DNA of 64,000 nt. It comes from Bacteroidales bacterium (GTDB lineage: Bacteria > Bacteroidota > Bacteroidia > Bacteroidales > UBA932). Below, piece by piece: positions 1 to 64,000 of this stretch (position 1 is its first letter; every line of letters begins with the position of its first letter). The notes under the pieces were generated by a model, which was given only the letters and a program-made list of their open reading frames with translations, was not told the DNA's origin and did no database searches. Made by a program: the position numbers and the translations under genes. The stretch is from the NCBI GenBank assembly GCA_017557535.1, contig JAFYYM010000070.1, positions 1 to 64,000 of the forward strand, written 5' to 3'.

Positions 1-31
1 CATCCTGAGCCAGGATCAAACTCTTCTTTGT
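1..31 (-). rRNA. rrs: 16S ribosomal RNA, 5' end only
   Basis: Read on the minus strand, bases 24 to 14 and onward give AGAGTTTGATC followed by CTGGCTCAG, the universal 5' end of bacterial 16S rRNA (the 27F primer site). Only about the first 31 bases are in the window; the gene runs off the left edge. The exact 5' end is estimated by comparison with the E. coli gene. About 150 bases of leader separate it from its promoter. Confidence 0.95.
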
Positions 32-152
32 ATATACACTATAAATCTTAGTCCGACCCCGACAGCTTCTCTAAAGAAATCAACGCTCTCGATTCAATTT
101 ATTCTCGGTACTTGCTTGTACTTTCCTTCAATCTTGTCAATGATCTTGGTAT

Positions 153-181
153 AAAAACCCGCCCCTTTTTCAGAAGCGGGT
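153..181 (-). terminator. Hairpin with T tract at the rRNA transcript start
   Basis: On the minus strand ACCCGC (181-176) pairs with GCGGGT (162-157), with a 13-base loop and a run of five T. It lies downstream of the permease gene, so it can end that transcript. Its 5' arm also sits at or just before the expected start of the rRNA transcript. Whether it forms on rRNA transcripts depends on the true start site. Confidence 0.5.
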
Positions 182-182
182 G

Positions 183-213
183 CAAAGGTAGCATCTTTTC
201 CGGAACCTGCAAA
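183..213 (-). promoter_or_regulatory. rRNA operon promoter, canonical Bacteroidetes type
   Basis: On the minus strand TTTG (213-210) is followed after 19 bases by TACCTTTG (190-183). This matches the Bacteroidetes -33/-7 consensus TTTG-N19-TAnnTTTG exactly. It is preceded by an A/T tract (about 214-232) that could act as an UP-like element. It points at the 16S gene about 150 bases downstream. The start of transcription should lie near 176-179. Confidence 0.85.
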
Positions 214-262
214 TTTTTTTTCAAAAAAAGTTTTCAACAGGTTCTGTTAACTAAATCATGGC

Positions 263-1273
263 CTACATACCTGCCACGACAATAAGTGAGAGGCCTACTA
301 TGAAGAAAAGGAACATTAGTCCCAGAAGGCCATATACCTTATTGTTGGAACCCTTGAACTCTTTCCACACGAACACACCCCAGATCGCGGCGATCATGGG
401 AGCGCCCTGTCCAAGCGCATAGGAAACCGCCGGTCCGGCCGCCTTGGAGGTGATATAGCTAAGAGCTGTTCCGAGGCACCAGATAGCTCCTCCCAGCATT
501 CCGACCAGATGAGTTTTGGCGTTGCCGGCGAAATACTGCTGATAAGTGACAGGCTCCCCAACAAAGGGCTTCTTCATCACGATGGTGTTGAACAAGAGAT
601 TACTGAGCAAAACTCCCAAAGTGAATATCACAGAAGCGGTGTAAGGTGTCGCATAAGGATGAACGAACGGGACCTCCCCTGTCACATTGCCCATACCCCT
701 CATGACAAAGGATGAGAAGAATGACATGACGATACCGGCGATGAGTGCCAGAATAACTCCTTTCTTCTGGTCCGCCTTACTTACATTGGATTCGCCTTTC
801 ATGCCGGAAGCCACACCGTTGCAGATTATGGCAACCACCACGAGAGCGACCCCGATAGCCAGAAGGATGGCGTTACCTTTATTATTGGTGATGTAGTTGT
901 TGATCACACCTAGCACCAGGGCGATACCTACTCCAAGAGGGAAAGCCACAGACATTCCGGCAATCGATGTTGAAGCGCTCAGAAGGATATTGGAGGCGTT
1001 AAAAATAATACCTCCGAGAAGGATCCACCCCACACTCTTCCACGAGAGATGGCTGATGTTATAGAAGAAGGACTCGCCATCGGAGCCAAAGCTGCCAAGG
1101 GTGAGGGCGAGAAGCAAGGCGAATAACACCATGCCTATCACATAGTCCCAATAAAAAAGCTCATATCTCCAACTTTTAGCCGCGAGCTTCTGGGTGTTGC
1201 CCCAGGATCCCCAGCAAAGCATGATGATGAAGCATAGAAAGACCGCGAGGGCGTAACTGTTAACGATAACCAT
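263..1273 (-). CDS. DMT-superfamily permease, sugar/ureide transporter-like
   Basis: A 336-residue integral membrane protein with about ten hydrophobic segments over its whole length. The first segment is followed by WGSWGNTQKL, which resembles the N-terminal signature of the glucose/ribose porter and plant ureide-permease branch of the drug/metabolite transporter superfamily. Small-residue-rich helices (GPAVSYALGQGAP near residue 285) fit that fold. The likely role is uptake of a sugar or small nitrogenous solute across the inner membrane; the substrate cannot be read from sequence. It stands alone between groEL and the rRNA operon, reading toward the rRNA genes, with a terminator-like hairpin after it. 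Confidence 0.7.
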   Translation of the reverse strand: MVIVNSYALAVFLCFIIMLCWGSWGNTQKLAAKSWRYELFYWDYVIGMVLFALLLALTLGSFGSDGESFFYNISHLSWKSVGWILLGGIIFNASNILLSASTSIAGMSVAFPLGVGIALVLGVINNYITNNKGNAILLAIGVALVVVAIICNGVASGMKGESNVSKADQKKGVILALIAGIVMSFFSSFVMRGMGNVTGEVPFVHPYATPYTASVIFTLGVLLSNLLFNTIVMKKPFVGEPVTYQQYFAGNAKTHLVGMLGGAIWCLGTALSYITSKAAGPAVSYALGQGAPMIAAIWGVFVWKEFKGSNNKVYGLLGLMFLFFIVGLSLIVVAGM

Positions 1274-1334
1274 GATACTTTAATATTTATAATAGTAATA
1301 GTCAATATCTGTTTCGAAAGTTAATCATTTTAGA

Positions 1335-1377
1335 GAAAAAAAGAAAGGGCGGAAGGTCAAAAGCGACCTTCCACCCT
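1335..1377 (-). terminator. Intrinsic terminator of groES-groEL
   Basis: On the minus strand a 13-base arm (1377-1365) pairs with 1358-1346, with one mismatch or wobble. A six-base loop separates the arms, and a T-rich tract follows (1345-1335). It begins 25 bases after the groEL stop codon. Confidence 0.85.
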
Positions 1378-1401
1378 TACAAATCCAATGATGCGGACAG
1401 A

Positions 1402-3307
<1,906 letters not shown>

Positions 3308-3447
3308 GATATTAAGATTTATTGACGTATTACTTTCAAAGCTCCGGATTATTCACGGAGGCATGCGGAAAGAATCAAAGGCTGTGCCACCCGAAGGCGA
3401 CTGACAATTTGTCATCCGAGGTGTCGGGCTCCGAAAGATGAACCGAA

Positions 3448-3479
3448 ATTGAAATACTGTAAAAAAATATTTATATTTG
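3448..3479 (+). promoter_or_regulatory. Promoter of the macroglobulin-pbpC operon
   Basis: ATTG (3448-3451), a 20-base spacer, then TATATTTG (3472-3479), a good Bacteroidetes -33/-7 pair. The ATG of the macroglobulin follows 21 bases later, giving a short leader. Confidence 0.75.
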
Positions 3480-3500
3480 AGGTTATAAACACTCTGACTT

Positions 3501-6500
3501 ATGAAGAAATCAGCCAAGGCCATCCTGGCCGTATTGACTTTGGCCGCCATCGCGGCCGCGGCGCCATCATGCAGCCGCTTCGGTAAAAGCAAGGGGCAAA
3601 GCACGGAATTCGCCACTTTTATTAAAGCCTACACAGGAGGCATTATCTCAGACAAGTCCACCATCAGGGTGGAATTGACCTCGGATATCGATGGTGTGAC
3701 TCCAGGAGCCGACCTTAAAGAAGGCATCCTGACTTTCACTCCTTCCATTCAAGGCACAGCCAGATGGCTTTCCCAAAGCACTATCGAGTTCATCCCAGAA
3801 AACGGGGCGCTCAAACCAGGGCAAGCTTATACCGGTAAACTTCGTCTGGACAAGATCCACAAGGTTGGATCCTCCAAGTTTAAAAGGTTCACATTCAACT
3901 TCCTGGTCGCGATCAAGGAGGCTGTCCTGGCGCTGGATGATATCACCATCACACCGGCATCTCCGGACAAGGCCAGCGTGAGCGGAACAATCGCCTTGAC
4001 TGAGGAGCTTCCTGTCGAGAAGGTACGCAAGATGATAGACTACAGCTATCCTGACAAATCCGGGGAACTTACAGTGACCGCCGGACAGGATCAGCTCAAC
4101 TATCACTTCGACCTGGTCGGCCTGAACAGGAGTGACAAGGACAACACATTGAAGATCACTCTCAAATCAGGAGATACCGGCTTCGTGGCTGATTCTAAGA
4201 TAGAGACCACTATCCCTTCCATGTCCGGGTTCAGTATTGTCAGCGCTGAGAGAGTGGAAGCTGAGGATCCGTATATCAGCGTGTTCTTCTCCAATCCCAT
4301 ACAGGACGTGGCCGACAACTCAGGGCTTTTCAAGCTCACCGGTGTCGGCAGGTATTATGTCCAGGCAGAGAACTCCCGGGCGAAGATTTACTACGAGAAT
4401 CCAGATGACGTCCCTCTGGCCCTGACAGTCTCAGGAGCTGTCAAGAGCTATGACGGCGTCAGGCTCGGGGCTGATTTCTCTAAGTCATTCTCAGCGGCAG
4501 AGGAGAAACCGGCCGTCGAGATTCCGCTTTCAGGGAATATCCTTCCGAACTCCAAGGAATTGATCCTTCCCTTCAAGGCTGTCAACCTCAACGCGGTGGA
4601 CATAAAAGTCATCCAGATTTATGAGGACAATGTGCTGATGTTCCTCCAGGACAATGATCTGAACGGGGACAACTCTTTGAGGAGAAGCGGCCGCCTAGTC
4701 TACAAGAGATGCGTCCGCCTGGATTCCGATCCATCCAAGAACCTCCACAAGTGGCAGGACTACAGCGTGGATCTTTCCGGCCTGTTCAAGCAGGAGGCAG
4801 GTGCGATTTATAGGGTCAGGATAAGCTTCAAGCAGGATTACTCCGTTTATGGGAAGTCAGTCGAGTTCAAGAGCGGCACTCCCACCAACGAGCTTGTCAG
4901 CCTGTATTCAGACCAGGCCTCAGATGAGGATTTCAGCGATTGGGACACCCCTTCGCCTTGGTTCTACGAGTCATACTACGATTGGGATCTCTACGAGTGG
5001 GAAGACAGGGATAACCCTCTGAAACCCACATACTACATGGATGAGGACAAGTTCCCGGCCATCAATCTCGTCACATCGAACCTCGGTGTCATCGCCAAGT
5101 ACTCGGGTGGTGACAAGATCTGGGTCAGCGTGAGCGATATTATCTCTGCCGAACCGGTCTTCAACTCCGAGTTATATGTCTACAGCTACCAGCTCAAGGA
5201 GATTGGCTACGCCAAGACCGGTACTGACGGAATGGCAGAGGTATCCCTGTCCGGAAAACCGTTCGTGGTAGTCGCCAAACGCGGAGGAGCCACGAGCTAT
5301 CTGAAGGTGACCTCCGGAGACGAGAAGACACTCAGCCGTTTTGACGTCGGTGGCAAGGTTCTCGACAAGGGGTTGAAAGCCTTCATCTACGGAGAGAGAG
5401 GAGTGTGGCGTCCCGGTGACACCCTCCACGTCACCCTCATTCTCGAGGACAAGGAGGATAAGATTCCTGACAACCACCCGGCCGTCATGGAACTTTACAC
5501 CCCCGAGGGACGTTTCTACGCCAAGAATGTCAATGGCAATGCCAAGGACGGATTCTACGTGTTCAACATCCCCACGAAGCAGGATGATCCCACCGGTTTC
5601 TGGAATGCGTATTTCAAGATCGGAGGCGCTACCTTCCACAAATCTCTCAGCATAGAGAGCGTCAAGCCTAACAGGCTGAAGATCAACATCGACGTGGGCG
5701 AGGGAGCCATCGAAGGAGGCAGCAGGGTACCTATTTTCATCGCCTCCAACTGGCTCACTGGACCGCCAGCATCCGGTCTGAAGGCGAAAGTGAACATGAC
5801 TTTAAGATCCGGTTCATCAACCTTCAAGGGATATGAGGGATACCGTTTCGTGACCCCGATGTCGAGCTTCTCCAGAAGCGAGTACGATCTCGTGGATTAC
5901 AATCTCAACCAGGACGGTGAGCTCCGGATCAATGTTGAGACCCCTAAAGCCAATGACGCTCCCGGCATGCTCACAGCGGACCTCGTCACCACAGTCGAGG
6001 AGCCGGGTGGTGACATCAGCTTTAACACCATGACGGTCCCGTATTCCCCTTATTCCGCCTATGTGGGTGTCAAGCTTCCAGAGGAAGGCGGCAGCCATTG
6101 GCTTGAGACCGACAAGGACTACAAGATAGATGTGATCGTCGTCGACAAGGAAGGTGCCTCAGTGGCTGGGGACAACCTCACTTATTCCATCTACAAGATC
6201 AAGTGGAGCTGGTGGTGGGAGAGTCGCAACGAGAGCCTTGACTCTTATGTCAACAGCTCATCAGCTGAGATGATCTCCTCCGGATCCATGAGATCAGCCA
6301 AGAATGGCAGCACGATACCGTTCAGGGTTGATTATCCTGAATGGGGACGTTATCTGCTGATTGTCAAGGACACCAATAGCGGACACATCTCTGGCGGAGT
6401 CTTCTACGCCGACTGGCCAGCCTATAGGGGAAGGTCATCCAAGGCGGATCCCGACGCTTTGTCGATGCTTTCATTCTCCACAGACAAGGAGTCCTACGAT

Positions 6501-9038
6501 GTTGGAGAGACTGTGACTGTCTACATCCCCGCCGCGGCCAAGGGCCAGGCGCTGGTGTCTCTCGAGAACTCAAGGTCTGTATTGTCCAGGAAATGGGTCA
6601 AGACCTCCGGGGAAGGAGATGTCACCTACACATTCAAGGTGACACCTGAGATGGCCCCGAACTTCTACATCCACATCACCTTGCTGCAGCCTCATGAGAG
6701 GGCTGACAACGACCTCCCGATAAGGTTGTACGGCGTCCAGCCTATACTCGTCAACGACAAGAACTCTCATCTTGAGCCGGAAATCGACATGCCGGACGTC
6801 CTTCGCCCTGAGGAGGAGTTCAAGGTGAAGATCAAGGAGAAGTCAGGGAAACCCATGACTTACACCCTGGCGATAGTCGATGAGGGTCTGCTTGACCTGA
6901 CCGGATTCAAGACCCCTGATCCATGGAAGGCCATGTACGAGAGGGAGGCGCTCGGAGTGAGCACTTGGGATCTCTATGACTATGTCATCGGAGCTTACAG
7001 CGGAAGGTTCTCCCCGATGTTCAGTATCGGTGGTGACGAGAGCGTGAATGTCGGCGCCAAGAAGGACAACCGCTTCAACGCCGTTGTCAAATTCATCGGG
7101 CCGTTCACCCTCCAGAATGGGTCAGCGACACACAAGATCACACTGCCGATGTACGTCGGAAGCGTAAGGGTCATGCTCATCGCCGCCCATGGGGCACAGT
7201 ACGGCAACGCTGAGAAGACAGTGCCCGTACGTTCTCCTCTCATGGTCCTGCCTACCCTCCCGAGGGTAATCGGCACTGGAGAGAAGGTGACCCTGCCCGT
7301 CAACGTGTTCGCTCTGGAAGACGGTGTCAAGAATGCCAACGTCAACGTCAAAGTTGAGGGACCGCTCAAGATAGCTGGCACTGACAAGGCCTCGGTGAGC
7401 TTCGACAAGCCCGGAGACAAACTTGTCAAATTCGCTCTTGATGCCACAGGTGAAGGTGTCGCCAAAGTGACAGTCTCAGCCGAAGGCAGCGGACACAAGG
7501 CATCCGAGACCATTGAGATATCGGTCAGGAATCCTAACCCGGCCACCACAAACATCACCAGGATGATGATCGGGAAGGGCGAGAGCAAGCATTTCGGTTT
7601 CGCTCCGTTCGCCGCAGGACCTGAGCAATGGGCCACCCTCGAGCTCGCTAGTTTCCCGTCAGTTGACTACGAGGGTATCTACAAGTTCATAAAGGACTAC
7701 ACTTATAACTGCAGCGAGCAGATCGCTTCACGAGGCATCACCTTGCTTTCCATAAAGGACATGCTACCTGACGATAAGAAGCAAGAGGCCGAGAAACTGA
7801 TTCCTGATATTCTCCAGCAGCTATATCAGAGGCAGCTCGGAAGTGGCGGATTCGCCTACTGGCCAGGCTCCCCTGACGCCAACAGCTGGGTCACCTCCAT
7901 GGCTGGACAGTTCATGGTCATGGCTTCCCAAAACGGATTCAATGTGAGTAAGGGCGTTCTCGCCAGCTGGGCAAGATTCCAGAAGAAAGCGGTCCAGGAC
8001 TATCGGGCCAACCCGAAATTCCCTCTCTGGGACTTCGAGCAGGCTTACAGGCTCTACACTCTCGCTTTGAAGGGAGAGGCGGAGAATGGTGCGATGAATC
8101 GTCTCAAGGATTCCGAGAACCTCAGCATGCAGGCAGGATGGATGCTTGCCTCCGCATACGCCGTGTCAGGTAAGAAGAATATCGCCAAAGACATGGTGGC
8201 GAACCTGCGGACTGATTTCTCGGATTATCTCGAGTCTGGCAGGACCTTCGGTTCTTCTACCCGTGACAAAGCTGTCGCCCTTGAGACATGTGTACTCATT
8301 GACGATATACCCGCAGCCATGGACGTTGCGCAGGAGGTTTCCAAGGCGATGTCAGGAGGATGGTACATGCCTCAGGAGACTGCATTCGCCTCCAAGGGCA
8401 TGGCAAGCCTCGCCGGCAAGGTCAACACAGGCAACATCGAGGCTGATGTGACGCAGTCCGGCAAGGTCACTCCAATGAAGAGTCCTAAGTCTGTCTGCAG
8501 TCTCGCGCTCGACACCCAGAGCGGAGGCGCTGATGTGAAGAATAACTCGGACGGAGTCATCTACGCCACCCTCATCACTTCCAGTGTCCCTGAATTCGGT
8601 GTCAAGAACGATGCCCAGAACAATGGTATCAACATGACTGTCACTTACACTTCTTCCAACGGGAAGGCGCTCAACCCGGCGGAGATACCGCAAGGCACAG
8701 ACTTCACTGTCACCATCACAGTCAGCAATACCAGCCCGATGAGAGACTACACGAACCTCGCCCTCACCGAGGTCGTTCCTTCCGGATGGGAGATATTCAA
8801 CGACCGACTGTTCGGCTCAGGCCCTTCAAGTTCCTCATATTCCTATCGTGACATCCGTGACGACAGGGTCATCTGGTACTTTGATCTTTCAAGGGGAAGG
8901 AGCAAGACCTTCAAGGTCAAGATGCATGCGGCTTATGAAGGTGAGTTCACACTTCCTTCTGTCAAGTGCGAGGCTCTCTACGACGCTCACATCAGCGCCA
9001 ACTCCGCCTCTGGAACCGCGAAGGTCACGGCTCAGTAA
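3501..9038 (+). CDS. Bacterial alpha-2-macroglobulin lipoprotein (thioester type)
   Basis: An 1845-residue secreted lipoprotein of the bacterial alpha-2-macroglobulin family, periplasmic protease traps thought to protect the cell when the envelope is breached. The signal peptide ends in a lipobox at APSC, with Cys24 as lipid anchor. A long series of beta-sandwich macroglobulin domains follows, then the helical thioester domain with CSEQ at residues 1404-1407, matching the CxEQ thioester motif. A beta-sandwich receptor-like domain ends the protein. pbpC starts on the base after the stop codon. The same order (yfhM-pbpC) occurs in E. coli, where PBP1C is thought to help repair the wall. Promoter at 3448-3479. 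Confidence 0.92.
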   Translation: MKKSAKAILAVLTLAAIAAAAPSCSRFGKSKGQSTEFATFIKAYTGGIISDKSTIRVELTSDIDGVTPGADLKEGILTFTPSIQGTARWLSQSTIEFIPENGALKPGQAYTGKLRLDKIHKVGSSKFKRFTFNFLVAIKEAVLALDDITITPASPDKASVSGTIALTEELPVEKVRKMIDYSYPDKSGELTVTAGQDQLNYHFDLVGLNRSDKDNTLKITLKSGDTGFVADSKIETTIPSMSGFSIVSAERVEAEDPYISVFFSNPIQDVADNSGLFKLTGVGRYYVQAENSRAKIYYENPDDVPLALTVSGAVKSYDGVRLGADFSKSFSAAEEKPAVEIPLSGNILPNSKELILPFKAVNLNAVDIKVIQIYEDNVLMFLQDNDLNGDNSLRRSGRLVYKRCVRLDSDPSKNLHKWQDYSVDLSGLFKQEAGAIYRVRISFKQDYSVYGKSVEFKSGTPTNELVSLYSDQASDEDFSDWDTPSPWFYESYYDWDLYEWEDRDNPLKPTYYMDEDKFPAINLVTSNLGVIAKYSGGDKIWVSVSDIISAEPVFNSELYVYSYQLKEIGYAKTGTDGMAEVSLSGKPFVVVAKRGGATSYLKVTSGDEKTLSRFDVGGKVLDKGLKAFIYGERGVWRPGDTLHVTLILEDKEDKIPDNHPAVMELYTPEGRFYAKNVNGNAKDGFYVFNIPTKQDDPTGFWNAYFKIGGATFHKSLSIESVKPNRLKINIDVGEGAIEGGSRVPIFIASNWLTGPPASGLKAKVNMTLRSGSSTFKGYEGYRFVTPMSSFSRSEYDLVDYNLNQDGELRINVETPKANDAPGMLTADLVTTVEEPGGDISFNTMTVPYSPYSAYVGVKLPEEGGSHWLETDKDYKIDVIVVDKEGASVAGDNLTYSIYKIKWSWWWESRNESLDSYVNSSSAEMISSGSMRSAKNGSTIPFRVDYPEWGRYLLIVKDTNSGHISGGVFYADWPAYRGRSSKADPDALSMLSFSTDKESYDVGETVTVYIPAAAKGQALVSLENSRSVLSRKWVKTSGEGDVTYTFKVTPEMAPNFYIHITLLQPHERADNDLPIRLYGVQPILVNDKNSHLEPEIDMPDVLRPEEEFKVKIKEKSGKPMTYTLAIVDEGLLDLTGFKTPDPWKAMYEREALGVSTWDLYDYVIGAYSGRFSPMFSIGGDESVNVGAKKDNRFNAVVKFIGPFTLQNGSATHKITLPMYVGSVRVMLIAAHGAQYGNAEKTVPVRSPLMVLPTLPRVIGTGEKVTLPVNVFALEDGVKNANVNVKVEGPLKIAGTDKASVSFDKPGDKLVKFALDATGEGVAKVTVSAEGSGHKASETIEISVRNPNPATTNITRMMIGKGESKHFGFAPFAAGPEQWATLELASFPSVDYEGIYKFIKDYTYNCSEQIASRGITLLSIKDMLPDDKKQEAEKLIPDILQQLYQRQLGSGGFAYWPGSPDANSWVTSMAGQFMVMASQNGFNVSKGVLASWARFQKKAVQDYRANPKFPLWDFEQAYRLYTLALKGEAENGAMNRLKDSENLSMQAGWMLASAYAVSGKKNIAKDMVANLRTDFSDYLESGRTFGSSTRDKAVALETCVLIDDIPAAMDVAQEVSKAMSGGWYMPQETAFASKGMASLAGKVNTGNIEADVTQSGKVTPMKSPKSVCSLALDTQSGGADVKNNSDGVIYATLITSSVPEFGVKNDAQNNGINMTVTYTSSNGKALNPAEIPQGTDFTVTITVSNTSPMRDYTNLALTEVVPSGWEIFNDRLFGSGPSSSSYSYRDIRDDRVIWYFDLSRGRSKTFKVKMHAAYEGEFTLPSVKCEALYDAHISANSASGTAKVTAQ

Positions 9039-11303
9039 ATGAGAGGCAGGAAGGTTAACTTCAAGAATGTGCGGCGGCCAATGATAATCTTGGCCGCCGC
9101 CATCTTGATTGGCTACCTTCTATGTCTTCCAAGGAATCTTTTCAAAGGGACAACTTATTCCACAGTCATTGAGGACAGGAATGGCGAGCTTCTCGGCGCC
9201 AGGATAGCATCCGACGGGCAGTGGCGTTTCCCTCCCTCAGACAATGTTCCGGATAAGTTCAAAGCCGCAATCATCGAATTTGAGGACAGATGGTTCCCTT
9301 ACCACCCTGGAGTCAATCCGGTGTCGATAGTCAGGGCGGCGATCGGGAATATCAAGGCCGGGAAGGTGACCAGCGGAGGCAGCACAATCACCATGCAAGT
9401 CATAAGGCTTTCCAGAGGAAAGGAAAGGACCCTATGGCAGAAACTCATAGAATCGGTGCTCGCCACACGGCTGGAATTGAGATGTTCCAAGAAAAAGATA
9501 CTGGCGCTTTACGCTTCCCACGCCCCCTTCGGAGGTAATGTCGTGGGACTCGAGGCAGCCGCATGGAGGTATTTCGGCCGGCCGCCAGAGGAGCTTTCAT
9601 GGGGAGAGGCAGCGACTCTAGCGGTCTTGCCCAATGCCCCCGCCGACATTCATCCAGGGAAAAACCGGGAAAGGCTTCTGGAAAAGAGGAATCGCCTTCT
9701 TACAGATCTTCATAAGCGGGGCAAACTGGATGATCTGGATCTGGAACTAGCTCTAGACGAGCCACTTCCACTCGAACCAGTAGCGCTTCCAAGAGACGCC
9801 AGGCACCTTGCGGAACGCTTCTCCAAAACATCAAGAGGACAAAGAGTCAAGACTACGGTTGACATCCACCTGCAAAGACAAGTGCAGGAAGTCACTGACA
9901 TGTGGAATGACGAGTTTTCCGTGACAGGCATTAACGACCTCGCGGCCGTGGTGATGGATGTGAGGACAGGTGAGATCCTCGCCTATGTCGGAAATGCCGA
10001 CCCCGACCGGAAAAGACCGGGATCGGATGTCGACATCGCCGGTTCCCCGAGAAGCACGGGAAGTATCCTCAAACCAATCCTCTACTGTGCCTCACTCCAA
10101 GATGGTGAGATACTACCTTATACCTTGCTGCCGGATATTCCGGTAAACCTTAACGGATTCTCCCCCCAGAATTTCAACAGGGAGTTCAACGGGGCTGTCC
10201 CTGCGGCGCAAGCGCTGGCACGCTCTCTGAACGTTCCCTCGGTCCATATGCTCCGCAAATTCGGTGTACCGAGGTTTTTGGACATATTGAGGAAAGCCGG
10301 TCTCTCGACCTTGACCAAAAGCGCCTCCCACTATGGACTATCACTGATTCTAGGCGGAGGAGAGGCGACGCTGCTTGACATCACGTCGATGTACGCAAAG
10401 ATGTCCGCCTCTTACCAGTCAACCGGTAAGGAAGCCCTCCGCAAAGGAGACAGGCTCAACGGTTATCCCCTGACAGACAAATGCGCCCTTTGGCACACCT
10501 TCGACGCCTTGAAGGAGGTAAACCGCCCTGATGAGATGGACTGGAGACTGGTAGGTTCTCTAAAGAAAGTGGCCTGGAAAACAGGCACAAGCTATGGTTT
10601 CCGTGACGCCTGGGCGGTGGGTGTGACTTCCGACTATGCCGTTGGAGTATGGGCGGGGAATGCCCAGGGACAAGGAGTCCCAGGACTGACGGGCGCCAGG
10701 ACCGCCGGACCGGTCATGTTTGATATTTTCAACCTGCTGCCCGTCAAAGAGGAGGAAAACGCCTATGCCGTGAACGGTTGGTTCAAGGAGCCGGCGCCGG
10801 GAGACTATGTTCTTATGGAGACCTGCCATGCATCGGGGCATCTCGCCGGGCCAAGCTGCGAACGTATTGACACATTGATGCTTCCGGTGAAAGCTGTCAG
10901 GACTGAACCTTGCCCGTATCACAAGACTCTAGATGGAATACGGACATTTATACTGCCACCTTCGATGGAATGGTACTACAGGCAGCATCACCCGGAATAT
11001 GCCCCATATATCCCTGCGAATAAGGAGGATTACGCCCCGATGGAGTTCATCTATCCCGAGGGTGGCGCGACCATCTACATTCCTCGGCAGCTCGATGGAA
11101 GTATCGCGGGAGTGACTTTCAACCTCGCTCACAGAAACCCTGACCAAAATGTGTTCTGGCACTTGGACAACGAATATATGGGCCAGACAAGATTCATCCA
11201 TCAGATGAGACTCACCCCGTCCCCCGGGAAGCACACTGTCACCGTGGTCGATGAGGCAGGCAATTCCCACTCGGTAGGATTCACAATCGCGGAGAATAAG
11301 TAG
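9039..11303 (+). CDS. pbpC: Penicillin-binding protein 1C (glycosyltransferase/transpeptidase)
   Basis: A 754-residue bifunctional class A PBP. A membrane anchor near residues 14-30 precedes a GT51 glycosyltransferase domain with the EDRWF motif (about residue 79) and GGSTITMQ. The penicillin-binding transpeptidase domain has STGSILKP (SxxK Ser near 342) and KTGT near 512. A C-terminal BiPBP-C-like beta domain ends the protein, as is specific to PBP1C. It polymerises peptidoglycan; the transpeptidase activity of the 1C class is often weak. TAA of the macroglobulin and this ATG are directly adjacent, so translation is probably coupled and the two proteins work together. Confidence 0.95.
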   Translation: MRGRKVNFKNVRRPMIILAAAILIGYLLCLPRNLFKGTTYSTVIEDRNGELLGARIASDGQWRFPPSDNVPDKFKAAIIEFEDRWFPYHPGVNPVSIVRAAIGNIKAGKVTSGGSTITMQVIRLSRGKERTLWQKLIESVLATRLELRCSKKKILALYASHAPFGGNVVGLEAAAWRYFGRPPEELSWGEAATLAVLPNAPADIHPGKNRERLLEKRNRLLTDLHKRGKLDDLDLELALDEPLPLEPVALPRDARHLAERFSKTSRGQRVKTTVDIHLQRQVQEVTDMWNDEFSVTGINDLAAVVMDVRTGEILAYVGNADPDRKRPGSDVDIAGSPRSTGSILKPILYCASLQDGEILPYTLLPDIPVNLNGFSPQNFNREFNGAVPAAQALARSLNVPSVHMLRKFGVPRFLDILRKAGLSTLTKSASHYGLSLILGGGEATLLDITSMYAKMSASYQSTGKEALRKGDRLNGYPLTDKCALWHTFDALKEVNRPDEMDWRLVGSLKKVAWKTGTSYGFRDAWAVGVTSDYAVGVWAGNAQGQGVPGLTGARTAGPVMFDIFNLLPVKEEENAYAVNGWFKEPAPGDYVLMETCHASGHLAGPSCERIDTLMLPVKAVRTEPCPYHKTLDGIRTFILPPSMEWYYRQHHPEYAPYIPANKEDYAPMEFIYPEGGATIYIPRQLDGSIAGVTFNLAHRNPDQNVFWHLDNEYMGQTRFIHQMRLTPSPGKHTVTVVDEAGNSHSVGFTIAENK

Positions 11304-11315
11304 CCTGGCAAATGT

Positions 11316-11346
11316 TTTGCTAATGTTTGGCAAATATTTATATTTG
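11316..11346 (+). promoter_or_regulatory. Promoter of the M48 protease gene
   Basis: TTTG (11316-11319), a 19-base spacer and TATATTTG (11339-11346), a perfect Bacteroidetes pair. The ATG follows at 11378. The box lies just past the pbpC stop codon, so the protease has its own transcript. Confidence 0.8.
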
Positions 11347-11377
11347 TAAGTCAGGAAAACACTAAAAAACAATTGAT

Positions 11378-12181
11378 ATGAAAAAGATTCTGGCCATCAT
11401 GGCCGCAGTTTTGACACTAGCATCCTGCAGCGAGAATTTCAACGCCGCATATCTCCTTTCAAGTGGAGCCAAAATCGCCCAGGCCGCATCCGTCACTGAC
11501 GAGCAGATGAAGGCCTATGTGAGCCAATATGTCGCCCAGCTCGACGCCCAGAGCCCTGTCCTTCCCGAGAGCAACGCCTACGTCAAAAGAGTGCGTAACC
11601 TCACGAAGGGCATCACCGAGGTCGACGGTACTCCTCTGAATTTCAAGGTCTACCAGACCAACGACGTCAACGCTTTCGCCTGCGCCGACGGCAGCGTCAG
11701 GATCTACACCGGACTTCTCGACAGGATGACAGACGACGAGGTCCTCGGAGTTGTGGGACACGAGATCGGCCATGTCGCCCTCAAGCACTCATTAAAGCAA
11801 TATAAGGCAGCTTTGCGCAACTCGGCCATCAGGGATGCTGTGGTCTCAACAGGAGGAGCAGTGGCTGTCCTGACCGCTTCCCAGCTCGGTGACCTCGGTG
11901 AAGCTCTCATGAGCGCCAAATTCTCAAGGAAGCAGGAGGCTCAGGCTGACGACTATGGCTACGACTTCCTTGTAGCCCATAAAAAGAATCCCTGGGCTAT
12001 GGCCATGTCTTTTGAGAAACTGTTGAGCCTTTCCAACGGTGGAGCTTCAGCTGGAACCCAAGCAGCCTCATCCAGTTCAGCGGTCTCCGAGATATTCTCG
12101 GACCATCCGTCAACAGAAAAGCGCATCGCGACCATGTCGCAACGCGCCACAAATGACGGCTACAAGCGTCCCGCCAAATAA
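11378..12181 (+). CDS. M48-family metalloprotease lipoprotein (LoiP/BepA-like)
   Basis: A 267-residue zinc protease with a lipoprotein signal (LASC, Cys17). The HExxH motif is HEIGH at residues 128-132, and a downstream QEAQADDYG segment supplies the third zinc ligand. This is the arrangement of small periplasmic M48 proteases such as YggG/LoiP, which are implicated in outer-membrane protein quality control and stress. It follows the macroglobulin-PBP1C pair in the same direction but with its own promoter, which fits a cluster devoted to envelope maintenance. The substrate is unknown. Confidence 0.9.
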   Translation: MKKILAIMAAVLTLASCSENFNAAYLLSSGAKIAQAASVTDEQMKAYVSQYVAQLDAQSPVLPESNAYVKRVRNLTKGITEVDGTPLNFKVYQTNDVNAFACADGSVRIYTGLLDRMTDDEVLGVVGHEIGHVALKHSLKQYKAALRNSAIRDAVVSTGGAVAVLTASQLGDLGEALMSAKFSRKQEAQADDYGYDFLVAHKKNPWAMAMSFEKLLSLSNGGASAGTQAASSSSAVSEIFSDHPSTEKRIATMSQRATNDGYKRPAK

Positions 12182-12196
12182 TAAGGCTACACCTTT

Positions 12197-12583
12197 TTAC
12201 TGATTTTCACCGGGGGCGATGGCGACATCGCCCTTTAGTCCATCCTCAGGTACCTGGGACGATGGAGCTACTATATCACCCTGAGTCACATAGACTTCCG
12301 GCTCTTCAATATCCCCGTCCTGGGGATGGCAGGCTGTGAATGCCACTGGAGCCAACGAGGCCAGTCCCATCGATAGACCGACCAACTTGACAACCTTGCC
12401 GAGCCTCCGACGGGCGGCTAGCTGGTTCTCAAGATAAACCACTTCCGCCTCGCACTTGGGACAGGTCCCGGCACAGGAGCCTTTGTGCTTGCACTCAGAG
12501 GTGACAAACTCGATCTCATTCTCCGCCGCGATCTGGCGACGGATCTCCTTGAGCATCTTACAGATTTCTTTTCCTCTTTGCAT
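12197..12583 (-). CDS. Cys-rich single-span membrane protein coupled to radical SAM
   Basis: A 128-residue protein of unknown function. The N-terminal part has four cysteines spaced C31-x5-C37-x3-C41-x2-C44 (the last two as CPKC), suited to bind zinc or an iron-sulfur cluster. A short helical stretch with a basic patch follows (about 53-62), then one hydrophobic segment (about 62-84) ending in TAC, and an acidic, Pro-rich tail. Its start lies 26 bases inside the upstream radical-SAM gene, so the two are translationally coupled. I have the impression of similar proteins in other Bacteroidales but cannot name a family. A substrate, electron-transfer partner or membrane anchor for the radical SAM enzyme are all possible. 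Confidence 0.6.
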   Translation of the reverse strand: MQRGKEICKMLKEIRRQIAAENEIEFVTSECKHKGSCAGTCPKCEAEVVYLENQLAARRRLGKVVKLVGLSMGLASLAPVAFTACHPQDGDIEEPEVYVTQGDIVAPSSQVPEDGLKGDVAIAPGENQ

Positions 12584-13190
12584 ATTCCACGTTGTATTTG
12601 AATTTATCTATTCTCTCAAAACCAAGTCCCCGTACAGCAGCCTCACTCCTCGCGATGTCATCCTTGGTGTTGTAGGCAGGAATCTCCGGGATCCTGATCA
12701 CGCACTTGTCAGCCAGCCCCTTCTCCGAAAGGATCCTCAGATTCTCGAGCACCTTGCCATTGTCCTTGCCGGTGTAGCTTGAATATATCCCCGGATCCAT
12801 GTCCTTAATGTCAATCAAGTAGCTGTCCACCACCGGGATAACATCTTCCAAAAAGGACGTAGGCACATTCAGGCACGTCTCCAGATTGATCTTCCATTGT
12901 TCTCCACAAACCGTCCTGAACTCTTTGATAAACAAATGGTTCAATAGCGGCTCTCCCCCTCCGAACGTGACTCCCCCGCCCGTGGCCAAGAAATACAGCT
13001 CATCCTTCCTCAATTCCATATAAAGCTCCTCCGGGGTATATTCCTTGGACGGATACGAGTCCGAAAGAGTCTGGGGATTCAGGCAATACTTGCAGTCAAG
13101 GGGACAAAACATGAAGGCTACCAGAGTGGTGACTCCTTCACCATCAACCCCTATCCGCAGTCTGGATAGCGCTGAGATCTTGGCTTTCAT
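12558..13190 (-). CDS. Radical SAM protein, glycyl-radical-activase-like
   Basis: A 210-residue 4Fe-4S radical SAM enzyme. The cluster motif is C29-x3-C33-x2-C36 (FCPLDCKYC), and GGGVTFGGGEPLL is the SAM-binding GGE motif. The short length and the ETCLNVP and DSYLIDIKDMD segments resemble pyruvate-formate-lyase activating enzymes. No glycyl radical enzyme lies nearby; instead the next gene, overlapping by 26 bases, encodes a Cys-rich membrane protein. It may activate an unlinked glycyl radical enzyme, or act on its small partner. The enzyme class is clear; the substrate is not. Confidence 0.8.
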   Translation of the reverse strand: MKAKISALSRLRIGVDGEGVTTLVAFMFCPLDCKYCLNPQTLSDSYPSKEYTPEELYMELRKDELYFLATGGGVTFGGGEPLLNHLFIKEFRTVCGEQWKINLETCLNVPTSFLEDVIPVVDSYLIDIKDMDPGIYSSYTGKDNGKVLENLRILSEKGLADKCVIRIPEIPAYNTKDDIARSEAAVRGLGFERIDKFKYNVEYAKRKRNL

Positions 13191-13250
13191 CTATATATAT
13201 AAACCCCAAAATTCGAGAATCTTGCTCGTCTTTTAAGAAAAAAAATGAGA

Positions 13251-14162
13251 TTATGGCTGTTTATAGTCCGGCCTGAGAGAAACAGAAGTCTCTGTCGGGA
13301 AATCGGCAGGAACCTTCCGCTTTACATCACCCGTGGCGCACCATTCTGCCCCTCTTATCAGAAGCTCCTGAAAACCAGCGCATTGCATAGCCGGGTTATC
13401 CTCCAGAGTCTCACCGCAGTGACCAAGCATGGTGTGGAATACCCTTCCTTTGCCATATTCAACCGTGAAGACTAACGGTTCCTCACGGCCAGAACCACCT
13501 TTATCTATTGGTGAATATGCGGTGTAAAGAAGGTCCTTGATGTCTCCCGGGCCCCTCATCCTGTCATACAGCTCGTCACTGGCGTGCTTCCAATGCTCCG
13601 GAAGGCCTTCCAATATCGGATGGGAAGAGACCCTCCTGTTCATGATGTATTCATGTCTGGCGCCGTGGGACCCACCGGAACCAGGAGTCTCGTCCCTGAA
13701 GAGACCACCGTCTTTCCAGTAGACGTAAGGTCCTGATTTCTCGTCCCTTCCGCCCCATCCGCCAAGAGCGATGATCTGATTGTACTCTTCCCAGCCGGTG
13801 AAAGCATTATCCGCGGCATGGTACACGACCACTCCCCCGCCGTTCTTGACGAAATCCAGAAAAGCGGAATTCATCTTCTCCGGCCATGGATCGCCATTAT
13901 AGTCAAGGAACACGAAGTCATATTCGCTGAAATCCACATCGAAGCCAGACATGTCCTCCCCGGCGGCAGGAGAGACAGCGACATCCATCTTGAATTGGCC
14001 GGAATTCTCAAGGATAAGCTTGATCGCCTTATGGCTGACCGGCCAATTGTGGTTGTTCTGCCCGGTGATGATGACACCATGAATCGGCTTCCCTGTGCAA
14101 GCGGAACAGAGAGTGACCAGGAGAAGAATGGCCACGACGAAAAGATTGTGAAGAGTTCTCAT
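13251..14162 (-). CDS. ThuA-like domain lipoprotein
   Basis: A 303-residue protein with a lipoprotein signal (lipobox CSAC, Cys22). It is followed by a ThuA-like (glutamine-amidotransferase fold, PF06283-type) domain: GVIITGQNNHNW at the start, GGGVVVYHAADNAF in the middle and GRVFHTMLGHCGE near the end. Such proteins are common in polysaccharide-degrading Bacteroidetes and are linked to sugar metabolism, but their biochemistry is poorly defined. It starts 5 bases after the GH39 gene stops, so they form a two-gene operon. It probably acts in the periplasm or at the outer membrane on the same glycan. Confidence 0.82.
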   Translation of the reverse strand: MRTLHNLFVVAILLLVTLCSACTGKPIHGVIITGQNNHNWPVSHKAIKLILENSGQFKMDVAVSPAAGEDMSGFDVDFSEYDFVFLDYNGDPWPEKMNSAFLDFVKNGGGVVVYHAADNAFTGWEEYNQIIALGGWGGRDEKSGPYVYWKDGGLFRDETPGSGGSHGARHEYIMNRRVSSHPILEGLPEHWKHASDELYDRMRGPGDIKDLLYTAYSPIDKGGSGREEPLVFTVEYGKGRVFHTMLGHCGETLEDNPAMQCAGFQELLIRGAEWCATGDVKRKVPADFPTETSVSLRPDYKQP

Positions 14163-14167
14163 GCTGA

Positions 14168-15559
14168 TTATTGTAAAGGTATATCAAAAAGCACAAATGC
14201 GTCAGGATCCAGGACCCCTTCAATGACGCCTCCTTTCATTTCCAAAGGAATCTCAGTGAAGGCCCTGTCAGAATCAGTGAGATAGGCATAGACCAGTCCG
14301 TCTCCTGCCCCCGTGATCTCAATCCGGAACGGCCGTATCTTGGTCACGTTATTATCCTCGGAGTACCGTGTCAACAATACCCTCAGATGGCCTTCAGAAG
14401 AGCGGGCCGCTGTCGCATATAGTTCATTGTCACCTGCTTCCGCTTTCACCTGTGTCCCGTACTGAATCAATTTGTCCCATGCGTAGAAAGCATAGTAAGT
14501 CTTTGAAGGACGATAAGTTGTCTGATCAAAGGCCCCGCAGAAGGCGCTGGGGCGGAAATCATAGTACATGAGCATGTCAACCGGCTCATCCTGGCAGGCA
14601 GACATAACAGCGGCGGTGAAGGCGGCGCCTTTGATGGCGCTGATCTCGGAAAGGCTGTACACATATTCATCTGTCCAGCCTTTGATGAAATTCCACTCGT
14701 CAAGGAATGAGGGAGTGTCCGTGAATCCGTTTTTGTCCAAAAGAGCCCGGATGCGTCTCGCTTTTTCAGTGAAAGCCGAAACGGAGCGCTCATAAATATG
14801 CCATGAGAAGAAGTCCAGACCTATTTTCTTTTGACTCATCCTCTGGAGGAAGGTGTCCGCCCATTCCTCCATCCAGCACAAAGCCGGTCCTCCGATCATC
14901 AAGTCCGGAAAGGTCTTGTTAAGATATTTTGCGGCAACCTCATAAAACTCATAGAACTGCTCCGGGGTGCCTCCCCAAGTGTGTGGCTTTGTTTTCCAGT
15001 CCTCAACGTCCAGATCAGGCTCGTTCCATATCTCCCAGTATTTGATGCCCAGATGGAGGCCATTCGCCCACCCCTCGTTGTAATGCCTGATGACATGCTC
15101 ACATATCTTGGCCCATTTGAGATAATCCTTAGGCGGAAAGATATTGTAATGCTTCACCGTGTGCTCGATACTTTCTCCAAGCCGGAAAAACACCTGCGTC
15201 CCGGCGGCTGTTATGCTTTGGAGATAGGCGTCGGTATTGGTGAAATCGTAAGCTGAGGGATCGTTTGGATTCTTATCGAAATCCGGAAACAGCTGGGAAA
15301 TGTCCACGCAATGCGGCCCGCCATATCCGGCATAGTATGCGGAATCGTGAGTACGGGCGTAAGGTATATTGAGGATTTTGTACTCATAAAAATTGCCACG
15401 GGTCTGCTCCTTGGCGTTGGCGACGGCAGGGCCATTGTTCACGGCGTTCATCGGCTTGATAGTCCCGACAACAACATTAGGATCGATGACAACCTGCGCT
15501 CCGGCAGGAAGCCCAAGCGCCAGCATGAGGATTAAGTGGATGGGTTTGAGAGATTTCAT
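14168..15559 (-). CDS. Secreted GH39-like glycoside hydrolase
   Basis: 463 residues with an N-terminal signal peptide (cleavage near PAGAQ). A TIM-barrel glycosidase follows, with WNEPD carrying the likely acid/base Glu near residue 180 and DEWN carrying the likely nucleophile Glu near 288. The spacing fits clan GH-A families such as GH39 (beta-xylosidase/iduronidase-like), with a C-terminal beta domain. The linkage cleaved is uncertain. The start at 15559 (or 15565) is chosen over an ATG at 15619 because a TATATTTG box at 15597-15590 lies between them. It is the first gene of an operon with the ThuA-like protein. Confidence 0.82.
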   Translation of the reverse strand: MKSLKPIHLILMLALGLPAGAQVVIDPNVVVGTIKPMNAVNNGPAVANAKEQTRGNFYEYKILNIPYARTHDSAYYAGYGGPHCVDISQLFPDFDKNPNDPSAYDFTNTDAYLQSITAAGTQVFFRLGESIEHTVKHYNIFPPKDYLKWAKICEHVIRHYNEGWANGLHLGIKYWEIWNEPDLDVEDWKTKPHTWGGTPEQFYEFYEVAAKYLNKTFPDLMIGGPALCWMEEWADTFLQRMSQKKIGLDFFSWHIYERSVSAFTEKARRIRALLDKNGFTDTPSFLDEWNFIKGWTDEYVYSLSEISAIKGAAFTAAVMSACQDEPVDMLMYYDFRPSAFCGAFDQTTYRPSKTYYAFYAWDKLIQYGTQVKAEAGDNELYATAARSSEGHLRVLLTRYSEDNNVTKIRPFRIEITGAGDGLVYAYLTDSDRAFTEIPLEMKGGVIEGVLDPDAFVLFDIPLQ

Positions 15560-15589
15560 GGGCATTTCTTTAGAGAGACTTCGTTGACA

Positions 15590-15597
15590 CAAATATA
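15590..15597 (-). promoter_or_regulatory. -7 box of the GH39-ThuA operon
   Basis: TATATTTG on the minus strand, 31 bases before the chosen start codon. No clear TTTG is seen 19 to 21 bases upstream; that position falls inside the ssb remnant, which suggests the island joined right behind this promoter. Confidence 0.6.
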
Positions 15598-15610
15598 CAA
15601 AAAATGGAAT

Positions 15611-15682
15611 CAGGTACATGTAATCGGAAGATTACGAGTGCAGAGGTACACCGGAGCAGATGAGACAGATTATGTCAATTGA
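15611..15682 (+). pseudogene. Remnant of an ssb gene (C-terminal part)
   Basis: These 72 bases are open in one frame and encode HVIGRLRVQRYTGAD, then diverge and stop at 15680-15682. The intact ssb gene 1.2 kb away has HVIGRLRIQRYTGAD at 16801-16845. Over about 55 bases the two copies differ at roughly nine positions, nearly all third codon positions or a Val/Ile change. The piece therefore came from a functional, diverged ssb paralog rather than a recent local copy. No start or N-terminal OB-fold half remains. It marks one edge of the accessory island. Confidence 0.8.
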
Positions 15683-15708
15683 CTGAATCAGTAATGATGA
15701 TTCTTTGA

Positions 15709-15738
15709 ACAAATCGCCCACTTCGGTGGGCGATTTGT
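15709..15738 (-). terminator. Hairpin terminator behind yoeB
   Basis: A perfect 13-base inverted repeat (15709-15721 with 15726-15738) closed by a four-base loop (TTCG on the plus strand), directly at the yoeB stop codon. The T tract is weak on both strands, so efficiency is uncertain. Confidence 0.65.
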
Positions 15739-16004
15739 TACTTGTAATGGCCGAAAGTTGATAGAATCAATACCTCAACTATATCATCATAGATCCTATA
15801 AACCAGACGATGCTCTCTGGTGATTCTCCTGGAATAGACCGTACCATCATAACCTTTTAAGGTCTCGACCTGTCCGGTACCTGTACGAGGATGTTCTTTC
15901 AATTCATCAAGAAGTTGAGCCAGTTTTCTCACAGCAAGAGGCGCCTTCTTATGCAATATTTTCAAGTCCTTCTGCGCCTGCTCAGTAAAAACTATTCGGT
16001 ACAT
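15738..16004 (-). CDS. yoeB: YoeB-family mRNA interferase toxin
   Basis: An 88-residue RelE-superfamily ribonuclease that cleaves mRNA on the ribosome. It starts MYRIVFTEQAQKDLKILHK, has the central ELKEHPRTGTGQVETLKG segment with basic residues RRITREHRLVYRI, and ends in GHYK. The His-Tyr pair near the C-terminus is a catalytic feature of YoeB, and the length matches the family. The antitoxin gene lies 2 bases upstream in the same direction, the usual order. All key residues I can identify are present, so it is probably active. Confidence 0.92.
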   Translation of the reverse strand: MYRIVFTEQAQKDLKILHKKAPLAVRKLAQLLDELKEHPRTGTGQVETLKGYDGTVYSRRITREHRLVYRIYDDIVEVLILSTFGHYK

Positions 16005-16006
16005 GT

Positions 16007-16273
16007 CTATTCCGTCTCAATAAGCCTGTTCAGAAACTCTTCCGAACCCTCCCCATCATTCATCCTGAACACCTTACCCTTGGCATAGTCCTCAATGCCC
16101 TGACGGATTTTCGTTTCCAACTCATCGCGGCTGAGCAGAGTATCTCCTTCCACTACAGGAACAAGACGATAACTGCCGTGAGATCTGGATGTGATCACAA
16201 CATCATCGCTTTTTGCCAGAGCAAAATACTTCCGCTGGTTAGCCCTGAATTCCCTGCTGCTTACTACTACCAT
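16007..16273 (-). CDS. yefM: YefM/Phd-family antitoxin
   Basis: An 88-residue antitoxin. The N-terminal Phd/YefM fold (VVSSREFRANQRKYFALA) binds DNA as a dimer. The C-terminal acidic tail (NDGEGSEEFLNRLIETE) would wrap the YoeB toxin. It is the first gene of the toxin-antitoxin pair and should repress its own promoter together with YoeB. A palindrome at 16318-16332, 45 bases upstream, is the likely operator. Confidence 0.9.
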   Translation of the reverse strand: MVVVSSREFRANQRKYFALAKSDDVVITSRSHGSYRLVPVVEGDTLLSRDELETKIRQGIEDYAKGKVFRMNDGEGSEEFLNRLIETE

Positions 16274-16317
16274 AGTTTATTCTTTATTTTTACGCAATAT
16301 ACGAACTTTCAAATAAA

Positions 16318-16332
16318 GTACCAAAATGGTAC
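16318..16332 (-). promoter_or_regulatory. Probable YefM operator palindrome
   Basis: GTACC-AAAAT-GGTAC, a perfect five-base inverted repeat with a five-base centre, upstream of the antitoxin gene. A near-consensus -7 element (TTTATTTG, 16317-16310) abuts it. YefM-type repressors are known to bind short TGTAC/GTACA palindromes, which this resembles. Confidence 0.5.
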
Positions 16333-16369
16333 ACATATATCTGGTTCATTGCTCCATTTACATGCATGA

Positions 16370-16570
16370 GTGCTTTTCAACAATGCCTACGGGATAGTCC
16401 TCCTTTACAACCATCCTTCTGGCAACCCCCAGCCAAGCTTTCAGGACATAAGGTTCACAGCAGGGATGAAAAAGGCATGCGACCTCATGAACATCAACCT
16501 TATGGATCATATCATTTTCACCGATGAGGGCTTCTTCAGCTTCTCGGAGGAAAGAGTCATCAACAACTAA
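16370..16570 (+). pseudogene. Truncated RadC/JAB-domain gene, 3' part
   Basis: 66 codons that match the C-terminal half of RadC-like JAB/MPN proteins: NNAYGIVLLYNHPSGNPQPS contains the metal-binding HPSG motif, followed by a DHIIFTDEGFFSFSEE segment. Normal RadC-like proteins on Bacteroidetes mobile elements are about 150 residues, so the N-terminal half, including the first metal ligand, is missing. The apparent GTG start follows an in-frame stop at once. Intact radC next to ssb is a common mobile-element pair. The truncation point lies next to the yefM promoter, as if the toxin-antitoxin module had replaced the 5' half. Confidence 0.8.
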
Positions 16571-16584
16571 ACAATCAAATCATC

Positions 16585-16905
16585 ATGGAACAGTTGAATA
16601 AAGTCGAACTCATAGGCACCGTCGGAAGTGTCTATGTAAAAGAATTCGGAACGACCAAAGTCGCGAACTTCAGCGTTGCGACGAACTACTGCTACAAGTC
16701 ATCACAGGGAGAACCGGTAATCGAAACTACCTGGCATCGGGTCATAGCCTGGGACGGTCCGGACACCAAGGATGCGTTCAGGATCTCAAAAGGAGAACAG
16801 GTGCATGTAATCGGGAGATTACGGATACAGAGATACACCGGAGCGGATGGAGTGGAGAGAAGTATGGTTGAGATTGTGGCTTCTCGGGTGGGATCCATTA
16901 CTTAA
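16585..16905 (+). CDS. ssb: Short single-stranded DNA-binding protein, no acidic tail
   Basis: 106 residues forming one OB fold: NKVELIGTVGSV at the start, WHRVIAWDG with the ssDNA-stacking Trp residues, and HVIGRLRIQRYT. It ends at ASRVGSIT, with none of the acidic DDDIPF-type tail that cellular SSB uses to recruit partner proteins. Short tail-less SSBs are typical of Bacteroidetes integrative elements. The gene sits 14 bases after the radC fragment. It may still bind ssDNA, for example during transfer of an element, but cannot replace the cellular SSB. Confidence 0.88.
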   Translation: MEQLNKVELIGTVGSVYVKEFGTTKVANFSVATNYCYKSSQGEPVIETTWHRVIAWDGPDTKDAFRISKGEQVHVIGRLRIQRYTGADGVERSMVEIVASRVGSIT

Positions 16906-16931
16906 TTCGATGATTTTCTTCGGATTTTTTC

Positions 16932-16939
16932 TATATTTG
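16932..16939 (+). promoter_or_regulatory. -7 box before the small lipoprotein gene
   Basis: TATATTTG, 60 bases before the ATG at 17000. No convincing -33 TTTG is visible. It supports 17000 rather than 16847 as the start of the following gene. Confidence 0.55.
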
Positions 16940-16999
16940 TGTCCGTCAGGGAACTGTCAAAAGACAACCCTGGCGGACATATTTATTATTATTCAAGTC

Positions 17000-17410
17000 A
17001 TGAAAACAAGATTATCATTTTTGGGAATCATTTTCCCCATCATCTTATTATGTTGTTCTTGTGATAAGAACGATCTACAAGGGGAGACTACATATACCAT
17101 TGATTTTGAACATCCACATCTCACTCCTGGCTCTGGAGCCGGCCCTTTAAGGATCACGGTATGTGAATTCACGGAATCTAATGATATTGTTGAAAGTCAT
17201 CCTTGCTCCACAGATATGTATATCGGTTTTCAAGAAACATTTACAGCTAACCCACTATCAGTTAAAGTCAAAGTTAAATGGAATAGTTATAAAGCCCTTG
17301 ATCCGAAGTCGCACAATATGTGGGTTCAAAAAGTTTTTTTCTTAAAGAAAGGGAAGCATTCTCTTTTCGTGATAGATGGTGATTGTAGCGTTGCTTATGA
17401 CCAACCATGA
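17000..17410 (+). CDS. Small lipoprotein of unknown function
   Basis: 136 residues starting MKTRLSFLGIIFPIILLCCSC, a lipoprotein-type signal. The mature part is rich in beta-strand patterns, with TYTIDFEH, PLRITVCEF and SVKVKVKWN. I recognise no family. An upstream in-frame ATG at 17000-153 (inside ssb) is rejected because the signal peptide and a -7 box point to 17000. The gene is clearly AT-richer than the flanking chromosome, as are the next two genes, fitting horizontal acquisition. A terminator follows. Confidence 0.6.
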   Translation: MKTRLSFLGIIFPIILLCCSCDKNDLQGETTYTIDFEHPHLTPGSGAGPLRITVCEFTESNDIVESHPCSTDMYIGFQETFTANPLSVKVKVKWNSYKALDPKSHNMWVQKVFFLKKGKHSLFVIDGDCSVAYDQP

Positions 17411-17465
17411 TTCTTATTGCCGACATAAGAATCATTCACAGTTATAGAATAATCATGAGTATAAT

Positions 17466-17488
17466 AAAAGCCCAATTCGGGCTTTTTT
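17466..17488 (+). terminator. Intrinsic terminator
   Basis: AAAGCCC (17467-17473) pairs with GGGCTTT (17479-17485), followed by more T. It ends the small lipoprotein transcript. Confidence 0.8.
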
Positions 17489-17617
17489 CATTAATGATTC
17501 TGGAGAGCCACAAAACAGCCATTATTTATAGTAATATTGATCATGCTTAGCGGACATTTTGACTATTAGTAGGAATAATAATCATTGTTTATAAAAGCAA
17601 ATGCCAAATAATGTTAT

Positions 17618-18193
17618 ATGATTACTGGATATCGAAGTCTTTTACAAGCCAGCATTGATGACAAAAGCGCTGTCCTAAACCGTCTTGTTTTTTCAGTACC
17701 GGAACTAATCCACCGATCATTTGTTGAATTGGAGGATAATGCACATGAAACTGCACTAAAAAATAGTGATGGTGAGATGGAGATCTACTTTTCAATATAT
17801 CATAATGAATCTGAAAGATATAGACCTGAAGACGAAGAATGGATGATAACAGAGTTTTATCGCTCAATGGTCTTGAACATAAGTAGCTTTGCTGAAACCA
17901 CAATTAAAAGTTTATTACAGAATCCAGATGAAAGATTTCATGGCAATTATCTTTTTAACGCTTTCAATAAACTCAACGAAGAATCATACCTTCAATTAGA
18001 TGGAATAAGCACTTACTGGGAAGGACACCAGGACTTCACACAAAAAAGAAATGATATAGCACATAACTGCCGTGATGTCGACATAACAGCAGAGGAATTG
18101 TATGATGCCATTAATGGAGTTCATAGACTTCTTAGAGCAATCGCTGATGCTCTTAACCTAAGGACAGCAGAGGGGCGATCGCATTCATATTAA
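17618..18193 (+). CDS. HEPN-domain protein, possible RNase
   Basis: 191 residues, mostly helical. Near residues 148-153 it has RNDIAH, the Rx4-6H motif of HEPN ribonucleases, followed by a helix (AEELYDAINGVHRLLRAIADAL) as in RiboL-PSP-like HEPN proteins. HEPN domains are common in toxins, abortive infection and CRISPR effectors, where the Arg and His form the RNA-cleaving site. No MNT nucleotidyltransferase antitoxin is present. The next gene is a DUF3853-like protein, then a structured RNA locus. A defence or toxin role is inferred; a non-catalytic HEPN role is also possible. The gene is AT-rich. No protein name can be assigned. Confidence 0.6.
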   Translation: MITGYRSLLQASIDDKSAVLNRLVFSVPELIHRSFVELEDNAHETALKNSDGEMEIYFSIYHNESERYRPEDEEWMITEFYRSMVLNISSFAETTIKSLLQNPDERFHGNYLFNAFNKLNEESYLQLDGISTYWEGHQDFTQKRNDIAHNCRDVDITAEELYDAINGVHRLLRAIADALNLRTAEGRSHSY

Positions 18194-18270
18194 TTATATC
18201 ACCAACTCGCTGTTTTATTATCTAGGAGTAAACCAATCTTTGTCTTTCAAACCCATAAAACACAATTATT

Positions 18271-18597
18271 ATGATGACAGACAGAGACACATTCGTTGTT
18301 CAATTGACCGTAGGTGAGTTGATTGAAATTCTTAAAGAGAATTTTCCTATTCTATCATCGAGTCAAGTAACATCACCAATACCGGCGAAAGACAATTCAA
18401 GATCTGACGGCTCTACTTTTAGTGGTCGGCTGGTATATGGTTTAAGAGGAATACAAGAATTGTTCAACGTTTCCCACAAGAAAGCACAAGAACTGAAAGA
18501 CACCTTGCTCGCTCCTGCTGTAATGCAGAATGGTAGAAAGATCGTAACTGATGTTGATTATGCACTCAAACTGTTTGATAATCGCAAGAAAAAATGA
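18271..18597 (+). CDS. DUF3853-like DNA-binding protein
   Basis: 108 residues. The C-terminal part reads VYGLRGIQELFNVSHKKAQELKDTLLAPAV, then NGRKIVTDVDYALKLF. This is the pattern of DUF3853/excisionase-like winged-helix proteins found on Bacteroidetes mobile elements, where a short helix-turn-helix reads one element end or an operator. The N-terminal 45 residues (LTVGELIEILKENF) could be a short oligomerisation helix. It follows the HEPN gene in the same direction with a 77-base gap. It may regulate the neighbouring genes or act in excision. Confidence 0.65.
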   Translation: MMTDRDTFVVQLTVGELIEILKENFPILSSSQVTSPIPAKDNSRSDGSTFSGRLVYGLRGIQELFNVSHKKAQELKDTLLAPAVMQNGRKIVTDVDYALKLFDNRKKK

Positions 18598-18599
18598 GT

Positions 18600-18835
18600 A
18601 TTCAAGGATTTATCAGAGGTTTTTGTATCTTTGCAATGCGTGATTGTGGTTGACAATGATACCCTTGCACGCTCCCTTATGAGAAAGATTCTGTGTTGGA
18701 TTGAAGATCCTTCGGCGAGGGCTTTCTTATCATTTTGCATACGAGTTGGATTGTAGTTCCAACGGGTCACTGCAAAATAGTATCCTTGAATGGTATGCTG
18801 GATTTACTGTTCCAACCTCGGCCATTCAAGGATTT
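18600..18835. repeat. 12-base direct repeats flanking the hairpin array
   Basis: ATTCAAGGATTT occurs at 18600-18611 and again at 18824-18835. The complement of its first ten bases is at 18782-18791. The central copy can pair with either outer copy. The pair could be the scar of an insertion, or an alternative-pairing switch. Confidence 0.6.
18626..18633 (+). promoter_or_regulatory. -7 box in front of the hairpin array
   Basis: TATCTTTG, 29 bases after the DUF3853-like stop codon. The -33 element is not convincing. Transcription from it would start at about 18638, exactly where the first hairpin begins, and no ORF follows on this strand before a terminator. Confidence 0.55.
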
Positions 18836-18838
18836 TTT
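18638..18838 (+). ncRNA. Putative structured RNA: four hairpins in a row
   Basis: No gene is encoded here on the plus strand, yet four consecutive long inverted repeats fill about 200 bases. H1: 18638-18642 with 18668-18672, enclosing 18643-18647/18653-18657. H2: 18679-18687 with 18722-18730 (one G-U), enclosing GGAT/ATCC. H3: 18732-18739 with 18771-18778, enclosing 18745-18750/18758-18763. H4: 18782-18793 with 18822-18833, a perfect 12 bp followed by six T, serving as terminator. H2, H3 and H4 carry a similar inner motif (TTGGATTG or TGGATTT, then TTCCAAC or ATCC). A -7 box precedes the array. I do not recognise it as 6S, tmRNA, RNase P or SRP RNA. Confidence 0.5.
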
Positions 18839-19157
18839 ACCTGTCCTCGAGTCCTTCCTCATGCATCTTATCTCTGATTGACTCCTGCCAGTAGAGGGAA
18901 TCATGACGGTGCTTCTCGCTCGTTTCTTTTTCCTTTTCGATTTGATTGTCAAGAAGTTTCGCACCCATTAATCCGAGCATGACCTTGGTGCCTGAGTCCA
19001 ACTCTGAACTATCTACGGAGTTAAGTTCATCCTGTTTTCGAGGAGTACCCTTACCATCCCCGTTCTCTTTCTGGTTACGGAATCCGCACCACGCACCCCA
19101 CAGCAGGAATGCGATCATTCCGACAGCACCTATTAAGATCCCGATAAGAATATCCAT
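18837..19157 (-). CDS. Small membrane protein, unknown function
   Basis: 106 residues. An N-terminal membrane span (about 3-24, ILIGILIGAVGMIAFLLWGAW) is followed by a highly charged, probably helical cytoplasmic part with many Lys, Glu and Asp (QIEKEKETSEKHRHDS). I recognise no family. It reads toward the hairpin array, and its stop codon overlaps the T tract of the fourth hairpin, which may therefore also separate the two converging transcripts. It lies in the accessory island. Confidence 0.5.
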   Translation of the reverse strand: MDILIGILIGAVGMIAFLLWGAWCGFRNQKENGDGKGTPRKQDELNSVDSSELDSGTKVMLGLMGAKLLDNQIEKEKETSEKHRHDSLYWQESIRDKMHEEGLEDR

Positions 19158-19185
19158 GACGTGTCAAAGATACTCAATTAATTGT

Positions 19186-19193
19186 TATATTTG
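19186..19193 (+). promoter_or_regulatory. -7 box before the small ORF at 19260
   Basis: TATATTTG 66 bases before the chosen ATG. It rules out the upstream ATGs at 19182 and 19197 as starts, since they lie at or before the expected transcription start. Confidence 0.55.
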
Positions 19194-19259
19194 CACATGC
19201 ATCAAGAGTCTCCCTTGAGGAGCGCCAACCGAGCAGCCAGAAGCCACGGTGGTAAAACG

Positions 19260-19562
19260 ATGCGGGATGTTCAATTCAAAAACAAGTATGGTTCTATGGA
19301 AAAGAAATGTACCTATCGCCTGGTCTGCGTCCAGAACGGACAGTATGGCTTTGTGCGCAAAAACAATGAAAGAATGGTTCTTGACCATCCTTTCAAAACC
19401 TTCGAGGAAGCTTTTAGAGCTGCTGAGAGGCGTTATCTAATGCTCCAACACTGCCCGGGAGATAATGACGAACTAGTTGGCACCCCGGAAGACTTCACCA
19501 TCACAGTGAAGAACACCGATATGGCCGATTTCTCCGATCACTACTTCATCGAGGAAGGATAA
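19260..19562 (+). CDS. Small hypothetical protein
   Basis: 100 residues from ATG 19260 (MRDVQFKNKYG); ATG 19296 (MEKKCTYRLV) is an alternative. The sequence is soluble and mixed alpha/beta, with YRLVCVQNGQYGFVRKNNERMVLDHPFKTFEEAFRAAERR split over two strands and a helix, and an acidic C-terminus. It resembles small regulatory or phage-type proteins, but I recognise no family. It is the last protein gene of the island before the tRNA. Confidence 0.45.
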   Translation: MRDVQFKNKYGSMEKKCTYRLVCVQNGQYGFVRKNNERMVLDHPFKTFEEAFRAAERRYLMLQHCPGDNDELVGTPEDFTITVKNTDMADFSDHYFIEEG

Positions 19563-19721
19563 GAATTCCAGGAAGGAAGCGTTATTTAGAACTCGCTGAT
19601 TTTTAGTATTTTAACGCTTTGTGGGTGGTCAAATATTCCATGCATAAAGCGCTATTCTCTTGAAAATCAATCTCTTCCGAAAAACGCCCTGAACTTGCTC
19701 GGCACGATTAAACACTTATGA
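19563..19721. other. Gene-free island edge with one inverted repeat
   Basis: No ORF or RNA gene is visible. AAGCGTTA (about 19577-19584) and TAACGCTT (about 19611-19618) form an eight-base inverted repeat with a long spacer. It could be a weak terminator for the preceding gene or a recombination site. I found no copy of the tRNA 3' end here. Confidence 0.35.
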
Positions 19722-19755
19722 AATCAGGCACCCACGTTACCGTAAGTGCCTGATT
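19722..19755 (-). terminator. Terminator of the tRNA-Val transcript
   Basis: A perfect 10-base inverted repeat (19722-19731 with 19746-19755) with a 14-base loop, starting 6 bases after the tRNA 3' end on the minus strand. There is no strong T run. Confidence 0.6.
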
Positions 19756-19761
19756 ATTAAT

Positions 19762-19839
19762 TGGTGGAAACAACTGGATTCGAACCAGTGACCCCCTGCT
19801 TGTAAGGCAGGTGCTCTGAACCAGCTGAGCTATGCTTCC
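19762..19839 (-). tRNA. tRNA-Val (anticodon UAC)
   Basis: On the minus strand GGAAGCA opens a seven-pair acceptor stem closing with TGTTTCC, then ACCA, so CCA is encoded. The D-arm has GCTCAGCTGGTTCAGAGC. The anticodon stem CCTGC/GCAGG encloses loop CTTACAA, giving anticodon UAC for valine. The T-arm has GGTTCGAATCC. Its 3' end faces the accessory island, the usual orientation for an integration site. Confidence 0.95.
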
Positions 19840-19955
19840 AATCTTAATCCCCATTGGGGAGTGCAAAATTAGCACAGTTTTTCTATTCCGCAAAAAATAA
19901 TTCCGGAAATGCTTACCTTCGCGTCAACATTAACAGAAAAGAGATGGAAGTGAGC

Positions 19956-21131
19956 ATGAATAGAGTTTTGGCCGCCGCTTGCGCGGCCTTTATCCTGGCA
20001 ACGGCATGCGGTCGGCAACCTGGCAACAAGTCTGAAGAGCCAAATGTGGACGAGAATGCCGGATCAGAGGCGCTGGATTATTATAAAGCTGATCTCAGCA
20101 CGCTGGAAGGCCAATGGAGAGACTCTGTCCACACCGCCCTCTCACATATTCTCAGTGATAAAAAGATCGTGATTGGGGAATATACCATGCCGATCTGGTG
20201 GACGATCTATGGTGAAGAGCCCTCGAACGGCAGGTCTCTATACATCTCCCTCCACGGTGGAGGTGGAGCGCCGGCAGAGGTGAACGATAGCCAGTGGGAT
20301 AACCAGAAAAAGCTATACAAACCCTCAGAGGGAGTTTATCTCTGTCCCAGGGCAATCACGAACACGTGGGACCTGCATTTCCGTCCGGAGTCTGACCAGT
20401 TCTATGAGACTATCATCCTATTGGCAGTCACCTGCTGGAACGTCAATCCTGATAAGGTTTATCTGATGGGTTATTCAGCCGGAGGAGATGGTGTCTGGCG
20501 ACTTGCTCCCCGCATGGCAGACCACTGGGCAGCCGCTTCAATGATGGCTGGGCACCCTGGAGACGTGTCACTTCTGAGCCTGAGAAACCTGCCTTTCATG
20601 ATCTGGTGCGGAGCCGAGGACCACGCTTACGACCGTGACAAGGAGTGCGCGGCAAGGATCGAGGAGATGGACAAGCTTCATGAAGAGGATCCTGAAGGAT
20701 ATGTCCATGAGGGACACATCGTCCCCGGGAAGCCTCACTGGATGGACCTGGAAGATGCTGCGGCGGTGCCATGGATGGCAAAACACACGAGGAACCCCTA
20801 TCCCAAACGGGTGGTTTGGTGCCAGGGAGATGTCATGAAGGAATATTCCTACTGGCTCGGAGTCCCGATCGAGGAAGCCAAGAAAGGCAGTATGCTCACA
20901 GCGGAAGTTAATGGCAACACCATAACGATTCACGATTGCGACTATTCCAAAGTCAGGATCTACCTGAACGAAAAACTTGTCGACCTTAGCAAGCCCGTGG
21001 TGGTCTCGCGTGGGGACGACAAGCTATTCGAAGGTACTTTGAAAAAGTCGGATGCCCTGCTGAGGAAGACTCTATACCAGAGGAACGACCCCTCTTACTC
21101 CTTCCCTTGCGTCATCGAGCTCGATTTATAA
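19956..21131 (+). CDS. Alpha/beta-hydrolase lipoprotein
   Basis: 391 residues from MNRVLAAACAAFILATAC, a lipoprotein signal (Cys18). The body is an alpha/beta hydrolase of the dienelactone-hydrolase/PHB-depolymerase type: oxyanion-loop HGGGG followed by GYSAGG with nucleophile Ser174. CGAEDHAYDRD and GKPHWMD segments supply candidate Asp and His. Extracellular esterase action on acylated glycans or polyesters is plausible. ATG 19944 is an alternative start; GGAAG precedes 19956. The far upstream start at 19854 is rejected because it lacks a signal. It converges with the next gene, overlapping by 20 bases. Confidence 0.8.
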   Translation: MNRVLAAACAAFILATACGRQPGNKSEEPNVDENAGSEALDYYKADLSTLEGQWRDSVHTALSHILSDKKIVIGEYTMPIWWTIYGEEPSNGRSLYISLHGGGGAPAEVNDSQWDNQKKLYKPSEGVYLCPRAITNTWDLHFRPESDQFYETIILLAVTCWNVNPDKVYLMGYSAGGDGVWRLAPRMADHWAAASMMAGHPGDVSLLSLRNLPFMIWCGAEDHAYDRDKECAARIEEMDKLHEEDPEGYVHEGHIVPGKPHWMDLEDAAAVPWMAKHTRNPYPKRVVWCQGDVMKEYSYWLGVPIEEAKKGSMLTAEVNGNTITIHDCDYSKVRIYLNEKLVDLSKPVVVSRGDDKLFEGTLKKSDALLRKTLYQRNDPSYSFPCVIELDL

Positions 21132-22038
21132 CGACCTTTATCAGTTTGTATTTGCTGATCATGCCTTCACGGCTTTGATCATGCGATTCTGTCCTTGTGC
21201 TGAAAGCCAAGTATTTATCACCGCCGATGGTGATGAAACCCGGGGATGCCAAAGCCCATTTCTCGTCCTCGCCCACCCACTTGTTAAGCTCACAAGGGAG
21301 CTCACGTACAAATGAGCCATCCACCAGATAGGTCCTGAAACTACAGGCTTCGCTAGTGCCGCCGTGGGTGTTGTAATACGTCGGGAATAACAGGTCGTAG
21401 CGTTTGTCAACCTTGCAAGCCGCCGAATTATAGAGGCAATCACCAGCCATTATCTCAGTATCACCGATTTGCTCCCCGTCGATGGTAAACTCGGCGAGCG
21501 TAACCCTCCGGTTCAGAAAATGCTCCTGGGTCAAGCGGGAATATAACCTCATATGCTTGCCGCGAGGCACCAGGACATTCTGGGTGTCGTGCTTGAAATC
21601 ATAAATCAGCTTGCGTCCGGTGAACTCAATCCCGTCTTTCGACGTCCAGAAGAAAAGGCAGTGATGCCCATCCTCCCTCTGGTTACCGACCAATCGGTAT
21701 GGCGACTCCTTGTCATCGACCAAACAAACCGAGGACTCTATCAGCGAGTCCATTATCTTTTGTTTCAGCTCATAGTGAAAACCATCGGAGGACTCTGCCA
21801 GATACAGATTCTGTGACCATTCATCCTCGGCTATTGAATTCTTCTCATTGCCGGAGAAATACATGCGGTAGATGCCGTCCGGGGTCTGGATGATATTGAA
21901 ATAGTTGATCAACCCCATCCCGAAATCCCCATTTTTGAGAATATCGATCGGTGGCTCCGGAAAACTGACACTCTCTATCGTCTTCTCGCCGCAAGCGCAA
22001 AGAGCGGCAAGCATGCAAAGCAGGAAAAACTTTCTCAT
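21112..22038 (-). CDS. Beta-propeller lipoprotein, GH43/GH32-like fold
   Basis: 308 residues with a lipoprotein signal (lipobox LCAC, Cys16). The repeated pattern of a short aromatic strand, a turn, then YLAESSDGFHYE / FFWTSKDGIEFTGRKLIYD / KYLAFSTRTESHDQ is the signature of five-bladed propellers shared by GH43, GH32, GH68 and GH130-type proteins. Catalytic carboxylates cannot be assigned confidently, so it may be an enzyme or a carbohydrate-binding relative. It converges with the esterase-like gene and overlaps its end by 20 bases. The A2M gene lies upstream in the same direction, ending 9 bases before it. Confidence 0.65.
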   Translation of the reverse strand: MRKFFLLCMLAALCACGEKTIESVSFPEPPIDILKNGDFGMGLINYFNIIQTPDGIYRMYFSGNEKNSIAEDEWSQNLYLAESSDGFHYELKQKIMDSLIESSVCLVDDKESPYRLVGNQREDGHHCLFFWTSKDGIEFTGRKLIYDFKHDTQNVLVPRGKHMRLYSRLTQEHFLNRRVTLAEFTIDGEQIGDTEIMAGDCLYNSAACKVDKRYDLLFPTYYNTHGGTSEACSFRTYLVDGSFVRELPCELNKWVGEDEKWALASPGFITIGGDKYLAFSTRTESHDQSREGMISKYKLIKVVINRAR

Positions 22039-22047
22039 ACCTTATTC

Positions 22048-25000
22048 TTATTCAAGCACATTTAATGCGCCACCGAACTTGTCGTTGGCCCGGTAGTGAG
22101 GGGCGTACAGCGATTCGATTGTCACCACAGGTGCGGTGAAGACGCCTTCCTGAGTGATGTAGAACTCCTCGGTCACAGTGGTGTTCTCCTCAGGATAGAC
22201 ATCGAAGTAATACTCGGTGCGGTCAGCCTTGACGTTCCTGTAGCCCTGAGGTGAGACAGCGTACGAGCCGATAGGCCTGTACCACCATCCCACATGGCCT
22301 GAAAGCTGATTCACCGGCCTGAAGGCAGCCTCACGAGGAGCGTTGAGCTTCACGAAGCTACGGTTCTCCTGATTCCAGATCTTATATTCAGTGATGATCT
22401 TCTCTCCCCTCTTCAGCTTCATTCCCGGATAGATCTCAAGCAGGTTCTTAGTCGAGTTCTCACCCTGAACCTCCTTGTAGAAATGCCTCTCGATGGTGAA
22501 GCCGTTGCCTGCAGCCACGACCTTCGAGAACGGAACCTTGTAAGTCTTGGTCATGAGGATAACCCTTGTTGAAAGAACGTCCTCACCTCCAGTGAGCACC
22601 GAGTTGATGGCGTCCACGAAAGCGGGATCCTCTCCCCACTTCTGCGTCTCCTTCTGGAGCATCATCCAGATACGGATGCCGTCAGCGATGGCGATCTCCT
22701 CCTTATTTCCAGATTGTATCCTGCTGTCTGAAAGCAAGTCGCAAAGGAGCGAGTGGGCGTAGAGCTCACTTTCAAGAAGTCCTCTCCAAGGCATCACGGC
22801 ATTGGGATAGTACCAGCCGCCATCACGATGCTCGACAGCATATTCATCCAAGGAAGCGACATCGGCGACGATGGACGAACGCATCTTGGAATCAGCGGAA
22901 AGCTTTATGCCCCAAGCGGATGCGAGGTCCAGACCGCCATCCCCGTGAACCAGATTGACAAGGGTCTTGATCCTGCGGGCCTTGGCCAGGATCTGTCCCT
23001 GCAGGCCGCGTCCATCCTTCTGGGAAGGAATCAAATAATCCTTGATGTATTTCTTGAACTCCTTGAAGTTCTTTGAATATTCACTTGCCTCGCTTATAGT
23101 CTCCTTGGAGACATCGAACTTGACGGAAGAATACATCGAGCGGACATAAGCGTATTGGGCGGTCGACAGCCAACCGCACCAGTAAGGCCAACTGTCGTGG
23201 ATGAACTGGTTCTTGTCCAAGAAAGTGATCGCCGCATCAGAATCAGCGACTTCCTCGGCCAGCCCGGCGTCACGGAGCTTGGCGAAACGCTCAAGGACCA
23301 CGGCGGTGATCACAGGGGATGACTTCATACCCTCAAACCAACCAAATCCTCCGTCCGCATTCTGGCAGGCCACGATCTTATCAAGGATATCCTCGTCCGA
23401 GGTCATGTAATCCAAGCTGGCGCCAAGTTTCTCCGCCACCCTGCGGACATAGAAGGCTTCAGTCAGTGACAGCAGATCCTTGCCTTCAGGCTCCACCTTC
23501 GAAGGAATGGCGTCAAGGACCATCTGACGGATGTCTATCTCCTTGTATTCAGCTCCGGATGAGGTGGTTCCGGTGAAAGCGGAGCGGATTCGCTGAATAA
23601 GAGCGTTCTTGTCCATCCCGGCCAGCAAGACCGCGGAATGGGCCTCCGTCAAGGTCTGCTCGGCCTCAAGGACAGGCAGGGTGACGAACACCGCGTCTGA
23701 GAACGACTTGGCGGCATCAGCGAACACCACCTTCAACCCGAGGAGATCATGTCCCTTAGGATCCACGGTAAACTCGACCGGCACGGTCTTACCTGCCGGG
23801 ACAGTCACTTTCTTTGAAAGCGTGGCGAATGGTTTGGCACCCTCGTAATCGGATCCCGCATAGGTCTGCAGGGCAACCGTTCCGGAGACAGGCTTGTCAG
23901 AAGAACTCGAGACTGTCGCATGAAGGACATATTTGTCGCCCTTATAAATATACTTCGGCTCGACAACGTTGACTTTCACCGGGATCGAGACTGTCATCTC
24001 CTGTCTCAGCAGGGCATTCTTCATCTCCTTGGTGTGAGCGAAAACCTGCACCACGAAGGTTGAGAGTTTGTCGGAAGTCTTGAACTTCAAGGTGGCGTTG
24101 CCGTTGCTGTCAGTCCTCAGATATGGCTCGAAGGCGAGAGCGGTCGAGAAGTCGGAACGTACCCCTACCTCATCAAGCTCAGCGGCGGAATCGGCTGATT
24201 CCTCACTCACCCTGTCCATCATCACCGCACTCTCTTCGGCCATCATCGGGGCGGCCTCAAGCACCATGGCTTCGTTCTTTCCCGCGGCGCGGGTCTTCAT
24301 CATCTTCCTGTCGTCATAATCATAAATCCGTCCGCGGTCAATGCTTCCGTCCATCACATCGTAATATACCGGTCTGGCGCCAAGATTCACAAGATTGACG
24401 GTTTTCCAGAAGTTCGGAGATATTCTCTCCGAGGCCTTGTCGAATATGGCGGCGACCATCTCAGTCCCCGGATCCGACTTTAAGGTAAATGAATATTGTT
24501 TACCGGGATAAGCCTTATCCTCGAAGGAGGTGAATGTCAACGGCAAGTCCAGGATCGTCTTCTCCCGCTGGAACTCGCGATGGAAAACGTAGTGAGTCCC
24601 ATTACGGAAGTAGAAGATATACAAGGTCAAAGCGTCAGGATATTCGCTCTTATACTCAAAAGAAAGAGTCTTGATGGAACCATCGGAACCAGGCTTACCA
24701 TCCAGCTGGATCAGCTCCCGTCCGAGAGGTTTTCTCTGCTCATCGAAGAGCTCGGCGACAGCCCAGACAGGTCCGGCTCCAGCCCCGAACTGGACTTTAA
24801 TCTCCTCCCCGTCCTTCACCGAACAATCGGCGCAAGGGCCTACCAACTTGAAGAAATTCTCGACATCAGCCTGGATGGCCTGATCATCATCACCGACGAC
24901 AAGTATCGACATCTCCGACTTCGAGGATATCTCCTTATCGTCAGGAGCCTTGACCGTCGAGGATGCCACAAGGGTGTAAAGTCCCGCTGCAGGGATGGTT

Positions 25001-27327
25001 ATCTCTTTGGTGGAGCCTGATTCGGCCTCGCCGCTAGCAACCACGGCATCCTTGCTGTCCTTCAACTCATATTTGATGTCTACAGGCACCTTCTGACCCT
25101 CATTATTCCTTGAGGTGAACGTGACTTTGGCCACTTTCCCTGCTAATAACTCGCACTTTCCGTATTTGCTGTTTCCAAGGGCGACGTCTCCGACAGAGGC
25201 GTTCTGAAGGTCCATTTCTATGTTGAAGGCATTCAGCACATAGACCCTCCTGGAGAACTCGCTTGTCTCTCCAGTGGCATCCTTGACCTTGACAGTGACC
25301 CTATATCCATACCTGTTAACCGCGGAAGGGAACTTCAAGGCAAATGAGCCGTCGGACTCAAGCTTGATCTCCCCTTCAGTTATGATAGTGCCCCAACTGT
25401 CAACAACATAGGTAACCTCGGCGGCGTCGAGCGGATGACCACTGTAACTTGACACCTTACCCTTCACCTCGATCTCATCCCCCATGAAATAAAGCTTGTC
25501 CACGCTATCGAAGGATAGATCATAAGTAGGAAGCACGAACTCGTCCACAACTATTTCCTTGGACTCCATTGTGCTGTTCTTGTAGCGGATCTTTATGGTG
25601 AATCTGCCGTTCCGCTCCCCTTCTGGAATCTTGAATTCCCCGGCGACCGAGCCAAACTCGTTGGTTTTCAGTTCAGTCTTCGCGATTTCTTTATCCTCAG
25701 CATTGATGAAGGTGGCCTCTATCTCCTCCCCGGCGTCAAAGACCTTGAAACTCACATACTGGTTCCCGGTATACAGAACCGCCTTGAACTTCACGGTCTC
25801 ACCGGGATTGAAAGCGGTCTTGTCGGTGAAAATCTCGCAGTACTTGCCGACATAGCCTTTACGCTCGCTGTAGTAGTCCCTGGAGTTTTTCAGACTCTGT
25901 TCCTTGGTGTAATGGAGAAAGCCGTCAGAATCCTTCCATGCGGCCCTGAGGTAATAATACGCATCAGCCTTCATCACCTTCACGAATTCCTGAGGAAGAG
26001 GTGTGAAACCATCCACCAGGACATCCTTGGCCTCCGCCAATATCTTTCCGGAATGGATGAGCGTGAGATCCACCTTCTTAAGCGGCTCTCCGGATTGATA
26101 GTTGGCGACATAGAACTTGCGGCCGTCAAAGTCCTCCCTCAAGGCTATTGACAAAGTCTTAGGAATATATTGTCCCTGGGTATCGATCTTACCGTTCCTG
26201 GCCTTGACAATATAGTTGCCGTCATCGCACCTGGGGATGGGAACCCTCACAGTGTCACGGACATAAAAACTCTTTCGGGGATTGTCCAAGGTTTTCTTGA
26301 ACAAAGGAGTGCCTTCCTTATCGTCAAGGAACATGGATACTTCAACACTCGGGAGATTCCTCAAGGTCACAACTATGTCATTATCCTCGAAAAAGAGTGA
26401 GACATCCTTATCCTCAAGTACTTCCATCTGATTTTTAAACTCATCGATCGTGCCGGCGATCTTGGAGTCAACCCCTGATCGATAAGAGATACGCTCTTTC
26501 TCGGCGGCCTTGATGTCGGCGTATAAGGCTTTATAATCCGCCTCGCTTCCCTTCTCCCTCGAAAGATATGTCATCCTGTCATCGAAAAGCATGGCTTTCC
26601 CGAACAGGTTGATGGCCTTGCCTTCATATTTGGAGACAAACGCCTCGACATCGGCCTTCCTGTAGTTCCAGTAGCGGTTCATCAAGGAATAGCACTCGTT
26701 CCAGGCGGCGTTAGGGTATGTGTCTCCCAGATACTCTTTAAGTGCCGTGATAGCCTTGGAGGTCTCCCGGCCATTGATACGTTCGGACCACAGGGCATAT
26801 TCATAATCATCCTTTATGAAATCATTAAGGAGACCGTTCATCTGCTTGTAGGTCCTGGTGTGGAAAGCCTTGTTCTTTCCCGCCTGGAGACGGGTCTTAT
26901 TTGTCAAGACGAAATCCATCAACCCACTCTCGCCCCTGGAGGACCTGTAGGTGTATGTGACTATCGGCTCGTCATATTCCTTGATGGCGTTAGCGAGGAA
27001 GTTGTTCATCTCCTGGCGTTTCTTCCAATTCCTGGAAACCTCCGCATCGACTTTCTTGACAGCCGCGTCGTAGAAGTCCCAGTGGTAACGCTTTGCCTTA
27101 GCCTGTTCCATGATGGCGTCGAGCGACTCGCTCATTTTCTTGGGCAAGTCGGCCTTCTGGGCAGCGTAATAGTTTTTCCACAAATTGGTCAGGACGTGAC
27201 CCTGGTCGTCAGAACCTTTGACACTGACAATGGGATTGTCTGTCCTCTTGATGAACGCGCGAGCGATCACGGCGGCGGAGCATATCGCGACCACCGCAAG
27301 AATCAGGTATAACATAGACTTTTTCAT
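22048..27327 (-). CDS. Alpha-2-macroglobulin family protein, no thioester motif
   Basis: 1759 residues. The N-terminus is hydrophobic (about 5-24) without a lipobox, so it may be an inner-membrane anchor or cleaved signal. A helical region of some 300 residues follows, then macroglobulin sandwiches (DRAxLFNPGETVKFK-like at about 510), an ANA-type linker and a helical toroid region near residues 1250-1500. Where the thioester CxEQ would lie I see only LLSLTEAFYVRR, so no covalent trap is expected. This is the second macroglobulin in the window and is not linked to a PBP gene. It lies 16 bases after folC and may be co-transcribed. Function is inferred as a protease inhibitor or envelope protein. 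Confidence 0.85.
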   Translation of the reverse strand: MKKSMLYLILAVVAICSAAVIARAFIKRTDNPIVSVKGSDDQGHVLTNLWKNYYAAQKADLPKKMSESLDAIMEQAKAKRYHWDFYDAAVKKVDAEVSRNWKKRQEMNNFLANAIKEYDEPIVTYTYRSSRGESGLMDFVLTNKTRLQAGKNKAFHTRTYKQMNGLLNDFIKDDYEYALWSERINGRETSKAITALKEYLGDTYPNAAWNECYSLMNRYWNYRKADVEAFVSKYEGKAINLFGKAMLFDDRMTYLSREKGSEADYKALYADIKAAEKERISYRSGVDSKIAGTIDEFKNQMEVLEDKDVSLFFEDNDIVVTLRNLPSVEVSMFLDDKEGTPLFKKTLDNPRKSFYVRDTVRVPIPRCDDGNYIVKARNGKIDTQGQYIPKTLSIALREDFDGRKFYVANYQSGEPLKKVDLTLIHSGKILAEAKDVLVDGFTPLPQEFVKVMKADAYYYLRAAWKDSDGFLHYTKEQSLKNSRDYYSERKGYVGKYCEIFTDKTAFNPGETVKFKAVLYTGNQYVSFKVFDAGEEIEATFINAEDKEIAKTELKTNEFGSVAGEFKIPEGERNGRFTIKIRYKNSTMESKEIVVDEFVLPTYDLSFDSVDKLYFMGDEIEVKGKVSSYSGHPLDAAEVTYVVDSWGTIITEGEIKLESDGSFALKFPSAVNRYGYRVTVKVKDATGETSEFSRRVYVLNAFNIEMDLQNASVGDVALGNSKYGKCELLAGKVAKVTFTSRNNEGQKVPVDIKYELKDSKDAVVASGEAESGSTKEITIPAAGLYTLVASSTVKAPDDKEISSKSEMSILVVGDDDQAIQADVENFFKLVGPCADCSVKDGEEIKVQFGAGAGPVWAVAELFDEQRKPLGRELIQLDGKPGSDGSIKTLSFEYKSEYPDALTLYIFYFRNGTHYVFHREFQREKTILDLPLTFTSFEDKAYPGKQYSFTLKSDPGTEMVAAIFDKASERISPNFWKTVNLVNLGARPVYYDVMDGSIDRGRIYDYDDRKMMKTRAAGKNEAMVLEAAPMMAEESAVMMDRVSEESADSAAELDEVGVRSDFSTALAFEPYLRTDSNGNATLKFKTSDKLSTFVVQVFAHTKEMKNALLRQEMTVSIPVKVNVVEPKYIYKGDKYVLHATVSSSSDKPVSGTVALQTYAGSDYEGAKPFATLSKKVTVPAGKTVPVEFTVDPKGHDLLGLKVVFADAAKSFSDAVFVTLPVLEAEQTLTEAHSAVLLAGMDKNALIQRIRSAFTGTTSSGAEYKEIDIRQMVLDAIPSKVEPEGKDLLSLTEAFYVRRVAEKLGASLDYMTSDEDILDKIVACQNADGGFGWFEGMKSSPVITAVVLERFAKLRDAGLAEEVADSDAAITFLDKNQFIHDSWPYWCGWLSTAQYAYVRSMYSSVKFDVSKETISEASEYSKNFKEFKKYIKDYLIPSQKDGRGLQGQILAKARRIKTLVNLVHGDGGLDLASAWGIKLSADSKMRSSIVADVASLDEYAVEHRDGGWYYPNAVMPWRGLLESELYAHSLLCDLLSDSRIQSGNKEEIAIADGIRIWMMLQKETQKWGEDPAFVDAINSVLTGGEDVLSTRVILMTKTYKVPFSKVVAAGNGFTIERHFYKEVQGENSTKNLLEIYPGMKLKRGEKIITEYKIWNQENRSFVKLNAPREAAFRPVNQLSGHVGWWYRPIGSYAVSPQGYRNVKADRTEYYFDVYPEENTTVTEEFYITQEGVFTAPVVTIESLYAPHYRANDKFGGALNVLE

Positions 27328-27343
27328 AATGAACAGGTTTACT

Positions 27344-28678
27344 TCAAAAACCTCGCGATCCTAGCAAAGGCAAGGCTTCCGAGAGAAGATATGTACTTCC
27401 ACCTATGAATATCAATGGTTTACGGTCTTTATCGAGAGAAAGGGAGACATTGATCGCATCCTCCATCGGACCAGTCCGGATGATCTGGCACGATGCGCCG
27501 GCCCCTTTAAGGAAGGCTTTCAGGCGGCGGGCGGTGTCCTTCGCGGGCAATGCCCGGGTGGTTTTCAACTCTGGAAGGACATATGTGGCATCCTTAGGCA
27601 TCAACGGCATTATCCCGTCCAAATCCTTATCCGCCATCACAGCATAGACAATAATCAATGATGAGAATTCTCCGGATTCCATCATGCTCTCAAGCTGGGA
27701 GAAGTTCCCCTTGAGGGCTGCCGGATTGTGTCCGAGATCCGCGATCACCATCGGCTCTTTACAGACCATTTCCCAGCGCCCATGGAACCCGGCTCTTGAT
27801 GCGGTATGAATGATAGCGTCGGCGACAGTCTCCCTGGAGGACAATCCGGAATAGAAAGGATTATTCTTAAGGATATCAACCGCGGCGAGCACAGTCCGGA
27901 GATTCTTCGTCTGGTAATCCCCGCGCAGGTCCATATCCTGGATTATCGAGGGCTCCAGGTCCGACATCGACAGGTTCATATCCTCCGCAAGATACAGGGA
28001 ACTCCCTGTCTGTGAAGCCTTTGCCTCAAAAACAGGCAGAGTCTCGGGAAGATATTCCCCGACAAGGGCTGGAACGCCTTGCTTGAATATTCCCGATTTC
28101 TCTCCGGCTATAGCCTCGAGGGTGTCGCCCAGCAATGAGCAATGATCCAGCGCGATGCTGGTGATGACAGAGAGGTCAGGCGTGATTATGTTGGTGCTGT
28201 CCAGGCGACCCCCCAGGCCTGTCTCAATCACGGCGACGTCCACTTTCTCATCCGCGAACCACTTGAAAGCCATGCCGGTGGTTATCTCAAAAAAGGACAA
28301 GTCAAGCTCATCCATATCTTTCTCATACCGGCACAGGAAGTCATAGACATATTCCTTCGGCACCAAAGATAGAGGGTCTAGCAACCGCATCCGCTCACGG
28401 AAATCGAGGATATGCGGAGAAGTGTAGAGTCCAACCTTGAGTCCAGCCGAAGCGAGGGCGGAGGCTAGCATGTTCGCCACGGAACCTTTCCCGTTAGTCC
28501 CCGCGACGTGTATGGTCCGGTACTTTCCCTGAGGATCGCCTAAAAGGGCCGCGAAACGAATCATGTGATCCAGCCCGGGCTTGTAGGCATCTCCGAAAGG
28601 AACTTTCTGCACCGAGGGAAATCTCTTGAAGATAGCCTCCAGCTTGTCATTATAGGCTTTATCAAAACAATTTTCCAT
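27344..28678 (-). CDS. folC: Folylpolyglutamate/dihydrofolate synthase
   Basis: 444 residues. It adds glutamate to folates and, in most bacteria, also makes dihydrofolate from dihydropteroate. The Mur-ligase-type P-loop HVAGTNGKGSVANML is near residue 58, followed by SPHILDFRERM and the central VAVIETGLGGRLDSTN segment. A C-terminal Mur-ligase domain contains IADLGHNPAAL. The length is normal. It is the first gene before the second macroglobulin. The -7 box TATTTTTG lies at 28717-28710, about 30 bases before its ATG. Confidence 0.95.
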   Translation of the reverse strand: MENCFDKAYNDKLEAIFKRFPSVQKVPFGDAYKPGLDHMIRFAALLGDPQGKYRTIHVAGTNGKGSVANMLASALASAGLKVGLYTSPHILDFRERMRLLDPLSLVPKEYVYDFLCRYEKDMDELDLSFFEITTGMAFKWFADEKVDVAVIETGLGGRLDSTNIITPDLSVITSIALDHCSLLGDTLEAIAGEKSGIFKQGVPALVGEYLPETLPVFEAKASQTGSSLYLAEDMNLSMSDLEPSIIQDMDLRGDYQTKNLRTVLAAVDILKNNPFYSGLSSRETVADAIIHTASRAGFHGRWEMVCKEPMVIADLGHNPAALKGNFSQLESMMESGEFSSLIIVYAVMADKDLDGIMPLMPKDATYVLPELKTTRALPAKDTARRLKAFLKGAGASCQIIRTGPMEDAINVSLSLDKDRKPLIFIGGSTYLLSEALPLLGSRGF

Positions 28679-28709
28679 AGGAGGGAACGGTCACTTTTTG
28701 AACTCAACT

Positions 28710-28717
28710 CAAAAATA
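28710..28717 (-). promoter_or_regulatory. -7 box of folC
   Basis: TATTTTTG on the minus strand, 31 bases before the folC start; no clear -33 match. Confidence 0.5.
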
Positions 28718-28745
28718 CTTAAATTTACGGACATATTGCAACTGA

Positions 28746-29921
28746 ATGAAAGAAAAAACATCAGCCCTATATTCCGAGTACATCATCGACGGCATCCCGA
28801 GAAGGTTCACGCCTGCTGACATCCTGGACGAATGTCTTGACCGTGAGCCAGAGCGGCCAAGGGAGTACGAGGAGCATGAGCCGATCGTGGACGAAAGCGT
28901 GGATCCATGTCCGGCCACAGGAGAGTTCAGCCTCAAAGACGCCCAGGAGTACCTTTCGGGCGTGTCAAACCTTATGGGGACACCGAGGAACTGTCCTGCC
29001 GCGTTCGCGGAGGAGTTCACAAGGAGCAGGATCGCTAAAGCGTTGCTGGACACAATCTGGATGAAAGGTCATTTCCGTCTGAGCGACCTGTTGTTGAGCG
29101 CCAAATGGCGTTGGAACACGAAGCCTCTCGGGAATATGTCCGCTTTCTATTCTTCCGTGGAGGCTGCCGCTGACTATCTTGACAGCCTCGGGATAAGTCT
29201 CGACTCATATTCCTTCGCTGAGAGCGAGAAGGTCAGCCAGATCGCTTTCAAGGTGGCGGCGACCGATAAGCCTGAGGATCCCGACGATGAGATCGGACCT
29301 GACGAGGATGAGATCGACCTCCCTGGCGGCGCCCCCTTCGGCAGTCCGCACCCTGCTATCGGCAGGAGGAGAGCCGTACCTGACAAGTTGGTCCCCGATC
29401 CTGACAGCTGGATAATATTCGTGCCTTTCGACAGTTGCGAGTTCCGTCTCGGGAATTCCCTCCTTTGCGAGGCTTACGGCCATAATGGTGACGCCTCTCC
29501 GGAAATCGGGGACGGGGATTATTTCATCGACTGTTTCGAGATAATCCGTGAGTTCGTGGAGGACAAGGTAGTGTTGTCAGGAAAGACCGTGTGCGACGGA
29601 GGGCTTCTTCCAGCGCTCAAATCCATGTGCGGGGAAGATGTCGGAGCTAAGATCGACATCAGCGGGATCATGAATGCCTACGATGAGGGCAATGGCATCC
29701 GTGTGCTGTTCTCTGAAGTACCCGGCACACTGATCCAAATCAAGGACATCGATTACGATTATGCTGACGCTGAGTTCCTTCTTCAGGACATAGCGTATTA
29801 TCCTATAGGACACCCGGTCCCTGGAAATGGTGAAATCAAGGTCAAATCCGGCAGGGGCGGGGGTATATCCGACATCCTCCAATCCCTCCTGAGCAGCCAG
29901 GCGTCGGAAGGAGAAGACTGA
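28746..29921 (+). CDS. Uncharacterised protein with AIR-synthase-like C-terminus
   Basis: 391 residues. The C-terminal third follows the AIR-synthase/PurL C-domain pattern: CDGGLLPALKSMC, GAKIDISG, then RVLFSEVPGTLIQIKD and a final YYPIGHP. In PurM and PurL these elements form the half that binds the nucleotide. The N-terminal 100 residues are Pro- and Glu-rich, and a middle stretch (about 185-215) is acidic and probably disordered. No glutaminase or N-terminal ATP domain is seen, so it is not PurL or PurM. phoH starts 14 bases after it, suggesting one operon. Function unknown; a sensor of purine intermediates is a guess. Confidence 0.55.
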   Translation: MKEKTSALYSEYIIDGIPRRFTPADILDECLDREPERPREYEEHEPIVDESVDPCPATGEFSLKDAQEYLSGVSNLMGTPRNCPAAFAEEFTRSRIAKALLDTIWMKGHFRLSDLLLSAKWRWNTKPLGNMSAFYSSVEAAADYLDSLGISLDSYSFAESEKVSQIAFKVAATDKPEDPDDEIGPDEDEIDLPGGAPFGSPHPAIGRRRAVPDKLVPDPDSWIIFVPFDSCEFRLGNSLLCEAYGHNGDASPEIGDGDYFIDCFEIIREFVEDKVVLSGKTVCDGGLLPALKSMCGEDVGAKIDISGIMNAYDEGNGIRVLFSEVPGTLIQIKDIDYDYADAEFLLQDIAYYPIGHPVPGNGEIKVKSGRGGGISDILQSLLSSQASEGED

Positions 29922-29935
29922 TTCATATTCAAGCG

Positions 29936-31309
29936 ATGGTAAGATACATCAGGAAAATGGCCGCTGGCCAGGGCAACAGAAAGCCCAAGATCTTCGTACT
30001 TGACACTAATGTCATCCTGCACGATTACAAAGCGATTCGTAAATTCAAGGACAACGACATAGTCATTCCCGTCGCTGTCATCGAGGAACTGGACAAGTTC
30101 AAAAAAGGAACGGACCAACTCGCCTATAATGCCCGAGGATTCATGCGGGACATGGACAGGATCACGGACGGCCGTTTGTTCGGTAAAGATGGGATCACGA
30201 TAGCCAAGGGCCTCGGGAAGATAAAGATAGAGCCGAACCATCCTTTCCCGGAAGAGATGAAAGACTTGTTCAAGGATGACATCCAGGACCATAGGATCTT
30301 GTCTACAGCTATCTGGATCAGGGACAATAATCCCGGACGTTTCGTCGCCCTTGTCACTAAGGACATCAACCTCCGTATGAAATCCAAGGCCGCAGGTATG
30401 GAGGTCCAGGACTACATGACCGACAGGTTGGAAGATGAGAAAATCGAGAATTCCATCAAGGAAGTCATAATCTTGGATGATTTTGATCCCGATGTCTTCC
30501 AGGAGCTCGCCTACGGCCCGGACAACGCTGTATCATGGAAAGAGTTCGGAAGAACCCGTCCCAGACCCAACCAGCTCTATAAGATCAAGAATGGCAAAGA
30601 CTTCACCTGTGCCCGCTTCGATGCGGACAAGGATAAGGTCGTCCTTGTCAAGAATAAATACGTCTACGGTATCAAGCCGCTGAACGATGAGCAACTCTTC
30701 GCTGTAGAGGCTTGCATGAACCCCTCTGTCCAGCTCGTGTCCATGACCGGAGGAGCCGGGACCGGAAAGACCCTGATAGCCCTAGCTTCCGCTCTGGAAC
30801 AGGCTAAGGACTATGATCAGATTATCCTGACAAGGCCCACCGTCGTCCTGGGCAACCAGGAGATAGGATTCCTCCCCGGAGACCAAAAAACCAAGATGAG
30901 CCCCTTCATCCAGCCACTGATGGATAACCTCAACGTGATCAAGAGCCGTTTCAAATCCACCAGCAAGGAAGCCCAGAAACTGGATGCCATGCTCAAGGAA
31001 GAGAAGCTGTTGATCTCTCCTTTGGCATATATCAGGGGTCGTAGCCTCGGAAGGGTGTTCTTCATCTGCGACGAGGCGCAGAACCTCACGCCAAACGAGG
31101 TTAAGACTATCATCACAAGGGCCGGAGAGGGAACCAAGATGGTATTCACAGGTGACATTTTCCAGATTGACCAGCCTTATCTTGACCAGTGGTCGAACGG
31201 CTTGACCCACCTCAATGAGAAGATGGGAGGTCAGAAATTGTTCGAGCATGTATTCCTCAGGATCGGCGAGCGAAGCGAACTTTCAGATCTCGCTTCAAAA
31301 TTGTTATAA
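29936..31309 (+). CDS. PhoH-like ATPase with N-terminal PIN nuclease domain
   Basis: 457 residues. The N-terminal PIN domain (about 15-150) starts IFVLDTNVIL, with the first catalytic Asp, and continues with ELDKFKKG and DHRILSTA. The C-terminal PhoH domain has Walker A GGAGTGKT and Walker B FFICDEAQN. PIN-PhoH proteins (YlaK/PhoH2 type) act as ATP-driven RNA helicase-nucleases in cases studied. A second ATG at 29957 is an alternative start. It follows the AIR-synthase-like gene with a 14-base gap. Confidence 0.92.
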   Translation: MVRYIRKMAAGQGNRKPKIFVLDTNVILHDYKAIRKFKDNDIVIPVAVIEELDKFKKGTDQLAYNARGFMRDMDRITDGRLFGKDGITIAKGLGKIKIEPNHPFPEEMKDLFKDDIQDHRILSTAIWIRDNNPGRFVALVTKDINLRMKSKAAGMEVQDYMTDRLEDEKIENSIKEVIILDDFDPDVFQELAYGPDNAVSWKEFGRTRPRPNQLYKIKNGKDFTCARFDADKDKVVLVKNKYVYGIKPLNDEQLFAVEACMNPSVQLVSMTGGAGTGKTLIALASALEQAKDYDQIILTRPTVVLGNQEIGFLPGDQKTKMSPFIQPLMDNLNVIKSRFKSTSKEAQKLDAMLKEEKLLISPLAYIRGRSLGRVFFICDEAQNLTPNEVKTIITRAGEGTKMVFTGDIFQIDQPYLDQWSNGLTHLNEKMGGQKLFEHVFLRIGERSELSDLASKLL

Positions 31310-31372
31310 CAAATCATTTTTATTAAATTCGCGAACCTTTTGTAAAAGACTATAAATAAAATCATTTTAAAT

Positions 31373-34096
31373 ATGTTCGACAAGAAGAAAAGAGTCTATC
31401 GCTTTGGTGGTAAAACCGCTGAGGGAGACGGGCACATGAGGGAATTGCTTGGCGGTAAGGGCGCCAACTTGGCTGAGATGAGCAAGCTCGGCATGCCGGT
31501 TCCCGCCGGTTTCACGATCACAACCGAATGCTGCGCCGAGTATTATTCACTGGGTGGAGGTTACACTGAAGACCTTAAGAAAGAGGTCGCTGAGGCCATG
31601 CGCGCCACCGAGACCATCATGGGTAAGAAATTCGGAGATCCATCCGATCCGCTGCTCGTCAGCTGCCGTTCCGGAGCGAGAAGCTCCATGCCCGGCATGA
31701 TGGACACTATCTTGAATATCGGTCTTTGCTCCGCCACCCTCCCCGGCATGATTCAGAAGACCGGCAACCCGAGGTTCGTATATGACGCATACAGGCGTCT
31801 TATCATGATGTACTCGGATGTCGTCATGGAGAAGGCCGAGGGCATCGAGCCCGCCGACGGACAGGGTATCCGCCAGCAGCTTGACAGGATGATGATGGAC
31901 CTTAAGGAGCAGAAGGGCTACAAGTCTGACACCGAGATCACCGCCGAGGAGCTCAAGGACCTTTGCGAGAAGTTCAAAGTCAAGGTCAAGGAAGTCCTCG
32001 GAGTTGATTTCCCCGACACAGCCCAGGAGCAGCTTTGGGGCTCAATCGGAGGCGTTTTCAAGTCCTGGAATGGAAAGAGGGCCATCGCCTACCGCAGGAT
32101 TGAGAAGATTCCTGATGACTGGGGTACCGCTGTCAACGTCCAGTCCATGGTATTCGGAAATATGGGTGACACCTCCGCTACCGGAGTCGCTTTCTCCCGT
32201 AACCCCGCCAATGGAGACAACAAGTTCTACGGTGAGTGGCTGATCAACGCCCAAGGTGAGGACGTGGTCGCTGGTATCCGCACCCCTAACCCCCTCAATG
32301 AGGCCACCAAGACCGAGAAGAACAAGGATCTCGAATCCCTCGAGACCGCCATGCCTGAGGTGTACAAGGAGCTTGACGGCATCCGCCTGAAGCTTGAGAA
32401 GCACTTCCATGACATGCAAGACATCGAGTTCACCATCCAGGAGGGACATCTTTGGATGCTCCAGTGCAGGATTGGTAAGCGTACAGGTCTGGCCGCTCTT
32501 CAGATGGCTATGGACATGGTCGACGAGAAGATGATCGACGAGAAGACAGCTGTGATGAGGGTCGCCCCCGCTCAGCTCGATGAGATTCTCCACCCTATCC
32601 TTGACCCTTCCTCCGAGAAAAAGGCCAATGTCCTGGCAGTCGGTCTTCCCGCCTCACCGGGAGGTGCCGTGGGTCAGATAGTCTTCACATCCGAGGCCGC
32701 CATGGAGGCCGCCGCGAACGGCATGAAGGCCATCCTCATCCGTGAGGAGACTTCCCCTGAGGACATCGAGGGAATGAGGGCCGCCGCCGGTATCCTCACC
32801 ACCCGCGGAGGTATGACCTCACATGCGGCCCTCGTGGCCCGCGGCTGGGGCAAATGCTGCATCGTCGGCTGCGAAGCGATGAAGATCAACTTTGAGGAGA
32901 AGACTGTGACGTTCAACGAGAAAGACACCTTCAAAGAGGGTGACTGGCTCAGCCTCAACGGTTCCAAGGGTTTTGTCTATGGAGCCAAGATCGAGACTAT
33001 GGACGCTTCCGAGAATCCTCTGTTCAAGAAGTTCATGTCGATCGTCGACAAGTTCCGCAAGCTCGGCATCCGCACCAACGCCGACACACCCGAGGATGCC
33101 GCCAAGGCCCTGAGCTATGGCGCTGAAGGTATCGGACTCTTCCGTATCGAGCACATGTTCTATGGAGCGCATTCTGAGAAGCCTCTCTCGAAGCTTCGCA
33201 AGATGATCCTCTGCGACACTGACGCTGAGCGCCGCGCCGCCCTTGACGATCTTGAGCCTTACATGAAGGCCGCCGTCAAGAGCACCATGAAGATTATGGA
33301 CGGCAAACCCGTCGTGTTCCGTCTGCTTGATCCGCCTCTCCATGAGTTCGTTCCCAAGACCGAGGAGAAGAAGAAGGAGATCGCCCGTGAGTTGGGTGTC
33401 ACTGTCGAGGAGATCGAGAAGAGGGGCGAGGCCCTTCATGAGGTCAACCCGATGATGGGTCACCGCGGAGTTCGTCTCCACGTGAGTTTCCCTCTCATCG
33501 CCGAGACCCAGTACAAAGCCATTTTCGAGGCCGCTGCCGAGCTGCTTCTCGAAGGCTACCACCCGATGCCGGAGATCATGATCCCGGTCACCATCTCCGC
33601 TCGTGAGCTCAGCTTCCAGAAAGCCATCTGCGACCGTGTCAAGGCCCAGGTTGAGGGTATCAAGATCCAGAATATCGAATATAAGTTCGGAACCATGATC
33701 GAGATCCCTAGAGCCGCTTTGACCGCTGACCGTATGGCTCGCGCCGCCGAGTTCTTCTCATTCGGAACCAACGACCTCACCCAGATGACGTTCGGTTTCT
33801 CACGTGACGACATCGGCACCTTCATGGGTGACTATCTTGGCAACAAGATCCTTGATTCCGATCCGTTCCAGACAATCGACACCAAGAGCGTCGGCAAGCT
33901 GGTCGAGTTCGGTATCCAGGGTGGCCGCTCAAAGAGGCCCGACCTCAAGTGCGGTGTCTGCGGAGAGCATGGAGGAGACCCTGACTCAATCCGTTTCTTC
34001 AACAGGATCGGTGTCGACTACGTCTCTTGCTCACCGTTCCGCGTGCCCATCGCCCGCCTCGCCGCCGCGCAGGCAGCCATCGAGCAGAGCAAATAA
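31373..34096 (+). CDS. ppdK: Pyruvate, phosphate dikinase
   Basis: 907 residues, the normal size. It interconverts pyruvate, ATP and phosphate with PEP, AMP and pyrophosphate. The N-terminal nucleotide-binding domain begins with GGKGANLAEM. The phosphohistidine swivel has GGMTSHAALVARGWG, and the C-terminal TIM barrel has GAEGIGLFRIEHMF and CGVCGEHGGDP with the catalytic Cys. In anaerobic Bacteroidetes it supports glycolysis or PEP formation with pyrophosphate. It stands alone, followed by a strong terminator. Confidence 0.97.
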   Translation: MFDKKKRVYRFGGKTAEGDGHMRELLGGKGANLAEMSKLGMPVPAGFTITTECCAEYYSLGGGYTEDLKKEVAEAMRATETIMGKKFGDPSDPLLVSCRSGARSSMPGMMDTILNIGLCSATLPGMIQKTGNPRFVYDAYRRLIMMYSDVVMEKAEGIEPADGQGIRQQLDRMMMDLKEQKGYKSDTEITAEELKDLCEKFKVKVKEVLGVDFPDTAQEQLWGSIGGVFKSWNGKRAIAYRRIEKIPDDWGTAVNVQSMVFGNMGDTSATGVAFSRNPANGDNKFYGEWLINAQGEDVVAGIRTPNPLNEATKTEKNKDLESLETAMPEVYKELDGIRLKLEKHFHDMQDIEFTIQEGHLWMLQCRIGKRTGLAALQMAMDMVDEKMIDEKTAVMRVAPAQLDEILHPILDPSSEKKANVLAVGLPASPGGAVGQIVFTSEAAMEAAANGMKAILIREETSPEDIEGMRAAAGILTTRGGMTSHAALVARGWGKCCIVGCEAMKINFEEKTVTFNEKDTFKEGDWLSLNGSKGFVYGAKIETMDASENPLFKKFMSIVDKFRKLGIRTNADTPEDAAKALSYGAEGIGLFRIEHMFYGAHSEKPLSKLRKMILCDTDAERRAALDDLEPYMKAAVKSTMKIMDGKPVVFRLLDPPLHEFVPKTEEKKKEIARELGVTVEEIEKRGEALHEVNPMMGHRGVRLHVSFPLIAETQYKAIFEAAAELLLEGYHPMPEIMIPVTISARELSFQKAICDRVKAQVEGIKIQNIEYKFGTMIEIPRAALTADRMARAAEFFSFGTNDLTQMTFGFSRDDIGTFMGDYLGNKILDSDPFQTIDTKSVGKLVEFGIQGGRSKRPDLKCGVCGEHGGDPDSIRFFNRIGVDYVSCSPFRVPIARLAAAQAAIEQSK

Positions 34097-34133
34097 CGGC
34101 TATCGGAAATAATTAATTTTCAGCCAAATAAAG

Positions 34134-34164
34134 AAAACGCGCAGCCTAATGAGCCGCGCGTTTT
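34134..34164 (+). terminator. Terminator between converging ppdK and pspC genes
   Basis: A perfect nine-base stem, AAAACGCGC (34134-34142) with GCGCGTTTT (34156-34164), and a 13-base loop. A/T flanks on both sides make it usable from both strands. Confidence 0.85.
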
Positions 34165-34195
34165 TCATAACTATAATAATAAACGAAAACGGTTT

Positions 34196-35260
34196 CTAAA
34201 TCATTCCCCGGACGAGGAACATCACCGAAAGGACGGCGAGGACGGTCACGGCGATAAGCCAGATGACAAGCATGCACAGACCGGGACGCCATTTTGGTGC
34301 CTTTAGGTCGAAAAGGAGCATTATGCCCAAATAGATCAAGGCGATGAACGGGATTACCACCGTTATAGCGAGCGCTATCACCAGTGGCGGATATGAAAGC
34401 ATATCCATCATCATTGGAGCCTCATTAGCTATCTCCTCTGTCAGGCGATTGAGGAAAAAGGTATTGGCCAGGAAGTTATTCCCAGTTGTCAAACAGCCGA
34501 GCGATACCACTCCGGATACTCCCGCGACAAGAAAACCAATCCCGATACACAACGCCAGGATTCTCCAGAAAACATGGGCGGAATCCGACTTAGCCACCCT
34601 GTTGGCGGCGATCTCAACCTCATTGGCGGCGCTCCTCACCCGCGCGCTGATGGCGTCAACAGTTCCCTTCTCTCCGTGCAGCTCGTCCCTCTGGCGAACT
34701 GTCTTGGCCTCAGGCATACATATCCATAAAATGGCATAGACAATAGGCGCGAATAATGAGGATGAGTTAAGCCACCCATGCCTGAAAAGGAATCCCGACC
34801 CTGCTAAAGTCAAGACAACGAATATGATCCTGAACACAGTCGGGTCCACACCGAAAAAGGCTCCAAGTCCGGAGCAGACTCCCGCCACTTTGCCGTTCAG
34901 GGGATCACGGTATAGTTTTCTCTTGACTTTGAGATCGTCTTGATTCCTTTCCTCCTTGCGGAACGAATCTTCCACCCCGGGAATAGCGTCGTCCTTCGAT
35001 TCCTCCTCTATAGCTTCCGGCTTCCCGAGAGTGGCGATCACATTCTCCACCATCGGCAAAGTCACTACTCCTCCCCTGCCGGATTGTTCCAACAGGAGCT
35101 CGGACATCCTCTCCTCTATCCCCTCCATGACCTCAGAGCCACTCTTGACTTTCGAATAGAAGGTCTCAAGCTCAGACAGATACTTTTTTGCCATATCGCA
35201 GGCATCATTCTCAAGGCCGAACACATAGCCGCCTATGCTGACATATTCTACAGGTTTCAT
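34196..35260 (-). CDS. PspC-domain membrane protein (long form)
   Basis: 354 residues. A cytoplasmic N-terminus (FGLENDACDMAKKYLSELE) resembles the N-terminal part of the neighbouring short homolog. A PspC domain follows (KLYRDPLNGKVAGVCSGLGAFFGVDPTVFRI), then three further hydrophobic spans at the C-terminus. PspC proteins sense or answer envelope stress in proteobacteria; in Bacteroidetes they are mostly uncharacterised. It is the last of a pspC-padR-pspC operon, 2 bases after padR, so it is probably under PadR control. Confidence 0.85.
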   Translation of the reverse strand: MKPVEYVSIGGYVFGLENDACDMAKKYLSELETFYSKVKSGSEVMEGIEERMSELLLEQSGRGGVVTLPMVENVIATLGKPEAIEEESKDDAIPGVEDSFRKEERNQDDLKVKRKLYRDPLNGKVAGVCSGLGAFFGVDPTVFRIIFVVLTLAGSGFLFRHGWLNSSSLFAPIVYAILWICMPEAKTVRQRDELHGEKGTVDAISARVRSAANEVEIAANRVAKSDSAHVFWRILALCIGIGFLVAGVSGVVSLGCLTTGNNFLANTFFLNRLTEEIANEAPMMMDMLSYPPLVIALAITVVIPFIALIYLGIMLLFDLKAPKWRPGLCMLVIWLIAVTVLAVLSVMFLVRGMI

Positions 35261-35262
35261 CT

Positions 35263-35595
35263 CTATCTCTCTTTAATAGTCTTGATGGTGTCCACAATCT
35301 CCCTCCAGGCGGTGTCCATATCCAGGAGCTGCTGTCGCCCTTTCTCAGTGATACAGTAATATTTCCGGGGCGGGCCCTGAGTGGATTCCTCCCAACGGTA
35401 TGACAGTAGTCCCTGGTTTTTCTCTCGTATCAGAAGAGGATACAAAGTCCCTTCAACCACTATCATATTGGCCTCTTTCAATTCATCCAGAATCGACGAG
35501 GCATAAGCCTCCTTCTTGTCCAGGATGCTGAGTATGCAATACTCAAGCACCCCTTTGCGCATCTGGGAGCGCACATTCTCAGCACTGTTATCCAT
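35263..35595 (-). CDS. PadR-family transcriptional regulator
   Basis: 110 residues with the PadR winged helix: GVLEYCILSILDKKEAYASSIL at the start, EGTLYPLLIREKNQGLL in the recognition helix and wing, and GPPRKYYCITEKG. A short C-terminal helix (DMDTAWREIVDTI) serves dimerisation. PadR regulators usually repress their own operon and release it when ligand binds. It sits between two PspC-domain genes with gaps of 2 and 11 bases, the common Bacteroidetes arrangement, so it probably controls this membrane-stress operon. Confidence 0.93.
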   Translation of the reverse strand: MDNSAENVRSQMRKGVLEYCILSILDKKEAYASSILDELKEANMIVVEGTLYPLLIREKNQGLLSYRWEESTQGPPRKYYCITEKGRQQLLDMDTAWREIVDTIKTIKER

Positions 35596-35606
35596 ATCCG
35601 TTCCTC

Positions 35607-36236
35607 CTACTTTGAATACTCAGTGAACTTAGCCATGTTCTCAGCTGTCGGCTCCAAACCCCTCATCTCACACTTTTCAGCGGGAGTCTTGGCGAGAGGG
35701 ACAACAATCCAGAGAACAAGATATACAATCAGACCGGATCCCCAGAGAAGCAGGGCAAGGAGAAGGATGATCCTCACTATCGTTATATCGATATTCAGGA
35801 AGCTGGCCAGTCCAGCGCATACTCCTCCGACCGCCTTGTTGTCGGGATCCCTATAAAGACGCTTCTTTATCTCGCCCTTTTCTCCCCCATAGGAGAAATC
35901 AGGCCCGTTATTACGGGATTCGGAACCTGCGTCGTGACCGGCCTGACCGTACGTCTCAAATGTCGGTTCAACGGACCCGTCAGGCATGCCAAGCTGCCCT
36001 ACGACCTTACTCACGAGCGCAAAGTTCACAACCCTGTATGAAGCACCTCCGATCCCTTCGTCGAAAAGCTCGGCTATCCTTGACTCGAGGTCGGACATGA
36101 CCTCGTCCTTGGCGGACTGGGTGTCGCGGTTAAGCCTGGCTTTGAAATGGTCAAAATAGGCGGAGAGCCTGTTGTAGGCGTCCTCGTCAAAGGCGAAACT
36201 CTTGCCTCCCACGCTAGCATTGATGACTTTTTTCAT
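35607..36236 (-). CDS. PspC-domain membrane protein (short form)
   Basis: 209 residues. Its N-terminus (GGKSFAFDEDAYNRLSAYFDHFKARL) is a soluble domain also seen in the longer neighbour. The PspC domain follows near residues 125-190 (KRLYRDPDNKAVGGVCAGLASFLNIDITIVRI) with one or two membrane spans, and a short tail. It is the first gene of the pspC-padR-pspC operon; a TATCTTTG box lies at 36277-36270. It probably acts with the long form in response to envelope stress. Confidence 0.85.
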   Translation of the reverse strand: MKKVINASVGGKSFAFDEDAYNRLSAYFDHFKARLNRDTQSAKDEVMSDLESRIAELFDEGIGGASYRVVNFALVSKVVGQLGMPDGSVEPTFETYGQAGHDAGSESRNNGPDFSYGGEKGEIKKRLYRDPDNKAVGGVCAGLASFLNIDITIVRIILLLALLLWGSGLIVYLVLWIVVPLAKTPAEKCEMRGLEPTAENMAKFTEYSK

Positions 36237-36269
36237 AATATTCTTGGTTTAGCAATTATATTTCCTTTG

Positions 36270-36277
36270 CAAAGATA
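36270..36277 (-). promoter_or_regulatory. -7 box of the pspC-padR operon
   Basis: TATCTTTG on the minus strand, 33 bases before the ATG; the flanks are AT-rich. This is the likely site of PadR control. Confidence 0.6.
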
Positions 36278-36332
36278 TATAATTTTTAGAATACCTTGCA
36301 ACACATAGTACCTAAAAATTTCAAAAAAATTC

Positions 36333-36340
36333 TATTTTTG
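36333..36340 (+). promoter_or_regulatory. -7 box of the mannosidase operon
   Basis: TATTTTTG, 26 bases before the GH125 start codon, back to back with the pspC promoter. Confidence 0.6.
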
Positions 36341-36366
36341 TAAATAGATAACAATAATTATATAGT

Positions 36367-37782
36367 ATGAAGCCAACACATCTCCTGATTTCCTGCGTCT
36401 TGATTCTTTGCGCTTGTGGCTCTCAAGCCAAGGATTATGAATCAAAGCGTCCAAAACCCGAAGACCGTTTATTCAAGTCCACCGCTGTCGAGAATAAGAT
36501 CACCTGGATGAAAACCCAGTTGAAGAATCCTCGCCTCGCCTGGATGTTCTCGAACTGCTACCCGAACACGCTGGACACCACAGTCCATTTCGGGAAGGAT
36601 GAGAACGGCGACTGGAGGACTTTCGTGTACACAGGCGACATCCACGCCATGTGGCTGCGGGACTCAGGAGCGCAGGTTTGGCCATACATCCAGCTCGCTA
36701 ACGAGGATGAGGAACTCAAGCACATGCTTGCCGGAGTAATTAACTGCCAGTTCAGCCTCATCGCCCTCGACCCTTATGCCAACGCCTTCAACGATGGCCC
36801 CACCGGCAGCGAGTGGGAGTCGGACCTGACCGACATGAGCCCTTGGGACCACGAGCGCAAATGGGAAATCGATTCCCATTGCTATCCTATAAGACTCGCC
36901 TATCAATATTGGAAAGTCACTGGAGATGCCTCAGTGTTCGGAGATAAATGGCTGAACTCGATCAAAGCCACCCTCAAGACTTTCAAGGAGCAGCAGCGCA
37001 AGGATGGTCCGGGGCCCTACCGTTTCGCCAGGGTGACTGACCGTCAGTTCGACACCAAATCCAATGACGGAAGGGGCAACCCCGTGAAGCCTTGCGGCCT
37101 GATCGCATCAGCTTTCCGTCCCTCCGACGACGCCACCATATTCGAGTTCCTTGTTCCGTCCAACTTCTTCGCTGTCACTTCTTTGAGGAAGGCGGCCGAC
37201 ATCCTGAGGTCAGTCAACAAAGAGCAGGGACTCGCGAAAGAGTGCGAGGATCTCGCCTCTGAGGTCGAGAAAGCGCTCAAGGAATATGCTGTCTATGACC
37301 ATCCCAAATACGGGAAGATCTACGCCTTCGAGGTGGACGGCTTCGGCAACAGGCTCCTCATGGACGACTCCAACGTGCCCAGCCTTCTCGCCATGGCCTA
37401 CCTTGGAGATGTTGACGTCAATGATCCTATCTACCAGAACACCAGGAAGTTCGTCTGGAGCGAGGATAACCCCTACTTCTTCAAGGGAACCGCCGGCGAG
37501 GGTATCGGCGGACCACACATCGGCTATGACTACATCTGGCCGATGAGCATCATGATGAAGGCTTTCACCTCCCAAGACGACAATGAGATCAAATGGTGTA
37601 TCGAGACATTGATGAAAACTGACGCCGGCACCGGATTCATGCATGAGTCATTCTTCAAGGACGACGCCACCAAATTCACCCGCGCCTGGTTCGCCTGGCA
37701 GAACACACTGTTCGGAGAGCTTATTATTCACCTTGTCGACAACGGAAAGCTTGACCTCCTTAATTCGATAAAGGTCAAATAG
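36367..37782 (+). CDS. GH125 exo-alpha-1,6-mannosidase lipoprotein
   Basis: 471 residues with a lipoprotein signal (CACGS, Cys17). The GH125 (formerly DUF1237) (alpha/alpha)6 barrel is marked by HAMWLRDSGAQVWPY, DGPTGSEWESDLTDMSPW, VDGFGNRLLMDDSNVPSLL and GIGGPHIGYDYIWPMS. Characterised members remove non-reducing alpha-1,6-linked mannose from glycans. It is exported and probably outer-membrane or periplasmic. The GH92 gene starts 10 bases after it, so the two form an operon for alpha-mannosides such as N-glycan cores or yeast mannan. Confidence 0.95.
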   Translation: MKPTHLLISCVLILCACGSQAKDYESKRPKPEDRLFKSTAVENKITWMKTQLKNPRLAWMFSNCYPNTLDTTVHFGKDENGDWRTFVYTGDIHAMWLRDSGAQVWPYIQLANEDEELKHMLAGVINCQFSLIALDPYANAFNDGPTGSEWESDLTDMSPWDHERKWEIDSHCYPIRLAYQYWKVTGDASVFGDKWLNSIKATLKTFKEQQRKDGPGPYRFARVTDRQFDTKSNDGRGNPVKPCGLIASAFRPSDDATIFEFLVPSNFFAVTSLRKAADILRSVNKEQGLAKECEDLASEVEKALKEYAVYDHPKYGKIYAFEVDGFGNRLLMDDSNVPSLLAMAYLGDVDVNDPIYQNTRKFVWSEDNPYFFKGTAGEGIGGPHIGYDYIWPMSIMMKAFTSQDDNEIKWCIETLMKTDAGTGFMHESFFKDDATKFTRAWFAWQNTLFGELIIHLVDNGKLDLLNSIKVK

Positions 37783-37792
37783 AACACTTAAT

Positions 37793-40033
37793 ATGAAACG
37801 TTTATCCTTGCTGATGTCAATCGTGGCCCTGGCAGCGGTCTCGTGCGTCAAATCCGGCCACCCTGCCAGCCTCGATCCGGTTGATTATGTCAATCCCCTC
37901 ACAGGCACCGCATCCTCTTATGAGCTATCCACAGGTAACACCTACCCCGCCATAGCACTCCCTTGGGGCACCCATTTCTGGACCCCGCAAACCGGAAGGA
38001 ACGGCGACGGCTGGACCTACACCTATTCCGCCACGAAGATCAGAGGATTGAAACAGACCCACCAGCCAAGTCCATGGATCAACGACTACGGCGCATTCTC
38101 ACTCATGCCAGTGACCACCGGCCCGGTATATGACGAGAAGGAGAGGGAAAGCTGGTTCTCTCACAAAGCGGAGATAGTGAAGCCATATTACTACAGCGTT
38201 TACCTCGCCGAACACGACGTGACAGCTGAGCTGGCACCGACCGAAAGAGCCGCCGCTTTCAGGATGACTTACCCGGAGAAAGACATGTCTTATCTCGTGG
38301 TCGATGCTTACGAAGACGGGTACGTGGAGATAGACATGAATAATAATACGATCTCTGGATATTCCATAGCCAACCATGGAGGTGTGACCGAGTTTTTCAC
38401 GAATTGGTTCGTGGTGGTCTCCGACACACCTTTCGAGACCGAGATGACTGACGGAAGTATTGCCATGGTCGGCTTCAAGACCTCAAAGGGACAGCAAGTC
38501 AATCTCCAGGTCGCCTCGTCTTTCATCAGTCTCGAGCAAGCTATCACCAATCTCAAAGAGTTGAGAGACAGGAATATTGACCAAATCGCCGAAGCCGGCA
38601 GGGCCCGCTGGAACGAGGTCCTGGGAAGAATAGCTGTCGAGGATGACAACATCGACAATCTGAGGACATTCTATTCGTGCCTCTACCGTTCGGTCCTATT
38701 CCCTAGAGACCTGTCAGAGATAGACGCGAACGGCAAGAGGGTGCATTATAGCCCCTTTGACGGTGATATTCACGAGGGTTACCTATTCGGTGACACCGGA
38801 TTCTGGGACACTTTCAGGTGCTTATTCCCTCTTCTGGATCTGGTGTATCCCGATCAGGAGGTTAAAATGCAAGAGGGACTGGTCAACACATGGAAAGAGA
38901 GCGGCTTCCTTCCCGAATGGGCAAGCCCGGGACATAGGGGCTGCATGGTAGGCAACAACTCCGCCTCTGTCGTTGCAGGGGCCTACATAAAAGGCCTGAG
39001 AGGTTATGACGCCGAGGAACTCTGGAAGGCTGTGACCCACGGTGCACACGCTGTCCACCCGACAGTTTCCTCCACAGGACGATTAGGCTGGGAATATTAC
39101 GACAGCCTGGGATTTGTCCCATGCGATGTGGATATCAGGGAAAATGCCGCCCGTACCCTTGAATATGCCTACGACGACTGGTGCATTTATTCTTTTGGCA
39201 AAGCCTTGGGCAAAAGCGAGGAAGAGATCGCCCCTTACGCCAAGGCGGCCATGAATTACAAGAACCTCTTCGATCCGGAATACAAGCTGATGGTCGGCAA
39301 GAATCAGGACGGAACCTTCGAGAGGCCTTTCAGCCCACTTAAATGGGGAGGGAATTTCACCGAAGGAAACAGTCTCCACTACACTTGGAGCGTTTTCCAT
39401 GATATCCAGGGACTTATCGACCTTATGGGCGGGGACGAGGCTTTCGCCACCAAGCTGGACAGCATATTCGTAATCCCTCCGCTTTTCGACGACAGCTACT
39501 ACGGCTTCCCCATCCACGAGATCCGCGAGATGCAGGTCATGAATATGGGTAATTACGCCCATGGCAACCAGCCAATCCAGCACATGCTATACCTCTATGA
39601 CTGGGCAGGCCAGCCTTGGAAGGCCCAGTGTCACATAAGGGAGGCCATGAACAAGCTATACAACGCCAATTTTGACGGATACTGTGGTGATGAGGACAAC
39701 GGCCAGACCTCGGCATGGTATGTCTTCTCGGCCCTGGGATTCTATCCTGTCTGTCCATCAAGTGATGAATACGCCATCGGTACTCCCCTGTTCAAAAAGG
39801 CGACAGTGTCTCTCCCGAATGGGAATGTCATCACTCTGGAAGCTCCTGATAATTCGAATGATAACTTATATATCGGGGAGATCAAACTAAATGGCAAGCC
39901 TTGGAGCAAGAACTTCTTTAAGCACAGTGACTTCACCGATGGAGCTAAGATAGAGTATACGATGGTTTCCACTCCTGTCGAGACCAGAGGCACCGCTCCT
40001 GAGGACAGGCCGTACTCATTCTCGAAGGAATAG
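37793..40033 (+). CDS. GH92 alpha-mannosidase lipoprotein
   Basis: 746 residues. The lipoprotein signal has Cys18 (VSC). The family pattern begins with DYVNPLTGT near residue 32 and continues with AIALPWGTHFWTPQTG, then the catalytic barrel with DTGFWDTFRCLFPLLDLVYPD and WGGNFTEGNSLHYTW. NCBI-type GH92 enzymes are calcium-dependent exo-mannosidases acting on alpha-1,2/1,3/1,4 or 1,6 links. The GYCGDEDNGQTSAWYV segment matches the conserved catalytic Glu region. The partner is the GH125 enzyme upstream. No SusC/SusD pair is nearby. Confidence 0.95.
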   Translation: MKRLSLLMSIVALAAVSCVKSGHPASLDPVDYVNPLTGTASSYELSTGNTYPAIALPWGTHFWTPQTGRNGDGWTYTYSATKIRGLKQTHQPSPWINDYGAFSLMPVTTGPVYDEKERESWFSHKAEIVKPYYYSVYLAEHDVTAELAPTERAAAFRMTYPEKDMSYLVVDAYEDGYVEIDMNNNTISGYSIANHGGVTEFFTNWFVVVSDTPFETEMTDGSIAMVGFKTSKGQQVNLQVASSFISLEQAITNLKELRDRNIDQIAEAGRARWNEVLGRIAVEDDNIDNLRTFYSCLYRSVLFPRDLSEIDANGKRVHYSPFDGDIHEGYLFGDTGFWDTFRCLFPLLDLVYPDQEVKMQEGLVNTWKESGFLPEWASPGHRGCMVGNNSASVVAGAYIKGLRGYDAEELWKAVTHGAHAVHPTVSSTGRLGWEYYDSLGFVPCDVDIRENAARTLEYAYDDWCIYSFGKALGKSEEEIAPYAKAAMNYKNLFDPEYKLMVGKNQDGTFERPFSPLKWGGNFTEGNSLHYTWSVFHDIQGLIDLMGGDEAFATKLDSIFVIPPLFDDSYYGFPIHEIREMQVMNMGNYAHGNQPIQHMLYLYDWAGQPWKAQCHIREAMNKLYNANFDGYCGDEDNGQTSAWYVFSALGFYPVCPSSDEYAIGTPLFKKATVSLPNGNVITLEAPDNSNDNLYIGEIKLNGKPWSKNFFKHSDFTDGAKIEYTMVSTPVETRGTAPEDRPYSFSKE

Positions 40034-40062
40034 CAAGGACTGTTACCATCTAGGACGGGACT

Positions 40063-40272
40063 ATGTATCAGGCAGGCGACATTAAAGAGTCAGAACTTAT
40101 CGCCAAGTTCAAACAAGGCTCCGAGGAGGCATTTAGCGCACTGTATGCGATGTATGCCAGACGCCTCTACGCCTTTTGGAACGTCAAGCCGGAACAAGTC
40201 AAGGTCAAGGCAAAAACCTTGACAATAAGCCCTTGCGGCTTGGTGATTATCAAATATACGCCAGATAGATAA
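40063..40272 (+). pseudogene. Remnant of an ECF sigma factor gene (N-terminal part)
   Basis: The first 38 codons (to about 40176) read as sigma-70 region 2: ESELIAKFKQGSEEAFSALY then MYARRLYAF. After that the frame runs into unrelated sequence with two short hairpins (40204-40223, 40227-40241) and stops after 69 codons. Regions 2.3 to 4 are absent. Full-length ECF sigma factors are about 170-190 residues. The gene was cut off shortly after the start, with the mobile-type gene at 40390 following. It probably no longer functions. Confidence 0.75.
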
Positions 40273-40312
40273 TCAGATCAATCCAAGAGCATTTTTACCA
40301 GAAGATAATTAT

Positions 40313-40349
40313 AGATAAGAAATGGTTTTTCTGTTTCTTATCTTTTTTT
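40313..40349 (+). terminator. Strong intrinsic terminator
   Basis: AGATAAGAAA (40313-40322) pairs perfectly with TTTCTTATCT (40334-40343), followed by a run of T to 40349. It isolates the following gene from read-through of the mannosidase operon. Confidence 0.85.
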
Positions 40350-40363
40350 ACGTTTCCCTAGCA

Positions 40364-40371
40364 TATATTTG
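40364..40371 (+). promoter_or_regulatory. -7 box of the polyvalent-domain gene
   Basis: TATATTTG, 18 bases before ATG 40390. It excludes the upstream ORF start at 40369, which would lie inside the box. The leader is at most about 12 bases. Confidence 0.6.
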
Positions 40372-40389
40372 CGGTATAAAACCGCTGCT

Positions 40390-40911
40390 ATGAAATCTTC
40401 TTTCAGTGAGCCCATAGTGTTCTTGACTGGAAACGAGTTCCTCCATATGGACGGTAAATCATTCGTGGAACAAGTTGCAAGCTATTTTGAGGAAATAGGA
40501 GGTGTTGCGAATTCCCCATGGGGCGAAGTATTGCTTGACAAGAAAGGAATCCAATCAGATAAATCCCACGGGATAGGTCGTATTAAGGCAGCATCATTTG
40601 CTGCGATAAAAGACGTTCTGGAAAAAGGAGTAATCATTCTTCCACTTGATTACTATGCGACAAATGACAAAAAGCAAATGACCGGAATGATGGCAGCCCC
40701 GATTCAGATTGGTTCTGACATATTCATTTGTGTGGTAGTAGTAATCTTTAATCTGATTAAGAAACGATTATACCTACACGAGACTTTTTTAACAGAAAAA
40801 ATCCCAGAGATTGCCGCATCTAGCTTGGTTCGTGGCGGCGTTGCCGCGTCTCCGCAATCTCGGGGAAGTATCGCAAAGATACTCATAAGTTTTCTTAGTG
40901 GCAATAGATGA
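40390..40911 (+). CDS. Phage/plasmid polyvalent-protein-associated domain, stand-alone
   Basis: 173 residues. It begins KSSFSEPIVFLTGNEF; the central part GVANSPWGEVLLDKKGIQSDKSHGIG is split by a turn, and then come AASFAAIKDVLEKGVIILPL, AAPIQIGSDIFICVVVVIFN and KKRLYLHETFL. It ends in a small-residue-rich region (SPQSRGSIAKILISFL). This matches my memory of a domain found inside large polyvalent proteins of phages and conjugative elements (LPD3/PBECR-like group, barnase-EndoU-like relatives). As a separate small gene with its own promoter it may be a remnant or a toxin-like protein. Family assignment is tentative. Confidence 0.5.
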   Translation: MKSSFSEPIVFLTGNEFLHMDGKSFVEQVASYFEEIGGVANSPWGEVLLDKKGIQSDKSHGIGRIKAASFAAIKDVLEKGVIILPLDYYATNDKKQMTGMMAAPIQIGSDIFICVVVVIFNLIKKRLYLHETFLTEKIPEIAASSLVRGGVAASPQSRGSIAKILISFLSGNR

Positions 40912-40986
40912 CTCTTTTTTCTCGTAAGAAGGTTAGGAAAAGATGTTCGATTTGCCTAAATTCGCCTCTATAGATATAGAATTATC

Positions 40987-42276
40987 ATGGACAGACGAGA
41001 TTTCATCAAGAGTTCTGCGCTGGCGACCGCGGCGCTGATGTTTGATTGGGAGCATGCCTTTGCCGCCGGCATGGAGGCACCCCAGGCAGGGAAGAAATGG
41101 AAAGGCTGGAAGAAAGGCCATTTCCAGGTGCATTTCATCTACACCGGAGTTGGTGAATCCATGTTCATGATATTCCCGGACGGGACTTCGATGCTCCTGG
41201 ACTGCGGCGACCACAACGCCATCGGCCGCGGTAAGTTGGCCGTCCCGGTCCTTCCCTCGCCTGACAGGCACTCCGGGGAATGGATCGCCAGGTATATCCT
41301 GAGGGTGAATCCGAAAGGAAAGGACGTGGATTACATGATGCTCTCGCACTACCACAACGACCACGGAGGCTGCGCCAAGTTCCATGCCGGAACCGTCATG
41401 CGTGATGGGGTGGAGTATCCGTTGAGCGGATTCGCGCATGCCGCTGAATGGCTGACTTTCAGCAAGGCCTTCGACCGCTGCTGGCCGGATTACGACGACC
41501 CCATCCCCCTGATCGAGAAATCTGCCGACACAGTGGCTCACATGAAGATGTTCTACGAATATATGTCGCGTCACCGCGGTCTCGAGATCGAGAAATTCCA
41601 GGTCGGAGCCACGGACCAGGTCAAGATGCGCCATAATCCGGAAAGGTATCCGGGATTCTCGATCCGGAACATCTCCGCCAACGGACGCATCGCCGATCCG
41701 AACGGTAAGATAACTGACCTCTACGCCGAAAGGAAGAAGGATAACCCCCAGTATCTCAATGAGAACGGAATGAGCCTCGGAATGGTCATCTCCTACGGTC
41801 CTTTCAGGTTCTACACAGCCGGGGACTTTTCCGACAGTTGGAAACTGCCTGACGGGACTGTCTTCCAGATAGAGGATGCGATGGCGGACGTCTGCGGCAG
41901 GGTCGACGTGGCGAAGATCAACCATCACGGCCATTATTCGATGACCGCTAAGCTTCTCCAGGCCCTTCAGGCCAGGGTCTATGTGAGCTGCGTCTGGGAC
42001 CAGCTCCACAACGTGGCCCCGGTGATGGAAAGGATAGCCGACCGGTCGTTATACGAAGGAGACAGGATAGTCTGTCCTGGAATATTCCCCAAGGAAAGGA
42101 GGGAGGAAGACGCCGGCAAGCCCTGGCTGGGCATTATCAACAAGGATTCCTTCGACGGCGGCCATGTCGTGCTGGACGTCCCGAAGGGCGGCAAGGAATA
42201 TTCAATCAGCTACCTCACAGCTGCGGACGAATCCATGAAGGTGCTGAGCGTCATGAACTTCCAGGCCAAGGGATAA
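40987..42276 (+). CDS. Exported metallo-beta-lactamase-fold hydrolase
   Basis: 429 residues. The N-terminus MDRRDFIKSSALATAALMF is a Tat-like twin-arginine signal. The metallo-beta-lactamase fold starts FQVHFIYTGVGESMFMIFPDGTSMLLDCG and has the zinc motif HYHNDHGG near residue 119. Further ligands are in YTAGDFSD and KINHHGHYSM. The fold is closest to ComEC/Rec2-C-terminal-like hydrolases. The substrate is not predictable. It probably binds its metals in the cytoplasm before Tat export. It is a lone gene with a hairpin after it. Confidence 0.8.
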   Translation: MDRRDFIKSSALATAALMFDWEHAFAAGMEAPQAGKKWKGWKKGHFQVHFIYTGVGESMFMIFPDGTSMLLDCGDHNAIGRGKLAVPVLPSPDRHSGEWIARYILRVNPKGKDVDYMMLSHYHNDHGGCAKFHAGTVMRDGVEYPLSGFAHAAEWLTFSKAFDRCWPDYDDPIPLIEKSADTVAHMKMFYEYMSRHRGLEIEKFQVGATDQVKMRHNPERYPGFSIRNISANGRIADPNGKITDLYAERKKDNPQYLNENGMSLGMVISYGPFRFYTAGDFSDSWKLPDGTVFQIEDAMADVCGRVDVAKINHHGHYSMTAKLLQALQARVYVSCVWDQLHNVAPVMERIADRSLYEGDRIVCPGIFPKERREEDAGKPWLGIINKDSFDGGHVVLDVPKGGKEYSISYLTAADESMKVLSVMNFQAKG

Positions 42277-42281
42277 GGTAT

Positions 42282-42309
42282 AATGCCGGTCCCAATCGGA
42301 ACCGGCATT
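42282..42309 (+). terminator. Hairpin between converging genes
   Basis: AATGCCGGT (42282-42290) pairs perfectly with ACCGGCATT (42301-42309), loop 10. It lies between the hydrolase and the fumarase gene reading in. The T tract is weak on both sides. Confidence 0.7.
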
Positions 42310-42330
42310 ATTGCTGTCTGTGTAATAAAA

Positions 42331-43965
42331 CTATAGTCCGAGCTTCTTGAAGAAATCGTTGCCCTTGTCATCAACGAGGATGAAGGCAGGGAAGTCCTCG
42401 ACACGGATCTTCCAGATCGCTTCCATTCCGAGTTCCGGATATTCCACGCACTCGATACTGCGGATACTGCTCTGCGACAGGACAGCGGCCACGCCTCCTA
42501 TAGTGCCGAGGTAGAATCCTCCATGTTTGAGACAGGCGTCGGTGACGACCTTGGAGCGATTGCCCTTAGCAATCATGACAAGTGATGCGCCATGATCCTG
42601 GAACTCATCCACATAAGGATCCATACGGTTGGCCGTAGTAGGGCCCATGCTGCCGCAAGGATAGCCTTCGGGAGTCTTGGCCGGACCGGCGTATAGGATA
42701 GGATGGTCCTTGAAATAGGCTGGCATCTCTTCCCCTGCATCCAGGCGAGCCTTCAACTTGGCGTGAGCGATATCACGCGCTACTATGATAGTGCCGTTAA
42801 GGTTGACCCTGGTGCCTACCGGATACTTGGTCAGTTCGGCCCTTACGGAATCGATACCCTTGTCCAGGTCTATGACAATACCCTTGGGGCCCTCTCCAGG
42901 ACGACGATACTCTTCAGGAATAAGCTCTGAGGGATTGGAATCCATCTTCTCGATCCAAACACCATCGGAACTGATCTTGCTCTTGATATTACGGTCAGCC
43001 GAGCAACTGACACCCATACCGATCGGACAGCTGGCTCCGTGACGGGGAAGACGGATGACACGGATATCGTGTGCGAGGTATTTGCCGCCAAACTGTGCCC
43101 CGAGGCCGATTTTCTGAGCCTCAACAAGGAGTTTTTCCTCGAGGTCGATGTCACGGAAAGCGCGCCCCGTCTCGTCACCCGTCGTGGGAAGTGAATCGTA
43201 ATATTTGATGCTGGCGAGCTTGACTGTCAACAGGTTCTTCTCGGCAGAAGTGCCACCGATCACGAAAGCGATATGATACGGAGGGCAGGCAGCGGTGCCG
43301 AGGGAACGCATCTTCTCAACCAGGAAAGGAAGGAGAGTTCCCTCGTTCTGGATGGTGGCCTTTGTCATCGGATAGAAATATGTCTTGTTGGCCGATCCTC
43401 CACCCTTCGCGACCATGATGAATCGGTACTCAGAGCCTCTCACGGCCTCGATGTCAATCTGTGCGGGAAGGTTGCACTTGGTGTTGACCTCGTCATACAT
43501 GTTCAGGGGTGCATTCTGGCTGTACCGGAGATTCTCCTGAGTATAGGTATTGAATACGCCCAGACTCAAAGCTTCCTCATCCTCGAAATCCGTCCAAACT
43601 CCCTGGCCCTTCTCGCCATGGATTATAGCGGTACCGGTGTCCTGGCAGAACGGAAGGACTCCTTTCACGGAAGTCTCAGCGTTACGCAGGAACTGAAGGG
43701 CGACATATTTATCATTCTCAGAGGCTTCCGGATCAGCTAGTATAGCCGCGACCTGCTTGTTATGCTCTCTTCGAAGCATGAACTGGCAATCGTGGAAACT
43801 CTGTTGGGCAACCAGCGTCAGCGCCTCGGGAGAAACCTCGAGAATAGCCTTCCCGTCAGCCAACTTGGTGGTTTTGACAAGTTTCTCCGACCCGGGAATC
43901 TTGTAGTACTCTGTCGTGTCCGGTCCTAACTGGAACATCGGAGCGTATTTGAATTGTAAACTCAT
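42331..43965 (-). CDS. Fumarate hydratase, class I (4Fe-4S)
   Basis: 544 residues, the length of two-domain class I fumarases (FumA/FumB type). They interconvert fumarate and malate with an oxygen-sensitive 4Fe-4S cluster. Recognisable are [10 protein letters not shown] with a cluster Cys, NPLF-like [48 protein letters not shown] split over two segments with further Cys, and the C-terminal beta domain starting [14 protein letters not shown]. In Bacteroidetes it belongs to the reductive succinate pathway. A -7 box TATCTTTG is at 44004-43997. It is monocistronic. Confidence 0.95.
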
Positions 43966-43996
43966 ATTGATATAGCTTTAGCTTCTTAGGATTATA

Positions 43997-44004
43997 CAAA
44001 GATA
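43997..44004 (-). promoter_or_regulatory. -7 box of the fumarase gene
   Basis: TATCTTTG on the minus strand, about 31 bases before the start codon. Confidence 0.6.
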
Positions 44005-44118
44005 GTGATTCTTGACGAGCAGACAAAATGGGCTCGAATTCGAATAAAACTCGGGAGATTGTTTTTGATTTTGTTTTAAAAAACACTAACTTGAAAATTG
44101 TTTGATATTGTTGTATAT

Positions 44119-45477
44119 ATGATGGACAAATTATCCCAGCGTTATGTGGACGGGATCATGGCTGACGTGATCGCTCGCAACCCGGGTGAGAATGAATTCC
44201 ACCAGGCCGTCCGTGAGGTCGTAGAGAGTGTGGCCCCTTACATCACTTCCTCCCCTCACCTGATGAAGCTCAAAATCATGGAGAGAATCGTCGAACCCGA
44301 ACGCGTCATCATGTTCCGTGTCCCCTGGATGGATGACAACGGCGAGATCCAGATCAACCGCGGCTACCGCGTGCAGATGAACAGCGCCATCGGCCCATAC
44401 AAGGGCGGAATCCGCTTCCATGAGAGCGTCAATCTCAGCATCATGAAGTTTCTCGCTTTCGAGCAGACCTTCAAGAACAGCCTTACCACTTTGCCCATGG
44501 GTGGAGCGAAAGGTGGATCCGACTTCAGTCCTAAAGGACGGTCCGATGCGGAGGTGATGCGTTTCTGCCAGAGTTTCATGACAGAACTGCAGCGCCACAT
44601 CGGCCAGGACACTGACGTTCCCGCCGGAGATATCGGTGTCGGCGGCCGTGAAATCGGATTCCTGTTCGGGCAGTACAAGCGCCTCAGGGACGAATTCACC
44701 GGCACCCTGACCGGAAAAGGTCTTGGCTGGGGCGGGTCACGCCTCCGTCCTGAAGCGACGGGATACGGGCTCTGCTATTTTACTGAGCAGATGCTCGCTA
44801 CTCGAGGAGAAAGCTTCCAAGGAAAGACGGTCCTCATTTCCGGTGCAGGCAATGTGGCTCAATTCACAGCCCAGAAGGCTATGCGTCTAGGGGCGAAGGT
44901 GGTCACCCTCTCAGATTCCAACGGCTTTATCCACGACCCGGAAGGTTTGGATGAGACAAAATGGCAGTTTGTCTACGAACTCAAGAACTACCGCAGGGGA
45001 AGGATCAAGGAATATGTAGAGCGGTTTCCGCAGGCCACCTATTACCCGGGCCAGCGCCCTTGGGGCATCCCCTGCGACATTGCCCTCCCTTGCGCCACAC
45101 AGAATGAGATTGAGAAGGCCGACGCTGAGAAACTTGTCGCCGGAGGCTGCCGCTGCGTCGCGGAAGGCGCCAACATGCCTTCCACTCCCGAGGCGATCCA
45201 GGTCTTCCAGTCTAACGGCCTCCTTTATTCGCCCGGTAAGGCGTCGAACGCCGGTGGAGTCTCAACCTCCGGACTCGAGATGACCCAGAACTCCATCCGT
45301 CAGAAATGGACCGAAGAAGAGGTGGATGCCCATCTCCGCCGCATCATGTCAGACATACATGCAGTCTGCCTGAAATACGGAACCGAAGATGACGGAACAG
45401 TCAACTATGTCAAGGGTGCTAATATCGCCGGCTTCATAAAGGTCGCCAACGCGATGGTCGATCAGGGGCTGGTTTAA
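44119..45477 (+). CDS. gdhA: NADP-type glutamate dehydrogenase
   Basis: 452 residues from ATG 44119 (MMDKLSQRYV); ATG 44122 is equally possible, while the ORF's first ATG at 44098 has a poor N-terminus. It makes glutamate from 2-oxoglutarate and ammonia. Signatures include GPYKGGIRFHESVN, LPMGGAKGGSDFSPKG with the catalytic Lys, DVPAGDIGVGGREIG, and the Rossmann motif VLISGAGNVAQ. The length and motifs fit the hexameric small GDH that is the main ammonia-assimilating enzyme in Bacteroidetes. Its stop codon shares TTAA with that of the converging prfB. Confidence 0.95.
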   Translation: MMDKLSQRYVDGIMADVIARNPGENEFHQAVREVVESVAPYITSSPHLMKLKIMERIVEPERVIMFRVPWMDDNGEIQINRGYRVQMNSAIGPYKGGIRFHESVNLSIMKFLAFEQTFKNSLTTLPMGGAKGGSDFSPKGRSDAEVMRFCQSFMTELQRHIGQDTDVPAGDIGVGGREIGFLFGQYKRLRDEFTGTLTGKGLGWGGSRLRPEATGYGLCYFTEQMLATRGESFQGKTVLISGAGNVAQFTAQKAMRLGAKVVTLSDSNGFIHDPEGLDETKWQFVYELKNYRRGRIKEYVERFPQATYYPGQRPWGIPCDIALPCATQNEIEKADAEKLVAGGCRCVAEGANMPSTPEAIQVFQSNGLLYSPGKASNAGGVSTSGLEMTQNSIRQKWTEEEVDAHLRRIMSDIHAVCLKYGTEDDGTVNYVKGANIAGFIKVANAMVDQGLV

Positions 45478-46649
45478 GGTTCAATATCTTCCATAGGCTC
45501 AATCGCACCGCCGACACCTTCTTGCATAAGGTATCGGCGCATGAACTCACCGAGATCACCGTCAAGAACTCCCTGGGTGTCGGCGGTCTTGTAGCCAGTC
45601 CTGAGATCATTGACCATCTTGTAGGGATGGAGCACATAGGAACGGATCTGTGAGCCCCACTCAATGCGCTTTTTCTGACCCTCGATCTTATCCTTCTCCT
45701 CCTGCCTCTTTTTCATGGCGATATCATAGAGCCTGGAACGGAGGAGCAGCAAAGCTTTCGCCCTGTTTTTAGGTTGGTCGCGGGTCTCGGTGTTCTCGAT
45801 GAGTATCTCCTCTTCTTTACCGGTGTCGGGATCCTGATAGAGATAACGTAGACGGACCCCTGACTCAACCTTGTTGACATTCTGGCCGCCATGGCCTCCC
45901 GCCCTGAATGTGTCCCATGACAACCTTGACGGATCCACATTCACCTCGATCGTGTCATCCACCAAAGGATAGACAAACACTGACGAGAAGGTGGTTTGAC
46001 GTTTGCCCTGAGCGTTGAATGGGGATATCCTAACCAGACGGTGGACACCGTTCTCGGCCTTTAGATAGCCGTAGGCATATTCCCCGTCAAACTCGATAGT
46101 CACAGATTTGACTCCCGCTTCATCACCATCCTGAATGTCTGTGACAGCGGTCTTGTAACCATTCCGCTCTCCCCAACGGAGATACATCCTCATCAGCATT
46201 GAGCTCCAGTCATTGGCCTCTGTGCCTCCAGCCCCGGAATTAATGGTCAGGACAGCCCCGAGGTTGTCGCCCTCTGATCCGAGCATATTCCTCATCTCGA
46301 GCGCCTCGACATCCTTCAAGGCCAGCTCATAAGCATTGTCAAGTTCCTCGGTCTCAGGTGTGGAATCATTCTCCTCAGCGCTATTGTCAAGACTCTCCTT
46401 GGCGAACTCGTATAGCACATCGACATCCTCGGCCTCTGAGAACGCTTTGTCATATGCCGTGACCCAGGACTTTATTCCGTTTAGATTCTTCATGAAAGCC
46501 TCAGCCCCTTTGGGATCGTTCCAGAAATCGGGAGACTCCGTCTTTTTCTGAAGAATGGATATCTGATCCCGCTTCCCGGTGATATCAAGGCAGGCGTGCA
46601 GCGTCGTAAGGCGCTCCTTAAGAGATTCAATCTGTTCTCTGGATGTCAT
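45474..46649 (-). CDS. prfB: Peptide chain release factor 2, without programmed frameshift
   Basis: 391 residues. RF2 ends translation at UAA and UGA. It has GGTEANDWSSMLMRMY, the hydrolysing motif GGQNVNKVESGVRL (GGQ), and the codon-recognition region HRLVRISPFN. The start is set at 46649 (MTSREQIESLKERL), which matches the RF2 N-terminus; a longer in-frame extension to 46862 overlaps the protease gene and is unlike RF2. In most bacteria a CTTTGA frameshift site lies near codon 25; here it reads CTT GAT in frame, so no shift is needed. It begins 7 bases after the S41 protease gene. Confidence 0.93.
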   Translation of the reverse strand: MTSREQIESLKERLTTLHACLDITGKRDQISILQKKTESPDFWNDPKGAEAFMKNLNGIKSWVTAYDKAFSEAEDVDVLYEFAKESLDNSAEENDSTPETEELDNAYELALKDVEALEMRNMLGSEGDNLGAVLTINSGAGGTEANDWSSMLMRMYLRWGERNGYKTAVTDIQDGDEAGVKSVTIEFDGEYAYGYLKAENGVHRLVRISPFNAQGKRQTTFSSVFVYPLVDDTIEVNVDPSRLSWDTFRAGGHGGQNVNKVESGVRLRYLYQDPDTGKEEEILIENTETRDQPKNRAKALLLLRSRLYDIAMKKRQEEKDKIEGQKKRIEWGSQIRSYVLHPYKMVNDLRTGYKTADTQGVLDGDLGEFMRRYLMQEGVGGAIEPMEDIEP

Positions 46650-46656
46650 CAGGCAG

Positions 46657-48171
46657 CTAGAACTTGACAGGAGGAAGGTCCGATTTGATGAGAATACCTC
46701 TCGGCTTGCCATGCTCGATACGCTCCATCTCGTAAACAAGCTGGTTTCCAGAAGGAGCTCTTGTACCCACACCCGGCTTACCAGCCACGGTGAGAGCAGC
46801 CCTAAGCATAGTCTCGTTCTGATCGCCGAGCTGATAGCCATCAAGAGGATCATCTGAGACATTAATATTCACCGGAATGCCATCAGGCATCGCCGCATTG
46901 TCGCCGTTCTTGTCAGCGAACTTGCTGACCATCACGTAAATGCCCCAGTTGCCGATCATTGTGTAATTCTGCTTTGACTGGGTCCCCCAGAAATCTTCCG
47001 CGGACATCATATAGCCGGCGCAGTACTTGCCATAGGTCTGGTTTCCGACAAGGGTGACGTCCATATAGGGTCCGAGTCCAACTATCAGTCCTTCCGATGC
47101 CGAAGCGGAACCATCTGTGACTATGAAGGTTACCTTCTTCAGGTCCACATTGGCGTCAGAGATGTTTTGATTGATATTATACCCTGATGCTTGATATGAG
47201 TGTTCTGTATTAAAATACGTGTTGAGATCATAATGGGCATCCGCGTAATACTGCATCAAGGCAGGACTGAATACCTCCGTCTGGAAAATATCCTTTGCCA
47301 ATACATTAGAGTACGGGGCAATGAGAGAAGCAAGCTCACACTCCGTTTTGACGAAGCCGCCTCCGTTGTAGCGAAGATCAAGAATAAGCTCCTCAATCCC
47401 TTCAGTCTTGAACTTCTTGAAAACGACGGGCAGTGTCTCCATAGACTTGACATCAAAGGAGTTATAAACAAGATAACCGACTTTCTTGCCAGCCACGGTG
47501 TAAACCGAGTCCAGAAGGATGGGATCCTCCCACATATCCACTGCTTTAAGAGTAACCTCTTTCTCAACCGAACCAAGATAGCCATCGGAAGTCAGGTGGG
47601 CGATTCCCAGTCTCACGCTAGCGGTATTGAAAGCGTCATAGATGTTATCAGCGGTGATATCCTTCCCGTCTAACGTCATGATAAGGTCTCCCCTCTTCAG
47701 TCCAGCCTTCTCAGCGGGGCCGTCCTTGACCACATAGCAGATAATCAGGAAATATACTCCTGTCTTATTCGTGATCCTTCCCGCTTGGAGCTCATAACCA
47801 TAAGTCAATCCAAGACCCTCAACGGAACTTGTCATCGATTTGATGTCATCCGTCAGCTGGGTCCAGTGATCAACCTCATCATTGCCCTGATGGTAACGTA
47901 TTTTCTTAACTACTGAGATGGGGTCCTCGCAAGTCTCAGGATTCAACTGACCCAGATCCTTGCTTATCTCCTTGGCCCAGAGATAATAGGTCTGGAGCAC
48001 ATTCTGAGCCAGATAGCTCGCCTGCTGGATTTCCTTGGAAATCGTGGGAGTCTCAGGAGTCTCCGGAGTCTCTTGATTATTGTTGATCGGATCGTCTGGC
48101 TGTTTGCCACAAGCGACAAATAAAGCCGCCATCGCAAGCATAGCTAAAGTTATATTACGACTGTTTCTCAT
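46657..48171 (-). CDS. S41-family C-terminal processing protease lipoprotein
   Basis: 504 residues with a lipoprotein signal (FVAC, Cys21) and a Pro/Glu-Thr spacer (TPETPETPT). A PDZ domain (about 140-200, AEKAGLKRGDLIMTLDGKDI) is followed by an S41 peptidase core: LILDLRYNGGGFV, and TDGSASASEGL with the catalytic Ser. Tail-specific proteases of this kind cut unfolded or tagged envelope proteins. The mature protein is exported. It lies 7 bases upstream of prfB on the same strand, probably co-transcribed. Its -7 box TAAATTTG is at 48212-48205. Confidence 0.9.
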   Translation of the reverse strand: MRNSRNITLAMLAMAALFVACGKQPDDPINNNQETPETPETPTISKEIQQASYLAQNVLQTYYLWAKEISKDLGQLNPETCEDPISVVKKIRYHQGNDEVDHWTQLTDDIKSMTSSVEGLGLTYGYELQAGRITNKTGVYFLIICYVVKDGPAEKAGLKRGDLIMTLDGKDITADNIYDAFNTASVRLGIAHLTSDGYLGSVEKEVTLKAVDMWEDPILLDSVYTVAGKKVGYLVYNSFDVKSMETLPVVFKKFKTEGIEELILDLRYNGGGFVKTECELASLIAPYSNVLAKDIFQTEVFSPALMQYYADAHYDLNTYFNTEHSYQASGYNINQNISDANVDLKKVTFIVTDGSASASEGLIVGLGPYMDVTLVGNQTYGKYCAGYMMSAEDFWGTQSKQNYTMIGNWGIYVMVSKFADKNGDNAAMPDGIPVNINVSDDPLDGYQLGDQNETMLRAALTVAGKPGVGTRAPSGNQLVYEMERIEHGKPRGILIKSDLPPVKF

Positions 48172-48204
48172 AACATTCTAATTGTTCGTCATTATTAGAG
48201 TATG

Positions 48205-48212
48205 CAAATTTA
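48205..48212 (-). promoter_or_regulatory. -7 box of the S41 protease-prfB operon
   Basis: TAAATTTG on the minus strand, 33 bases before the ATG, back to back with the murI promoter. Confidence 0.6.
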
Positions 48213-48234
48213 GTACTTTCTCCGGGATTATAAG

Positions 48235-48242
48235 TATATTTG
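48235..48242 (+). promoter_or_regulatory. -7 box of murI, leaderless context
   Basis: TATATTTG ends only 4 bases before the murI ATG (48247). Transcription would start at or next to the A of the ATG, so the mRNA is probably leaderless. Confidence 0.65.
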
Positions 48243-48246
48243 TGAC

Positions 48247-49017
48247 ATGATCGGCATTTTCGACTCCGGTTCCGGCGGCCTCTCGGTCCTGAGGGAAATT
48301 CTGAAGATTCTCCCTAAAGAGAGGTTTCTTTATTATGCCGACACCGCTTTCTGCCCCTATGGGGAGAAGACCCCAGAGTTCATCCAGTCCCGTGGAAGGG
48401 CGATAACCGATTATCTTCTAGGAGAAGGTGCGGATATCATTGTGGTGGCGTGCAACACAGCCACAGCCGCCGCGATCTCAACTCTCAGGAAGGAGTACGC
48501 TGTCAAATTCATAGGCATGGAACCCGCCGTCAAGCCAGCCGCCCTTAGCTCCGAGTCCGGTGTGATCGGCGTGCTCGCCACAGCCGGCACTCTTAAAGGT
48601 TCGAAATATCTCACCACCAAAGGTTTATATGAGGATAACGTGAAGATAGTGGAGCATGTCGGGAAAGGGTTCGTGGAGCTTGTCGAAGAAGGTGAGCTCG
48701 ATGGTCCCAAAGCCATGAGGGTGGTAAGGAAGAGCCTTAAGCCCCTGCTGGATGAGGGAGCGGACAGGATTGTCCTGGGATGCACCCACTATCCTTTTTT
48801 GAGGGATGTCATCCAAAGGATCGCCGGCCCATCTGTCCAAGTCATAGACCCGGCTCCGGCCGTGGCCAGACATCTGCTGGATGTCATGAAAGAGGAATCC
48901 CTCATAAAGGAAGACGGAGGCCCGGAACTTCCGGATGTCCGGCTCAAAGCCTCCGGGGACGACAGTTCCGCCAAAGTCCTTCTTGACAGAATAACAAGAT
49001 CAATACATACATGCTGA
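48247..49017 (+). CDS. murI: Glutamate racemase
   Basis: 256 residues, normal size. It converts L- to D-glutamate for peptidoglycan. It starts IGIFDSGSGGLSVL, with one catalytic Cys in VVACNTATAAA and the second in VLGCTHYPFL. Its ATG overlaps the expected transcript start, suggesting a leaderless message. Its last 7 bases overlap pncB, so the two genes are coupled. Confidence 0.95.
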   Translation: MIGIFDSGSGGLSVLREILKILPKERFLYYADTAFCPYGEKTPEFIQSRGRAITDYLLGEGADIIVVACNTATAAAISTLRKEYAVKFIGMEPAVKPAALSSESGVIGVLATAGTLKGSKYLTTKGLYEDNVKIVEHVGKGFVELVEEGELDGPKAMRVVRKSLKPLLDEGADRIVLGCTHYPFLRDVIQRIAGPSVQVIDPAPAVARHLLDVMKEESLIKEDGGPELPDVRLKASGDDSSAKVLLDRITRSIHTC

Positions 49018-50498
49018 ATTATTCCTATTGCTCGGACAAGTACCAATACACCATGGGAAAGTCCTTTTATGAGACTGGCCGTAAGGATGTCAGAGCCGTC
49101 TTCAACATGTTCTACCGCAAAGCCCCCGAGAACAATAACTGGGCTGTTTGCAGCGGTACAGAAGAGGTCATAGAGTGCGTACTGAACCTCGGCAAGGCCG
49201 AGCCGTCATTCTTTGAGAAGTTCCTTCCTGGCGAGGGTTACGCCGAATTCCGTAAGTATCTTTCCACAATGAGATTCACCGGCAATGTCTGGGCGCTCAG
49301 GGAAGGTGACATCGTGTTCCCTAATCAGCCTATCATCACTGTGGAAGCCCCTCTGATCGAGGCTCAGGTCCTGGAAACTCCCCTTCTATGCATAATGAAC
49401 CATCAGATGGCCGTTGCCACGAAAGCATCAAGAGTATGCCGGGCTACCAACAAGCCTGTGAGTGAGTTCGGTTCACGCAGGGCTCATGGTCCTTGGGCAG
49501 CCACTTTCGGAGCTAAAGCCGCCATAATCGCCGGCTGCGCCAGCTCTTCAAACGTCCTGAATGGAGTGCTCAATGGCGTGCCATCAACAGGCACGATGGC
49601 CCACAGTTTCGTGACCTCGTACGGAAGCACAGTGGAAGGCGAGCACAAGGCTTTTGTCGACTACTGCAATACCCACAAAGGAGAGAACCTTATCCTTTTG
49701 ATTGACACCTACGACACACTCAAGTGCGGGGTTCTCAATGCCATACGCTCCTTCAGGGAGTGCGGGATCGATGACAATTACGCCCCGGGATACGGCATAC
49801 GCCTCGACAGCGGTGACCTCGCTTACCTCTCGCAGAAGGTCAGGAAGATTCTGGACGCCCATGGGATGAGGAATTGCAAGATATTCGCCACCAATTCCCT
49901 GGATGAGTATCTCATCACTGACCTCGAGCGCCAGGGCGCTTGCATTGATTCATACGGAGTCGGTGACGCCATCGCCACAAGCAAGGCGGCTCCATGCTTC
50001 GGCAATGTCTATAAGCTCGTCCAGATTGGCGGGGAACCCGTGCTGAAACGCTCCGAGGACACGATTAAGCTGATAAACCCGGGATTCCAAATCACTTACA
50101 GGATCATCAAGAACGATCCTGATCTTGGGGAATTATACAAAGCTGACGTGACTTGCCTCAGAGGAGACTCCATAGCGAGGAAGATTGAGGCGGGAGAGGA
50201 ATTCTCGATTTTCGCTGAGGATGACCGTTTCAAACACAAGACCTTCGAGGCAGGTTCTTACACCTGGAGGACTCTTCAGCTCCAGATCATAAAAGACGGG
50301 AAGGACTGCTCTGAGAAGCATTCTCTACAGGAGAAACGGGCCTTCTTTGAAGACACCCTCCACCATTTCAGTCCATCCGAGAGGCGTCTCATCAACCCGC
50401 ACTACTACAAAGTGGACATCTCCGAAGACTTGTACAACAAGAAGATATCCATGCTAGAGTCCCTCAACAAGGAGATCGCCGCATTCAAGATCGACTGA
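49011..50498 (+). CDS. pncB: Nicotinate phosphoribosyltransferase
   Basis: 495 residues. It makes nicotinate mononucleotide from nicotinate and PRPP in NAD salvage. It begins LNYSYCSDKYQYTMGKSF and contains VSEFGSRRAHGPWAA and AHSFVTSYGSTVEGEHKAF; the C-terminal half has APGYGIRLDSGDLAYLSQ and FATNSLDEYLI. The length fits the longer bacterial/eukaryotic-type NAPRTase. It overlaps murI by 7 bases and is followed after 2 bases by a methyltransferase gene. This is metabolically mixed but clearly one transcript. Confidence 0.93.
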   Translation: MLNYSYCSDKYQYTMGKSFYETGRKDVRAVFNMFYRKAPENNNWAVCSGTEEVIECVLNLGKAEPSFFEKFLPGEGYAEFRKYLSTMRFTGNVWALREGDIVFPNQPIITVEAPLIEAQVLETPLLCIMNHQMAVATKASRVCRATNKPVSEFGSRRAHGPWAATFGAKAAIIAGCASSSNVLNGVLNGVPSTGTMAHSFVTSYGSTVEGEHKAFVDYCNTHKGENLILLIDTYDTLKCGVLNAIRSFRECGIDDNYAPGYGIRLDSGDLAYLSQKVRKILDAHGMRNCKIFATNSLDEYLITDLERQGACIDSYGVGDAIATSKAAPCFGNVYKLVQIGGEPVLKRSEDTIKLINPGFQITYRIIKNDPDLGELYKADVTCLRGDSIARKIEAGEEFSIFAEDDRFKHKTFEAGSYTWRTLQLQIIKDGKDCSEKHSLQEKRAFFEDTLHHFSPSERRLINPHYYKVDISEDLYNKKISMLESLNKEIAAFKID

Positions 50499-50500
50499 GA

Positions 50501-51130
50501 ATGAGGGGAAGGAGACTGAAGGAATTCACGGTGGACCAGTTCACCACCGAAGCCGAGAATTACGACAACTACCACAAAATGGCGTCAATGGACCACCCGG
50601 ACATTGTCGCAGAACTGGAGGTTGAGCCATTTGAGGCTGTTCTGGACTGCGGTTGCGGAACAGGATCGCTATTGAGATTATTGGCGGAACGTTTCCCCGG
50701 GAAACGCCTCACCGGGATAGACATCACTCCCAAGATGATCGAGGTTGCCAAATCCGAAGGACCGGACTCTGTGGAATTCATTGTGGGAGATTGCGAAAAC
50801 CTGCCCTTTGAGGACAGGAGTTTCGATGTTGTCATCTGTTCCCACAGTTTCCACCATTACCCTTCCCCTATGGACTTCTTCAATAGTGTCTCCAGGGTGC
50901 TGCGCCCTGGAGGAAGGCTGATAATCCGGGATAAAACCGGTTCCTGGTGGTTCCTGCTATATTGCAACCGCTTCAAGATTATCCGCAACAGATTGAGGCA
51001 TAGATTCGGGGATGTCCGGTTCTATTCACTCAACCAGGTCAGGAGGTTCTGTCTTAAAGCCGGCCTATCTGTCGAAAAGCTTGAGGAAAGGGGCTTCCAC
51101 AAAATGCACTGTGTCGCCAGAAAGAGCTAA
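50501..51130 (+). CDS. Class I SAM-dependent methyltransferase
   Basis: 209 residues of the UbiE/methyltransferase-11 type. Motif I is VLDCGCGTGSLL near residue 47, followed by GIDITPKMIEVAK, DCENLPFEDRSFDVV and HHYPSPMDF in a canonical Rossmann order. The substrate is not predictable; a small-molecule or lipid/quinone substrate is most likely. It starts 2 bases after pncB. Its stop codon overlaps that of the converging msrA gene by 4 bases. Confidence 0.88.
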   Translation: MRGRRLKEFTVDQFTTEAENYDNYHKMASMDHPDIVAELEVEPFEAVLDCGCGTGSLLRLLAERFPGKRLTGIDITPKMIEVAKSEGPDSVEFIVGDCENLPFEDRSFDVVICSHSFHHYPSPMDFFNSVSRVLRPGGRLIIRDKTGSWWFLLYCNRFKIIRNRLRHRFGDVRFYSLNQVRRFCLKAGLSVEKLEERGFHKMHCVARKS

Positions 51131-52047
51131 AGGATTCTCACTAACCGCTCAAGCCAGAAAGCATCGATGTGATCGAAGGTGGACAGTTCGGTGCTGTCTA
51201 TATCGAGAACTCCTGTCACCTCTCCTCCCCTCTCAATCGGAACAACTATCTCCGATCTAGAAAGGGAAGAGCAGGCGATATGGCCTGGAAACTCCTCAAC
51301 ATCAGGGACTACCACTGTGCGATCTTCCTTCCAGGATGTTCCGCACACTCCTCTACCATAGCCGATTCTCATGCATGCGATCGGACCTTGGAAAGGTCCC
51401 AGAATCAACTCTTTCCCTTCATCCGAAGATCCGACCAGATAGAACCCCACCCAAAAGAAACCCATCTTCTCCTTTATTAGGGCGGCGGCATTGGAAAGTC
51501 TGGCCACAAGGTCTGGTTCATCACCCAGCAGATGCCGAAGGTCGCTGACCAGCCTCGGATAGCGGAAAAACTTGAGAGGCAGGTGACAATACCCCTCAGG
51601 ATTCTTGACCAAATAGTCCTGGTGCCTGCCGTCTGCCACGAAAAAGTTCTTCAATGGAAGAAGCTCCACGGCAAGAGGGCTTGAATACTCGGCCTGTATC
51701 TCTTCGAAGACTTTCCTGGCAACGGGAAGATCAGCGGGATCCGTATAGTAAACACCTGTCCTGTAACGGGTTCCCTCATCCTCACCTTGCTTGTTCAGGC
51801 TCAAGGGATCTATGGCGCAGAAGAAAGCCCTAAGCAACTCGTCCAAAGGTAACCCGTCAGGGTTGTATATGACCCGGACTGTCTCAGCGTAGCCGGTAGT
51901 GTCGGTATATACTTGCTCATAGGTCGGCTCCGGAGTGTCACCGTTCGCAAAACCCACCTCGGTGTCGACAACTCCGTCAATATTCCTGAAATAATGCTCA
52001 GCGCCCCAAAAGCAACCTCCCGCAAGATAAATCTCTTTCATTGTCAA
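51127..52047 (-). CDS. msrA: MsrA fused to free-methionine-(R)-sulfoxide reductase
   Basis: 306 residues in two domains. Residues 1-155 are MsrA: GGCFWGAEHYFRNIDGV with the catalytic Cys, then DPLSLNKQGEDEGTRYRTGVYY. MsrA reduces methionine-S-sulfoxide in proteins. Residues about 170-306 are a GAF domain of the fRMsr (YebR/MsrC) type: LGPFQGPIACMRI, GRGVCGTSW, GHIACSS and GVLDIDS. The three Cys correspond to those of E. coli fRMsr. One protein could thus reduce both S-sulfoxides and free R-sulfoxide. It overlaps xseB by 4 bases; M3 (52041) is an alternative start. Confidence 0.9.
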   Translation of the reverse strand: MTMKEIYLAGGCFWGAEHYFRNIDGVVDTEVGFANGDTPEPTYEQVYTDTTGYAETVRVIYNPDGLPLDELLRAFFCAIDPLSLNKQGEDEGTRYRTGVYYTDPADLPVARKVFEEIQAEYSSPLAVELLPLKNFFVADGRHQDYLVKNPEGYCHLPLKFFRYPRLVSDLRHLLGDEPDLVARLSNAAALIKEKMGFFWVGFYLVGSSDEGKELILGPFQGPIACMRIGYGRGVCGTSWKEDRTVVVPDVEEFPGHIACSSLSRSEIVVPIERGGEVTGVLDIDSTELSTFDHIDAFWLERLVRIL

Positions 52048-52232
52048 CCCTCCTTTTCTTCTATGGATTCACGGACTGAGCGCAAGTAATTCCTGCACTG
52101 CTCAATAAGCTCCTTCGACCGGGTGACTAGTCCCCCGATCTCATCGAGACTGGTCTTGGGGTCCTCTATCTTCGCCGCTATTCCCTCCAACTCAGTCATC
52201 GCCTTGGAATAATCGAATTTCTCTTCTTTCAT
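52044..52232 (-). CDS. xseB: Exodeoxyribonuclease VII small subunit
   Basis: 62 residues of two helices: FDYSKAMTELEGIAAKIEDPKTSLDEI then a charged second helix (RSKELIEQCRNYLR). Its pattern and size fit XseB, which binds the XseA chain several times. It lies 8 bases after xseA and overlaps msrA by 4 bases, so all three are co-transcribed. Confidence 0.93.
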   Translation of the reverse strand: MKEEKFDYSKAMTELEGIAAKIEDPKTSLDEIGGLVTRSKELIEQCRNYLRSVRESIEEKEG

Positions 52233-52240
52233 ATCGAATT

Positions 52241-53428
52241 CTATTTTTTCAAAACCTTGGTGACGACACCCTTGACGGTGCCGTCGGAAAACATAACCTG
52301 GAACTCATCGCCTGGTTTGACAGCAGAGGCTGAGGACAGTTTGACGCCACGCCCGTCAAGAGCGAGGGAGTAGCCTTTGGCCAGGATAGAGCGGGGATCG
52401 CCCGCCATCACTTTAGCCTCAATCAAATCAAGAAGATGGCTAGCATCAGAAAGACGCTTGGCCGCGGCATGGTAAACATTCTTCCCCAACAGGTCAAGCC
52501 TTGATAACAAGGCGGAAAAACGGCTTGAGAAAGCAAGTCTCAGCCTTGTCTCAAGCGAGGAGATTCTCTGGTCCTCAGCGATAAAGCAATCAAGGAACAG
52601 ATCCGCCAAAGCAGTCGGCGTCTTCACGAAGGTGTTAGCTACCATGTCTGCAACATGATAATCCTTGTCATGCCCTATGGCGGTGAAAACCGGGTAGGGA
52701 CAACGGGCGATAGTGGCCGCCAAGTCATAATCGTCAAAACAGGCCAGATCGAGTTCTGATCCGCCTCCGCGCATGATCAGCACCGCATCGTATGCTTTAG
52801 GAGATGATTGTATCTCCTCTAAAGCCATGATCATCGAATCAGCGGCCTGATCTCCCTGCATCAGCGCCTCATACAGATCCAACTTAAAAAAGAATCCATA
52901 TTCATTCTCAAGGAGATGGCTCTCAAAGTCCCTCAAGCCAGCGGCGCCAGGCGCCGAGACAACCGCCAGGGAATATGGCAGGTCCGGAAGCGAGAGCTCC
53001 CTCTGAAGATCCATAAGTCCCTCCTTGGACAAACGCTCGATAGTCAATCGCTTCTGTCTCTCATTAGCCCCGAGGGTGAAGTCCGGATCAACATCCTCCA
53101 CATTCAAAGACAAGCCGTATACCGGGTGGAAATTGACCTGGGCACTCAGAAGGACTTCCATCCCCACGCCAAGTGACGAGCCAGTGACACTCTTGAAATA
53201 CTGGTCTATATAATTCCATCTTGACGCCCAGATAGTAGCACGGACCTTGGCCACGACCACTCCTCCCTCACTTTGGGAAAGCTCTAGATAACAATGGCCG
53301 TTCCTCTTCAGGTTCAGCTCTGATATCTCCGCCTTGACCCATACGAGCCCCGGGAATACTGACTCCATCTCGTCCTTCAGAAGGGCGGTCAACTCCACTA
53401 ACTCCAAGTATTCCGAATCCATTGTCAA
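52241..53428 (-). CDS. xseA: Exodeoxyribonuclease VII large subunit
   Basis: 395 residues. With XseB it degrades single-stranded DNA to oligonucleotides. An N-terminal OB fold (WVKAEISELNLKRNGHCYLELSQ) is followed by the nuclease domain with LAVVSAPGAAGLRDF, AVLIMRGGGSELDLACFDDYDLAATIA and FTAIGHDKDYHVADMVAN, all split across the classic XseA core. It is shorter at the C-terminus than E. coli XseA, as usual in Bacteroidetes. ATG 53422 is a possible alternative start. A -7 box TAATTTTG lies at 53455-53448. Confidence 0.95.
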   Translation of the reverse strand: MTMDSEYLELVELTALLKDEMESVFPGLVWVKAEISELNLKRNGHCYLELSQSEGGVVVAKVRATIWASRWNYIDQYFKSVTGSSLGVGMEVLLSAQVNFHPVYGLSLNVEDVDPDFTLGANERQKRLTIERLSKEGLMDLQRELSLPDLPYSLAVVSAPGAAGLRDFESHLLENEYGFFFKLDLYEALMQGDQAADSMIMALEEIQSSPKAYDAVLIMRGGGSELDLACFDDYDLAATIARCPYPVFTAIGHDKDYHVADMVANTFVKTPTALADLFLDCFIAEDQRISSLETRLRLAFSSRFSALLSRLDLLGKNVYHAAAKRLSDASHLLDLIEAKVMAGDPRSILAKGYSLALDGRGVKLSSASAVKPGDEFQVMFSDGTVKGVVTKVLKK

Positions 53429-53447
53429 ACTCTCTGTAAGTCTCTTA

Positions 53448-53455
53448 CAAAATTA
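53448..53455 (-). promoter_or_regulatory. -7 box of xseA-xseB-msrA
   Basis: TAATTTTG on the minus strand, 19 bases before the xseA start codon, back to back with the engB promoter. Confidence 0.5.
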
Positions 53456-53467
53456 ACAAAAATCCAC

Positions 53468-53475
53468 TATCTTTG
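53468..53475 (+). promoter_or_regulatory. -7 box of engB, leaderless context
   Basis: TATCTTTG ends 4 bases before the engB ATG at 53480, the same spacing as at murI. The message probably starts at or next to the ATG. Confidence 0.6.
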
Positions 53476-53479
53476 CACT

Positions 53480-54067
53480 ATGAGGATTACCGAGGCAAAA
53501 TTCGCCGGCAGCAGCGTGAGGGCAGCTTTAAAGCCAAGCCGCAAGCTGCCCGAATTCGCGTTCATAGGACGTTCCAATGTCGGCAAGTCATCACTGATCA
53601 ACATGCTTTGCGGCAACAGCAAGCTCGCGAAGACATCCTCCACCCCCGGGAAGACTAAACTGATCAACCATTTCATCATCAACGACAGCTGGTATCTGGT
53701 CGATCTCCCGGGTTATGGATTCGCCAAAATCTCGAAAAAAGAACGTGAGGAATTAAGGATGATGATCAACGATTACATCCAGAATTCCGACGAGATGGTC
53801 CTTCTGTTCGTGCTCGTGGACTCCCGGCACGACATCCAGAAAATAGACCTCGAGTTTATCTCCGGCCTCGGTGAGAACGGCATCCCTTTCGCCATCATAT
53901 TCACCAAGGGAGACAAACTCGGGCCCAACGCGTTGAAAGCGCAAATAGAGAGAGATAAAGCCATTCTCTCTGAGCAGTGGGAGGAACTGCCTCCAATGTT
54001 CTTCTCAAGCTCCCAGACCGGAGCCGGCAAAGAGGAAATACTTGAATATATCGGACAATATATATAA
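53480..54067 (+). CDS. engB: Ribosome biogenesis GTPase EngB/YsxC
   Basis: 195 residues. A GTPase required for assembly of the large ribosomal subunit. The G1 motif is GRSNVGKSS, G3 is DLPGYGF, G4 is TKGD and G5 is SSSQTGAG; N-terminal AKFAGSSVRA is family-typical. It is the first gene of a dense operon engB-prs-small protein-der-PASTA-rlu, which mixes ribosome assembly and nucleotide synthesis. Confidence 0.95.
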   Translation: MRITEAKFAGSSVRAALKPSRKLPEFAFIGRSNVGKSSLINMLCGNSKLAKTSSTPGKTKLINHFIINDSWYLVDLPGYGFAKISKKEREELRMMINDYIQNSDEMVLLFVLVDSRHDIQKIDLEFISGLGENGIPFAIIFTKGDKLGPNALKAQIERDKAILSEQWEELPPMFFSSSQTGAGKEEILEYIGQYI

Positions 54068-54078
54068 TCGATCTAACC

Positions 54079-55050
54079 ATGTACATCGAACACAGAATGG
54101 AATTATTCGCATGCAAGGCCTCCAGGGACTTCGCATGCAAGGTTGTCGAAAGCTTGAACAAAATCGGTGAGCGCTATGGCGAGAAATACCACCTGGGCGA
54201 CTCCGAGGTGACTCATTTCAGCGACGGCGAGTTCGTGCCTTCTTTCACCGACAGTGTCAGGGGCGCGACCGTTTTTGTGGTCCAGTCCACATTCCCTCCC
54301 ACAGACAACCTTATGGAGCTCCTTCTGACTATCGATGCCGCCAAGCGCGCCTCAGCCGATAAAGTGATAGCCGTCATGCCCTATTTCGGATGGGCCCGCC
54401 AGGACCGCAAGGACAAGCCGAGGGTCTCCATCGGAGCCAAGCTCGTGGCGAACCTCCTCACTGCCGCCGGAGTGGACAGGATAATGACCTGTGACCTCCA
54501 TGCCGACCAGATCCAGGGCTTCTTCGACCTTCCCGTCGACCACATCTACGCCAGCAAGGTGTTCATTCCCTACCTGAAATCGCTGAACATCGAGAACCTG
54601 GCTATAGCCGCTCCTGATATGGGTGGCGCCAAAAGAGCCAACGCCTATGCCAAGGAGCTGGCTTGTCCGGTCATAATCTGCCACAAGACACGTGAGAGAG
54701 CGAATGTCGTGGGGTCCATGACAGCCATCGGTGAGGTTGAGGGAAAGAATATCGTCATCGTGGATGACATGATCGACACCGCGGGCACACTGACCAAGGC
54801 CGCCGACTTGCTGATGGAGAAAGGAGCCGCCAGCGTTCGCGCCTGCGCCACTCACCCCGTCTTGTCCGGCCCGGCTTACGACAGAATCAACGCGTCATCC
54901 CTCAAGGAAGTATATGTCACTGACACGATTCCTCTAAGGGGCGATGCGGACAAATCAAAGATCAAGGTTGTCTCGATGACATCGACTTTCGCCTCGATCA
55001 TCCATAAAGTGTATAATTACGAGCCGATAAGCACCGAATTCATCTTCTGA
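54079..55050 (+). CDS. prs: Ribose-phosphate pyrophosphokinase (PRPP synthetase)
   Basis: 323 residues. It makes PRPP from ribose 5-phosphate and ATP. The N-terminus is ELFACKASRDFACKV, with FSDGEFVPSF and FVVQSTFPPTDNLMELLL. Then come PYFGWARQDRKDKPR, the ATP-site flap DLHADQIQGFFDLPVDH, and the PRPP loop VDDMIDTAGT. The length is normal. An alternative start at 54100 (MELFACKA) fits family starts better, but the upstream ATG is retained. It lies 11 bases after engB. Confidence 0.95.
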   Translation: MYIEHRMELFACKASRDFACKVVESLNKIGERYGEKYHLGDSEVTHFSDGEFVPSFTDSVRGATVFVVQSTFPPTDNLMELLLTIDAAKRASADKVIAVMPYFGWARQDRKDKPRVSIGAKLVANLLTAAGVDRIMTCDLHADQIQGFFDLPVDHIYASKVFIPYLKSLNIENLAIAAPDMGGAKRANAYAKELACPVIICHKTRERANVVGSMTAIGEVEGKNIVIVDDMIDTAGTLTKAADLLMEKGAASVRACATHPVLSGPAYDRINASSLKEVYVTDTIPLRGDADKSKIKVVSMTSTFASIIHKVYNYEPISTEFIF

Positions 55051-55052
55051 TA

Positions 55053-55277
55053 ATGCGCACCCTTCTCGCAGCCATACTTATTCTCGCAATCGCCATCGCT
55101 TTGATGTGCGTGGGGATCATCGTGAAAGGACGATTCCCCGAGACCGAGGTAAGCAAGAATGAGAACATGCGCAAGCTTGGCATCAAATGTATGCATGAGC
55201 AAGAGAAGGAGCTGCAAAGGTCCTGTACCGGCGTCCGGACTGAAGCCTGCGAAGGCTGCGGATTTTACAAAAACTGA
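55053..55277 (+). CDS. Small one-span membrane protein with Cys-rich tail
   Basis: 74 residues. A membrane helix at about 4-24 ([21 protein letters not shown]) is followed by a short charged segment and a tail with four Cys ([14 protein letters not shown], then ACEGCG) that could bind a metal. Such small proteins at this site are common in Bacteroidales but have no known role. It lies between prs (2 bases) and der (5 bases), so it belongs to the operon. Confidence 0.7.
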
Positions 55278-55282
55278 TCATT

Positions 55283-56590
55283 ATGAGCTTGGTAGCGATA
55301 GTGGGACGGCCGAATGTCGGCAAATCAACCCTGTTCAACCGCCTCGTGGGGACACGCCAGGCGATTGTAGATGAGACCGCCGGTGTGACAAGGGACCGTC
55401 ACTACGGCAAATGCGAGTGGAACGGAAAGGAATTCTCCGTGGTTGACACCGGAGGATGGACGAGCAATTCAGACGATGTGTTTGAGGAGGCTATCCGCAA
55501 GCAGGTCGTGATTGCGATCGAAGAAGCTGATGTGATCCTATTCATGGTGGAAGCCTCGAACGGCATCACGGATTACGACTCCCAGATCGCCGACTTGCTC
55601 CGCAAAAGCGGGAAACCCGTTGTGCTTTGCGTCAACAAAGTCGATAATGTCGACAAGGTGTATGACACCTACCAGTTCTATGGACTGGGACTTGGTGAGA
55701 TCTGGAGCATCTCAGCGGCGAATGGCAGCGGCACCGGGGATCTACTGGATGAGATCATGCGTGTTTTGCCAGAAGACACCACAGCTGAAGACGATTTCCC
55801 CAATCTTCCCCATATCGCCATCGTCGGCAAACCAAATGTCGGCAAATCCTCTTTAACGAACGCCCTGCTCGGAGAGGAAAGGAATATCGTGACACCTGTC
55901 GCCGGTACCACAAGGGACTCCATCTCAAGCCATTACAACAAGTTCGGGCATGAGTTCATCCTTGTTGACACGGCCGGGATGAGAAGGAAGACAAAGGTTA
56001 ACGAGGACCTCGAGTTCTATTCTGTCATGAGGGCGATCAGATCGATTGAACGGGCTGATGTCTGTATTCTGATGATCGATGCCAATGCCGGGCTCGAGGC
56101 CCAGGACATGAGCATATTCAACCTCATTATCCGCAACCGGAAAGGTTGCGTGCTGGTCGTGAACAAATGGGACACTGTCACTAAGGACAGCAACACGATG
56201 AGGGACTACGACAGGGCTCTGCGCGTGCGACTCGCCCCATTTGACGACATTCCGATCATTTTCACCTCGGTCATCAACAAGCAAAGGATAATGGATGTTC
56301 TCGACGCCGCCGCACATGTCTACGAGAACTACTCCCGCAGGGTTCCCACGGCGAGGCTCAACGAGGCCATGCTGCCTGAGATTGAGAACTACCCTCCTCC
56401 CGCATGGAAGGGTAAATATGTGAAAATCAAGTATGTCACGCAGTTGCCCACACGATTCCCGGCATTTGCGTTCTTCTGCAATCTGCCTCAGTATGTGAAG
56501 GCACCTTACAAGAGGTTCCTGGAGAACAAACTTAGAGATCATTTCGATCTCCTGGGTTGCCCCGTGACCATATTCATTAGATCCAAGTAG
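55283..56590 (+). CDS. der: Ribosome-associated GTPase Der (EngA)
   Basis: 435 residues with two tandem GTPase domains and a C-terminal KH-like domain. G1 motifs are GRPNVGKST (residue 8) and GKPNVGKSS (about 180); the G3 motifs are DTGGW and DTAGM; the G4 motifs are NKVD and NKWD. Der is essential for 50S subunit assembly. The KH-like end has [18 protein letters not shown]. It shares its operon with another assembly GTPase, engB. Confidence 0.96.
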
Positions 56591-56592
56591 AG

Positions 56593-57351
56593 ATGAACTG
56601 GATAGTCAAAAACCTTATAAAGGCCGCGGTGTTCTTCATCGCGCTTGTAATCGGCGCTCAGATAGTCCTGAAAGTGGTGACTCACCACGGCCAGACAATA
56701 GAAGTTCCGGATCTCACCAGCATGAGTGTCGAGGAAGCTCACAGGGTAGCTTCCAAGAGCAGCTTGAGAACAGAGGTTATCGACTCCATCTTTGTCCGCA
56801 GGATGGAGAAAGGAGCCGTTTACAGCCAGAACCCAAAGGCTGGTACCCATGTGAAAAAAGGCCGCAGGGTAATGCTCACCATCAATGCGAAACATGCGAA
56901 AAAAGTCGGCATGCCTAACCTCGTCGGTTATTCAATGAGGCAGGCCAAAGCCGAACTAAACTCACGTGGTCTCGCTCTCGGGAAGCTTATCTATGTCAAT
57001 GACATAGCCACCAATAACGTCCTTCGTCAAATCTACCGGAACAGGGAGATCAGACCCGGGGTGCAAATCGAGTCCGGATCCGAAATCGACCTTCAGGTGG
57101 GCTTGAATCCCTCAGACAACATGACATACGTCCCTAATGTCAAGGGGATGAAGTACCTCAGGGCAGTGGATGCCGTCCATGACAATTCTCTTAATATAGG
57201 CAGAATCTTTTTCGACAAAACTGTCAAGAACTATTCGGACTCCCTAAACGCGACCGTGTACAAACAAACGCCGGCCGCGTCCAAGAGTCCCCTCCTGATG
57301 GGCTCCGACGTGACCCTTCACCTCTCTCTGGACATAAAGGAAAACTACTAG
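56593..57351 (+). CDS. Membrane-anchored protein with three PASTA domains
   Basis: 252 residues. An N-terminal membrane anchor (about 9-29) is followed by three PASTA repeats at about 35-100, 102-170 and 175-250, each starting with a P-[DN]-[LV] pattern (VPDLTSM, MPNLVGY, VPNVKGM). PASTA domains bind peptidoglycan or beta-lactams in kinases and PBPs. Here there is no kinase domain, as in other Bacteroidetes proteins of this type. It sits 2 bases after der, with the pseudouridine synthase 3 bases later. A role in wall sensing is inferred. Confidence 0.9.
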   Translation: MNWIVKNLIKAAVFFIALVIGAQIVLKVVTHHGQTIEVPDLTSMSVEEAHRVASKSSLRTEVIDSIFVRRMEKGAVYSQNPKAGTHVKKGRRVMLTINAKHAKKVGMPNLVGYSMRQAKAELNSRGLALGKLIYVNDIATNNVLRQIYRNREIRPGVQIESGSEIDLQVGLNPSDNMTYVPNVKGMKYLRAVDAVHDNSLNIGRIFFDKTVKNYSDSLNATVYKQTPAASKSPLLMGSDVTLHLSLDIKENY

Positions 57352-57354
57352 ATT

Positions 57355-58437
57355 GTGGACAAGGAAAGGCTTTACTCTGAGCCTGACGAGGCCACTGAGG
57401 ACGACGAGCAGGGAATGTTCGAACATTTCCGGCTGAACGTCGACCCTGGCCAGACGCCTATGCGGGTGGACAAGTTCATGGCCACCCACCTCGAGGACAC
57501 ATCCCGGCACAGGATCCAATGCGCCATCAAGGAAGGCTATGTGAGGGTCGGAGAGAAAATCGCCAAAGCTAATCTGATAGTACGGCCTGGTGACATCATC
57601 CGGTTCATGATGCCGTATCGGCGCCGCGGGACAGAGATTATTCCGCAAGACATACCTCTCGACATCGTATATGAGGATGACGACCTTCTTGTCGTGAATA
57701 AGCCGGCCGGTATGGTTGTCCATCCCGGACACGGTAATTATGATGGGACCCTTGTCAACGCTTTGGCTTTCCATCTAGGGATAGACCCCGCTTCCGCAAA
57801 AGAGGACGATGACGAACGGATGGGCATCCTGGTCCACAGGATTGACAAGGACACCTCCGGCCTTCTAGTCGTGGCGAAGAACGATGAGACACAGATGGAT
57901 CTCGCGAGACAGTTTTTCGAGCACAGCATAGAAAGGCTATATGTCGCTGTGGTTTGGGGAAACATCAAGGAGGATGAGGGGACAATTGACGGCGCTATCG
58001 GAAGGGACCCGAACGACAGGCTCAGGTTCAAAGTGTATCCGGAAGATGATGAAAGGGCTAAACACGCCGTCACACATTACAAGGTTCTTGAGCGTTTCGG
58101 ATATGTGACAGTGGTCCAGTGCCGCCTGGAAACCGGCAGGACCCACCAGATCAGGGTACACATGAGCCACATAGGTCATCCGCTTTTCAATGACGCGAGA
58201 TATGGGGGGTCCGACATACGAAAGGGAACCATCTACGCGAAATACCGTCAGTTTATCGAGAATTGTTTCAAGCTGTGCCCCCGACAGGCACTTCATGCCA
58301 AGACACTTGGCTTTGTCCACCCGAAGACAAAGGCGATTATAAGATTCGACTCCAATATCCCGGAGGACATGGAGTCGATGATCGCCAAATGGCGTAAATA
58401 CGTATCTTCTACATCGGAGGACGACCGCCACCCATAG
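57355..58437 (+). CDS. RluA-family 23S rRNA pseudouridine synthase (RluD-like)
   Basis: 360 residues. An S4 RNA-binding domain (about 35-90, MRVDKFMATHLEDTSRHRIQ) precedes the catalytic domain with HRIDKDTSGLLVVAKN holding the catalytic Asp, and GRTHQIRVHMSHIGHPLFND. The size fits RluC/RluD types. The start shown is GTG at 57355; ATG 57415 (MFEHFRL) is an alternative that would begin just before the S4 domain. It is the last gene of the operon, and its end overlaps the converging barrel gene by 29 bases. Confidence 0.93.
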   Translation: MDKERLYSEPDEATEDDEQGMFEHFRLNVDPGQTPMRVDKFMATHLEDTSRHRIQCAIKEGYVRVGEKIAKANLIVRPGDIIRFMMPYRRRGTEIIPQDIPLDIVYEDDDLLVVNKPAGMVVHPGHGNYDGTLVNALAFHLGIDPASAKEDDDERMGILVHRIDKDTSGLLVVAKNDETQMDLARQFFEHSIERLYVAVVWGNIKEDEGTIDGAIGRDPNDRLRFKVYPEDDERAKHAVTHYKVLERFGYVTVVQCRLETGRTHQIRVHMSHIGHPLFNDARYGGSDIRKGTIYAKYRQFIENCFKLCPRQALHAKTLGFVHPKTKAIIRFDSNIPEDMESMIAKWRKYVSSTSEDDRHP

Positions 58438-61400
58438 GCGGGCCGCCGAAACCACCGCCACGTCCGCCGGGACCACCAGGACCACCGGGACCACCAGGGC
58501 CCATTCTCATTCCACCACCTCCCCTACGGTTGTTGCCGAAGGAACCGAAACGGTAGGTTAGAGCCAAGATGACATATCTTCCAAGGGTGTTAGTCCAACT
58601 CTCCGTCATCATATTGTTGGAGTTGCTGATACTGATGCTTCTGGCTTGGTCGAGCAGATCGTATGCCCTGAGGGCCATAGTCACGCGATTCTTGAACAGA
58701 AGCTTCTGGATATCCAGATTGATACGCAGCGTAGGCTCGATATCAGAGGTGTAATTGATGTACCAATTGTAGGAAGCATCGCTCTTGAGGGTGAGACCTC
58801 CAGGCAGGGTCCAGTTGATTGAACCGTCCACGCTGGGAGACCAGGTCTCGGTATTCTTGCTTCCACCAACCGGAGCGGCACTCTTGTTAATCGAATAGGT
58901 GACGTGGTTGTATCTCGCTCCACCACCGAGCATTATCTCAAGATTGTCACTGCGGTAAGTGAACCTGAATCTCTGGAAATATGAGAAATTCCTCGTGACA
59001 TTCTCCTTGAATATCGAGCTATTGGCAGGATCAGGATAATCCGCCAGGAATTCCTTATACTTTGTGAAGGCCCCATTCTCATCACGATACTTGCTCATGT
59101 CCAGTTTTGAGCCCGCATCCATATAGGAGGTTGACTGTGAGTAATTAATATTGCTCATAGTGAACACAGAGAAGTTGGACTTGGCGATGGGAGAGTTAAA
59201 GAACAACCTGGCTCCCCCATTGTAAGAGTTAGGACCGTTGTAAGGAATGGAATACTGCACGTTCTTGTCATCGTACATCAAGGCGGAGACAATAGGATGT
59301 TGTACAAAACCACCATTGAGATTGACGTTGAAGCTCGTGAAAGTCTTCCTGTTGGTCATCCTGAACTCAGCGTTCATGTTGTGATTGAAGTAAGGGATCA
59401 AGCCGGGATTACCGGTCGAGACCTGCATCGGATTGGAATTATCCGGAACTCGCATCAACTGGGAAGTGGAAGGCTGGGAGGAACGGCCACGGTAGAATAT
59501 ACGCACATTACTTGTCTCCCCAAGGTCATACCAGAACATGGCGGATGGAGCGACATTGATGACTGTCGTGTCGTAGACTTCCTTATTGGTCTCGTTGTGG
59601 GTCTTGGTCGGCATAAGGGAGAAGCCTACCTGGGCATGCACCTTGTCCTTCTGGTACTGGAGATCCAATCCCGCGCTCTGGTTGTTATACTTGTTCAGGA
59701 TATTGCTGGAATAAGTCTCATTCCTCGACTCACCGTTCGGATCATAAACCAAGGTATTTTTGCCCATCGCGTTGGAACCGCTGTCAAAGGCATCCTTCGT
59801 GGACTTGTTCTTACTCCATGAATAGCTGTAATTGGCCGAGGCATAGAAACCACCTCCGAGGGGCTCAGTATAGACCAGCCTTCCTGAAAGGGAAGAACTG
59901 TTGGATAACTGGTCTATCCTCTGGTTCACAATGTCATCGGTCTCCCCCTTATCGCTCTTGTTTGAGTTGAGTGACTGGTTCAAGCCATTCATTTGGTTGT
60001 GGCTGAAGTTGTAGTTACCCATGAAGGAGAGGGTACGTCCCGGCATACCGAGTTTCTGGCGGAATAGCATGAAACCGTTTGTCTGCCAGTTACGGTTATC
60101 CCCTGTATTATTTGAGAATCCAGTGTTGGAGGAAGTGACATGGTTGTTTAGATCGTACCTCTCTTTTGAGAAATCAGAGTACTGGATGTAGCTCCCGGTT
60201 CCGAAATTGACCTGAGGCTGGAAGAGGATTGACGTGTTCTCGGAGAACTTATGGTCGAGACGCATTCCGAACCTGTTTCCGTATGTTACCCTGTTGTTGA
60301 TTCCCGGGGAATCCACACCATTCAGGGATATCATATATCCATCGTCAAGGGTTTGGGTCTGGGTACTTCTCTGGAGGACATCACGCTTGGACTGGTTGTA
60401 AACATAGTTTCCGCCCAAGTTCATATTGTCGTCAAAAAGATCCCATGCTCCATTGAGACCGGCCATAAAGGTTCGGTTGATGCCGTTTCCGCCACCAAAG
60501 CCGCCGCCTCCGCCGCCGCCAAAGCCGCCTCCGCCTCCGCCGCCAAAGCCGCCGCCTCCACCGAAGCCGCCGCCACCGCCGCCCATCATACCTCCCATCA
60601 TATTGCCAGAGATATCATTGAAACCGCGGTTATTGGTATTGTTGCCGTTGAGAATGAAGCTTACATTGCTCTTCTGGGTAAACCTTCCCACGAAGGCACC
60701 GGCCTGATAACGGAAATCGTCATCCACAGCGAGGGAACTGGTGGTCTTGGGGAAATCTTTTCCACCACCTGCGGAGAAATTACCCAGAAGGCCGTTCATC
60801 ATGCCTTTCTTGACAGTGAGATCGATGACCTGTTCCTCGTTTCCATCCTCAATACCGGTGAACTCAGCCTGTTCCGACTTTTTCCTCACCACTTTGATTT
60901 TCTCAACTATCTTGGCAGGAAGGTTCTGAGTGGCGAGTTGGGGATCATCGAGGAAGAATGTCTTACCACCGATGGTGATCTTTGAGATAGTCTCGCCGTT
61001 AGCTGTAACTGAACCGTCGTCACCAACCTCGATGCCTGGAAGTTTCTTAAGGAGGTCAACGAGCATATCGTTCTCTGTCGTCTTGAATGACGAGGCATTA
61101 TACTCGACCGTATCCTTCTTTATTATAATAGGGTTACCTGTGGCGGATACACTTGCCGCGTCCAGGACCTGTTTGTCTTCCTCCATCTGGATCGCTCCGA
61201 GATCCAGATCGCCTTTGATCTCTATATCCTTGACATATTCCTTATAACCAAGGAGCTCGGCCTTGAAGACATACTTGCCGTGAGCGACTTTCTCGATGAC
61301 GACCTTACCGTCAGCGGCGCTCAAGGCATATTTATATGGCTTGTTGGAATTCGGTTTGGAGATGGAGACAGTCGCGAAAGCTATGGGATCTCCATTTTTA

Positions 61401-61501
61401 TCCTCGAGGACTCCCTTGAGGGTTGAAAGGCTCTGTTCAGCTGCCATCGCCGCAACCGATATCACACCGGCCAGGATGGCGATAAATCTCTTGAAGTTCA
61501 T
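58409..61501 (-). CDS. TonB-linked outer-membrane beta-barrel protein with Gly-rich inserts
   Basis: 1030 residues. A signal peptide (cleaved near AMAAEQ) is followed by a carboxypeptidase-regulatory-like domain (LKGVLEDKNGDPIAFATVSI), a plug-like region with MLVDLLKKLPGIEV, and a long beta barrel rich in aromatic/Asn repeats. Two low-complexity parts stand out: a Gly run with interspersed Phe at about residues 300-340, and a Gly/Pro/Met-rich tail of about 45 residues after the last barrel strand (RFGSF). It is likely an outer-membrane receptor or channel; the ligand is unknown. It lies downstream of ruvC on the same strand with an 82-base gap. Confidence 0.88.
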   Translation of the reverse strand: MNFKRFIAILAGVISVAAMAAEQSLSTLKGVLEDKNGDPIAFATVSISKPNSNKPYKYALSAADGKVVIEKVAHGKYVFKAELLGYKEYVKDIEIKGDLDLGAIQMEEDKQVLDAASVSATGNPIIIKKDTVEYNASSFKTTENDMLVDLLKKLPGIEVGDDGSVTANGETISKITIGGKTFFLDDPQLATQNLPAKIVEKIKVVRKKSEQAEFTGIEDGNEEQVIDLTVKKGMMNGLLGNFSAGGGKDFPKTTSSLAVDDDFRYQAGAFVGRFTQKSNVSFILNGNNTNNRGFNDISGNMMGGMMGGGGGGFGGGGGFGGGGGGGFGGGGGGGFGGGNGINRTFMAGLNGAWDLFDDNMNLGGNYVYNQSKRDVLQRSTQTQTLDDGYMISLNGVDSPGINNRVTYGNRFGMRLDHKFSENTSILFQPQVNFGTGSYIQYSDFSKERYDLNNHVTSSNTGFSNNTGDNRNWQTNGFMLFRQKLGMPGRTLSFMGNYNFSHNQMNGLNQSLNSNKSDKGETDDIVNQRIDQLSNSSSLSGRLVYTEPLGGGFYASANYSYSWSKNKSTKDAFDSGSNAMGKNTLVYDPNGESRNETYSSNILNKYNNQSAGLDLQYQKDKVHAQVGFSLMPTKTHNETNKEVYDTTVINVAPSAMFWYDLGETSNVRIFYRGRSSQPSTSQLMRVPDNSNPMQVSTGNPGLIPYFNHNMNAEFRMTNRKTFTSFNVNLNGGFVQHPIVSALMYDDKNVQYSIPYNGPNSYNGGARLFFNSPIAKSNFSVFTMSNINYSQSTSYMDAGSKLDMSKYRDENGAFTKYKEFLADYPDPANSSIFKENVTRNFSYFQRFRFTYRSDNLEIMLGGGARYNHVTYSINKSAAPVGGSKNTETWSPSVDGSINWTLPGGLTLKSDASYNWYINYTSDIEPTLRINLDIQKLLFKNRVTMALRAYDLLDQARSISISNSNNMMTESWTNTLGRYVILALTYRFGSFGNNRRGGGGMRMGPGGPGGPGGPGGRGGGFGGPPMGGGRPPM

Positions 61502-61583
61502 AAAAATACTAATTCAAACACCTGTTTGACATGAAAACCGCCCTATGGTTTAATCCAGGACACGGAAAAAAAGAAAACAGAAT

Positions 61584-62138
61584 TCATTTCAGCCGGTCAG
61601 GATTAGCTTGGATGAATCGCTCCCAACTGGAAAACGACTTTGCCTTGGCGAGCGGACTGGAAGTGGCGTAATAATGACAAAGCGCTATCGCCAGGGCATC
61701 GGTGGCATCCAGATACTCCGCCTTCAGCTCGACTCCGAGGGTCTTGCGGATCATCAGGTCCACCTGTTCCTTGGAGGCGGCCCCATTTCCGGTGATCGCC
61801 TGCTTTGCCTCTCTTGGGGCGTATTCATGGACAATAGTTATGCCCTGTTCCATCGCCGCTATCATGGCCGCACCTTGCGCCCTCCCGAGTTTCATTATCA
61901 CCTGGGCATTCTTCCCATAGAAGGGAGACTCCAGAGCCATTTCCGTTCCGTGATACGTCTTGCAGACCTCGCTCACCGTGTCATATATCTGACGTAGTTT
62001 GACATAAGGGTCCTTCTCCTTACGCAAGTCCAGGACTCCCATATCAACGAAAACAGGTTTCTTGTCCACGACATCAATCACCCCGAAACCAAGCAAGTTG
62101 GTTCCGGGGTCGATGCCGATTATGGTTCTTTTCTCCAT
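61584..62138 (-). CDS. ruvC: Holliday junction resolvase RuvC
   Basis: 184 residues. It cuts four-way DNA junctions in recombination repair. It begins TIIGIDPGTNLLGFGVID with the first catalytic Asp, and contains MALESPFYGKNAQVIMKLG with the catalytic Glu and DATDALAIALCH with the C-terminal acidic pair. The length is normal. It follows serS by 15 bases. Confidence 0.96.
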   Translation of the reverse strand: MEKRTIIGIDPGTNLLGFGVIDVVDKKPVFVDMGVLDLRKEKDPYVKLRQIYDTVSEVCKTYHGTEMALESPFYGKNAQVIMKLGRAQGAAMIAAMEQGITIVHEYAPREAKQAITGNGAASKEQVDLMIRKTLGVELKAEYLDATDALAIALCHYYATSSPLAKAKSFSSWERFIQANPDRLK

Positions 62139-62153
62139 CTGGGCGAGGAAAGA

Positions 62154-63425
62154 CTAGCAGATCTTGTCGAAGCCAGTGTAGGGACGAAGGACTTCAGGGA
62201 TATTAATCCCATCCTCAGTCTCATTGTCCTCAAGCAAGGCGGCCACAACCCTCGGAAGGGCGAGAGAGCTGCCGTTGAGAGTATGGCAGAGCTGGATCTT
62301 ACCTTCATCGTCACGATAACGGAGATGGAGCCTGTTGGCCTGATAAGTCTCGAAGTTGGACACGGAGGAAATCTCAAGCCAACGTCCCTGGGCGGCTGAC
62401 CAAAGCTCGAAATCGTAGGTGATAGCCGAGGTGAAGCTCATGTCTCCGCCACAAAGGCGAAGGATCCTGTACTTGAGCCCAAGGCTGTTGACAAGCCTCT
62501 CCACATGAGCGACCATCTCGTCAAGGGCGGCATAAGAGTTCTCCGGTTTCTCAACACGGACTATCTCGACCTTGTCGAACTGATGCAGCCTGTTCAGCCC
62601 CCTGACATCCTTTCCATAAGAGCCGGCCTCACGGCGGAAGCAAGGAGTGTAAGCCGTGAGCTTCTGCGGAACCTGGTCATTCTCAAGAATAACATCCCTG
62701 AAAATATTGGTCACGGGAACCTCCGCGGTGGGGACAAGGTAGAAGTCATCCAACCCGACATAATACATCTGAGCCTCCTTGTCCGGAAGCTGACCTGTAC
62801 CGAAACCAGAGGCGGCGTTGACAACCACGGGAGGCTCAACTTCCTTGTAGCCAGCGGCTGTATTGAAATCAAGGAAATAATTGATAAGCGCCCTCTGGAG
62901 TTTCGCTCCCTTGCCTTTATAAACGGGGAAACCGGCTCCGGTGATCTTCACTCCGAGATCGAAATCTATGATGTCATATTTCTTGGCGAGATCCCAATGG
63001 GGAAGGGCGTTCTGGGGAAGATGGACCTCAGGGCCTCCCATTTTGACAACCTGGTTGTCCTCAGCACCTTTGCCGGGGACCACGAGGTCACAAGGGAGAT
63101 TCGGGAGAAGGACAATGGTCTCGTCCAACTCTTTGTTGTTAGCGTCAGCCTTGGCGAGAAGCTCCGATGACTTGTTCTTCAGGGCGGTCACTTCCCTTTT
63201 GACTTCCTCAGCCTCATCTCTCTTACCTTCTTTCATGAGACCTCCGATCTTGGCGGAGAGTTTCTTCTGCTCCGATAGAAGGGCGTCACTCTCAGTTTGG
63301 AATGCCCTTCTGTTGGAATCGAGCTCGAGGACTTTGCCCACGATTTCCCTGGCGTCGAAATTCTTGATCGCCAATTTAGCTATCACGCGCTCCGGATCGT
63401 CACGGAGCATTTTAAGTGTCAGCAT
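62154..63425 (-). CDS. serS: Seryl-tRNA synthetase
   Basis: 423 residues. Class II synthetase that charges tRNA-Ser. The N-terminal coiled coil of about 100 residues (LLSEQKKLSAKIGGLMKEGKRD) is followed by the catalytic core with TAEVPVTNIFRD, the motif 2 region TPCFRREAGSYGKDVRGLNRLHQFDKVE split across two strands, and motif 3 HTLNGSSLALPRVVAALLE. Length and order are normal. A terminator separates it from rpmA. Confidence 0.96.
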   Translation of the reverse strand: MLTLKMLRDDPERVIAKLAIKNFDAREIVGKVLELDSNRRAFQTESDALLSEQKKLSAKIGGLMKEGKRDEAEEVKREVTALKNKSSELLAKADANNKELDETIVLLPNLPCDLVVPGKGAEDNQVVKMGGPEVHLPQNALPHWDLAKKYDIIDFDLGVKITGAGFPVYKGKGAKLQRALINYFLDFNTAAGYKEVEPPVVVNAASGFGTGQLPDKEAQMYYVGLDDFYLVPTAEVPVTNIFRDVILENDQVPQKLTAYTPCFRREAGSYGKDVRGLNRLHQFDKVEIVRVEKPENSYAALDEMVAHVERLVNSLGLKYRILRLCGGDMSFTSAITYDFELWSAAQGRWLEISSVSNFETYQANRLHLRYRDDEGKIQLCHTLNGSSLALPRVVAALLEDNETEDGINIPEVLRPYTGFDKIC

Positions 63426-63450
63426 ATCTTGTGTGTTTAATATTCAAACA

Positions 63451-63495
63451 AAAAAGAGGACTCAGGCGAATACTCGAAGCCAGTCCTCTTTTTTT
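63451..63495 (-). terminator. Terminator after rplU-rpmA
   Basis: AAAAAAGAGGACT (63451-63463) and its perfect complement (63482-63494) are separated by 18 bases. T-rich ends on both strands give a bidirectional terminator, 18 bases past rpmA. Confidence 0.9.
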
Positions 63496-63512
63496 CTATC
63501 AATCCTCCGAGT

Positions 63513-63773
63513 CTAGTTCTCAAAAGGGATAACCGAGACGTAGGATTTGTCAGCCTTCTTCTTAGTGAACTTCACAGTCCCGTCAACGAGAGCGTAAAGA
63601 GTGTGGTCCTTGCCCATACCGACATTCTTGTCAGGGTTGTGGACAGTACCCCTCTGCCTCACGATGATGTTTCCGGCCTTCACGACCTCACCGCCGAATT
63701 TCTTGAGACCGAGCCTCTTGGACTGGGACTCACGGCCGTTCTTCGAACTTGATTGTCCTTTCTTGTGTGCCAT
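63513..63773 (-). CDS. rpmA: Ribosomal protein bL27
   Basis: 86 residues. Sits near the peptidyl-transferase centre of the 50S subunit. It starts [16 protein letters not shown] and has [10 protein letters not shown] and [12 protein letters not shown]. The start at 63773 replaces a much longer in-frame ORF reaching 63911, whose extra N-terminus is read through rplU in another frame. No processed N-terminal extension as in Firmicutes L27 is present. It lies 19 bases after rplU, and a terminator follows. Confidence 0.97.
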
Positions 63774-63792
63774 AATCTGATGGATTTTGAAA

Positions 63793-64000
63793 TTAAGCGA
63801 TAGCGTCGATACGGATCTTGGAAAGCTTCTGGCGATGGCCATTGAGCTTCTGGAAGCCCTTGCGACGGATCTTCTTGAAGACGAGCACCTTGTCAGCCTT
63901 CGCCTCGTCATCGAGGACCGTGGCCTTCACGACAGCACCCTTCACATAAGGATTACCGAGCTGGATCTGCCCTTCGGAGTCAATCAGCAGGACCTTGTCG
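63793..64000 (-). CDS. rplU: Ribosomal protein bL21, C-terminal part (partial)
   Basis: The last 68 codons of L21, running off the right edge of the window; this gene is shorter than usual ORF cut-offs. The read begins [15 protein letters not shown] and continues to [17 protein letters not shown], ending IRIDAIA at the stop (63793-63795). The KKIRRK-type basic motif and the pairing with rpmA identify it. In most bacteria rplU-rpmA form one operon. Confidence 0.92.

Follow-up and report, generated by a model that had tools for sequence, protein, structure and literature searches.

A four-hairpin array in a Bacteroidales genome looks like a member of a previously undescribed family of modular small RNAs

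To our knowledge, few trans-acting RNAs are known in the Bacteroidales, in which Hfq and ProQ are not known. CsrB/CsrC and RsmY/RsmZ are protein-sponge RNAs with several hairpins that carry a GGA motif, and the RNAs of type III toxin–antitoxin systems are tandem structured repeats with the toxin gene downstream on the same strand. For FopS, the excerpted report (PMC11697453) describes a 5′ seed that is single-stranded and conserved and is followed by one terminator hairpin. We analysed a stretch of 64,000 nucleotides (hereafter the window) from a Bacteroidales bacterium, in which a four-hairpin array was read directly from the sequence at 18638–18838 on the plus strand. The array looks like one representative of a hitherto undescribed small-RNA family of bacteria, whose members have one to four related hairpins (hereafter G000 denotes the window's own genome and other G numbers denote sampled genomes). 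As in CsrB/RsmZ, several hairpins with a common GGA-containing motif are combined in one short RNA, but the GGA of the family lies in a helix and not in a loop, the family has no Rfam match, and CsrA was not found in the own genome (one genome, about 95% complete), whereas it was found in three of 14 controls including E. coli and B. subtilis. With FopS and GibS of Bacteroides, as far as the excerpt describes them, the family shares the organization of a multi-locus short sRNA family of the Bacteroidales with −7 promoters, and some of its copies lie beside glycan genes; it differs from what is described there in conserving a hairpin core instead of a single-stranded seed, in having up to four hairpins and in lacking an Rfam match. 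Tandem structured RNA repeats are also a feature of type III toxin–antitoxin RNAs, but the repeats of the family are diverged, they are not associated with one toxin, and the array in the window is followed by a convergent gene and not by a same-strand toxin. The C4 antisense RNAs (c4-2, RF02944) are likewise short hairpin RNAs; the c4-2 match beside the G471 array (L089 236–315, about 140 nt away and near a tRNA-Leu gene) is however separate and on the other strand, and the family RNA itself is unmatched.

A whole-window scan with Rfam 15 gave no match to the array at or above the gathering threshold, and the only matches above threshold in the window were one tRNA and one SAM-I-IV riboswitch. 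A permissive search of 18550–18900 (351 bases) returned two sub-threshold matches, which were taken for chance and not for the identity of the array RNA. Rfam also gave no match on the family RNA proper at 19 family loci, so that the view of the first-pass annotation, that this is not a recognised RNA class, stands for both the window and these loci at the Rfam cut-offs. Identity with integron attC sites was dropped by reasoning, since the conserved boxes of the family sit near the hairpin tip. Among the titles and abstract openings of the open-licence literature on Bacteroidetes or Bacteroidales small RNAs, none described this hairpin RNA.

The array is preceded by a −7 promoter box (TATCTTTG, 18626–18633, plus strand) that fits the Bacteroidetes TAnnTTTG, and the predicted transcript runs from about 18639 to 18838 on the same strand. 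The 5′-most hairpin D (18638–18672; stem GCGTG/CACGC) is followed by hairpin A (18680–18729; AAGATTCTGTGTTGGAYTG..TCCTTCGGCGAGG), the most conserved module, with 13 homologues aligned, by hairpin B (18732–18778; core GTTGGATTGTAGTTCCAAC) and by hairpin C (18782–18833), which has a perfect 12-bp stem (ATCCTTGAATGG/CCATTCAAGGAT), all on the plus strand. Together with its T-run, hairpin C would form an intrinsic terminator (18782–18838) in which the core is included; the run has six T (18833–18838), the first of which doubles as the stem-closing base. Hairpins A, B and C have a common core, consisting of an inner GGA/UCC helix and a 7–8 nt loop, which is absent from D. A and B are linked by a direct repeat (81% over 21 nt), and the motif models matched A (75.9 bits with model R1), B (36.3 bits with model R3) and C (25.3 bits with R3) but never D, of which an 88% identical segment was found in G032 by DNA search. 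Thus the −7 box leading into four inverted repeats (18638–18833), the perfect 12-bp stem with six T and the inner motif common to three of the four hairpins, all described in the first-pass annotation, were confirmed, and, as it had also noted, no ORF of at least 60 amino acids lies within the array on the plus strand. An exact 12-bp copy of the 3′ arm of hairpin C (18824–18835) is present at 18600–18611 on the plus strand (ATTCAAGGATTT); these direct repeats flank the array, and the upstream one is perhaps the trace of an earlier copy.

A 248-nt stretch at this locus folded at −74 kcal/mol, compared with −60.3±4.6 kcal/mol for dinucleotide shuffles (z −2.98; none of 200 as good). The opposite strand of the array also beat its own shuffles (z −3.48), and folding energy alone cannot choose the strand, because the complement folds well too, as palindromes do. 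Single hairpins gave z values of −2.37 (D), −1.48 (A), −3.08 (B) and −4.96 (C), so that A alone is unremarkable. Elsewhere in the family, hairpins A, B and D and module F of G032 (cut with flanks) and the hairpin of G051 folded no better than shuffles, with 25–115 of 200 as good.

Homologues were sought with sequence, pattern and covariance searches. A DNA search of 61 genomes (the own genome and 60 relatives) found three besides the own: G032, whose array is longer, and G051 and G018, each of which has only a single hairpin of type A. A pattern of hairpin A was present in two of 295 genomes of the order (G000 and G051), and a slightly shorter pattern was present in four records of the GTDB contig collection, namely G051, G032, G018 and the new L013, identical to the G331 contig. 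With model R1, nine of 300 genus genomes gave a match at E≤0.1, seven of those at E≤1e-11; the two weak matches, G413 and G012, were given no credit. The structure of hairpin A on which R1 was based (UGUUGGA with UUCGGCG) was later abandoned, because it is broken in G517, G563 and the G262 type, all of which agree with the GGA/UCC form. With the G032 array as BLAST query, 46 of 300 genus genomes had matches at E≤0.05, and 10 loci read out of these revealed the new array of G388 and three remnants (G482, G455 and G365). Model R2 matched 24 of 200 genus genomes and added G020, G479 and G471; here, 22 loci, not counting a match on contig C1 of G032, were inspected, and those without outer stem and promoter were set aside by eye. 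Model R3, which comprises the outer and inner stems, was used with cut-offs of E≤0.02 for the genus and E≤0.002 for the order. Within the genus it matched 28 of 400 genomes, and 14 of the 400 were credible after reading (G000, G018, G020, G032, G331, G388, G471, G479, G517, G558, G563, G589, G677 and G682, the last degenerate), the other 14 matches being set aside as coding or chance (G333, G360, G394, G400, G468, G521, G537, G548, G592, G601, G602, G648, G662 and G685). Seven of 291 genomes of the order matched; G000, G051, G262, G164 and G210 were credible, and G240 and G063 were set aside. Outside the genus, copies were therefore found in four of 290 other order-sample genomes, spread over three other families, and the credible set, judged by non-blind reading of the model matches, amounts to 18 genomes.

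The family transcripts are modular, with single hairpins or arrays of up to four. The order D-A-B-C of the window has counterparts in G032 (D-E, then F-A-B-C) and G589 (F-A-B-C); G677 has a 5′ hairpin and then A, G388, G020 and G479 have two-hairpin arrays, G558 has four hairpins by eye, and G471 has at least two, its array being cut by the contig end. A single A hairpin was found in G018, G331, G563 and G517 of the genus and in G051, G262, G164 and G210 outside it, where the RNA is 82–85 nt long and consists of hairpin A and a separate terminator hairpin. Module F (L021, about 295–370; L006, about 5965–6060, minus strand) is conserved between G032 and G589 and has no Rfam match. The 28 model-matched hairpins comprise 13 of type A, three that are the C of long arrays, and 12 others; the loop YUGUAGU occurs in nine of these 12 and in none of type A or C. 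Alignment and covariation showed that the outer stems vary freely, the conserved core being the internal loop, the GGA/UCC inner helix and a loop of mostly 7–8 nt.

Covariation was examined in several alignments: A7, which holds the 13 type-A hairpins; A4, which omits G331 and the D and F hairpins; and A6, which omits E, A of G589, C of G032, D and F. For the 13 A hairpins, RNAalifold predicted 15 pairs, four with changes on both sides, and the consensus fold of −9.23 kcal/mol compared with −0.82±1.21 kcal/mol for column shuffles (none of 300 as good). Pair 24–42, for example, is G-C in nine hairpins, A-U in three and G-U in one, and compensatory changes are present in both helices. With the structure given, A7 had 23 cells changed on both sides, beyond all 500 shuffles (9.3±2.4), and a covariation score of 0.274 against 0.133±0.018, whereas the count of both-side-changed pairs (six versus 5.7) and the further pair types (18 versus 16.5) were not above shuffles. 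The first five hairpins had shown seven both-side-changed cells against 2.3±1.3 in shuffles, with a pair count not above shuffles, and the inner helix alone, in 16 hairpins, scored 0.201 against 0.123±0.022, where further pair types again did not exceed shuffles. When all hairpin types were combined (28 hairpins), the score was 0.618 compared with 0.179±0.022, the rows having been fitted to the model. Two U-U positions of the inner helix are each unpaired in 12 of the 13 A hairpins; the same positions are often U-A or C-G in non-A hairpins. Furthermore, between the two species G262 and G164, the RNA is 93.9% identical, compared with 80.6% for the adjacent purE (gaps from the shorter G164 frame counted), 73.1% for the upstream flank and 26.4% for the downstream flank. 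Compensatory substitutions, whose absence from homologues had been put forward as grounds for refuting the RNA, are thus present in the A hairpins and in the 28-hairpin set, and this is very probably a real structured RNA family.

In 17 of 19 family transcripts, a TAnnTTTG −7 box is found no more than 60 nt before the first hairpin, compared with 1.07 expected from shuffles; its distance is 10–25 nt in 16 of the 17 and 42 nt for module F of G032, and it is missing in G589 and G682. A −33 TTG is visible in several copies (G331, G563, G051 and G677), and no clear one was seen in the window copy. A clear T-run is present in the window, G677, G563, G517, G388, G558, G262, G210 and G051, and a weak one after hairpin C in G032 and G589 and also in G331. 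As judged from these signals, the putative structured RNA is furnished with a promoter and a terminator of its own. Taken together, the covariation, the −7 boxes and the lack of a known-class match support, at the sequence level and for a predicted transcript, the original proposal of an undescribed small RNA.

In the window, the array is preceded by a HEPN-like gene (17618–18193, plus strand; PF18735, E 5e-6, 27 bits, just under the cut-off of 28.4) and a DUF3853 gene (18271–18597, plus strand; PF12964, E 1.7e-8), and is followed by a convergent gene (18837–19157, minus strand) whose stop abuts the T-run and whose 106-aa product has a membrane-type stretch at its start, no Pfam match and, by eye, a relative in G032. 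We regard the HEPN-like and DUF3853 genes as neighbours only. The special link to them that had been suggested earlier was not borne out, as Pfam analysis of most neighbours at most other loci showed no second HEPN and the nearest counterpart of DUF3853 elsewhere was an HTH_17 protein encoded on the opposite strand in the vicinity of the G388 RNA. By Pfam, the four intact genus single-A copies all adjoin glycan-use genes: SusE and a SusG-type amylase in G018, SusD in G331, SusD and SusF/SusE in G563, and GH53 in G517. The RNA lies after purE in G262 and G164, and in G262 before an IMP dehydrogenase gene; no clean empty site was found, G045 carrying a different gene after purE. A tRNA gene is located within about 1.4 kb of the arrays, remnants or copies of G000, G032, G482, G455, G479, G471 and G558. 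In G331 and G210 the RNA faces a convergent LPD3-domain gene, the two proteins being 42% identical, and in G051 a convergent 47-residue fragment reads, by eye, like the end of LPD3; these solo LPD3-domain genes (L013 3776–4147; L123 1543–1941; L007 2195–2338, minus strand, a fragment) stand beside single A-type RNAs in three different families. A PIN-domain gene with a small partner gene (L104 1558–2294, minus strand) is directly upstream of the degenerate G682 A hairpin, a GmrSD-type gene is near the RNA in G032 (Pfam), and the G020 RNA is immediately preceded, on its own strand, by the gene for a PD-T4-1-like defence protein (L070 1624–2817, minus strand; PADLOC). All of these neighbour counts are raw, and no enrichment is claimed for any neighbour type.

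Could the array be something other than an RNA gene? A 25-codon frame opens at the ATG at 18679–18681, and six of the 13 A hairpins start with ATG in that frame (G000, G018, G331, G563, G517 and G677) and read M-x-K-I-L-C-W or close to it, as would be expected if the sequence coded for a short peptide or a leader peptide and were palindromic by chance. However, a loop shorter by 2 nt in G018, G331 and G563 shifts the frame, yet the 3′ arm stays conserved, and in-frame stops occur in G517 (TGA) and the degenerate G682 (TAG). It is therefore the RNA and not the peptide that is conserved; we consider a peptide gene most unlikely, and the same frame-shifting indel speaks against a decayed ORF, which had been named as a possible refutation. 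A DNA-level element (a mobile hairpin, a recombination site or a bidirectional terminator) with incidental promoters would account for the shuffling of modules between arrays, for the different small genes that end against hairpin C, for the position of two of the three remnants beside a tRNA gene, and for the C hairpins (three of three) and H1 and H2 of G388, in which the other strand gives the better fold by a margin that ranges from slight to clear. This is nevertheless improbable: the sense strand of hairpin A, owing to its G-U pairs, folds better than the antisense (consensus −9.23 versus −5.11 kcal/mol), 17 of the 19 transcripts have a −7 box, the RNA beside purE is better conserved than its flanks in two species, and phage, plasmid and viral collections yielded no copy of the family RNA barring one viral-contig match, which was rejected as a chance match to tape-measure coding sequence. 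Thus, because of the promoters, the terminators and the strand-specific pairing, an RNA is favoured over a recombination or origin structure.

We propose that a small noncoding RNA of about 200 nt is encoded by the array: a Bacteroidetes-type promoter would start the RNA at about 18639 and hairpin C would terminate it at 18838. The RNA may act in trans as a binding platform whose core is recognised by an RNA-binding protein, and arrays would then multiply the protein-binding sites, decoy-like as in CsrB/RsmZ or in a 6S-type manner. As a whole, a modular hairpin small RNA acting in trans as a protein-binding platform is our best explanation, to which we give a little less than an even chance; protein binding via the repeated core, argued by analogy, is a tentative suggestion with a chance somewhat further below even. 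Recognition by a protein (or other ligand) is favoured because invariant letters lie on both stem strands and in the mismatches and because the core is repeated per RNA, but the single-hairpin copies are not multivalent and no single protein gene accompanies the RNA across loci. Since CsrA was not found in the own genome, a sponge would have to act on another protein. Pairing with mRNAs in trans through the loops or the leader, in the manner of FopS/GibS, is less likely but deserves consideration, as the size, promoter and terminator resemble those in the excerpted FopS report (PMC11697453), the four intact genus single-A copies lie beside glycan-use genes, and the loop YUGUAGU recurs in nine of the 12 hairpins left after type A and the C of long arrays are set aside. 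In contrast with the conserved FopS seed, the leaders differ by eye and the A loops vary; a search of both strands of the own genome showed no further site with three or fewer mismatches to the conserved A arm, which weighs weakly against pairing by that arm. That the RNA is an antitoxin or antisense RNA controlling a neighbouring toxin-type gene is quite improbable. The convergent LPD3 genes of G331 and G210, the probable fragment in G051, the PIN gene of G682 and the HEPN gene of the window point in this direction, and in polyvalent proteins of phages LPD3 is reported to occur next to RNase domains (excerpt of PMC5512222). The neighbour, however, varies by locus (LPD3, PIN, or 106-aa, 126-aa and 165-aa proteins), none of HEPN, LPD3 and PIN was seen beside the RNA in 13 of the 18 credible genomes (Pfam, most neighbours), and the window shows no same-strand downstream toxin as in type III systems. 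Finally, the hairpins may mimic tRNA anticodon arms and decoy anticodon-cutting RNases of mobile elements, with the arrays presenting several baits. Nine of the 12 other hairpins carry a 7-nt Y-U-G-U-A-G-U loop above a GGA/UCC stem, so that a U corresponds in position to U33 and GUA to the anticodon, and five of the 18 genomes have known or possible RNA-cutting gene types beside the RNA: HEPN (window), LPD3 (G331, G210 and the G051 fragment) and PIN (G682). But the A and C loops do not fit, the A stems contain U-U mismatches, LPD3 is not known as an RNase, and 13 of the 18 genomes showed no such gene, so we regard this idea as very unlikely. The family RNA would provide a defined bait with which to look for a new RNA-binding protein or ligand. 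The family spans four Bacteroidales families, the own and three others; its copies are located at glycan-use loci, in the neighbourhood of tRNA genes and next to purE, and its covariance model is usable for searching transcriptomes.

The SAM-I-IV riboswitch match of the window (19194–19293, plus strand; RF01725, 55.2 bits, cut-off 41.1) lies before a small gene and is not part of the RNA. No other was found in the own genome, and such a match occurs in 12 of 149 genus genomes; it seems unusual for a SAM sensor to stand directly before an orphan small gene of no known family. Six loci with arrays or remnants (G000, G589, G677, G455, G365 and G482) have a SAM-I-IV match at a distance of up to about 0.5 kb. 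A general link was rejected as one-sided, because at the 12 riboswitch loci in the 149 genus genomes the models place hairpins beside only one (G000); the G365 locus near SAM-I-IV is a remnant that the models missed. About 2.4 kb upstream of the array, the window also encodes a YoeB-type toxin (PF06769) together with a Phd/YefM-type antitoxin (PF02604, under the cut-off) at 15738–16273 on the minus strand.
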